From IMG/VR virus record IMGVR_UViG_3300024346_000296, positions 1 to 32,371 of that record: DNA of 32,371 nucleotides. One strand, given 5' to 3'. The DNA comes from a virus. Of the stretch, positions 1-32,371 are shown in pieces. Position 1 is the stretch's first letter, and each line of letters opens with the position of its first letter. Both the position numbers and the translations under genes were made by a program. The notes under the pieces were generated by a model that had not been told where the DNA came from, searched no databases, and saw nothing but the letters and a program-made list of their open reading frames with translations.

Positions 1-122
1 AAGCTTACGGCGTCGCGTGAAACGGCATCGATAAAATCACCAAAAAAGAAATCATTTATTTGACGGTGTTCCGTCGCTATTATTTCGAATTCCCTTTTTA
101 ACTGGTTGATTGTTTTTTCCAT
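1..122 (-). CDS. N-terminal fragment of the tail completion-like gene (repeat copy)
   Basis: This is the first 40 codons of the 154-codon gene that is complete at 31817-32281, cut by the window edge. The start ATG is at 122-120. On the circular map it is the same gene and not a second one. Confidence 0.9.
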   Translation of the reverse strand, partial: MEKTINQLKREFEIIATEHRQINDFFFGDFIDAVSRDAVS

Positions 123-177
123 TTTTCAAATATATTTTTAGCTTTTCGATTTGTTCCTTTGAAGCTTTGAATTTCAT
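52..177 (-). CDS. Hypothetical 41-aa basic protein
   Basis: The start ATG at 177 overlaps the stop of the upstream connector gene as ATGA, which suggests translational coupling. The product begins MKFKASKEQIEKLKIYLKNG and is lysine-rich and probably helical at its N-terminus. A longer reading from a TTG at 234 is open but less likely. The last 71 bases overlap the next gene (start at 122) out of frame, an unusually long overlap. The repeat polymorphism at 127 is synonymous here (Leu TTG/TTA). It may be a small neck-associated protein, or the overlap may hide an indel. No family is recognised. Confidence 0.5.
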   Translation of the reverse strand: MKFKASKEQIEKLKIYLKNGKNNQPVKKGIRNNSDGTPSNK

Positions 178-692
178 ATAATAAAATTTATCGGCGTATA
201 TCCGTTTCGATCCTTTGTCATGTTTTCGGAACAATGTCCCGGACTTGAATTCGTTTCGATATATTCCGGATATTTCGTGCCATTATCAGCCATTAGATGA
301 ACGATTAATCTTTCTTTGTAGAAATACGCGTCTTTTCTTAATTGGTCGCGCAAAGCGCTTGTTTCGGCGTCCGAATTCGGTTGTATGTTTTCATCCTGGA
401 TGCGTCCGACCGATTTGTTTGTCAATTTTTCGTTCAATAGTAACGCGCACCGGTAGTCCACGAACGCAACCAAACAAGGAACAACATAATCATTCATTAA
501 ATCAAGATAATTTTGCGTCCAAGTATTATTTTGAACGCGCAATAATAGCGCCTTAAATAATGGCGTTGACAATGCCGGTTGCAATTGGATGTCTTGACTT
601 CGTTTGATTGCGACCGCGAGAATCTTCGTGTCGGTGTTCGAATGAATCAATCCAAGCTTTTTAAGGTTTTCAACGGATAAAAGATAATTCAT
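174..692 (-). CDS. Head-tail connector-like protein (DUF6712-type)
   Basis: This 172-aa protein starts at 692, five bases after the portal stop. It is largely helical, and its length, composition (LLNEKLTN, LRDQLRKDAYFYKERLI) and place directly after the portal match the DUF6712 / gp6-like head completion proteins common in Bacteroidetes phages. Such proteins form a dodecameric ring under the portal, to which the neck and tail attach. The family call rests on recalled sequence character and synteny. The C-terminal end (CSENMTKDRNGYTPINFII) may be variable. Expression is expected to be coupled to the portal. Confidence 0.7.
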   Translation of the reverse strand: MNYLLSVENLKKLGLIHSNTDTKILAVAIKRSQDIQLQPALSTPLFKALLLRVQNNTWTQNYLDLMNDYVVPCLVAFVDYRCALLLNEKLTNKSVGRIQDENIQPNSDAETSALRDQLRKDAYFYKERLIVHLMADNGTKYPEYIETNSSPGHCSENMTKDRNGYTPINFII

Positions 693-697
693 AATTT

Positions 698-2452
698 TTA
701 TTTTTGTTTAACGACCAATTGTTGAATCCATTCGTGACGACACCAAGGCGAAGTCTTTTGCGTGTCCGGATTCGTGTACCAACCACCTTTGTACGTCCAA
801 ACATTGCGATCAACTCGCGTTGAAATTGAATCAATGTCCTGGCGTGAATAAGATCTGTTTAATGAAAGTAATTTCAAGCAAAATTCGCGCGATTCCGTTT
901 TCACCGCCGGAACATCGGTTCTTGTCCGATACGAATAACGAACTTCGAAATCAGCAATTTCGATTTGAAGATCTTCAAGCAATGATTCACCAAGATTTGT
1001 TGTGTTTCCCTTTTGGTAAAGTTCCCAGGTTGTTAATTGATTGATTGATTTCGCAACCGCTTCGATATTTGTGTTCAATGCCTTCGCAATTGACGTTGAA
1101 TCTTCGCCCTTTTTTAATAAATTCAAAACATTCTTGTCAAAATCTTTCATCTTGATTTTAATTTCGCCGATTGTTTCGAACATCAATTCTTGTCGTGAAA
1201 AAACTTCTTCGCTCGATGTGTCCCAAGCAATTGGATGCGTTGAAATAACTTTGTAATTATCTTGACTTTCGCCGAATTGTTCAAATACTGAAAATTCATC
1301 GTCTTTTTTAGACAATGAAACAACCGCCGGTTGAACTGTGGTTTCTTTTGCAACCGATTTCAACGGCAATACATCAACTAATTTCACTTTTCCAAGATAG
1401 CCACCAAGTTCCGCCATGTAATTAAGCATCCATTCAATCCGTTTTTGACGTGTTGAAACGTATGTTGTTTTGAATATTTCGAATAAGTCGCCGGATTCGG
1501 CCGCGTTGAACGATCCTTGTTGCATAACTCCGAACAATGTCGGTGCGGTAACTGAATGCGCAACCAAGATGTTTTGTTGAACCGATGCTGCCGTCACTTC
1601 ATAACGCTTGTCAAGATCATTGCCGTTCAATTGTTGAACGGTTGGCGCTAAATCTTTTCCGTCGGAAAAAGTGATAATAATTTCGCCGGCGTCTTCGACC
1701 GATTGCGTTCGTCCTTTTATTGATTCGGTGATTCGATGCAATTCTTCGGTTGATTCCGGGAATCCGGACGGCATATTGATAAGCGTTCCGGACTTGAATC
1801 CGTTTTGCAATTCGTACATGTGAAATTTTGCGATGTCGCAATCCGTTTGAATAGCCGTTAACCCGCCGTTGTATGTTGGTTTCGGATAAATTCCTTTTTC
1901 TTTTCTTGATTTCTTTGACGGTTCTTTGTAATATATTACGAATTGTCCGGTTCGGTTTGTTTCATCCAATGCAGGAAACATTCGAAGGTTTGTTTTTTCA
2001 GCGCTTTGATTCATTGCCGTCCAATCGTCCGACAAATAATAAAACCTTTCATCTTCGGTCATTCTTATTGCGTCAACGTCCAAGTATTCCCACTTCGCGA
2101 CGCGTGTTCCTTCGCGATTCCAAGTACCTTTGACCGCAAAACCGCCGAAAAGTTCGAAGTCGAATGCCAATTGTTCGGCAATTTCGTTCATGTCAAAGTC
2201 CGAATACTGGTTGTCGATGAAAGCTTGCATGTCACCGGTCACAACTTCAAGGCCACCACCGGCAATGTAAAAAGTTTTCGTCTTGACAATTCCTTGATGC
2301 CATGCCGATCCATTGAAAAGGTCGATTAAAAAATAAGGATAATCGTTTTTCTTTCCCCACTTGATAAAACCAAGGGCGCGGTCTTTTTCCTCGTCCGGTT
2401 TGATAAATTCTTTCCGGAAGGAAAGCGAAGTCATTTTAATTTTATTGTTCAT
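698..2452 (-). CDS. Portal protein with a MuF-remnant-like C-terminus
   Basis: This 584-aa portal forms the dodecameric DNA gate at the capsid vertex. The start at 2452 (MNNKIKMTSLSFRKEF) is preferred over an in-frame extension to 2530, because it gives an 11-nt overlap with the upstream gene. Portal-like features are the region GWKGKNDYPYFL-like around residues 25-40 (read here as FIKWGKKNDYPYFLIDLF), the conserved SVTAPTLFGV and SFNAAESGDLFEIF segments, and a long helical stem. The C-terminus (SREFCLKLLSLNRSYSRQDI, then a W/G-rich stretch ending in PWCRHEW) resembles the zinc-like tail of Mu F-type minor head proteins. That suggests an F-like domain fused to, or retained on, the portal. The portal lies downstream of the capsid gene, the reverse of the usual order. 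Confidence 0.82.
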   Translation of the reverse strand: MNNKIKMTSLSFRKEFIKPDEEKDRALGFIKWGKKNDYPYFLIDLFNGSAWHQGIVKTKTFYIAGGGLEVVTGDMQAFIDNQYSDFDMNEIAEQLAFDFELFGGFAVKGTWNREGTRVAKWEYLDVDAIRMTEDERFYYLSDDWTAMNQSAEKTNLRMFPALDETNRTGQFVIYYKEPSKKSRKEKGIYPKPTYNGGLTAIQTDCDIAKFHMYELQNGFKSGTLINMPSGFPESTEELHRITESIKGRTQSVEDAGEIIITFSDGKDLAPTVQQLNGNDLDKRYEVTAASVQQNILVAHSVTAPTLFGVMQQGSFNAAESGDLFEIFKTTYVSTRQKRIEWMLNYMAELGGYLGKVKLVDVLPLKSVAKETTVQPAVVSLSKKDDEFSVFEQFGESQDNYKVISTHPIAWDTSSEEVFSRQELMFETIGEIKIKMKDFDKNVLNLLKKGEDSTSIAKALNTNIEAVAKSINQLTTWELYQKGNTTNLGESLLEDLQIEIADFEVRYSYRTRTDVPAVKTESREFCLKLLSLNRSYSRQDIDSISTRVDRNVWTYKGGWYTNPDTQKTSPWCRHEWIQQLVVKQK

Positions 2453-2813
2453 ATATATTGAAGTAAATCGGTGAATCGTATTCATTAGCCGGTGAATCAA
2501 GTTCGATGACTTCGGCGCGTCCGGTTTCAACCATTGAAACGGTCAAGGCCGGATCGAGATTCCCTGGCGATTGTTGTTCGTAAATGTTATAAATATAATA
2601 TCCGTTGTAATCAAAATTCACGTCAACGCCGTCAATCAATAAAAATTCATCAAAGCGCGGTGTTGCGGTTGAAATATTATTCAAAACGCATCGATATTCC
2701 TTGAAGCTTTGTTCATGGATGAACTCAAATAAGTAACTTGGATTCGGAATCGTTGTCAATTCCGTCACCGTCACTATTAATGGCGTCGTTCCGTTTCTTT
2801 GTATTAATAACAT
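2442..2813 (-). CDS. Small virion-associated beta-rich protein, function unknown
   Basis: This 123-aa protein has alternating hydrophobic strands (IVTVTEL, YLFEFIHEQ, YYIYNIYEQQ) and a repeated YNIYEQ / FNIYEQ motif near residues 75 and 118. Proteins of this type recur in Bacteroidetes phage structural operons beside capsid and portal genes, and the fold is probably an immunoglobulin-like or beta-sandwich head or neck protein. It starts at 2813, overlapping the upstream ORF by 89 bases in another frame, and its last 11 bases overlap the portal start. Its exact role is not known to me. Confidence 0.7.
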   Translation of the reverse strand: MLLIQRNGTTPLIVTVTELTTIPNPSYLFEFIHEQSFKEYRCVLNNISTATPRFDEFLLIDGVDVNFDYNGYYIYNIYEQQSPGNLDPALTVSMVETGRAEVIELDSPANEYDSPIYFNIYEQ

Positions 2814-2967
2814 TTTCTTTTTTTATTAGTTTTGGTTTTTCGTGTTCGTAAATGTCAAAGATTCCAAGATTGCAATATAATTCTTCTTTGCCTTCTTCAA
2901 TGACAAAGAATCTTGACATTACTGGCGACCAACATTTCGCGCCGATATATTCCTTTTTTATTTTCAT
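2725..2967 (-). CDS. Hypothetical 80-aa protein in the head operon
   Basis: The product begins MKIKKEYIGAKCWSPVMSRF and continues with EEGKEELYCNLGIFDIYE, a pattern seen in small proteins encoded between capsid and portal in Bacteroidetes phages. The first 50 residues look conserved. The last 30 or so (beyond KPKLIKKENVIN) are just the alternate reading of the next gene's start, so the native protein may end earlier or the sequence may carry an indel in the A7 run at about 2817-2823. It is the first gene after the terminator at 2982-3016, so it needs read-through or its own promoter. Confidence 0.6.
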   Translation of the reverse strand: MKIKKEYIGAKCWSPVMSRFFVIEEGKEELYCNLGIFDIYEHEKPKLIKKENVINTKKRNDAINSDGDGIDNDSESKLLI

Positions 2968-2981
2968 AGTGTTAAAATTAC

Positions 2982-3016
2982 AAAAAAAAAGGGAAAGAAA
3001 TAATTTTTTCCTTCCC
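2982..3016 (-). terminator. Intrinsic terminator after the capsid pair
   Basis: The arms at 2991-3000 and 3007-3016 form a 10-bp stem (one G-U) with a 6-nt loop. On the minus strand it is followed by nine T residues (2990-2982). It lies 27 bases after the stop of the gene at 3043, the classical form of a rho-independent terminator. It would separate a high-output capsid/177-aa transcript from the portal genes. Confidence 0.8.
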
Positions 3017-3042
3017 TCTTTAAATTAACCAAACTAAACTTC

Positions 3043-3576
3043 TTAAATAACCGGTGATTGTTGTGTCAACAATGTTGCGTAAACGCCAGGTGCAACATCA
3101 GGAACTGCGTCGTTTTCCATTCCGTTAAGAACGACAACATGTCCACGTCGATCGCTTTTAAGAACGCCAGAAGTGTATTCATTCGCATCAGCGATTTGAA
3201 GTCCTTCGCCGAATCCAAGCGCAACAATTGTTCCGTCAGCATTTTCAACCAAACAAACAACTTCGTTTTGTGCCAACAAGTGAATTTCACTTCTTAATTC
3301 TTTGTTGTCGGATGCAAGGATCATTGATAAACTTTGTTCATACCAAAGTGTTCCGTTGTTCTTGTCAACTTTAATTGGTGCGGTGTAACTTGACAAATTG
3401 CTTTTCAACTTGTAAAGGAATGTTTCACCGGAAACAGTCAAGGCCGTCACTTCATTTGCTAAAACAGTCGATGCAGTCACCGCACCCAATGGGAACAATA
3501 ATACCGACTTGATTCCGCCTTTTCCGTTTGTACATGTCCGGTCATTATAACCGGCGATCATATCACATAAACTCAT
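3043..3576 (-). CDS. Virion structural protein (head decoration or tail tube candidate)
   Basis: This 177-aa protein directly follows the major capsid gene. The pattern MSLCDMIAGYNDRTCTNGKG then GIKSVLLFPLGAV, followed by beta-rich segments, is typical of a Bacteroidetes phage structural protein family encoded next to the capsid. It shares one transcription unit with the capsid gene, bounded by a strong hairpin upstream (3598-3613) and a terminator downstream (2982-3016), which implies an abundant virion component. A head decoration protein or a major tail tube subunit both fit. No other obvious tail tube gene is seen in the window, which favours the tail tube slightly. This is inference. Confidence 0.65.
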   Translation of the reverse strand: MSLCDMIAGYNDRTCTNGKGGIKSVLLFPLGAVTASTVLANEVTALTVSGETFLYKLKSNLSSYTAPIKVDKNNGTLWYEQSLSMILASDNKELRSEIHLLAQNEVVCLVENADGTIVALGFGEGLQIADANEYTSGVLKSDRRGHVVVLNGMENDAVPDVAPGVYATLLTQQSPVI

Positions 3577-3597
3577 TTTTTTTTATTTTTTAATGAA

Positions 3598-3613
3598 GGC
3601 CGGTTGCCCGGCC
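3598..3613 (-). promoter_or_regulatory. GC-rich hairpin between capsid gene and next gene
   Basis: GGCCGG and CCGGCC form a perfect 6-bp all-GC stem with a 4-nt TTGC loop, in the 60-bp gap between two structural genes of an AT-rich genome. No T-run follows on the minus strand, so it is not a classical terminator. It may stabilise or process the capsid mRNA or cause partial termination. Confidence 0.6.
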
Positions 3614-3636
3614 GTCGTTGTTTATAATTTATTTAA

Positions 3637-4608
3637 TTAGCTCGGTGAAGATGTTCCGTTCCAAACTCCGATTTGATCCAAGAAAGGAACTTGAACGCCA
3701 GCGCGGAATTTAGATCGTAAATAAATCACGTCGTCATCGAATGAATACCAAAGGTCGTAAGATTCGAAGTCCGAAGATAAATCCGTTCCGAATACAAAGT
3801 GACTTGATTTTCCAGTATAGATATTATCAGTTCCGTTCAATCCGTTCACTTTAACAATTCGCATGTTTGATCCTGGTAATAATAATTCGTTCATTGTTGC
3901 GAATTCACCTGGATTGAAAGAATATAAATTTAAGTCAACTAAATTCTTCAATAACAAGTTGAAATTTTCACGACCGGTCATGCAAATGAATTCTTCGCCT
4001 TCGGCAACATTCGCCGGTGTGTTGGTGAAACATTCATAAAATACATCGTAAGCGTTCGAAACTGTAATCGCTGCCGTTGACGAAGTGTTCAAATTAACAC
4101 AACCACCGACAACCGTTAAAAATTGTCTAAATCCGTTCATGAAAGCAAGGTTTCCAGAACCGGAAACTTTATTACCATTCCAAATTAACTTGTCTAATTC
4201 TCTTGCATGAAGCTTCAATAAATAATCAGTGATTTGCGCTTCGAAAGGTAAAGTTTTGTCTTCGGCCATTGCGCCTGGTGTTAACGCGATTTGCGCCCAA
4301 AAACCGGCAAGGTCTTTTTGACAAAATTGTTTCATGTAACCGATTGTTTCAACCGATATGTCACGTTGTGTGAATACGGTGTCACCGTTTGCTGTCATTG
4401 TACAATCGCCAGTTTGATAAAGGATTGAATCGTCCATTAAGTTTAACGCTTCGCTTCCTTTGATTCCTTGTTGGATTGCAATATACTTTAATGTTTCGGC
4501 TTCCGTTACGGAACGAACAATTAAGTCTTCGCGAATTTCGTCCGTGTACGGCGATAATGCGGAAACATCGTAATCAAACGATGTTTTAAGGTATTTTTTT
4601 AGTGACAT
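3637..4608 (-). CDS. Major capsid protein (HK97 fold)
   Basis: This 323-aa protein sits downstream of the protease and scaffold genes, the expected place of the shell subunit. Its length and layout fit HK97-fold capsids of Bacteroidetes phages: an N-arm, an E-loop-like region near residues 55-85 (GDCTMTANGDTVFTQRDISV), a long spine helix around residues 118-140 (LPFEAQITDYLLKLHARELD), and P-domain/A-domain strands with FNLLLKNLVDLNLYSFNPGE. The leader is A-rich (AAATAAAAATG type) with no Shine-Dalgarno, as usual in Bacteroidetes. The start at 4608 lies 2 bases past the scaffold stop. No propeptide cut site could be defined. Confidence 0.82.
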   Translation of the reverse strand: MSLKKYLKTSFDYDVSALSPYTDEIREDLIVRSVTEAETLKYIAIQQGIKGSEALNLMDDSILYQTGDCTMTANGDTVFTQRDISVETIGYMKQFCQKDLAGFWAQIALTPGAMAEDKTLPFEAQITDYLLKLHARELDKLIWNGNKVSGSGNLAFMNGFRQFLTVVGGCVNLNTSSTAAITVSNAYDVFYECFTNTPANVAEGEEFICMTGRENFNLLLKNLVDLNLYSFNPGEFATMNELLLPGSNMRIVKVNGLNGTDNIYTGKSSHFVFGTDLSSDFESYDLWYSFDDDVIYLRSKFRAGVQVPFLDQIGVWNGTSSPS

Positions 4609-4610
4609 TT

Positions 4611-5183
4611 TTATTTATTTTTATTATATTTTAACCATTGTTGTTTGGCTGTCAAGTTGCCAACTTTTGAGAATTTCTCGGTTTCATTTGTGTTGTTTGT
4701 CGGTGCGGACTTGAAGGTCTCGAATTCACCTTTCAAAGTCGCGATTTCATTCGACAAATTATTGTTTGAATCGGCAATAACTTTCATCATTTCGGCAACC
4801 GCTTCGATGCTTGATGCGAATGATTCTAATTTTGCATTGATTATTGATTCAACTTTTTCAGTTGACATTTGTTCTTCAACTGGAACTTCTTCGGTTTGTG
4901 CAACCGCAGCATCGGGCTCGTCAATTATTTCAACAATGATTCCGTTGGCATCAACAACAACCGAAACGCCTTCAAGGTCACCGCTCAAAGCGTGTGTTCC
5001 TTCCGGTGCTGGTATTGTTTCCGTTTCCGTTACAACAAAAAGCGGTTGTCCAACTTCCAACATGTCAAATTCAACGATTGTTCCGTCCATTAAAGTTGCT
5101 TGTTCGAATTTTTGCGAAGCGCTTGCGAATGATTGTTTCATTTCAGCAATTAACTCCATTACTTTTTTAAAATTCTTGTTCAT
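4611..5183 (-). CDS. Scaffolding-like protein
   Basis: This 190-aa acidic protein has a valine/glutamate-rich centre and a predicted coiled coil around residues 105-160 (MSTEKVESIINAKLESFASS followed by heptad-like leucines and NNLSNEIATLKGEFETF). It ends in a basic tail (QQWLKYNKNK). Placement between the prohead protease region and the major capsid gene, plus this coiled-coil and basic-tail architecture, are hallmarks of capsid scaffolding proteins that are removed by proteolysis during maturation. A shared N-terminal motif (MDGTIVEFDMLEVGQPLFVV) is reminiscent of other Bacteroidetes phage scaffolds. Confidence 0.78.
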   Translation of the reverse strand: MNKNFKKVMELIAEMKQSFASASQKFEQATLMDGTIVEFDMLEVGQPLFVVTETETIPAPEGTHALSGDLEGVSVVVDANGIIVEIIDEPDAAVAQTEEVPVEEQMSTEKVESIINAKLESFASSIEAVAEMMKVIADSNNNLSNEIATLKGEFETFKSAPTNNTNETEKFSKVGNLTAKQQWLKYNKNK

Positions 5184-5210
5184 GTTTATTTGTGTTTATA
5201 TCTATTATGT

Positions 5211-5492
5211 TTAATTGTTCGTAATTTGTCTTAAATATTGGTTGATTTTATTTCTTTGCATTGCGGTAGTTGATTGTTCAATCAATATTATATTTGCGTT
5301 TTCCGTCAAATCATTGATTTCACTTCGTGAAAATTGGTTGTGTTCAATGATAATATCATTTGAATCAATTTTTGATCGCAATGCTTCGATTTGTTTGACC
5401 ATGAATTCATTTTTATTCATTGCATTTTTTACGATTGCTTTTTTTGCAACATAATTTTGCAAGGAATTTAATATCATTTTATATTTATCCAT
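5211..5492 (-). CDS. Hypothetical 93-aa helical protein
   Basis: The start ATGGATAA overlaps the protease stop by 8 bases, so it is likely coupled to it. The product is predicted to be almost wholly helical, with a central EALRSKIDSNDIIIEHNQFS segment and many Lys, Asn and Gln residues. It lies between the prohead protease and the scaffold, so a head assembly role (chaperone or internal protein) is plausible. I recognise no family or motif. Confidence 0.6.
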   Translation of the reverse strand: MDKYKMILNSLQNYVAKKAIVKNAMNKNEFMVKQIEALRSKIDSNDIIIEHNQFSRSEINDLTENANIILIEQSTTAMQRNKINQYLRQITNN

Positions 5493-6081
5493 TGATTTGC
5501 AATTTTAATTTTAATAATTCCGTAAAAATCAAGGCCATTTCTTGTTCTTCTTTTGTATCAATCAAGTTGAAAACGCCTTCAATCGAGAATCCGTTGAACT
5601 CGCCGTTCTTTGCTTTGTCAAATAATTCTTTGTCGGTCACCTTATAAGAAACAATCCACGATCCGTCGTTGGCGTCCTTGAATCTTTCCGGTGCGGTGAA
5701 TCCTTTTGCCTCGTCGATTTGATAAGAATGAATCATGAAGATTGATTTGACGATTCGATTCGGATTGTGTTCCAAGTTTACGTTGTTGAAATTGTCTTTC
5801 CTGGCGTAATCAAAAATAATGTCTTTAATTGCTTGCTTTGTAAAAACAACATAATATTCCTCGCCGGTTTCTTGGTCGAATCGATAAATCGGCGTATCGG
5901 CCGAAATAGCCAGGCCGGTAATTACTTGTTCTTCGTCGTTGAATTCGAATGCCTTTTGTTTTGAAAATGTCATGAAGTTCTTTTCATGCGCCGGCATTGA
6001 AACAAGTGAATTGAAAGAAACGGTTGTTTCTTCATCCAACAAGTCAATTGATATTTCGTATATTGGTATTTCTTTCTTCAT
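5485..6081 (-). CDS. XkdF-like prohead maturation protease
   Basis: This 198-aa protein resembles XkdF-type phage serine proteases. It has an N-terminal strand block (PIYEISIDLLDEETTVSFNS), the LVSMPAHEKNFM segment at about residues 26-37, a probable catalytic His in VNLEHNP (near 100), and a probable catalytic Ser in EFNGFSIEGVF (near 163). These proteases cut the scaffold and capsid arms in the prohead. It sits just before the scaffold and capsid genes, as expected. Its upstream neighbour is the lone plus-strand gene, only 23 bases away, so its transcript must come through antisense of that gene or from a promoter I could not identify. The catalytic residues are inferred from family knowledge. 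Confidence 0.78.
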   Translation of the reverse strand: MKKEIPIYEISIDLLDEETTVSFNSLVSMPAHEKNFMTFSKQKAFEFNDEEQVITGLAISADTPIYRFDQETGEEYYVVFTKQAIKDIIFDYARKDNFNNVNLEHNPNRIVKSIFMIHSYQIDEAKGFTAPERFKDANDGSWIVSYKVTDKELFDKAKNGEFNGFSIEGVFNLIDTKEEQEMALIFTELLKLKLQING

Positions 6082-6104
6082 ATTATATTATGTATTTTTG
6101 TTCG

Positions 6105-6782
6105 ATGACTTTTGTATTTCCTTATAAAAAACGAACATCCGATTTCGAATTGATTCAATCAATCCGTTGGATTCGAATGTCTTTTCCCCTGGCAAAGATT
6201 TTCACAATTGGCGACGAAATCGAAGGCGTTCAAAATATTCCTTGTCCGGTCTTTTCAAACATTCGCGGTGTCGATGTGACAAACAAGATTTTAACCTTTG
6301 CAAATCAAATCGGCGGTAAATTCATTTACATGAATGATGACTTCTTTGTCACTCCGAAGCTTCGCGCCGATGTTCCAATTTATAACGGTGAAATAATTAT
6401 CAATTCAAAACATCCGGGACATTATCAAATCGCTTGCAAAAATTCGATTGAATTCTTGGAATACTTTGGTCATTCAATTTATAATTTTGAAACACATTCG
6501 CCGGTGTTAATGGATGCGAAAAAATTAATCAAAACATTTTCAAAAGTTAATTGGCAAAATGACAACCATTTCATTAAATCAATTTATCTAAATTCAAACC
6601 TTCCGAAAAATATTCGACCTGGAACAAACTTGAAGATTCCAATTGGTGACATTGCGAAGGCCGAATTGTTCCTTCGCGATTACGGTTGTTTTTCTTCAAG
6701 CGATGAATTCATAAATTCGTCCGGCGGTTTGTGGATCAAAAACTTGACTTTTGTTCTTGAACGGCCACCTTGTTTTGAGTAG
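6105..6782 (+). CDS. Stealth/glycosyltransferase-like phage protein, the only plus-strand gene
   Basis: This 225-aa protein has MTFVFPYKKRTSDFELIQSI at the N-terminus, then IGDEIEGVQNIPC, FIYMNDDFFVTP (an NDD motif like conserved region 2 of Stealth sugar-phosphotransferases), THSPVLMD, SIYLNS and a terminal LERPPCFE. I recall this as a widespread phage family with a GT-A or Stealth-like core. The likely role is transfer of a sugar or sugar-phosphate to a virion protein, host surface polymer or DNA; the substrate is unknown. The start at 6105 fits the family N-terminus better than the ATG at 6090. The 3' end overlaps the convergent tape measure gene by 47 bases. Its orientation marks it as an inserted cargo gene (moron). 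Confidence 0.78.
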   Translation: MTFVFPYKKRTSDFELIQSIRWIRMSFPLAKIFTIGDEIEGVQNIPCPVFSNIRGVDVTNKILTFANQIGGKFIYMNDDFFVTPKLRADVPIYNGEIIINSKHPGHYQIACKNSIEFLEYFGHSIYNFETHSPVLMDAKKLIKTFSKVNWQNDNHFIKSIYLNSNLPKNIRPGTNLKIPIGDIAKAELFLRDYGCFSSSDEFINSSGGLWIKNLTFVLERPPCFE

Positions 6783-9648
6783 ATGAAATATCGTTTTCCA
6801 AAACGAATACTTGAACTGGTTGCGATGCGGTTTGTGCATCTTGAAGAAGTCCACTTGTTGACGTTCCGGTTGTCGGTGTCGATGCGGTAAAACTTGAACC
6901 GCTTGTTCCGGCCATTGATCCACCACCACCACCACCACCGGAAACGCTCGGCATTGTCGGCGCCGTTCCGCCTTGATATTTTTGATTTGCAATTGCAAGC
7001 GCTTGCGTCACTCCGATAATTCCGGCGGCGGCGATTGCAGCAATACCAGCCGGCGAAGGCGGCGGCCCAAATTCCGCGATTCCTTTCGTGATTGCCGATG
7101 CGGTGTCCATTGCAACTTGCGCAAGCTTGATCGCTTTGTCACGGTTAAATTTCGCGCGGTTGATTTTATCTTCTTGGTTGAACGCTGCTAATTGAACCTG
7201 GTATTTTTGCTTTGCAAATTTTTCTTCAATGGCGGTCTTTTGATCGGCGGTCAATCCTTCGGCATTTAATTCCGCTTGTTGCTTTGCATCAAGACTCGCC
7301 AAATCTTCGTCACGTTCTTTGTTAATCTTGTTGATTCGCGCCGCGCCAATTTCATTCAATAAGTCATTCACCATTTTCACTTGGTCAAGCGCCTTTTGCG
7401 CCGTTGCAATTCCATTGGTAACGCCGGCAAGTTCTTCTTCGCGCGCCTTTTGTTCGGTTGTCTTTGCCGCCGTCGTCGCATCAAGATTAATTTTTGCAAT
7501 TGCTGCAATCTTTTTCTTTTCAAGTCCAAGCATTGCGGCGTCAAATTCTTCTTGTGTTATTTTTTCATCAACATTGTCCGAATTCAATCGCTTCAATAAT
7601 TCTTTTTTTGCGTCGTCTTGTTGGTTGTTTAATTCTTGAAGCGCGATTTGTTGATCCGTTGCAATCAATGAATTCAAAAACTTTGTTCGTTCACGTCGAA
7701 TTGCTTCAACCCTTGCAGCTTCTTCAAGCGCGGCATCGGCATATTTTTTTCTTATTTTAGCTTTGGCAACTTCTTCGTCAACCACCAATTGAAGCGCCTT
7801 TTCTTTTCCTTCTTCGCCTTGACTATTCGCCAGCGCGATTCGTTCTTGAAACGCAACCGACACATCTTCAAGTTCGCGTTCTTGTTCGGTCAATTTCGCG
7901 CGTCGAATTCCTTCGGCAAGTTGCGCTTCTTTTTCGGTCATCAATTTCAATTCTTCTTCGGTCAAATTCTTGACTCCTTTGTCCATTATATTTTTAAGTT
8001 CTTTGCGGTAATCTTCTTCGGACATTTTACCTTTTGCGAACTTTTCATCAAGTTCCTTCAATTCCTTTTCACTTGCTTTTTTGATTAGTTCTTCGCGCCA
8101 ATCGCCGTAAGTATCTTCAAGCGTTGCGATTTGTTTTGCCTGGCCTTCGGCCATTTGTGAAATCTTCAAATTTTCGGAATCTTCGGTCGCTTGAATTTCA
8201 CGTTCCAATTGTGATTTCAGCGTTTCAAGTTTTGATTTGTTCAATTGGTCTTGCGTCGCCTTGGCATTCGTTCCGGCGGTTCTCGCCTTATCAGCTAAAT
8301 CGCGCGCGTGTTCCGCTTCCATTATTTCAATGTTGTTCTTGGTTGCAACCAGGTCATTGTAATTTTCACCGGCCACCTTGGAAACTTCGGTCAAAGATTT
8401 CTTCAATGCCTTTACACGATCCGAATCCGCGTCACCGGTCGCAATCAATACTTCGATTTCAGCTTTGTAAGCTTTTATTTTAGCAGCTTGCGCCGATAAT
8501 AAAACGCGACCTTCGGCCAAATGTGATTTCGCTTTCAATAAGGCCATTTCGTAAGTCGCCTTTCCGGATGCCTTCAATAAATTTATTTCGTGTTCATAAT
8601 ACGCGTCGTTTGCCTTTTGTTTTTTCGATGCGGCCGCAATAATCTTGTCTTGTTCCTTGACAATTCCTTTTGTTCGCGCTTCGGCATTCGCTTTTAATTT
8701 ACGCGTGTTCACGTCGTCAATAACTCCAAAATGTTCCAAAGCTTTGACCACTCCAACAATCAATCCAATCAAAGGAAACATTATCATGATTACGGTTTTC
8801 ACCGCCGGGCCAAGCTTGTTAAATTTATCGTAAGCGCCAATAACCGCTTCTTTGACCTTGTCAAAATTGGCAATCAACATCGCAAGTCCAACGACAAGCG
8901 CGCCGATTCCGGTTGAAATCATTGCGATTCGAAGTAATTTCATCGCCATTGTTGAACCTTGCGTTGCAACCGTTGAACCAACCGTTGCCGTTCCAAGTGA
9001 AACCTCTCCGGCGGCTTGCGCTCGCGTCGATGCAATCGTTCCGGTCATTACAAAATTGCGTAATTTTTCCGCAGCCGTTCGCAATTGAATTCCAAGAATT
9101 GCATCCTTGTTCAAATTCTTTGCAACCGTATTCACCGCGTTCACAATTCCTTGCGTCGCTTGCAATTTCACCATTGTTTTTTGCAAGTTTTCGTTTTCAA
9201 TTCCGGTCAATGCAACCGCCGATTGAAGTCCCTGAAAAACCGCCGCGCCGGTTTCGATTCCTTGAACGGCCGTGTCTAATTTAACGAAGTCCGAAGATAA
9301 TGCCGTTGTCGCGCCTTTTAAATCGCCAATCGTGTCTTTCATTTCGGCAGCCGCGCGAATCGCTTCCGCTCCAACCGGACTTTCAACGCCAGCTTGCGCC
9401 GCAATGGATTGATATTCCTTCATTGCCTTGGTCATATCGCGCATTGTCAAGCCACCGGCCGAAACCTTTGCGTTCAATTCGTCCAAGTTTTGTTGGAACG
9501 CGTCCATTCCAGTTCCGCTCGATGCGGTGACTTGCGTTTCTTTCAAGTCTTTATTGAAATTCTTTACCGCTTGATCAGCGTTTTGAATGTCTTGAACCGA
9601 ATTCCCGGTGTCAACGCGTAATGAAAATACTGCTTCTTTTGTTGCCAT
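6736..9648 (-). CDS. Tape measure protein
   Basis: This 970-aa protein is the longest in the genome. It has extended Ala/Lys/Glu coiled coil from about residue 315 to 800, and two hydrophobic segments near residues 245-265 (GIGALVVGLAMLIANF) and 285-305 (VIMIMFPLIGLIVGVVKAL). A small-residue hydrophobic segment near 880-905 (PAGIAAIAAAGIIGVTQALA) precedes a Gly-rich linker and a short C-terminus. This is the classic layout of a tail-length ruler that also helps DNA pass the host membrane. At about 0.15 nm per residue the tail would be near 145 nm (rule of thumb). The start overlaps the preceding stop by one base (TAATG). Its 3' end overlaps the convergent plus-strand gene. Confidence 0.92.
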   Translation of the reverse strand: MATKEAVFSLRVDTGNSVQDIQNADQAVKNFNKDLKETQVTASSGTGMDAFQQNLDELNAKVSAGGLTMRDMTKAMKEYQSIAAQAGVESPVGAEAIRAAAEMKDTIGDLKGATTALSSDFVKLDTAVQGIETGAAVFQGLQSAVALTGIENENLQKTMVKLQATQGIVNAVNTVAKNLNKDAILGIQLRTAAEKLRNFVMTGTIASTRAQAAGEVSLGTATVGSTVATQGSTMAMKLLRIAMISTGIGALVVGLAMLIANFDKVKEAVIGAYDKFNKLGPAVKTVIMIMFPLIGLIVGVVKALEHFGVIDDVNTRKLKANAEARTKGIVKEQDKIIAAASKKQKANDAYYEHEINLLKASGKATYEMALLKAKSHLAEGRVLLSAQAAKIKAYKAEIEVLIATGDADSDRVKALKKSLTEVSKVAGENYNDLVATKNNIEIMEAEHARDLADKARTAGTNAKATQDQLNKSKLETLKSQLEREIQATEDSENLKISQMAEGQAKQIATLEDTYGDWREELIKKASEKELKELDEKFAKGKMSEEDYRKELKNIMDKGVKNLTEEELKLMTEKEAQLAEGIRRAKLTEQERELEDVSVAFQERIALANSQGEEGKEKALQLVVDEEVAKAKIRKKYADAALEEAARVEAIRRERTKFLNSLIATDQQIALQELNNQQDDAKKELLKRLNSDNVDEKITQEEFDAAMLGLEKKKIAAIAKINLDATTAAKTTEQKAREEELAGVTNGIATAQKALDQVKMVNDLLNEIGAARINKINKERDEDLASLDAKQQAELNAEGLTADQKTAIEEKFAKQKYQVQLAAFNQEDKINRAKFNRDKAIKLAQVAMDTASAITKGIAEFGPPPSPAGIAAIAAAGIIGVTQALAIANQKYQGGTAPTMPSVSGGGGGGGSMAGTSGSSFTASTPTTGTSTSGLLQDAQTASQPVQVFVLENDISSTQNKVAVQEQKSSF

Positions 9649-10250
9649 TATCCGATTCGGTTTATTGTTGCGATTACTGACGGCGTTGCCGGATGCGGAA
9701 TTACTAAATTAGCTGCTTCCGAACGTAGTTCAATTGTTGCGGCCGTTGTTGACCACATTATTTCAACCACGTCGCTTGCAGCCAAATAAAGAAACCAATT
9801 CCAGGCGGCGACATCGTAAACGGAATTATTGTTTACATTTATTCTTGTATTGCTATCGCTTACATCCGTTCCGTTTACTCGCAACCAAATGTCAACATGT
9901 TGACTTGTTCCGCCCGAAGTTCGGTAAAGTTGAGCGGAAAATTGAACGTTGTAATATCCGGCGTCATTCACTTGCATTCCGGTTGTTCCCGAAATTGCAA
10001 TGTTATTTAAAAAACCGGTTTGACTTATAAGCATGGCCGTCGGTGTGTTCGCCGTTGTTGATTGCGTCGAAGATTCGTAAAACGAACCGGAAGGAATGTT
10101 TCCGATAACTGTTTCAACTAATTTATCGCGTTGCATTTTCTTGGATGTAAATGCGCCAGGAATGAATCCGGCTTCGGATACTTCAAGCAAATCATTCTTG
10201 CCCATTAGCGAAGTCTTTTGTGGTAATTGTGAAATTTTTTTATCGGCCAT
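9648..10250 (-). CDS. Candidate receptor-binding protein with C1q/TNF-like jelly roll
   Basis: This 200-aa protein begins MADKKISQLPQKTSLMGKND, an N-terminal anchor common in phage tail and fibre proteins. From about residue 60 onward it has a beta-rich domain with GFLNNIAISGTTGMQVNDAG, GYYNVQFSAQLYR, VDIWLRVNG and YDVAAWNWFLYLAASDVVEI. That strand pattern is the C1q/TNF-like jelly roll found in trimeric receptor-binding tips. It is coupled on both sides (gap of 2 bases to the 780-codon gene, 1-base overlap with the tape measure gene). A trimeric host-binding or virion-decoration role is likely. Confidence 0.75.
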   Translation of the reverse strand: MADKKISQLPQKTSLMGKNDLLEVSEAGFIPGAFTSKKMQRDKLVETVIGNIPSGSFYESSTQSTTANTPTAMLISQTGFLNNIAISGTTGMQVNDAGYYNVQFSAQLYRTSGGTSQHVDIWLRVNGTDVSDSNTRINVNNNSVYDVAAWNWFLYLAASDVVEIMWSTTAATIELRSEAANLVIPHPATPSVIATINRIG

Positions 10251-10252
10251 AA

Positions 10253-12595
10253 TTATTCTATTATTCTTTGATTAGTATTATTTTCTTCGCGTCTTATTAT
10301 ATTGTTTTCGGTTATTCGGTGACTTGGTGGTTCAATTGTTCCGGCGCTCTCGCCTTCTATTATGCGAATCAGTTCGATTAATGTCGATTGACCTTTTCCG
10401 GAATCGTAATCATTTATTTTTTGTAATCGATAAACGACCGCATCGATGTTAATTAAGTTTCTAAAATCTAACTTGTTGATTGTATCGGAATCAATTGTCG
10501 CGTACAATGTTAACATTTTTCCGAATCTTGAAACAATTTCTTTGATGAAGGTTTCGTGATATTCGAAAAGGTTGTTTGACGTGTAAATTGTCGCCGGATA
10601 ATAAACGACTTCCGGAACGCCGAAATTGAAATCGAATGTTGGCGCGTCGATGTCGTCCAGGTGACCGACATACGGATAAATTGTTTGCGGAATATCAAAT
10701 CCGGATTCGTTCCGGTGTTCCCAATTCCCGGCGCGCATTTCGCCAAGTTGCACGATGAATGACTTTCCTTTTTTCAAAACGATTTGACCATTGCCAAATT
10801 CATCGAAGTTCACCTGGTAAAATCTCGGAACAATTAAATTTGTTGAATCAATCAACGCCAATGGATGTTGTCCGAACGGAAGCTTCATGTCGGTTGTGTC
10901 GGTTGCATATTGCGATTGACTTGACAAAGTAAATGATCCGTATTGTTCAACGAAAGCATTTACATATTGCGTGTTCCAATAATCGTCTTCTTTTTCGAAC
11001 ATGAAATTATAATCTTTCGATGCGAAGTTGATTGTCGGTGTCACCTTGATTTCTTTTGACTTGTCAACAAGATACGTCCAATCAAGCGCCTTATCCGATC
11101 CGTTGTAAAAATCGGCAAGCGGTTCGATTTCAAGAATCGTCGGATTGTTTGCATCCGGTTTCAAATATAAATTGAAGGCCGTAATTATTCCTTTCAAGAA
11201 AACATCGCAAGTCATGTCCGGCAAAAATGGATTCAAATTAATTGTTGATCCTGGCGTGATTGATTGTTGACTTTTGATGACATCCAAATTTGCGCCGGTT
11301 GATGTGATATTAATTGTGATCGGATAATTGACATAAATTGGTGTTGATAATTTCATCAAGTCCGAATTGAAACGAATCGAGAATGTCAATTCATCGTTGA
11401 TTGACATGTTGATTGTTCTTAATATATTGAATGAAAATGTCCTTGTCGCAATCGGAAAAGATTCTTGAATGTAAACGTTTGAATAAATTGTTGACTGATC
11501 AATGACTATATTATTTTTTTTGATAAACAAAGTCATTCCTTGCGTTGCCCAAAACTTATTGCCAACCGGTGACGTACTTGAAATATCAAGGTCATGCGTT
11601 CCGTAATAATTCACCGCGAACAATCCAGTTGACGACGCGCGGAATTTCAATGGCAATGTTGCGATGACTTGCGACGAAGGATCGGTCACAACCGTTGCGT
11701 CGTAATTGTCAAATAAATTTGTGTTCGGATAAGCAATGAAATTCGAAGGTTGATCGTTCGGATCGACCAATGATTGAATCGTTGAATTTATTATGTTTCC
11801 GCCGGCGTTGTTGTTTTCCGTTGTGGTTGCCGAATCATTCGCCGATTGCGTCGGATCAATTGTCGGTAATGCGCCACCATAATAAGCAAGCAATAATCTT
11901 TTGAACCGTTGTGATTCTAAAAAATTAGATGACCAAGTAATTCCGGCAAATTCAAATATCTTTTTTAAGATGCCATAAACAAACGTTTGAACCGGTATAT
12001 TGTCAACGGCAAATGTCTCCGGTGTCGGTCGATTATATCCGTAATCAATAAGGCCATAATAATATCCGATTCCGTCCCAATCCGCGCCGGTCTTGATGCT
12101 TGTTGAAACGCCATTGATTTGATTGAATCCGTTCCACGTTTCTTGTTGATCGGCCAATGTCAAGTTGTGTTTATATTCCGCGAAATCAAGTTCATTAACT
12201 TTGACCTTTTTCAATTGCGCAATATAGTCAATCGTGTCCGATACCATTGTAATCTCGAATGACCAAGTTCCGTTGTTCAACTTGCATTCCATTAATTGCG
12301 CGATGCCGTTGAATTCAAGCAATCCATTATTGTAATATTGACAAGTCGCTTTGACCGAAGGATCGAAGTTAATTATTCCGGATGTCGTGGTTGAAATCTT
12401 TTCCGATGCCGTTAACAAAAATACATTGGTCATCAATTGGTGATTCACTCGCGTCCCTGGCAAAGTAATCGTTTTCGATTTGTTTCCTTTCCTTGATGAA
12501 ATATCCTTGATGTCCGAAATATTGAACGTCAATGGAAACGGAATAGATTGGTCGATGTCAACCAAACTTGAATTGATGTATAATTCGCCGGCCAT
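10253..12595 (-). CDS. Large tail protein (baseplate/tail tip family of Bacteroidetes phages)
   Basis: This 780-aa protein has an N-terminus (LYINSSLVDIDQSIPFPLTF, then NISDIKDISSRKGNKSKTIT and LPGTRVN) that is characteristic of a tail-associated family in Bacteroidetes phages. The middle has beta-sandwich-like regions (residues 280-430), and residues 455-560 include DVFLKGIITAFNLYLKPD and ILEIEPLADFYNG, similar to hub-like tail proteins that handle sugar or cell-surface contacts. It lies directly next to the 402-aa tail protein with no intergenic base. A baseplate hub or tail-tip role is inferred; no enzyme motif was seen. Confidence 0.75.
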   Translation of the reverse strand: MAGELYINSSLVDIDQSIPFPLTFNISDIKDISSRKGNKSKTITLPGTRVNHQLMTNVFLLTASEKISTTTSGIINFDPSVKATCQYYNNGLLEFNGIAQLMECKLNNGTWSFEITMVSDTIDYIAQLKKVKVNELDFAEYKHNLTLADQQETWNGFNQINGVSTSIKTGADWDGIGYYYGLIDYGYNRPTPETFAVDNIPVQTFVYGILKKIFEFAGITWSSNFLESQRFKRLLLAYYGGALPTIDPTQSANDSATTTENNNAGGNIINSTIQSLVDPNDQPSNFIAYPNTNLFDNYDATVVTDPSSQVIATLPLKFRASSTGLFAVNYYGTHDLDISSTSPVGNKFWATQGMTLFIKKNNIVIDQSTIYSNVYIQESFPIATRTFSFNILRTINMSINDELTFSIRFNSDLMKLSTPIYVNYPITINITSTGANLDVIKSQQSITPGSTINLNPFLPDMTCDVFLKGIITAFNLYLKPDANNPTILEIEPLADFYNGSDKALDWTYLVDKSKEIKVTPTINFASKDYNFMFEKEDDYWNTQYVNAFVEQYGSFTLSSQSQYATDTTDMKLPFGQHPLALIDSTNLIVPRFYQVNFDEFGNGQIVLKKGKSFIVQLGEMRAGNWEHRNESGFDIPQTIYPYVGHLDDIDAPTFDFNFGVPEVVYYPATIYTSNNLFEYHETFIKEIVSRFGKMLTLYATIDSDTINKLDFRNLINIDAVVYRLQKINDYDSGKGQSTLIELIRIIEGESAGTIEPPSHRITENNIIRREENNTNQRIIE

Positions 12596-13804
12596 TTAAT
12601 TAAGTTGTGAATTATAAGAATAAGTCTTTTTAATTTCAATCGTTTCCATTATCAATCCGTCCTTTCGCGATTGCTTCAAGTCATAACCTTGATTTGTTAT
12701 GTTAACCGGTTCAAGCGCGCCGGTCGCAGCTTCAAGATAAACATTCGGCGATTCGTATAATTCACGAACCAACCATTGTTGAACGTCTTCATAAATCCAA
12801 TCCGAATTCAAAATCATTGTGTCTTCGGCGCGTTTTGAATAAGTTGTCATTTCGCCTTGGTATAATGGATAAATATAATTCGTTCCAGTCCAAATTCCGG
12901 ATTCGCGTTCGTATGTTGAACCGGCCACCTTCGTTGATTCGGTTGAAACAAGCGTGAACGTGAACGAGTCCCAAACTCCGAACTTGTTCAACCAATGCAA
13001 GCGCCTTGTTGGATATCGGTGGCATTCATTGTCAATGTATATCTTGAACGTTTCGGATGTTCCTGGATGAATTCCGATTCCAATGTCATAAGCGCGAACC
13101 GTGTAATATGCGGCCGTTGAAAAATCAATTGATGTGATTGTTGTATTCGCAATGATTGTTGACGGACTGGCGTCAAGAACCGAAATATCGTCAAAGTTAG
13201 AAGGGCCAGGTGCATAAATATAAGACACAATCATTGTGTTGGTTGCATCGTACAAAATATATTCAACTTCAATTGAATTTTTTCGATCCGTTAAAAATCC
13301 AAGGAATATATTTTCATTCAATCCACAAAAATACTTTCGCGACCTTGGCCAAGATGTTAAAAAATTATTCGGTGTAATTAAATTCAATCTTGAAATATTA
13401 TAATCAAGATAATTCCAATTGATGAATTCCGGATGTCGCAATGCGCCGTTGAAAGGTATCATTTGCGCCGTTGTGGCCGATGCTGCAATTGCCGGCGGTG
13501 TTCCATACTTTTCCGAAACTACAATCCATGCCGATGTGAATGCGGTTAAATAAGGCGTTAATAAGTTACCATTCAAAACTAATGGCGAAGACAAGATTGA
13601 CTTGATTGCTTCGGACGCGTTGAACCTTGACAAGATTCCGAATTGTGGAAAGACTTGATGTGTCGAATACAAAGTTCCTTGAATATATAATTCAACGATG
13701 AATGAAAAATTCGGTTGCGCGGTTTGATCCGATTCGAAAGTCCATACGATTGGATTGCCAGCCGTTGAAAATTTTTGCGGTTGTTGTTGGATTGTTATTG
13801 CCAT
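12596..13804 (-). CDS. Tail protein, distal-tail-like
   Basis: This 402-aa protein starts MAITIQQQPQKFSTAGNPIV and continues WTFESDQTAQPNFSFIVELY, a pattern shared by a family found before the large tail protein in many Bacteroidetes phages. It is beta-rich throughout, with fibronectin-like or distal-tail-like modules and a C-terminal segment (YDLKQSRKDGLIMETIEIKK) that may contact the tube. It is tightly packed with both neighbours. The assignment as a distal tail or baseplate protein is based on family recall and context. Confidence 0.72.
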   Translation of the reverse strand: MAITIQQQPQKFSTAGNPIVWTFESDQTAQPNFSFIVELYIQGTLYSTHQVFPQFGILSRFNASEAIKSILSSPLVLNGNLLTPYLTAFTSAWIVVSEKYGTPPAIAASATTAQMIPFNGALRHPEFINWNYLDYNISRLNLITPNNFLTSWPRSRKYFCGLNENIFLGFLTDRKNSIEVEYILYDATNTMIVSYIYAPGPSNFDDISVLDASPSTIIANTTITSIDFSTAAYYTVRAYDIGIGIHPGTSETFKIYIDNECHRYPTRRLHWLNKFGVWDSFTFTLVSTESTKVAGSTYERESGIWTGTNYIYPLYQGEMTTYSKRAEDTMILNSDWIYEDVQQWLVRELYESPNVYLEAATGALEPVNITNQGYDLKQSRKDGLIMETIEIKKTYSYNSQLN

Positions 13805-14326
13805 TTATCTTTGTGTTGCTTTGTCAAATTTAATACTAAAAATCAAGCCGGTCACTTCGGCCAGGTCATTTGCGATGCGATCAAGAACTTCTTCGCTCAA
13901 AACGGTTTCAATTATTTTCTTTGGTCGAATACCGTGTTCCTTGATTGAATGCGATATCGCGTACGCATGCGACGTCGTGACGCCGTAAGCTTGTTGAATT
14001 GCGTTCGCCATTCTCGGTGAAACGCCAGGATAACGAAAACTAAATTCGCTACCATGATTATTCGCGCCAACCGAATTGACGCCTTGATCCTGGAATTTAA
14101 AATAGTCATCCGCTTGAATCTCGAAGGAAAGCGCGCCGGTCGGAAAGTAAACAACCGAAGCAGCCAATCCGCCGGAATTATTTGCATTCGCTTTAATATA
14201 GTCGGACAAGTCTTTTGTCACCTGGTTGCCAACCGTCAAAAGAAATTGTTCATAAACGTTTTCCGGTTGCGCGACATCGGTCGAAGATATTCCGAACCCT
14301 TCAAGAAAATCAAATTCGCCGGCCAT
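13805..14326 (-). CDS. Neck/tail completion protein, HK97 gp10-like
   Basis: This 173-aa protein has the features of gp10-like tail completion proteins: a central DDYFKFQDQGVNSVG segment, then FRYPGVSPRMANAIQQAY, then AISHSIKEHGIRPKKII and a C-terminal VLDRIANDLAEVTG helix. Such proteins join the tail tube to the neck. The ATG overlaps by one base the stop of the -1 frame extension of the upstream tail chaperone gene (TAATG), which supports that extension being translated. Confidence 0.75.
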   Translation of the reverse strand: MAGEFDFLEGFGISSTDVAQPENVYEQFLLTVGNQVTKDLSDYIKANANNSGGLAASVVYFPTGALSFEIQADDYFKFQDQGVNSVGANNHGSEFSFRYPGVSPRMANAIQQAYGVTTSHAYAISHSIKEHGIRPKKIIETVLSEEVLDRIANDLAEVTGLIFSIKFDKATQR

Positions 14327-15095
14327 TATTGTAATATGTTTTTTTGTTCGTCAACTAATTTAAAGTAATTCATCCAAAATAAAGATTTCACATAAGGTTG
14401 CGCCGTAATTTTTTCCACGTCTTGTCCCATCTCTTTTGATAATCGATGAAGGATAGTTGTCCAAGTGAACCATTCGCTATTCGTAATTGTTGATCCATTT
14501 CCAGTTGTGTTTTCATCGTCCTCAATTGTTGAATCGCCAATATAGCGAGATTCCGCTTCTCGTATTCGCGCAAAAAAAAACCGAAGAAATTTAGAAATTC
14601 ATCGCCTGGAAAATGTTGCTTAAATATCTTATAACGATTTTCATTCGGATTGATTATCCGACCTTTCGAATCTTCTTGACAATAGTCCATGTCTTCTTCA
14701 ATATAACAAATGGCGACCGCCTTGCATGGATCGGATGCAATGTCTTCAATCAATTTCAAGTCAATGATTTGACCGGTCGTGATGAATCGAAAGTCTTTAT
14801 AAAAATAATATTTCTTTCCTTCGATTTCAACCAATCCAACCGGATCGGCCGATTTGTAATTGGAAAGCATGTCGAGCAATTGGCCGGAAGCTTCTTGAAC
14901 GTCTTCGATGTTTCCCTTCTTAATGTTGCTAATCGAAACGCCTGAAAAGATTGAAAGCAATTGACATTGGAATTCAATCATTCCAAGCCATTCATCGTCC
15001 TTGCGTTCCTTCATTGCATCGGCAAGCATGATCCATTTTGTTAATTGATCCGGCCGGCAATCACTTATTGTCCTTGGTAAGTTTAATTTTATCAT
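14326..15095 (-). CDS. Tail assembly chaperone, likely made by -1 frameshift (gpG/gpGT-like)
   Basis: Frame 0 from ATG 15095 gives 235 aa ending at 14388. At the T9 run on the minus strand (14580-14572) the -1 frame opens and stays open for 81 more codons. It starts ARIREAESRYIGDSTIEDDE, includes EWFTWTTILHRLSKEMGQDV, and ends exactly at the next gene's ATG (TAATG). This -1 segment has no start codon before the slip, since a TGA lies shortly upstream. The slipped product would be 256 aa. A U-UUU-UUG heptamer is an ideal -1 slippery site. The long and short products, with the place before the tail genes, match lambda G/GT-like tail chaperones. A one-base homopolymer error would give the fusion as the only product. 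Confidence 0.72.
14572..14580 (-). promoter_or_regulatory. Candidate -1 ribosomal frameshift slippery run (T9)
   Basis: Nine consecutive T residues on the coding strand (read as GGT TTT TTT TTG) allow U-UUU-UUG slippage. The upstream frame 0 codes the chaperone body and the downstream -1 frame codes a plausible C-terminal domain that fuses to the next gene's start. I did not define a downstream stimulatory structure. Confidence 0.65.
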
Positions 15096-15249
15096 AGTGT
15101 TCTTTTGCGATTTGATAAGCATGTTCCAACATGAAGACATGTCGTTGCATGTCATTCGGTTTGTTAAAAATTATTAATACATTCCGTCCGGTCTTATCCT
15201 TGATGAATTGTTGAACAATCATTCGTTTGTAATTAAGTCCGGATTGCAT
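15061..15249 (-). CDS. Hypothetical 62-aa protein
   Basis: It starts inside the end of the terminase gene (17-nt overlap), or at the internal ATG 15222 if the shorter form is native. It then overlaps the tail chaperone start by 35 bases. The product contains GRNVLIIFNKPNDMQRHVFM and a terminal helix. It resembles no family I can name. The position between terminase and tail genes is typical for small late phage proteins of unknown role. Confidence 0.55.
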   Translation of the reverse strand: MQSGLNYKRMIVQQFIKDKTGRNVLIIFNKPNDMQRHVFMLEHAYQIAKEHYDKIKLTKDNK

Positions 15250-16435
15250 GATATATTCCTTTTCGTTTAAAATTCTTCAAGCAATGAACGGCCAATGCCA
15301 ATGATATCACTCCGTCATCGTGCAATCCGCTCGGCGCGCTATATTGAACGTTCCTGGTGTTCACGTTGTAAATGTAAGTAAAACTTTCCAATTCATCGAC
15401 AAGCCATGTTTCGTTAATTATCGAAATTGACTTTTGTTCGAATGACATCGCCAGGTCTTCAATGATTACCGGTTTCGATTTGCTTGTCGTTGTAAATGGA
15501 TTGACCAGGTTGCGACAAGATGACCGCAACATTTCAAAGAACACGTCGCCTTGATTGTTGACTTCGACCAAGGTAACCGCTTGATATTGACGGATGACTT
15601 CGGCAACCTTATCGATTATCTTTGACCATTCGTCGTGACGCCACCTTTGAACGTGAATCATTTGTCCTTTGTCGTTCAAGATAGTTAGAACCGTGTAATC
15701 GTCCGCGCGTCCGATATCAAGTCCAGCATAGTTGCGATTGGTCTTGTTCGCCGTGCCGATGCAATCCTTGACATTCCGAAACAAGCCGGAAGCGTTGTCA
15801 AGAAATTCGGCCATGTATTCTTGTCGAAAGATGTGATCCGGCAATGAACGTTTCCGCTCGTCCAATTCCCTGGCGTCAATCATTGGATTGTCGTAACTTG
15901 TATAATGGATGTAACGATATCTTTCATCGTAGTTCGGTTGCATGCACAATCGGTGAAAATGATTCTTTCCCTTCGGCGTTGAAATAAAGATAATCTTTTT
16001 TCCCTTGACCATAACGGTTGCCGATAAGACTTCATCCCAAAGTTCCGGACGTGTGAACGCCATTTCATCGATGACCATGTAATCGAATGTATTCCCTCGG
16101 ATATTATCCGGTCGTTCACCGGAAAAGAATTCAATGGATGAACCGAATCCGGTGATCCGAAGATCGGACTTATTGAATTCAAACAATCCGGACTTCGCCA
16201 CCGCCTTTTCCAATTCGGCGAATACTTTTTTCCCTTGCTTATATACCGGCGTGATCCATGCAATTTTGCAACCAGGATCGTTGATTGACCAATACAATAA
16301 TTGGTTGATGCCAAGCAAAGTCTTTCCGAACTGGCGTCCGATGTTCAATGCGAAATACTTTTCCGTTCCCGAATTAATGGCGGAATGAATTGCGCGTTGG
16401 TTGTCGTGCGGTTTATAACCTTTAATTAATGTCAT
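15233..16435 (-). CDS. Terminase large subunit
   Basis: This 400-aa DNA packaging motor has all the expected motifs. Walker A is GRQFGKT (33-39), Walker B is YMVIDE (119-124), and the coupling motif is ISTP (151-154). The RNase H-like nuclease has D240 (GLDIG), E291 (LVEVN) and D373/D374 (LHDDG). The ATPase hydrolyses ATP to pump DNA and the nuclease cuts concatemers. The start overlaps the small subunit stop as ATGA. The length is slightly short for the family but no motif is missing. The packaging strategy is not deducible with confidence; the mapped circle would fit headful or cos packaging. Confidence 0.95.
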   Translation of the reverse strand: MTLIKGYKPHDNQRAIHSAINSGTEKYFALNIGRQFGKTLLGINQLLYWSINDPGCKIAWITPVYKQGKKVFAELEKAVAKSGLFEFNKSDLRITGFGSSIEFFSGERPDNIRGNTFDYMVIDEMAFTRPELWDEVLSATVMVKGKKIIFISTPKGKNHFHRLCMQPNYDERYRYIHYTSYDNPMIDARELDERKRSLPDHIFRQEYMAEFLDNASGLFRNVKDCIGTANKTNRNYAGLDIGRADDYTVLTILNDKGQMIHVQRWRHDEWSKIIDKVAEVIRQYQAVTLVEVNNQGDVFFEMLRSSCRNLVNPFTTTSKSKPVIIEDLAMSFEQKSISIINETWLVDELESFTYIYNVNTRNVQYSAPSGLHDDGVISLALAVHCLKNFKRKGIYHAIRT

Positions 16436-16830
16436 TCAAAGTCGAACTTGTCAACCGTTCGCGTTTCGATTTGTTGGCGGTCGTGCATGCCAAGGCGGTT
16501 CTTTGCATAGAATATTCCTTTGCCTTCATTGGCGACGATGTCGGATGCAAGTCCTTTGAAAAGGTCGTCAATCTTTTTTATAGTTTCCGATTTTAGTTTG
16601 TCATCACAATTCAACCATTCATACCAAGTCGAAGGAACGATTCCTTTTTCCTTTCGAATTATCGGAATCCAAATCCTTAAAAAATAATCAATCGTTGGTA
16701 TATGGCGATCCATTACCATAATGATTTCACCTTTGTTTGAAAGCGTTTCTTTTTTATGCGATGAACATTCTTCAATATATTCTATTGACCAAAGTTCAAG
16801 ATTCTTAATATATTCTTTTGAATATGCCAT
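16432..16830 (-). CDS. Terminase small subunit (probable)
   Basis: This 132-aa protein starts at 16830 (MAYSKEYIKNLELWSIEYIE), one base after the HAD-like gene; a longer reading to 16872 runs into that gene and is rejected. The C-terminal half (KIDDLFKGLASDIVANEGKG, then FYAKNRLGMHDRQQIETRTV) has the helical oligomerisation core and the LKN-like FYAKNRLGMHD motif seen in phage small terminases. It recognises phage DNA and loads the large subunit. The ATGA overlap with the large subunit supports the call. The sequence is diverged, so the family assignment rests mainly on synteny and this motif. Confidence 0.72.
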   Translation of the reverse strand: MAYSKEYIKNLELWSIEYIEECSSHKKETLSNKGEIIMVMDRHIPTIDYFLRIWIPIIRKEKGIVPSTWYEWLNCDDKLKSETIKKIDDLFKGLASDIVANEGKGIFYAKNRLGMHDRQQIETRTVDKFDFE

Positions 16831-16831
16831 A

Positions 16832-17110
16832 TTAAAATAATTTTCCAATCGAACCAAGTTCATCAATAACATCCTTATTGTTGTCGTAATGAATTTCGAT
16901 ATTAAGTTCTTTTATCTTTTCAATCTTTGCTTTGTTGCTGCCGGTTGCGATAATGTGATCAGCGCTTATTCCTTCGAACTTTATTCCGGAATCACTTCGG
17001 CGCGCCGTAATAATATAAACGTCGAATCCTTTATTAAGATAAGATTGAATCAATTCTTTTCCTTTCCTGGTTGATCCAGTTCCGTCCCAATCAAATGAAA
17101 TTTTTGGCAT
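16832..17110 (-). CDS. HAD-like phosphatase or nucleotidase
   Basis: This 92-aa protein starts MPKISFDWDGTGSTRKG. The FDWDGT motif gives the nucleophile Asp6 and acid Asp8 of HAD hydrolases. VYIITAR supplies the motif II Thr, a Lys lies in NKAKIEKIK, and IHYDNNKDVIDEL supplies the motif IV acid residues. It is short, so it is a capless, small-substrate-type HAD. It lies between the glycosyltransferases and the terminase, so it could process sugar-phosphate or nucleotide intermediates. The substrate is unknown. Confidence 0.75.
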   Translation of the reverse strand: MPKISFDWDGTGSTRKGKELIQSYLNKGFDVYIITARRSDSGIKFEGISADHIIATGSNKAKIEKIKELNIEIHYDNNKDVIDELGSIGKLF

Positions 17111-17126
17111 AGCTTTTTATATTATG

Positions 17127-17747
17127 TTATTGTGTTCGAAAACGTTTATATATTTCATTAATCTTAATAAGTCGAACGCTTTGATTGACTCCATGACCAA
17201 GTGACTTTTGTTCTTCGTGTCTTCGATAGTAATACAAAAATTTATCAACGTAACCGATTGACATTCCGGCTTGAAGACATCGAAGATTCATTTCCAGTTC
17301 TTCGGCGCAATCCAATGATTCATCGAACATTCCAATTCTTTCGAATATTGATTTCCGATACATTAACGAACCGCCGTGAATAACGTTGCGAATTGCATTT
17401 TGTTCAAGCGTTGGATATTTGATTTTCGGTTCGTATGGAATAATTGTCCTTTGATTAAAATATCCGTAAGCTTTGCCATGAATGAAGTCATTACCTTGAA
17501 TTCCTTCGACGGAATCTTTGATTGAATTAACCGGCAACCAATCGTCTTCGCAAAGATACTTGATGAATTCACCGGACGCCTTTTCGATTCCGCGATTGAT
17601 ATTGAATGAAACGCCAGCATCGTGATTCGATTGAATGATTTCGATTGCACCCGGATAATTTTGCGTATGGATTGATTGAATCGCCTGGTTCAAATAACCG
17701 CGATTAATTCTATAAGGAATGATAATTGAAACCAAAGGATATTTCAA
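17127..17747 (-). CDS. Family 2 glycosyltransferase (GT-A fold)
   Basis: This 206-aa enzyme begins with the GT2 N-terminus PLVSIIIPYRINRGYLNQAI. It has an NRGIEKASGEFIKYLCEDDW segment that provides the metal-binding EDD (DXD-like) near residues 71-73, a GGSLMYRKS acceptor-loop motif, and the probable catalytic acidic pair in CAEELEMNLRCLQ. It should transfer a sugar from a nucleotide sugar. It overlaps the preceding glycosyltransferase by 4 bases (ATGA), so the two are likely made together. No signal peptide or membrane anchor is evident, which points to cytoplasmic action on phage proteins or DNA. The acceptor is unknown. Confidence 0.88.
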   Translation of the reverse strand: MKYPLVSIIIPYRINRGYLNQAIQSIHTQNYPGAIEIIQSNHDAGVSFNINRGIEKASGEFIKYLCEDDWLPVNSIKDSVEGIQGNDFIHGKAYGYFNQRTIIPYEPKIKYPTLEQNAIRNVIHGGSLMYRKSIFERIGMFDESLDCAEELEMNLRCLQAGMSIGYVDKFLYYYRRHEEQKSLGHGVNQSVRLIKINEIYKRFRTQ

Positions 17748-18622
17748 AGTAAATTTTTTAGTCTTGTTCCGGCAGCCAATATATTATGTTTTTGAAAGAA
17801 TCCGTTGTGATGTTCTTTTCGAATCATTTCAAAATTATCGTTTTCAATTATGTTAAAGATATTATGAAATTTGATTGGATCATTTGCAATGACAAAATTA
17901 TGTTGTCCGTAAGCATCTTGATAAGCAGCTTCGTTCACATTGTTTGTGACAACCAGGCAACCAAGCGCCGTCGCTTCGAATGCCGTCACTCCAAAACAAC
18001 CGTAAGGATTGCCATTCATAATCGGCGAAAACAATTCGATATAAATGTCACATCGAGCGATTCGATTCAAATTTTCTTGATGCGACAATCTTGATTCGCT
18101 AATCACAAATTCAAATTTATCTTTGAACGGTTCAAGCATCTTATAAATCTTGTCCGTTCCTTTGACGATTGGATTCGAAGGAAAGTGACCAACAACCAAT
18201 TTTGATTTTCGTTCGGTTTGTTCCGCTTTGACATACGAATAATGCGGGGCAATATAAGTGAAATCTTTGTTGTGCAATAAAAATTCACATTGATCCGTGA
18301 AAATTCGTTGTCCTTCAAAAATAGAATCGTATCGTTGTTTGTTGTTCCGGTATCTTGTTCCGGTGTGATAAATTATTTTGTTCGGATGACTGGCGACCGC
18401 TTGAAAGATATTTGCATCCGAATGAAAGATTTGAATCACATCGAAATTCTTATATTGTTTCAAAACATCGGCCATTGTCTTTTGTTCCGATTGCGATTCA
18501 TAATTGAAGACGTGACGATGAAACGACCAATCGACGCAATCAACTCCGACCGCTCGAAGTGAATTCGCGTTTTCGTGCGCCATGTTGGCGAAGTCCATGT
18601 TTGATAAATTTAAAACGCGCAT
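17744..18622 (-). CDS. GT4-like glycosyltransferase (GT-B fold)
   Basis: This 292-aa protein begins MRVLNLSNMDFANMAHENAN and has a Rossmann-like N-terminal half (VIQIFHSD, IIYHTGTRY). The C-terminal half has the GT-B donor-site signature GNPYGCFGVTAFEATALGCL followed by VVTNNVNEA, where the E near residue 231 contacts the nucleotide sugar. It is a compact member at 292 aa, and the N-terminal domain is short. It is paired with a GT2 enzyme and a HAD protein, so a small glycan pathway is likely. The start follows a 35-codon membrane microprotein with a 13-nt overlap. Confidence 0.82.
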   Translation of the reverse strand: MRVLNLSNMDFANMAHENANSLRAVGVDCVDWSFHRHVFNYESQSEQKTMADVLKQYKNFDVIQIFHSDANIFQAVASHPNKIIYHTGTRYRNNKQRYDSIFEGQRIFTDQCEFLLHNKDFTYIAPHYSYVKAEQTERKSKLVVGHFPSNPIVKGTDKIYKMLEPFKDKFEFVISESRLSHQENLNRIARCDIYIELFSPIMNGNPYGCFGVTAFEATALGCLVVTNNVNEAAYQDAYGQHNFVIANDPIKFHNIFNIIENDNFEMIRKEHHNGFFQKHNILAAGTRLKNLL

Positions 18623-18717
18623 AAATAAAAAGTTAATTTAAAAAACATCCACCAGGATATAAGACAAAAAATTATAATTGAAAGATAAATGACAAGCAAA
18701 TTTGTATTAATGTTCAT
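18610..18717 (-). CDS. Membrane microprotein, 35 aa
   Basis: This short reading starts at 18717, overlaps the upstream gene's stop by 11 bases and overlaps the glycosyltransferase start by 13 bases. It codes MNINTNLLVIYLSIIIFCLI and then SWWMFFKLTFYLCAF, almost entirely one membrane helix. It fills the only gap in this stretch, and overlaps at both ends support it. A role as a membrane-targeted small protein is inference. Confidence 0.55.
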   Translation of the reverse strand: MNINTNLLVIYLSIIIFCLISWWMFFKLTFYLCAF

Positions 18718-19105
18718 TTTTTAATAGTTCAATCAATTGTTCGAATGTCGGATTCTTTTCCGTTTTGATTCCTTTGTTTTTTACGAATTTTCTTAATTCC
18801 TGGTATTTCATTTTTTCCGGATTGAAAGCTTCCATTTTTATTCCGACAAAATGCAAAGGTGATTTGACATCCTTTGGTTTGACGTCAATGTTTTGACAAA
18901 GCGCCGGAAGGTCACCGCGCAACAATTCATGATTCAAGCGATCCATTGCAATCCGAACGCATGTTCCGCAATTCTTATTCAATACGCCATGACCAAGGTC
19001 ATGAAAGATTTTCGCCAATTCATTCTTCAATTCCATGTTCAAGCTAAATGAACGCGTCCTTGAAAATTGATTCGCCTGGTAAAGAAGGCCGTTACTTACT
19101 TTCAT
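18707..19105 (-). CDS. Hypothetical protein with a CxxC-type motif and HeH/SAP-like C-terminus
   Basis: This 132-aa protein has an N-terminal helical region with KNCGTCVRIAMDRLNHELL, a cysteine-pair motif seen in small Bacteroidetes phage proteins. The C-terminal 40 residues (MKYQELRKFVKNKGIKTEKN, ending FEQLIELLKN) resemble HeH/LEM/SAP-like nucleic-acid or protein binding modules. It overlaps the upstream membrane protein by 14 bases. The function is unknown. Confidence 0.65.
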   Translation of the reverse strand: MKVSNGLLYQANQFSRTRSFSLNMELKNELAKIFHDLGHGVLNKNCGTCVRIAMDRLNHELLRGDLPALCQNIDVKPKDVKSPLHFVGIKMEAFNPEKMKYQELRKFVKNKGIKTEKNPTFEQLIELLKNEH

Positions 19106-19295
19106 AAATCAAAATTAAGTCCGACAATAAATAAGAAACGAACGCCAATGGAATCATTCGATAGTCAACGAATGAATATATTCCCACCGCAGTCCAAAAG
19201 GAAAGACAAGACAAACAATTGAACGGTTTAATGTTCGGTAGTTGAAAGCTTTGCATCGCTCTCGCAATCGCCACCGCTATAATTATATAAATCAT
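19092..19295 (-). CDS. Small membrane protein with CLSC motif, 67 aa
   Basis: The start at 19295 (MIYIIIAVAIARAMQSFQLP) is preferred over the longer reading from 19361, because the extra residues lie inside the sigma-like gene. The protein has two hydrophobic segments flanking NCLSCLSFWTA, a motif found in a family of small membrane proteins of Bacteroidetes and their phages. It still overlaps the upstream gene's end by 68 bases. The function is not known; a role in envelope modification or exclusion is possible. Confidence 0.6.
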   Translation of the reverse strand: MIYIIIAVAIARAMQSFQLPNIKPFNCLSCLSFWTAVGIYSFVDYRMIPLAFVSYLLSDLILIYESK

Positions 19296-19722
19296 ATTTG
19301 AATTTTTTAATTGTTTTGTGAATTGTGTCCAAGCAAATTCCGGTATTGTCGCGAATTTCACGATAAGTCATTCCGTAAAGGTGCATTTTTGTAACTTCTT
19401 TGATGAACAATTCTTGATCGTCTTTTGGCCTGGTTGATAAAAAACTATTGATTAAATTTTGATATTTGTTCGGAACATCTTCGGATTCATCCTGGATAAT
19501 TTCGCCAAGTTCATTTGAAGGAAAGCGCATTTCTTTGTTGAATGCCGATTCTTTCCAATTCCATTGATTCCAAGCGAACCGAGCGAACATCTTTGGTAAG
19601 ACATTCGCTTCAAGTTCATATTTATGCAATAAGATGAACACGAAAGAAACAAGGTCGCGATGCAATTCGTGATTATTCGTCAACTTCTTTGCAATTGCAT
19701 ACGCGTCCTTTTCCCAAAACAT
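19228..19722 (-). CDS. Sigma-factor-like transcription regulator
   Basis: This 164-aa protein has a region-2-like helical N-terminus (DAYAIAKKLTNNHELHRDLV and then FILLHKYELEANVLPKMFAR) and a C-terminal helix-turn-helix (LYGMTYREIRDNTGICLDTI followed by HKTIKKFKYDL) like sigma region 4. It is shorter than ECF sigma factors, but similar proteins are common in Bacteroidetes phages. It stands just before the structural genes, so it may switch on late transcription. The C-terminal 20 residues overlap the next gene. Confidence 0.68.
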   Translation of the reverse strand: MFWEKDAYAIAKKLTNNHELHRDLVSFVFILLHKYELEANVLPKMFARFAWNQWNWKESAFNKEMRFPSNELGEIIQDESEDVPNKYQNLINSFLSTRPKDDQELFIKEVTKMHLYGMTYREIRDNTGICLDTIHKTIKKFKYDLYNYSGGDCESDAKLSTTEH

Positions 19723-19726
19723 TTTG

Positions 19727-19927
19727 CTAAATTATAAAAAAATCGAACCATTTAACAAAAAAGATTTGTCCGACTGGTTTATTATTTAGAAACCGGTGCA
19801 TCATTGCATAAGAAACGCCAATGTCTTCGGCCAAATGTTTCATCTTATATCGCTTGGTAATTTTGTCCCTGGTCATTTTCAACATGAAGTCAACCAAGGT
19901 TTCACCATTAGAAAGGTAGATCGTCAT
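19727..19927 (-). CDS. Small helix-turn-helix DNA-binding protein, 66 aa
   Basis: The start at 19927 (MTIYLSNGETLVDFMLKMTR) overlaps the end of the OB-fold gene by 20 bases; the longer frame to 19972 is less likely. MKHLAEDIGVSYAMMHRFLN is a clear Cro/C1-like or phage-regulator HTH with a short C-terminal tail. Position at the end of the recombination operon and just before the sigma-like gene suggests a regulator of the early-to-late switch. Confidence 0.68.
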   Translation of the reverse strand: MTIYLSNGETLVDFMLKMTRDKITKRYKMKHLAEDIGVSYAMMHRFLNNKPVGQIFFVKWFDFFII

Positions 19928-20228
19928 CGATTTCATTGCGAATGTCGTTTTTAGTTTCGTTTGAAATATCAATCTTTATGTTCCAACCTTCAAGGCGTGT
20001 GAAATACTTTCCATTCCATTCCCGGCCACGAATGTTGAATCCGATTTGAACTTGGTCACCGACCTTGCATTCATCAAGCAATTGACATTTGTCTTGACTA
20101 AATTCCAACATAACTTGTTGAGGATATTTGTCATCCGTTTCGATTACGATTTCGCGCTTTGCGAATTTCTCGGTGATTTGTGTTGTCTCGGTGACAACCA
20201 CCACTTTTCCTTCGATAGTGTAATTCAT
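19908..20228 (-). CDS. OB-fold ssDNA-binding protein (DUF3127-like) with SSB-type acidic tail
   Basis: This 106-aa protein has five predicted strands of an OB fold: NYTIEGKVVVVTETTQITEK, KREIVIETDD, QQVMLEFSQDK, VGDQVQIGFNIRGREWNGKY, and FTRLEGWNIK. The GREWNGKYFT motif is typical of the Bacteroidetes DUF3127 family. The C-terminus ends in DIRNEIDDDLPF, matching the acidic tip by which bacterial SSB recruits partner proteins. It follows the annealing protein and exonuclease genes in the same transcription unit, so it is the likely ssDNA-binding partner of phage replication and recombination. The acidic tip is seen directly; its role is inferred. Confidence 0.8.
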   Translation of the reverse strand: MNYTIEGKVVVVTETTQITEKFAKREIVIETDDKYPQQVMLEFSQDKCQLLDECKVGDQVQIGFNIRGREWNGKYFTRLEGWNIKIDISNETKNDIRNEIDDDLPF

Positions 20229-20326
20229 TTTTTTCTATTAAAATATTCGTGCAACCAAAAGCCGAGTGCGAGCCAACCGACAACCATTGCCGGAATCATT
20301 AAAATTACATAGATTGTTGTAAGCAT
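20225..20326 (-). CDS. Single-pass membrane microprotein, 33 aa
   Basis: It starts one base after the exonuclease stop, and its TGA overlaps the next gene's ATG (ATGA). The product MLTTIYVILMIPAMVVGWLA and then LGFWLHEYFNRKK is one membrane helix with a short basic cytoplasmic tail. Precise packing between two genes strongly supports translation. The function is unknown. Confidence 0.65.
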   Translation of the reverse strand: MLTTIYVILMIPAMVVGWLALGFWLHEYFNRKK

Positions 20327-20327
20327 G

Positions 20328-20948
20328 TTATTTAGAATTTAATTGATTAATATATTGTGAATAATATTCATTAGCGAAAATCAGTTTTTCACGAATCAAT
20401 TGTTCCTTTTCCAAGTCACGTTCGTAAATTACCGAAGTGATTCGCTTTTCCGGTGCAATGTGATCCACGCGATGAATGTCGATTTGTTCCCATTGCGACA
20501 AGAATTCATCTTTCGTTGTGACCATACAAAAAACAAGTTCAAAGATTTCGCGTTCGTAAAGCATCAAGTACGCGCGACCTTGCCATTCATATTCGTTGTC
20601 GTGCGCTTCGCCTGGCGTTGCCGGCCAAGTTTCCAAATTCCAAGATGTCTTGATATCGATTACACGGTCTTCGGCCAAGATATCACATTCACCGGTCAAA
20701 TATTCATCTTGAAGTCGAACATCGTTCTTTTTATAATTAGTGAACCGTACTGAATTCAACAAATCGATTGAATCTTGTTCCTGGTCTTTTCCCTTGTTGA
20801 TATACTTGTTGTCAAGTTCAACCCGGTAACCGAAATAATCTTGCTTTGCAACCTGGCGAATATAAGTTTTCGCGCCTTGACTTAAATTTTCGCCTTTTGA
20901 TTTCGGCGTTGTCATCAACTTTCCCAATGACGAAGGATGCCATTTCAT
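20328..20948 (-). CDS. YqaJ/lambda-Exo-like 5'-3' exonuclease
   Basis: This 206-aa protein is a PD-(D/E)XK nuclease of the YqaJ type. Active-site parts are visible: GKDQEQDSID (glutamate on the first helix, near residue 57), LTGECDIL (G-x-x-D, near 91), VIDIKTSW (D-x-K near 98-100), and YEWQGRAYLML (the Gln/Tyr motif). It trims dsDNA ends to leave 3' single strands for the annealing protein. It is encoded immediately after the ERF gene with an ATGA overlap, the classic exonuclease plus annealase pair. Confidence 0.88.
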   Translation of the reverse strand: MKWHPSSLGKLMTTPKSKGENLSQGAKTYIRQVAKQDYFGYRVELDNKYINKGKDQEQDSIDLLNSVRFTNYKKNDVRLQDEYLTGECDILAEDRVIDIKTSWNLETWPATPGEAHDNEYEWQGRAYLMLYEREIFELVFCMVTTKDEFLSQWEQIDIHRVDHIAPEKRITSVIYERDLEKEQLIREKLIFANEYYSQYINQLNSK

Positions 20949-21490
20949 AATTCAATCGCTTTTAATTGAACATCCGTCAATGAATAAGTTGACTTCAATT
21001 GTTCAACGGTGAATTCTTTTTTCGATATTGCAAGCAAAGCTTTTTCAAATCGTTCCGTAGTGATTGCCGGTTTGTTTTTTGGCGCTGCTGCTGCCGTTTG
21101 TCCGTCGTCGTCAATAGATTGTAACGCAAGCATTGATTGAAGCGTTCCACGACGAAAATAAGTAATCGCCGAAAGTATCTTTTGCGGATCGGTTATCATT
21201 GGAAGTCGCATCCAAGATTCAACCATTTCACCGGTTTCGATGTCCACGATTTGTGTCATGACAACATCGTCCTTGATTGGTTGTAATAAGACAAGGCCAT
21301 TTTCCCAAAGAACTGGTTCAACCGTTTCAAGCAAAGCATTGATGTCGGAATAGTTCTTTTTAAAATGTGGATTCGTTGCGTTCTTCGCTACCTTTCCAAT
21401 TGATTGTTTTGCGCAATGTAATCGCGCATAAATGCCAATCGGTTTGATTGGTTTGACCGGTGTTTTCACCGCCGTTTGTTTTGCATCCAT
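20945..21490 (-). CDS. ERF-family single-strand annealing protein
   Basis: This 181-aa protein shows the ERF signature: GKVAKNATNPHFKKNYSDIN near the N-terminus, ALLETVEPVLWENGLVLLQP in the core, the strand MTQIVDIETGEMVESWMRLP, and DPQKILSAITYFRRGTLQSM, which binds and anneals ssDNA. A flexible QTAAAAPKNKP linker leads to a small helical C-terminal module (FEKALLAISKKEFTVEQL). With the adjoining exonuclease and OB-fold protein it forms a recombination module. It has its own promoter (21516-21546) and 5' leader. Confidence 0.87.
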   Translation of the reverse strand: MDAKQTAVKTPVKPIKPIGIYARLHCAKQSIGKVAKNATNPHFKKNYSDINALLETVEPVLWENGLVLLQPIKDDVVMTQIVDIETGEMVESWMRLPMITDPQKILSAITYFRRGTLQSMLALQSIDDDGQTAAAAPKNKPAITTERFEKALLAISKKEFTVEQLKSTYSLTDVQLKAIEL

Positions 21491-21515
21491 AATTATTTGT
21501 TTAGTTTAATTTTAT

Positions 21516-21546
21516 CAAAGATAGTCAATTATTTCATTAATACAAT
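21516..21546 (-). promoter_or_regulatory. Bacteroidetes-type promoter for the recombination operon
   Basis: On the minus strand the -7 box TATCTTTG (21523-21516) matches TAnnTTTG. Nineteen bases upstream lies ATTG (21546-21543), a one-mismatch -33 TTTG box. Transcription would start about 19 bases before the ERF start codon. The leader contains the AAACTAAACAAAT element shared with early genes. Confidence 0.65.
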
Positions 21547-21547
21547 T

Positions 21548-21766
21548 TTAATCAAGATTTATTTCATTTTCTTGTAAAATTTCAAAAAACTTTTCGCGAA
21601 TCCTTTCAACCATTTCGAATTGGTTTTCTTTCAGTTCTTCGTATTTCCAAATCGCTCGAAGTTCATCTTTGATTTCGGTCAAGGCGTGCCACATTTTATT
21701 TGATTTGACGGCGTTGTCAAATTCGAATTGATCGTCCGGCAAATTATATTCAATTGTTGCTTTCAT
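21548..21766 (-). CDS. Hypothetical 72-aa acidic helical protein
   Basis: The product begins MKATIEYNLPDDQFEFDNAV and continues with helices rich in Glu and Lys (LTEIKDELRAIWKYEELKEN). Very similar small proteins occur beside recombination genes in many Bacteroidetes and Firmicutes phages, with no known function. It is probably expressed from upstream transcription, as no clear promoter was found in the gap. Confidence 0.65.
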   Translation of the reverse strand: MKATIEYNLPDDQFEFDNAVKSNKMWHALTEIKDELRAIWKYEELKENQFEMVERIREKFFEILQENEINLD

Positions 21767-21835
21767 TTCTATATTTTAAGGTTGTACGTTAATTATATTT
21801 TAGTGCGATTTTTAGTTAATTGTGGTGATTAATAC

Positions 21836-21946
21836 TTAAATTCCATACTTTGCGCTCATTTTAATTAATTTGCGCCGGTTTATAATTCGCCAAATGTATT
21901 CTTTATTTTCACTTTTGGCGAAGTATATCATTTTGATCCAAGACAT
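21836..21946 (-). CDS. Candidate basic microprotein, 36 aa
   Basis: It begins MSWIKMIYFAKSENKEYIWR and continues with IINRRKLIKM. It starts 10 bases after the upstream stop and is strongly basic. It fills most of the 190-base gap before the 72-aa gene. It could be a real small DNA-binding protein, or a chance ORF. Confidence 0.42.
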   Translation of the reverse strand: MSWIKMIYFAKSENKEYIWRIINRRKLIKMSAKYGI

Positions 21947-21956
21947 GTGGCAATTT

Positions 21957-22430
21957 TTACCAGTTGTCTTTTATCGATATGTCAAGACAAAATTTGTCAA
22001 ACCATTCCAGGAACAAATCAAAATCCTTGGCGATTATATACGTTCCACCTGATCGTTCAATCATTGCTTGATAGTTCTTTTGCGCTTCGGATTGACGATC
22101 CTTTCCAATCTTGACTTCAATCTTGACCGAACGTCCGTAAATCGTTGCCGAAATATCGGCGCTGCCAGGTGTTCCAGTTCCTTTCGTCCATTGCCCTTCG
22201 GTCATTGTTCCGTCGGTTCGTCGTGACCTTCGAAATACTCCCATTGTGTTGATTCGTTCCGCTTGAAAGTCGGAATAATTTAAGAAGTCGCATATACATT
22301 TCGTCAATCCGTTGGCGGTTTTGTCGGTGTACGCGGTTAATGGAATGATGTGACCAGGTGCGCTCGGATATCGATACGACATATATTTGAATTCAACCGC
22401 CTTCAATCTTGTTTTGGATTCTTTGTTCAT
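21957..22430 (-). CDS. VRR-NUC-type nuclease
   Basis: This 157-aa protein has the VRR-NUC layout: GTGTPGSADISATIYGRSVK, then IEVKIGKDRQSEAQKNYQAM, then ERSGGTYIIAKDFDLFLEWF. The active-site residues are the aspartate of GSADI, the E and K of IEVKIG, and the Q of AQKNYQ. Such standalone VRR-NUC nucleases cleave branched DNA and often act as Holliday junction resolvases in phages. The N-terminal 70 residues include a sequence (SRRTDGTMTEGQWTKGTGTP) typical of phage versions. It starts 3 bases after the preceding nuclease gene. Confidence 0.85.
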   Translation of the reverse strand: MNKESKTRLKAVEFKYMSYRYPSAPGHIIPLTAYTDKTANGLTKCICDFLNYSDFQAERINTMGVFRRSRRTDGTMTEGQWTKGTGTPGSADISATIYGRSVKIEVKIGKDRQSEAQKNYQAMIERSGGTYIIAKDFDLFLEWFDKFCLDISIKDNW

Positions 22431-22433
22431 ATT

Positions 22434-22898
22434 TTAAAATTTATTTAGTTTGTTTTTATGAAGAAAATAACCTTCGCCATGTCCCAAATCTTTTATATTT
22501 TTTTCATTAATAAATTCGTCCTTGTCAATCCAACCAACAAATTCAACCACGTTTTTTTCAATATAAGACAAAACATAAATGTCAACGTCGTTATTGTTTT
22601 TCAAGGTCGCAAGTAAATTTCCATTTTTATTGGTGGTTGATTTGATATCGTATCTTTTTCCGTTCTTTGTTTTTCCGTCAAAGCTTCCACTTCGCGAAGA
22701 CAAGTTGAAATCCGGGAATAAATTAAATTTTTTACAAAACGCAAATTCAGCAATAAAACCTTGAATGTTAATTTCTTCGTCGTCTAAATTTGACATCCTT
22801 GCATTTTGAACGTTATTGTTTATATTCTCGGAATTTCTTTTTTTGCCAATAAAATGACACAATTTCATTTCAAATTCATTCAATTCTATTTTTATCAT
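22434..22898 (-). CDS. PD-(D/E)XK-like nuclease, phage type
   Basis: This 154-aa protein contains IQGFIAEFAFCKKFNLFPDF (an E on the first helix), SGSFDGKTKNGKRYDIKSTT (the D and the I-K-S lysine of the nuclease core), a strand IYVLSYIE, and a terminal VEFVGWIDKDEF. This is the pattern of a phage PD-(D/E)XK family that binds or cuts DNA during replication. It overlaps the helicase stop (22895) by 4 bases. The specificity is not clear. Confidence 0.68.
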   Translation of the reverse strand: MIKIELNEFEMKLCHFIGKKRNSENINNNVQNARMSNLDDEEINIQGFIAEFAFCKKFNLFPDFNLSSRSGSFDGKTKNGKRYDIKSTTNKNGNLLATLKNNNDVDIYVLSYIEKNVVEFVGWIDKDEFINEKNIKDLGHGEGYFLHKNKLNKF

Positions 22899-25297
22899 TT
22901 TACTTGTTTATTAATTTCGTCCCAAATATCGCCTTCATTTGTGACCGATTGGTCATCAATCAATTCAAAGTATCGGCCGCCGTGATCGCGTTCTTTTCTT
23001 AAATCTAATTTTTTAAACTTCGCATATTCCGAAATCCATTTCAAATATCTTCGCGATTCAAGTTCTTTCCAACCGTTCGTTTCTTGTTGGAACAATTGGA
23101 TTGAAGCGTTGTTGTAATGGCGAATATTGGATTCGATGTGGCCGTCGTTCACGAAGTCAAAGAAATCTTTGCTTGTCGCCTGGATGAATCTTTTCGAATC
23201 GGCGTTGATTGATATTGATTGTTTCAATCCGTACTTTAAAAACATTTGAAGATTCCGGATCATGTAATTGTCAAACCTTGACCAGTCATCAACCGACCAG
23301 GAATCAAACAACAAACGACCGTATAATTCAAGCGGCGATTTCTTCGCGTTGAAATATTGAAAGAATTCCAATTCGTGGCGTCTTCGGTCGTGACTTGATC
23401 CAGCGCCGGCAATAACATAATTCGTTGTAATAATTATTTTCGGCGACCTTTCAAATGGAATAAATATTTCATCCTTGTTTTTTCGGTTGACGGTTATTCC
23501 TTCCGATATCAAAGAAAATAATTGCTCAAAGTCAAAGTTCTTTTTCACGTCGTCGAACGCCAGGACTTGCGTATCTAAATTAACGCGTTGATAAACGAAG
23601 TCGCCTTTCGAATTGAAAGCTTTGCCGTCAATCTTTACAATCTTTCGAATATAAGACAAGGCCGTCAACATCAATGACTTTCCAGAACCGCCGTTGGCAT
23701 TGTCGTCGATTTCTTGGTCATTGAAAATAATTGCCTTTTGATCGGTCTTATCTTTGAACGTGTGCAATAAATATCCAAGCGTTGATTCAAGCGCCGTTAT
23801 TCGTTCCGGATTTTCGGCCGATACCTTTGAAATCAAATCTTGAAAGTCATTATTGTATTCATCAACTGGAATGAAGTCACGGTCTAAAATTTGATTTTCC
23901 CAAATATATCCTTCGACATCAATATACGATTGAAGAACGACGGAATTCTTGGTCACTTTTGCGACGCCATTTCGAAACGGAATCAATGAAATATCTTTTG
24001 TGTCTTGTAGCATCTTCAATCCAATCGAATCAATCATGTTTAAATGATTCTCGTTGAATAAGTAAACTGATTTCGAACAATAGTTCCAAACTTTTATTTC
24101 ACCGCGTGACATCAAGAATTGAAGAACGAAGTCTTTTATTTGATCGGCCGATGAAAGTCGAACTTTATTTTCTTGAACTCGGACAAATGTTGGTTTTTCA
24201 GCATTTTCCGGATAATACTTATTGAATCCATTCTTGACCAAAAATTCAGCATATTTCAACGGTTCAATTGTAATTGATTCGCCGGTCTTTTTTTGTTCAA
24301 TTATCCAAAAGATATCTTCGGAAGTTGCAAGATCCGTTTTGATATCGTCGATGACATCTTCATCAACATTCAATTGCTTTTTAATGTCGCGCAAATTTAC
24401 GCCTTGTTTCAATTTCAATTTAACTTTTTGAACCAAATCGACATTCTCAAAATATTTTATTCCTGGCGATGCTTTTTTGTACGCGCTTTTAATTGTCAAT
24501 ACCAATTCCGACAAAGTAAACGATTCGGATATGAAATTGGCCTTCAAATAATATTCGGCGGTATCTTTTGAAATATTGTATTCGCAAAAGCATGCAGCCA
24601 CCTTAAAAATATAAGCGTTTCTTGATCCTTCAATAAATGAACAACCAAAATCAAATTTCATTATTCGGTCAATGATTTTATCTTCGTCGGTCAATATGCA
24701 AGTTGGCGCTTTTTCAGTGAAGTCGAATCCTTTTTCTTGTTCGATGTCGGTGAATTCTTGACAAAATTCGTTGATGTAAGCTTGCGGATCAAATGATTCA
24801 AAACATACCCTTGAAACGTTGCATGAAGTTTTATCAAAGTAGTCACTTTGTATGTACTTTTCGAACGATTGGAATCTTCGTTTATGTTCGTCCTTGGTTG
24901 ATTTTGGAATCTTAATAACTACCTTCAATCCTTTTCCACCTGGCGAAGTGAATACCAAATAAACAAACGGACAATTTTGCAATTTTTGCCGTTCGTTATC
25001 CATTGTGACGGCATCCGGATAATCGTCGAAATCCAAAACACAAAGGCCGGAATGTTCAACAAGGCCGTTGTCGTTTCGTTCGTTGAATGTTCCGTTGAAC
25101 ATAATGGCCAATAGTGAATTTTTCATCGCGCGATGTTCTTCGGAATTTTCATCCATTGCACGAAGACGGTCAATCTTTTTATTTAGATCGGAATAACCGT
25201 TCTTTATTCGTTCGTAAACATCAAGAATCGTCAAAGTATATGGCGTTTCTTTGCTATTAAATAAACTTTTAAAGACGGAAAGTTTTGGAATGTTCAT
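22895..25297 (-). CDS. Primase-helicase (BT4734-like N-terminus and SF3-type helicase)
   Basis: This 800-aa protein has an N-terminal prim-pol-like part (LCVLDFDDYPD near residue 86, FTSPGGKGLKVVIKIP near 116, NVSRVCFESFDP near 160), as in VirE/BT4734 proteins. The middle is helical. The C-terminal ATPase has Walker A GGSGKS (about 535), Walker B VLAFDD (about 575) and KIIITTNYV (about 619). It should unwind origin DNA and lay primers. It follows a promoter and a structured leader (25309-25384) behind the repeat array, which suggests the array controls or feeds this gene. It starts at ATG 25297 with a TAAACATG leader. Confidence 0.9.
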   Translation of the reverse strand: MNIPKLSVFKSLFNSKETPYTLTILDVYERIKNGYSDLNKKIDRLRAMDENSEEHRAMKNSLLAIMFNGTFNERNDNGLVEHSGLCVLDFDDYPDAVTMDNERQKLQNCPFVYLVFTSPGGKGLKVVIKIPKSTKDEHKRRFQSFEKYIQSDYFDKTSCNVSRVCFESFDPQAYINEFCQEFTDIEQEKGFDFTEKAPTCILTDEDKIIDRIMKFDFGCSFIEGSRNAYIFKVAACFCEYNISKDTAEYYLKANFISESFTLSELVLTIKSAYKKASPGIKYFENVDLVQKVKLKLKQGVNLRDIKKQLNVDEDVIDDIKTDLATSEDIFWIIEQKKTGESITIEPLKYAEFLVKNGFNKYYPENAEKPTFVRVQENKVRLSSADQIKDFVLQFLMSRGEIKVWNYCSKSVYLFNENHLNMIDSIGLKMLQDTKDISLIPFRNGVAKVTKNSVVLQSYIDVEGYIWENQILDRDFIPVDEYNNDFQDLISKVSAENPERITALESTLGYLLHTFKDKTDQKAIIFNDQEIDDNANGGSGKSLMLTALSYIRKIVKIDGKAFNSKGDFVYQRVNLDTQVLAFDDVKKNFDFEQLFSLISEGITVNRKNKDEIFIPFERSPKIIITTNYVIAGAGSSHDRRRHELEFFQYFNAKKSPLELYGRLLFDSWSVDDWSRFDNYMIRNLQMFLKYGLKQSISINADSKRFIQATSKDFFDFVNDGHIESNIRHYNNASIQLFQQETNGWKELESRRYLKWISEYAKFKKLDLRKERDHGGRYFELIDDQSVTNEGDIWDEINKQVK

Positions 25298-25308
25298 GTT
25301 TAGTCATT

Positions 25309-25384
25309 AAAAAAAGCCAAGAACCTTTCCCGGATGCAGTCGGTACTCGGTTAATGGCCTTAAAAATTTTGTTTGCTGCATCTA
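25309..25384 (-). ncRNA. Structured leader or small RNA with terminator-like end
   Basis: From about 25384 the minus-strand RNA contains a hairpin with arms at 25350-25342 and 25325-25317. The 9-position stem has one G-U pair and one U-U mismatch, with a 16-nt loop. A U7 run follows at 25315-25309. The loop holds CTGCATC (25339-25333), complementary to GATGCAG at 25382-25376 in the 5' part. A 7-bp pseudoknot or a competing fold is therefore possible. It could be an attenuator for the primase-helicase gene or an independent RNA of about 75 nt. Confidence 0.6.
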
Positions 25385-25390
25385 ACTTCG

Positions 25391-25423
25391 TAAAGGTAAT
25401 TAAAATTTTCAATAATTTGCAAA
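25391..25423 (-). promoter_or_regulatory. Promoter for leader RNA / primase-helicase
   Basis: On the minus strand a TTTG box (25423-25420) is followed after 21 bases by TACCTTTA (25398-25391), one mismatch from the Bacteroidetes -7 consensus TAnnTTTG. The predicted start near 25384 precedes the helicase start codon by about 87 bases. It lies just downstream of the GTGACGAT array. Confidence 0.6.
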
Positions 25424-25434
25424 TATGTTTAAAA

Positions 25435-25704
25435 CGTGACGATAATGTTCATTTCGTGACGATAAATCTTGTATCGTCACGTTTATTGTCACGGCTAATA
25501 ATCAACCTCACATTGACTTTCCGACCGAGCGTGACGATGTGACGATAAATTTCAAAAAAATTGAGATAAAAAACCACTTTTTCAATTTTAATAGAATCTC
25601 TCATTGTTTTGCTATCGTCACCGTCACGCTTTGACCTTGTTTTGTTACTGGAATTGACTTTCAAGCCGTGACAATGGATGTTTGTATCGTCACGCATCGT
25701 CACG
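25435..25704. repeat. Array of GTGACGAT repeats (iterons), candidate origin or operator
   Basis: About 11 copies of (C)GTGACGAT(A) or its reverse complement lie within 270 bp. Plus-orientation copies are at 25435, 25455, 25530 and 25539. Reverse copies are at 25472, 25613, 25685 and 25695. Degenerate copies are at 25486, 25622 and 25666. Two copies (25531-25538, 25539-25546) are perfectly tandem. The gap 25549-25612 is very AT-rich with an 8-bp inverted repeat (25557-25564 and 25582-25589). The last copies lie inside the end of the DnaA-like gene. This resembles a phage/plasmid origin or a multi-site operator. Confidence 0.8.
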
Positions 25705-26070
25705 CGTATAAATGTTTTGATTGATTCGGCGCTTAATTTTGCATAAATCTTGAAAATTCTTTGCGTTTTCAACATCTTCAATCAAATTTCTTTTCTCAAA
25801 AAACAAAGTTTTGTCATTGAATTCCTGGAATAAATCTTTGGTATGCAACAAATAAAATTCATCATTTTGACTTTCAAAAATTTCCGCTTGTTTGATTCCG
25901 TGAATAATTGTGGCGTGATGCTTGTTAAAAATTTCAGCAATTTCACGCAAATAAAATTTTTGCTTTCTTAAATAGCAATAAAAAAACCACCTTCTATAAA
26001 CTTTTTCCGGCCGATTACAATTTTTTTTCAATTGTTCATCTTCAATAATTTGTTTAATTCTTTGTATCAT
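25690..26070 (-). CDS. DnaA domain IV-like DNA-binding protein, candidate replication initiator
   Basis: This 126-aa protein has a core KQKFYLREIAEIFNKHHATI followed by IHGIKQAEIF, matching the DnaA signature (F-x-K/R-x-H-A/S-T-I/V-I-x-x-x-x-K). No ATPase domain is present; it consists of an HTH plus a helical tail. In phages such proteins bind origin sequences and recruit replication proteins. Its gene runs directly into the GTGACGAT array and is followed by the primase-helicase gene, so it is the natural candidate to bind the repeats. It overlaps the upstream microprotein stop by ATGA. It could equally act as a transcription regulator of the region. Confidence 0.78.
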   Translation of the reverse strand: MIQRIKQIIEDEQLKKNCNRPEKVYRRWFFYCYLRKQKFYLREIAEIFNKHHATIIHGIKQAEIFESQNDEFYLLHTKDLFQEFNDKTLFFEKRNLIEDVENAKNFQDLCKIKRRINQNIYTRDDA

Positions 26071-26213
26071 AGCGTTTCAACTTTTAAAATTAGTGGTCTA
26101 TATAAATCCATTTTTATAATTGCGTGGTCGCGATCGTACGCTTCCAATATTCGAACTCCTAAACGTTTTTTTCCACCCTCAAAGTAATTAAATGTTATTT
26201 TAAATCGTTTCAT
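26067..26213 (-). CDS. Small basic protein, 48 aa
   Basis: It lies between two genes with ATGA overlaps at both ends, which strongly supports translation. The product starts MKRFKITFNYFEGGKKRLGV and ends with LILKVETL. It is beta/alpha in character and basic. The family is not recognised; it may assist the DnaA-like protein encoded next. Confidence 0.65.
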   Translation of the reverse strand: MKRFKITFNYFEGGKKRLGVRILEAYDRDHAIIKMDLYRPLILKVETL

Positions 26214-26443
26214 TTGTCTTGTTGTTTAAAGGTTTTGTTATAGTATTGTTCTGCATATTCAAATGCATTTAAGTCTAAAGCATTACACCAAGTATCAATT
26301 ATCTGTTGCTTCATCATCTGTTTTGCTTGTTGATATATTTGAACTTGTTTTATTAAATATTCATTTTCATTAATATTTCCTATTGTGTAATTAATTTTTA
26401 AGTAATTTATTTCTTTACAATACCAATCTAATGCTGTTTTCAT
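26210..26443 (-). CDS. Hypothetical 77-aa early protein, paralog-like family
   Basis: It begins MKTALDWYCKEINYLKINYT and ends AEQYYNKTFKQQDK, with QAKQMMKQQIIDTWCNAL in the middle. The same frame of motifs (K-T-A-x-x-W, A-K-x-M/E-x-Q, YN-x-TF) appears in the gene at 27248-27484, so the two look like paralogs. Similar proteins are frequent in Flavobacterium and Bacteroides phages. It is preceded by the repeated early leader (26441-26464). Confidence 0.68.
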   Translation of the reverse strand: MKTALDWYCKEINYLKINYTIGNINENEYLIKQVQIYQQAKQMMKQQIIDTWCNALDLNAFEYAEQYYNKTFKQQDK

Positions 26444-26464
26444 TCTATTCTGATTTAAAGGTTA
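26441..26464 (-). repeat. Repeated early-gene leader, copy A
   Basis: On the plus strand it starts CATTCTATTCTGATTTAAAG, then GTTA. It covers the start codon and the 5' leader of the gene at 26443. Near-identical copies lie at 26674-26697 and 27244-27266, with diverged copies at 26907-26930 and 27004-27027. Confidence 0.85.
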
Positions 26465-26676
26465 ATTATTTCTTGTTTTACTTCTTTATAATATTCAATG
26501 GCATTAAAAGTTGTATAAAATACATTACCATTAGTTAATGTGCCAAATGACTTCAAAATTTCATCAACTAAAATCAATGCACATTTTTTTGCTTGGTTAG
26601 AATCTTTATGTTTCCAACCCTCTAAAATTGGTAAATATTTCCAAACTAATTCTTTTGCTTTTTCTTTCGGTGTCAT
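26455..26676 (-). CDS. Hypothetical 73-aa early protein
   Basis: It begins MTPKEKAKELVWKYLPILEG, followed by KKCALILVDEILKSF and a terminal EYYKEVKQEIINL. This matches a small protein family widely found in Bacteroidetes phages, of unknown function. The last codons (NL-stop) lie inside the leader repeat of the next gene, so gene end and leader repeat are fused. Confidence 0.72.
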   Translation of the reverse strand: MTPKEKAKELVWKYLPILEGWKHKDSNQAKKCALILVDEILKSFGTLTNGNVFYTTFNAIEYYKEVKQEIINL

Positions 26677-26697
26677 TCTATTCTGATTTAAAGGTTA
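26674..26697 (-). repeat. Repeated early-gene leader, copy B
   Basis: Identical to copy A over at least 23 bases; it covers the start and leader of the gene at 26676. Confidence 0.85.
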
Positions 26698-26909
26698 TTA
26701 GGTTTAAATTCAATCAATTTAAAGTATGTTTTTTTACTGAAAACTGCTATCATTCCATTATTAAATTCAGCAACTAAATCATCTGTGAAAACGCCAATAC
26801 ATTTATCTATTGAATTACTTGGTTTGTTGTAAATAAAATCTCCAACTTCAATGTCATCATTTGAAATTATGTACTTTTTACCTTTGTGTAATTTTATATC
26901 TGTTTCCAT
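26688..26909 (-). CDS. Hypothetical 73-aa early protein, beta-rich
   Basis: It begins METDIKLHKGKKYIISNDDI, with a beta-rich segment GVFTDDLVAEFNNGMIAVFS. It is possibly an SH3-like or small beta barrel. No family is recognised. It is preceded by a diverged copy of the repeated leader. Confidence 0.6.
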   Translation of the reverse strand: METDIKLHKGKKYIISNDDIEVGDFIYNKPSNSIDKCIGVFTDDLVAEFNNGMIAVFSKKTYFKLIEFKPNNL

Positions 26910-26930
26910 TTTATTTTGATTAAAGGTTAA
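26907..26930 (-). repeat. Repeated early-gene leader, diverged copy
   Basis: It starts CATTTTATTTTGATTAAAGG on the plus strand. It covers the start and leader of the gene at 26909 and differs from copies A and B at a few positions, including one deleted base. Confidence 0.7.
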
Positions 26931-27006
26931 TATCTTTTGTAAACACTATAAATCCAACTATAAATCCAATTAAACAGGATATTAAACACATCATTATACA
27001 TTCCAT
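26920..27006 (-). CDS. Membrane microprotein, 28 aa
   Basis: It starts MECIMMCLISCLIGFIVGFI and ends VFTKDINL. It is almost entirely one transmembrane helix, with Cys residues near the N-terminus. It is preceded by a copy of the leader repeat (27004-27027), and its last codons form the start of the next leader, as for its neighbours. The leader makes it likely to be translated. Confidence 0.55.
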   Translation of the reverse strand: MECIMMCLISCLIGFIVGFIVFTKDINL

Positions 27007-27027
27007 TCTATTCTGATTTAAAAATTA
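27004..27027 (-). repeat. Repeated early-gene leader, variant copy
   Basis: It starts CATTCTATTCTGATTTAAAA on the plus strand. It is identical to copies A and B over 19 of the first 20 bases and precedes the 28-codon gene. Confidence 0.8.
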
Positions 27028-27246
27028 ATAAATTTCTTCACCACATTTAAGTGGTGTGCCATCCGAATTAAAAATTTGAATTGTTCCTTCTCTATGTCCT
27101 AATGTTTTATAAACAAATCCATTTTCACATTCAATTGAATAACTCCAATGCATACCTTCTTCATAAGGTTTCTTTTTTGATTCGCAATATCCTTCTAAAA
27201 AAAGAAGTCCGATTATTGCCACGCTGATAATTAGTGTTTGTTTCAT
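27025..27246 (-). CDS. Small secreted or membrane-anchored protein, 73 aa
   Basis: The start at 27246 (MKQTLIISVAIIGLLFLEGY) gives a signal-peptide-like or N-terminal anchor segment of about 18 hydrophobic residues. A short polar domain follows with GFVYKTLGHREGTIQIFNSD. A longer upstream reading to 27309 is rejected. The function is unknown; an envelope effect such as superinfection exclusion is possible but unproven. Confidence 0.6.
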   Translation of the reverse strand: MKQTLIISVAIIGLLFLEGYCESKKKPYEEGMHWSYSIECENGFVYKTLGHREGTIQIFNSDGTPLKCGEEIY

Positions 27247-27266
27247 TCTATTCTGATTTAAAGGTT
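27244..27266 (-). repeat. Repeated early-gene leader, copy C
   Basis: Identical to copies A and B over 23 bases; it covers the start and leader of the gene at 27246. Confidence 0.85.
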
Positions 27267-27484
27267 TCGTTAAATAATTTAATTGCATACATTTCAGAGG
27301 TTTCATCAAAAATTAAATTGCTTTCTTTGGCTCTTGATTTATATCCATTAACAAAGTCTTTTTTTCTCTGCTCAAATTCCATTTCTTTGGCTTGATTAAA
27401 TTCACTATACAAAGTCAAATCAATACCATGATTTTGTTTAAGAACATTAGCTAACCATTCTACTGCCGTTTTTTTATCGTTCAT
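27248..27484 (-). CDS. Hypothetical 78-aa early protein, paralog of the 26210 gene
   Basis: It begins MNDKKTAVEWLANVLKQNHG and ends YAIKLFNETFKSE, sharing motif order with the gene at 26210-26443. The start at 27484 overlaps the upstream stop by 11 bases. The C-terminal codons run through the leader repeat of the next gene, so the repeat is also coding here, in another frame than in the other genes. Confidence 0.7.
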   Translation of the reverse strand: MNDKKTAVEWLANVLKQNHGIDLTLYSEFNQAKEMEFEQRKKDFVNGYKSRAKESNLIFDETSEMYAIKLFNETFKSE

Positions 27485-27662
27485 CTTCAAAAGTTTTATT
27501 ATTGTTAAAATCTTGTTCGTTTAAATAGTCAAGGTAAAGTTGAATATTGAAACTGCCGCCTTTGTCTTCTTTTACTGATTGATTCCGCCACCACCGAACG
27601 CAAGCCATTACATTCGGCCGGATTGGTGTAAATTCGTTTTCTTGGATTTTTTGTGTTTTCAT
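27474..27662 (-). CDS. Hypothetical 62-aa early protein
   Basis: The start at 27662 (MKTQKIQENEFTPIRPNVMA) follows a clear AAACTAAACAAATG leader; upstream in-frame starts fall in the previous gene. The product has CVRWWRNQSVKEDKGG. The family is not recognised. Confidence 0.6.
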   Translation of the reverse strand: MKTQKIQENEFTPIRPNVMACVRWWRNQSVKEDKGGSFNIQLYLDYLNEQDFNNNKTFEDER

Positions 27663-27672
27663 TTGTTTAGTT

Positions 27673-27996
27673 TTAGTTTTCATTAAAATAATCGTCGTCA
27701 AGTTCTTTACTTTCCAACCATTCATCAATTCCGTAATAAATCAAATCTTGAAGAACAATGTCTTCAATTGCGGATTTCACTTCGCGCATTTCTTCGCTGC
27801 TCGGAAAGTATGGATGACAAACGCCGTTGATCCATTGTTGACAATCTTCGGCGTAAACGTCAATTTTTGCTTCGCATTCATCTTCATTATAATTAATAAA
27901 TTCCCAACTAAAATTTAAGTGGAATTCGATGTTGTCAATTTCGTAATAAATGCAAACGTTGTTGCGGTCGATAAATTCAATGTCTTCAATATTCAT
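27673..27996 (-). CDS. Hypothetical 107-aa acidic early protein
   Basis: It begins MNIEDIEFIDRNNVCIYYEI, with a beta-rich N-terminal half and an acidic helical C-terminal half (EMREVKSAIEDIVLQDLIYY, then ESKELDDDYFNEN). The very acidic character suggests an inhibitor or DNA mimic, as in many early phage proteins, but this is speculation. No family is recognised. Confidence 0.62.
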   Translation of the reverse strand: MNIEDIEFIDRNNVCIYYEIDNIEFHLNFSWEFINYNEDECEAKIDVYAEDCQQWINGVCHPYFPSSEEMREVKSAIEDIVLQDLIYYGIDEWLESKELDDDYFNEN

Positions 27997-28007
27997 TTTT
28001 CTTCGTT

Positions 28008-28145
28008 TTAAAGATTAGTTAAATAGCAAAATGTATAAATAGCCACCCAAAACAAAACGAACACAATAGACGTGTTTAAAATGTCCTTATGCTCGTCCGT
28101 TACTGGCGTAAAGTAATAAATTAGATTGTTTAGTTTAGTTTTCAT
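28008..28145 (-). CDS. Membrane microprotein, 45 aa
   Basis: It starts MKTKLNNLIYYFTPVTDEHK and contains SIVFVLFWVAIYTFCYLTNL, a single membrane helix at the C-terminus. It lies in the gap between two early genes, 4 bases from the upstream stop, and is preceded by an AACTAAATT-type leader. The stop falls 11 bases before the next start. Confidence 0.55.
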   Translation of the reverse strand: MKTKLNNLIYYFTPVTDEHKDILNTSIVFVLFWVAIYTFCYLTNL

Positions 28146-28148
28146 AAT

Positions 28149-28352
28149 TTAGTTTTTAAAAATGTTGAACGCGGTTTCAATTTCATTTAAGTTTTCGTCG
28201 GGAATAAATGTCGCCATTGTTTGAATAATCAAATGTAATTGGTGAGTAGTTAAGGAATTTTCAGCTTGTTGCTTTTCTAAAAAGTCAAGCGTTTCAATAA
28301 ATTTTTTCATTTGTTCAGTTTTGAAAGTTATTAAATAATTTTGCGTTTTCAT
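28149..28352 (-). CDS. Hypothetical 67-aa early protein
   Basis: It begins MKTQNYLITFKTEQMKKFIE and contains FLEKQQAENSLTTHQLHLII. It is helical. It is preceded by the ACTAAACAAATG leader element shared with several early genes. No family is recognised. Confidence 0.6.
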   Translation of the reverse strand: MKTQNYLITFKTEQMKKFIETLDFLEKQQAENSLTTHQLHLIIQTMATFIPDENLNEIETAFNIFKN

Positions 28353-28356
28353 TTGT

Positions 28357-28551
28357 TTAGTCGTTTAGTTTTAGAAATTTTTCGTAATCGGAAAGCAAGT
28401 TTATTAAACTTGTTGTTTGTGATTCATTGAATGTTTTAGTTAATGTCTTAATAAATTTTTCAGCGTTTTTTTGTCTTATTAATTTTTCAAATGATTCAAG
28501 TACATTCGCGCCGTTAAATTTTAATTCGTAATTTTTTTCTTGGTTTGTCAT
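28357..28551 (-). CDS. Hypothetical 64-aa protein, first early gene
   Basis: It begins MTNQEKNYELKFNGANVLES and is helical (FEKLIRQKNAEKFIKTLTKT). It is the first gene after the strong promoter at 28575-28606 and therefore probably the first made on infection. The role is unknown. Confidence 0.62.
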   Translation of the reverse strand: MTNQEKNYELKFNGANVLESFEKLIRQKNAEKFIKTLTKTFNESQTTSLINLLSDYEKFLKLND

Positions 28552-28574
28552 GTTGTTTAGTTTAAATTATTTTT

Positions 28575-28606
28575 CAAATCTACGGCGGTAATTTCATATA
28601 TGCAAA
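28575..28606 (-). promoter_or_regulatory. Strong early promoter
   Basis: On the minus strand a -33 TTTG (28606-28603) is followed after 20 bases by TAGATTTG (28582-28575), a perfect TAnnTTTG. It lies about 17 bases before the ATG of the first early gene. This is the clearest promoter in the genome. Confidence 0.75.
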
Positions 28607-28663
28607 TTATTATAAACATTTTTTTTAAATAATGCACTATTAATAATCATTCTAAATAAGGAA

Positions 28664-28691
28664 CAAAGGTAAAAATGGACATATTTTGTCC
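28664..28691 (-). promoter_or_regulatory. Second -7 box with adjoining inverted repeat
   Basis: TACCTTTG (28671-28664) matches the -7 consensus. Just upstream lies the inverted repeat GGACA-TATTT-TGTCC (28677-28691), in the place where the spacer or a repressor would sit. No good -33 box was seen, so an activator may be needed. Confidence 0.45.
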
Positions 28692-29018
28692 TCATGTATA
28701 GAAAACGCGAAAATTTGAACATGAAAATTAAGGATAAAACCTTAAAAAATTCTAATTAAATAAGGTAATCGCCTGAATAACGCTAAATAAAATTAACGAA
28801 AGACGGTTGTAAAATTCCGTCACTAAATCGGATATATGTTGTTTATGTTGGAAAAAAATGTCACATATATTAGCCAAAACGTGACAAATGGCGGTTAATT
28901 GGATAATATATTAGTCAATTTGTGTCGCAAATATAGTATATATTTACCCCTTGATACCTTACAATTTATTAGATATAACTTATAATACAACGATTATTTT
29001 AGCGAAAGGGGGTACGCA

Positions 29019-29054
29019 AAATGTCAAGTTTATTGCTTAAAAAACTGGACATTT
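29019..29054 (-). terminator. Hairpin at the end of the late operon
   Basis: The arms at 29019-29031 and 29042-29054 pair over 13 positions with one A-G mismatch and a 10-nt loop. It sits just after the stop of the gene at 29058. The minus-strand 3' side has only a short T-run, so it is a weak terminator or a processing hairpin. Confidence 0.6.
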
Positions 29055-29057
29055 ATT

Positions 29058-30092
29058 TCAAAAAATATGCGTCAATCGTGCCACCTGGCCGAATTCTTTG
29101 TGGTGAATGAATCCTTCAACCGCCTTGATTGATAAATATCCTTTTTTGTGATGCCAGGAATCCGAACCCGAAGGCGAGCGCAATGATTCAACGGTGATTC
29201 CGACGTAATCTTTCGCCGATTTGTGGTGAATGTGGTGAGTATAAATATATCGATGCTTTGATTGTGACCATTCAATCGGAAATTCGGCAGCCATAAGCAA
29301 TGGCAAGTCTTGTTGTTTTGCGCCGTCGCCGTGTGTTGTTCCGATCAAGTTCTTTCCATACAAAAAACCTTTGCGATGTGCAATCGAACAATCGAAAGTT
29401 ATGTTCTTTGAATCTTTGAAACAGGTTTGAATGACATCGGCCAAGAAAAACCCGGACATGTAATCGTGATTTGACGGATTGAAGGTAAAATGAACATCGG
29501 CAATTGGCAGCAACATTTCTAAAATTTCGACATACAATTTTTTTGCGGTTAAAAAATTTGAATACCACATGCCGTCCGTATCCTGGTTCGTTCCGCCGGT
29601 GGTTGTCCGGTTCGGCGTGTCGATGTGCAAAATGTCATTGCCACCAATAAAAAGAATCTTGTCGATGTTGAATCCTTTCGCCTTGCGAATGATTCCTTGA
29701 ACGCCTTCGCGAACGCGTTGAACCGCGATTTGACAATTGTAATCTTCGCCGGTGTCGAAAGCTTCGCATAATTTACCGATGTGGATGTCGGCCGGATCAA
29801 CAACCAACAAATGACCTTCAATCACTTCTTCGCGATCAATTGGAATGTATTTCGGAACGTGGTTTGAAATCGAATCAATGATTTCTTGTTTCATCGTTTC
29901 GAATCCTTGTTGATCTTCGGTCTTGAAGTTCGGATTCTTGAAAAAAAGCGATGCGGTTTTATTCTTGATCCAACCATGTTTGACATTCTTGTCATCCATG
30001 TCCATTTCATTGGCCGTTCTTTTTATCGCTCGGTATTTTTCGAGCATTTCAGCTTCGTCCGGTTTTAAACGCGGTCTAAAATTATTTATCAA
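29058..30092 (-). CDS. Metallophosphoesterase-like phage protein
   Basis: This 344-aa protein carries the calcineurin-like phosphoesterase motifs: D102/H104 (DPADIHIG), GGND (150-153), PSNHD (H209/D210), GTTHGDG (H254) and THHIHH (286-290). Such enzymes bind two metals and hydrolyse phosphodiesters or nucleotides. Phage members are frequent and mostly uncharacterised; roles in nucleotide second-messenger degradation or DNA processing are conceivable. The first codon is probably TTG at 30092, overlapping the spanin stop, because the N-terminal RPRLKPDEAEMLEKYRAIKR looks conserved. Otherwise ATG 30047 is the start. Confidence 0.8.
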   Translation of the reverse strand: MINNFRPRLKPDEAEMLEKYRAIKRTANEMDMDDKNVKHGWIKNKTASLFFKNPNFKTEDQQGFETMKQEIIDSISNHVPKYIPIDREEVIEGHLLVVDPADIHIGKLCEAFDTGEDYNCQIAVQRVREGVQGIIRKAKGFNIDKILFIGGNDILHIDTPNRTTTGGTNQDTDGMWYSNFLTAKKLYVEILEMLLPIADVHFTFNPSNHDYMSGFFLADVIQTCFKDSKNITFDCSIAHRKGFLYGKNLIGTTHGDGAKQQDLPLLMAAEFPIEWSQSKHRYIYTHHIHHKSAKDYVGITVESLRSPSGSDSWHHKKGYLSIKAVEGFIHHKEFGQVARLTHIF

Positions 30093-30553
30093 ACGATTCG
30101 TCTTAATTTATCAACGATTCGCAAAATTAGAAACGTCACGAATCCGGCTAAAAAACCCCAAAAAAATAAACTCCAATTCCTTTTGCGCTTTTCTTGTTGA
30201 ATTTCTTTGCGCTTTTCTTTGGAATCTTTATAAATATATTTGTATTTCAAGACATCTTGTTTGACAACTTGCGTTTTGTAGCGATATTCGATCCTGGTTT
30301 GAAAACGTGTTTTCGGAACATAAACGTTTCTAAAAAAAATGACCGAATCGCGGTAACGAATAATTTTTTCGAATCGAATCGTATCGTTTACATAATACGC
30401 AACCGAATCAACGGTTGCAATTCTTATCGTGTCGCTATCTTGAACAAGCTTCAAGCCGTGTTTTAAGGCCTTTTTATAATGATATTGCGCCAATCGTTCG
30501 GATGAACAACCAAACATCGTTAAAACGCTTAAAAATGCGATTAGTTTTTTCAT
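30089..30553 (-). CDS. Candidate unimolecular spanin (u-spanin)
   Basis: This 154-aa protein has a lipoprotein signal (MKKLIAFLSVLTMFGCSSER, with the acylated Cys at position 16) and a C-terminal membrane helix (residues 127-147, WSLFFWGFLAGFVTFLILRI). Between them lies a charged, strand-rich periplasmic part. This is the topology of a unimolecular spanin: the N-terminus held in the outer membrane, the C-terminus in the inner membrane. It lies after the holin and endolysin genes, the lysis-cassette place. It would fuse the membranes in the last step of lysis. The topology is seen in the sequence; the function is inferred. Confidence 0.72.
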   Translation of the reverse strand: MKKLIAFLSVLTMFGCSSERLAQYHYKKALKHGLKLVQDSDTIRIATVDSVAYYVNDTIRFEKIIRYRDSVIFFRNVYVPKTRFQTRIEYRYKTQVVKQDVLKYKYIYKDSKEKRKEIQQEKRKRNWSLFFWGFLAGFVTFLILRIVDKLRRIV

Positions 30554-31197
30554 AAGTTTTTCAGCATTTCAATCATTCTTGGACATGGATAAATGTCGGA
30601 CTTGTCATGACGAACTGAATTGTGCGTAAAAATTCCGTTTTCACCTTTCAAAGCGCGCTTGTCAATGTCAAATATCGAATCATTGTATTCTTTGCTTATT
30701 CCGTAAGTATCGCATAAATAGACAAGCAATTGACGCGTTGATTCGATTTGTTCATCCGTGTATTTTTGCCAAAAGATGTGGCCTTTGTATTTTCCGTTTA
30801 ACTCGGTAACTTGCGAACGATCAACTTTGCCACCAACATAATTGATGAAGTTACCGTTTTGTTTTTTTAGCGGCCCAAAATTACAAATTTCAATTCCGAT
30901 TGATATTTTGTCCAAGCTTCGATAAGTGATTCCCTTTTCGGCGAAAACTTCCGGTTTCAATCCAAGGTGATATGCCCAATGCTTTGAACTGAATAATTGA
31001 ACGATTGTTCCTTTTTCACCGATTACGAATGCCGTCGCGATCTTTCCTTCCTTTTGTTGAAAGTAATTCGCAACCGCGATTGGATTGCCACCGCCGGCCG
31101 TGTGATGCAAATAAATTTGTTTCTTTTCGTGAACGTCTTGAAAAAATTGGTCGTTAGATAGACGTTGTTGAACTATCTTGGTTTGATCTAATTCCAT
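30550..31197 (-). CDS. N-acetylmuramoyl-L-alanine amidase (endolysin)
   Basis: This 215-aa protein is an Amidase_2-type hydrolase. The core includes IYLHHTAGGGNPIAVANYFQ (zinc His near 31), ATAFVIGEKGTIVQLFSSKH, and a C-terminal FTHNSVRHDKSDIYPCPRMI supplying a second His and a third zinc ligand (His197 and probably Cys205). It cleaves the amide bond between muramic acid and L-Ala in peptidoglycan. No signal peptide is present, so it depends on the holin encoded just upstream, with which it overlaps by 44 bases. Confidence 0.88.
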   Translation of the reverse strand: MELDQTKIVQQRLSNDQFFQDVHEKKQIYLHHTAGGGNPIAVANYFQQKEGKIATAFVIGEKGTIVQLFSSKHWAYHLGLKPEVFAEKGITYRSLDKISIGIEICNFGPLKKQNGNFINYVGGKVDRSQVTELNGKYKGHIFWQKYTDEQIESTRQLLVYLCDTYGISKEYNDSIFDIDKRALKGENGIFTHNSVRHDKSDIYPCPRMIEMLKNL

Positions 31198-31645
31198 TGA
31201 TATCGTTTTTAATTTCTTTCGCCCTGGCGAATAATGATTTCATTGCTTGCCAAATATCAATTCCTTTAACGGCCTTATAATTTTCATTAATGGACATGAC
31301 TTCGATTGAAACAAGAACCAATGAAAGAATTTTTGTCAACATTAATGGAACGGAAAAGAATTTTAAAATAATGTCGTTCAAAATAAAATAATCTATTAAG
31401 TAAAATCCAATGACCGCAAGTTCGTATAAAAATAATTTTGAAATAATTGCGGATAATTTTCGTGATGTAATTTTAATTTTTAATTTTTTAGCTTTCCAAA
31501 GTCCGGTCAAGGTGTCAACAAATATTGCGAATCCAACCAGGAACAAAATGCCTGAAATCGGTAAAAAAAACGCGCCAACAACCGCAAGCAATTTCGTAAA
31601 TGACAAACGGATATTGGCCAATAATATGAATAATTGTATTTTCAT
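31154..31645 (-). CDS. Holin
   Basis: This 163-aa protein has about four hydrophobic segments: near residues 5-30, 32-50 (FLVGFAIFVDTLTGLWKAKK), 69-90 and 94-115. VDTLTGLWKAKKLKIKITSR is the signature of phage holin family 4-like proteins. It is expected to form lethal membrane lesions that release the amidase. The N-terminus overlaps the small membrane protein's stop by 4 bases (ATGA). The C-terminus (SNQDSSTTSI) overlaps the amidase gene. Confidence 0.8.
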   Translation of the reverse strand: MKIQLFILLANIRLSFTKLLAVVGAFFLPISGILFLVGFAIFVDTLTGLWKAKKLKIKITSRKLSAIISKLFLYELAVIGFYLIDYFILNDIILKFFSVPLMLTKILSLVLVSIEVMSINENYKAVKGIDIWQAMKSLFARAKEIKNDINGIRSNQDSSTTSI

Positions 31646-31803
31646 TTGTTTTCAAATTTTTCAATCAACTGGAATGTCAAAAATATTCCAAGCGCGACGC
31701 CACCAAGCTTCAAGAACAAAGCTTCTTCAAAATACATTGCCATTGCCGTTCCATAAGCTGCAATAAAAAAGATAACCGACAATGATCTTAAATGCTTGTT
31801 CAT
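31642..31803 (-). CDS. Membrane microprotein, 53 aa, beside the holin
   Basis: The product MNKHLRSLSVIFFIAAYGTA continues with MAMYFEEALFLKLGGVALGI and ends FEKFENK-like (exactly IEKFENK). It has two short hydrophobic segments. Its TGA overlaps the holin ATG, a tight lysis-operon arrangement. An antiholin or holin regulator is the natural hypothesis, without direct evidence. Confidence 0.68.
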   Translation of the reverse strand: MNKHLRSLSVIFFIAAYGTAMAMYFEEALFLKLGGVALGIFLTFQLIEKFENK

Positions 31804-31816
31804 CTATATATTATGT

Positions 31817-32281
31817 TTAATTGTTCTCAAAATCGTAATTATCGTAAGGAATTTCGCACCAATTTTCGTAATCGTAAATGTTCAAGGCCATGTTCATCGT
31901 CCAACCGGCCGTCACGTCGTGTGAACGGTTAATAAATGGCGTCGTTGAAATCGTTCCTTGAATATCCAAGAATTCTTCAAAGCGCCATTGTTTGAAAGTG
32001 ACATGAATATCTTTACAAATGGATAAGCAATCGGAATGAATTTCATCGATTTGTCGATATTCTTGAAGATTGTACTTATCAGCAATTGAAATAATGCAAT
32101 TCACTCCGACAAAATTGTCACCAATCGTTCCAGGTTGCAAAGTGACAATCATTATTGGAAAGCTTACGGCGTCGCGTGAAACGGCATCGATAAAATCACC
32201 AAAAAAGAAATCATTTATTTGACGGTGTTCCGTCGCTATTATTTCGAATTCCCTTTTTAACTGGTTGATTGTTTTTTCCAT
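31817..32281 (-). CDS. Tail completion-like/neck protein
   Basis: This 154-aa protein begins MEKTINQLKREFEIIATEHR, followed by QINDFFFGDFIDAVSRDAVS and FPIMIVTLQP, and ends with GWTMNMALNIYDYENWCEIP. This pattern is common in Bacteroidetes phages for the protein following the connector, probably a neck or tail terminator subunit of the gpU kind. The C-terminal WCEIP closes a beta-rich fold. Its first 40 codons are duplicated by the terminal repeat at window position 1-122. Confidence 0.72.
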   Translation of the reverse strand: MEKTINQLKREFEIIATEHRQINDFFFGDFIDAVSRDAVSFPIMIVTLQPGTIGDNFVGVNCIISIADKYNLQEYRQIDEIHSDCLSICKDIHVTFKQWRFEEFLDIQGTISTTPFINRSHDVTAGWTMNMALNIYDYENWCEIPYDNYDFENN

Positions 32282-32371
32282 TTTTTAAATATATTTTTAG
32301 CTTTTCGATTTGTTCCTTTGAAGCTTTGAATTTCATATAATAAAATTTATCGGCGTATATCCGTTTCGATC
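32160..32371. repeat. Right copy of the 212-bp terminal direct repeat
   Basis: Repeats bases 1-212 with T at 32286 in place of C at 127. It includes the start of the tail completion-like gene, a copy of the 41-codon ORF (32211-32336) and the last codons of the connector gene (32333-32371). Confidence 0.95.

Follow-up and report, generated by a model that had tools for sequence, protein, structure and literature searches.

The short repeats upstream of the primase-helicase gene of this phage are, with a probability of about two in three, iterons of the encoded primase-helicase itself, read by its C-terminal winged helix, with origin start and leader control as proposed below. They lie in a stretch of 32,371 nucleotides (IMG/VR record IMGVR_UViG_3300024346_000296), hereafter the window, and on this reading the probable initiator is the primase-helicase instead of a neighboring DnaA-like protein, which would have been the obvious candidate. 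The array, its conservation, its co-segregation with the primase gene, a correlation between one residue and one motif base, and covariation in the leader RNA are direct observations. Judged from these, the primase-helicase is likely to bind the array; origin function, although probable, is less sure than binding, since nearly the same conservation would be expected of an operator. The locus contains the following features.

22895..25297, minus strand: gene for a PrimPol-type primase / SF3-like helicase of 800 aa with a predicted C-terminal winged helix
22943..23209, minus strand: codons for residues 697-785, the predicted C-terminal winged helix (pLDDT about 80-87 along most of this stretch)
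22982..22984, minus strand: codon of His772, in the predicted wing
25309..25382, minus strand: leader RNA, with P1a (GATGCAG), a P2/P3/P4 hairpin, an AGUA/GAA internal loop and then U7
25391..25423, minus strand: what we take, from the generally known consensus, to be a Bacteroidetes-type promoter (TTTG at 25420-25423, a 21-bp spacer and the -7 box TACCTTTA at 25391-25398)
25435..25705, both strands (5 plus, 6 minus): repeat array of 11 GTGACGAT-type copies, 8 exact and 3 with one mismatch
25436+, 25456+, 25473-, 25531+, 25539+, 25614-, 25686-, 25696-: exact GTGACGAT copies
25485-, 25620-, 25668+: one-mismatch GTGACGAT copies
25485..25536: core module B, two inverted repeats with a 36-bp spacer (25494-25529) containing the conserved AAAGTCAAT
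25547..25613: AT-rich gap between the two repeat clusters, 79% AT, the proposed unwinding element
25621..25673: module A, the second copy, with a 38-bp spacer likewise containing AAAGTCAAT
25690..26070, minus strand: gene for a DnaA-domain-IV-like protein of 126 aa, without ATPase, exchangeable between relatives

The array and the DnaA-like gene overlap at the 3' end of the latter, and the primase-helicase gene lies downstream. An earlier note on this DNA had described about 11 repeats in both orientations, which was borne out (8 exact and 3 near-exact copies, 5 on the plus and 6 on the minus strand). With up to one mismatch, GTGACGAT has 34 matches in the whole 32-kb window compared to 27 expected, 11 of which fall inside the 268-bp array (25436-25703), and the sole exact copy outside the array within the window is at 18512. 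In a uniform motif search, the array had a Poisson score (minus log10) of 16.4, compared to a maximum of 5.1 for shuffled gaps. It consists of two modules, each an inverted repeat pair with a AAAGTCAAT-bearing spacer, which flank the AT-rich gap. The 64-bp core of this gap, correctly recognized as AT-rich before, belongs to the top 1.4% of windows. Within it, the 8-bp inverted repeat reported earlier (AAAATTGA/TCAATTTT) is present, but the relatives L012 and L075 do not keep it. Across five primase clades, 50 of 98 loci have an inverted-repeat spacer of exactly 36 bp; AAAGTCAAT stands close to one of its ends, or is replaced by its reverse complement in five loci of clade P2 (the core is flipped in L038, L041, L046, L054, and L067). 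The AAAGTCAAT core word occurs 1.8 times per kb in primase gaps vs. 0.47 in the background, and is not enriched around DnaA-like genes without this primase (0.25 per kb). In the relatives, the promoter directly follows the array and the full TAnnTTTG element is frequent, and the promoter predicted for the window stands, with the Bacteroidetes-type -7 box on the minus strand. The description of the locus as a compact site of replication control, with a repeat array that is conserved, is supported. The suggested resemblance of the repeats to a DnaA box found no support (TTWTNCACA has no match in the array and only two elsewhere, far away). The cumulative GC skew, proposed as a check, has no turn or extremum and gives no origin signal at the locus, being uninformative on the origin.

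The primase-helicase joins both activities in one polypeptide, and its earlier assignment was confirmed by domain matches and motifs. The N-terminus is BT4734-like/PrimPol, with PF08800 above the cut-off, PriCT_1 just below it, and a match to PrimPol_Db (E 1e-18) below the family cut-off, and the helicase part contains a Walker A motif (NGGSGKS), a Walker B motif, and SF3-like motifs, as read from the alignment. The full-length model is poor (pLDDT 51), with a weak fold search in which PrimPol domains were the best credible matches, so only the C-terminal domain is usable. In the model, residues 700-783 are well predicted; their helices and strands follow one another as in a winged helix, and residues 765-780 form a wing hairpin. 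Searched alone, this domain has no credible sequence match in PDB or Pfam, including the P4 domain and solved winged helices. Relatives of the primase in named phages share at most 39% identity, and their gene surroundings, though read, play no part in the analysis. A search of cellular genomes gave no relative. The 126-aa neighbor, previously described as a DnaA-type HTH protein lacking an ATPase, does lack an ATPase and is DnaA-domain-IV-like, with a match to Bac_DnaA_C (PF08299; E 8e-5, 23 bits) that is weak and below the Pfam cut-off of 31.5. Its model (pLDDT 85) is most similar in Foldseek to the M. tuberculosis DnaA-DBD (probability 0.93 but E 1.2), the AAA+ ATPase domain is absent, leaving the domain IV-like match alone, and no close relatives were found in named phages.

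Scans of viral contigs yielded about 100 distinct loci in which the two genes are neighbors, and in about 30 others the DnaA-like gene has another downstream gene; these relatives are metagenomic contigs, and their relatedness limits the statistics. Where this primase lies beside the DnaA-like gene, the array score exceeds the shuffled maximum in 91 of 98 loci. Most of the 29 complete gaps without this primase do not exceed this value, and five DnaD-type gaps score just 5.3-5.8. The exceptions, L139 (11.6) and L145 (5.9), both carry other PrimPol genes. In L139 (842-1176), a PrimPol-DUF3987 helicase with a C-terminal HTH is preceded by its own AGTGTGAA x10 array, making this an independent case of an array plus a primase-helicase.

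Exchanges between relatives separate the two genes further. Compared to L012, the window has a primase that is 98% identical at the amino acid level, a gap that is 88% identical at the nucleotide level, and a DnaA-like protein of only 39% amino acid identity, and the GTGACGAT array is kept. Conversely, the DnaA-like proteins of L105 and L106 are 87-88% identical to that of L029 and have the same HTH (REIGEIFNKTHATIIHS), whereas the array is GTGACGAT in L029 and CTTGCAC (= GTGCAAG) in L105 and L124, both of which have a 35%-identical primase; the gaps of L029, L105, and L106 cannot be aligned. Replication genes of another type and no comparable array are found in L106, L107, L110, L112, L117, and L122 (in L106, the downstream genes encode a DnaD-like helicase loader and then a RecA-fold helicase). 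The HTHs of L124 and L112 also belong to this identical or near-identical set. Loci with a DnaD/DnaB-type module downstream have no array but keep the leader. In a third exchange, L080 and L140 encode DnaA-like proteins of 95% amino acid identity with the same HTH and primases of ~36% identity, and their arrays differ (ATGACR vs. TGTGCAAA); identical or near-identical HTHs occur beside ATGACR arrays in L080 and L083 and beside TGTGCAAA arrays in L140 and L161. A further candidate pair, L077 and L081, in which both proteins are 98% alike and the motifs seemed different, was dropped; both fit ATGACR. The repeat is thus conserved in relatives, as the earlier note had asked, but with the primase gene and not with the DnaA-like gene.

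In 14 contigs with a DnaA-like gene ~2 kb from a primase, no array was found on either side of the DnaA-like gene. Among the most divergent primases with distant DnaA-like genes (L103-L150, L168), nine of ten have no array in the 400 bp upstream and one has a weak one, which speaks against the main reading; in the L103-L150 group the DnaA-like gene lies ~2 kb downstream of the primase, and an origin, if any, would be elsewhere. Primase residues 746-785 are 53% identical between clades P0 and P1, which both have CGTGACGAT, compared to 38-46% between the clade of the window and others, despite an overall P0/P1 primase identity equal to that of other clade comparisons. As a separate observation, L189, L205, and L231 have an HNH-endonuclease-like insert between array and primase, and the corresponding gap in L003 is ~512 bp longer, with an HNH-like insert (L003 and L189 were read by eye).

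Within the primase, the motif could be related to a single residue. With the core taken as xxTGAC and motif-class thresholds set by hand, 45 distinct loci have G at motif base 2 and 25 have A. Residue 772 is His with xGTGAC and Ser, Asn, Val, or Ala with xATGAC in all 64 loci having both data. In clade P2, His772 occurs with G at base 2 in the motifs CGTTACAAA and CGCGACAAA. A column scan, which left out L189, L205, and L231 (HNH-type inserts) and L229 (ambiguous), found disjoint residue sets between the motif classes in 3 of 775 primase columns (290, 652, and 772), of which only 772 is invariant in one class, and in none of 121 DnaA-like columns. The base-2 switch occurs between clades and also inside two of them. 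On a tree that leaves the C-terminal domain out, the base changes four times and so does the residue, and the independent residue-base pairs agree in 4 of 4 cases, the maximum possible for this set (sign test p 0.125). A parsimony count of the motif base was not used, because it gave four changes on the primase tree and the DnaA-like tree alike and did not separate them. Three further scans added new sequences, among them a new clade with Gln772 and xATGAC (6:0) in L330, L334, and L336 and His772 and xGTGAC (4:1) in L289, while L333 and L335 have His772 yet mixed motifs (2 G : 2 A). The data suggest a testable residue-to-base rule within one family, His772 with G and other residues with A; if true, a His772Ser exchange would shift the preference from CGTGACGA to CATGACGA.

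How far do these patterns exclude other binders? The earlier note had the DnaA-like protein bind the repeats, open the AT-rich gap, and load the primase-helicase. The protein adjoins the array and has a DnaA-type HTH, but identical or near-identical HTHs stand beside different arrays or none, the array is unchanged when the protein drops to 39% identity, DnaA-like genes away from the primase have no array, and no DnaA-like column splits the two motif classes, which makes this model very improbable. The note itself had named a lack of repeat conservation in relatives with the same initiator gene as speaking against its proposal, and for the DnaA-like gene this is what was found. This protein is best seen as a separate regulator of the replication cassette, one that can be exchanged and does not determine the array. 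A third factor, be it from the host (a nucleoid protein or regulator) or a different protein of the phage, is also improbable as the reader of the repeats. A further binder is suggested by the AAAGTCAAT core, which is conserved in the 36-bp spacer and inverted in some relatives, but related phages have many motif types, and the motif shifts in step with primase residue 772, inside clades too, which a host factor would leave unexplained.

An alternative that deserves more attention, albeit still unlikely, is that the array is purely an operator, as the earlier note had also considered; the primase-helicase, alone or in a complex, would bind it to shut its own promoter, with the origin elsewhere. 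The promoter directly follows the array in relatives, and the GC skew shows no origin here. However, a simple operator would not need 11 sites, arranged over 270 bp as two modules on either side of an AT-rich gap, and arrays go with primase-helicases and not with the DnaD/DnaB-type modules, which retain the leader. Finally, linkage could carry a repeat along with a neighboring gene without binding of its product; against this, the array of the window stays with the primase even though it shares sequence with the 3' end of the DnaA-like gene.

For the primase-helicase as reader of the array, we infer physical binding, melting, origin function, and attenuation as follows. Its C-terminal winged helix would read the repeats, with wing residue 772 contacting motif base 2, and the protein would assemble on the two modules around the AT-rich gap, just upstream of its own promoter. 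The DNA would then be melted at this gap, and the helicase and PrimPol domains may start replication there, in a manner similar to the alpha protein of satellite phage P4. The same binding would probably also autoregulate the promoter, and the pseudoknotted, terminator-like leader may set the amount of primase-helicase made. Such a scheme makes origin recognition in mostly uncultured phages testable, and origins could be found from sequence.

Several known systems combine parts of this arrangement. In staphylococcal islands (SaPIs), the C-terminus of the Rep protein reads two iteron sets around an AT-rich stretch. SaPI Rep-ori comprises an initiator with helicase activity plus a primase (PMC7145576); compared by description, initiator and primase are separate proteins there and one protein here. 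The closest known working scheme is that of P4 alpha, a single protein with primase, helicase, and winged-helix parts that binds the repeats of the origin, unwinds the DNA, and primes (PMC4234260). The P4 primase is of the Toprim type (PMC4234260), in contrast to the PrimPol/BT4734-like N-terminus here, the repeat sequence is different, and the repeats here immediately precede the primase gene. Given the different primase type and the lack of a sequence match between the C-terminal domain and a solved one, we do not claim membership in the P4-alpha type. The pRN1-type archaeal plasmid proteins likewise unite an archaeo-eukaryotic-type primase, a helicase, and a C-terminal winged helix (PMC4234260), but the pRN1 origin is a stem-loop without iterons (PMC4234260), unlike the iteron-like array here. 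With DnaA, the neighboring protein would share a domain-IV-like HTH, but it lacks the AAA+ domain and misses the Pfam cut-off, and the array is neither DnaA-box-like nor follows the DnaA-like gene.

The second element of the locus is the leader RNA between the promoter and the primase start codon. The terminator-like hairpin noted before the primase gene is real and is also a pseudoknot, in which the apical loop CTGCATC pairs with P1a (GATGCAG) near the 5' end of the transcript. In all 24 leaders examined, a script seeking complementarity found the four helices kept, with 9 to 13 sequence versions each, and an unguided RNAalifold run recovered P2 and P3, where 8 of 9 pairs had changed on both sides. 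Thermodynamic folding alone was not significant (z -0.57), and a descriptor search of the window coding strand gave the leader and two other matches, one inside the array, vs. 0 to 2 in shuffles.

A second leader sequence type with the same architecture precedes DnaD-type genes and HNH-type inserts; L003, L189, L205, and L231 carry this type of pseudoknotted leader. A descriptor search found it in 23 of 36 gaps compared to 0.1 expected. In 16 of these, 97.5% of cells pair and 12 of 15 pairs changed on both sides; these rows were picked for P1 and P2 complementarity, and P4, which was not requested, still pairs in 97%. The covariation score was 0.763 vs. 0.218 for shuffled (0/500) and <=0.125 for slid controls. 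A covariance model detected the second type in 20 of 70 loci, once each and in every case shortly after the DnaA-like gene or in front of the insert. Leader alignment A6 was not used for counting pairs, since it misplaced P1 and P4 between types. The leaders were not seen in several clades (P3 and most of P0). In L069-L076 and L134, another leader type was observed, whose terminator loop ACTGTG can pair with CACAGT downstream of the U tract and not with the 5' end.

Rfam contains no leader match above the gathering score and nothing relevant at E <= 5. P4 is a phage attenuator example, with leader control of its replication operon. Like phage attenuator leaders, the RNA described here is a terminator-like structure ahead of a replication gene; unlike them, it has a pseudoknot between terminator loop and 5' end, and no Rfam match. 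We rate the chances as roughly even that it represents an undescribed regulatory RNA class, a terminator with loop-5' end pairing that would meter initiator synthesis ahead of PrimPol-helicase/iteron or DnaD/DnaB-type genes in many Bacteroidetes phages, and that it forms an undescribed replication-control cassette together with the iteron-reading PrimPol-helicase. A covarying pseudoknotted leader that is absent from Rfam points to an unstudied control layer over phage replication genes.

The phage probably infects Bacteroidetes, because of the promoter type, the domain families, and weak primase matches in Flavobacterium, Polaribacter, and Bacteroides phages. The window ends (1-212 and 32160-32371) overlap with 211 of 212 identical positions and one C/T difference, which reflects either a circular assembly or a direct terminal repeat. 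In addition, a recombination cassette at 19908-21490 on the minus strand encodes an ERF-type annealing protein, an exonuclease, and a single-strand binding protein.
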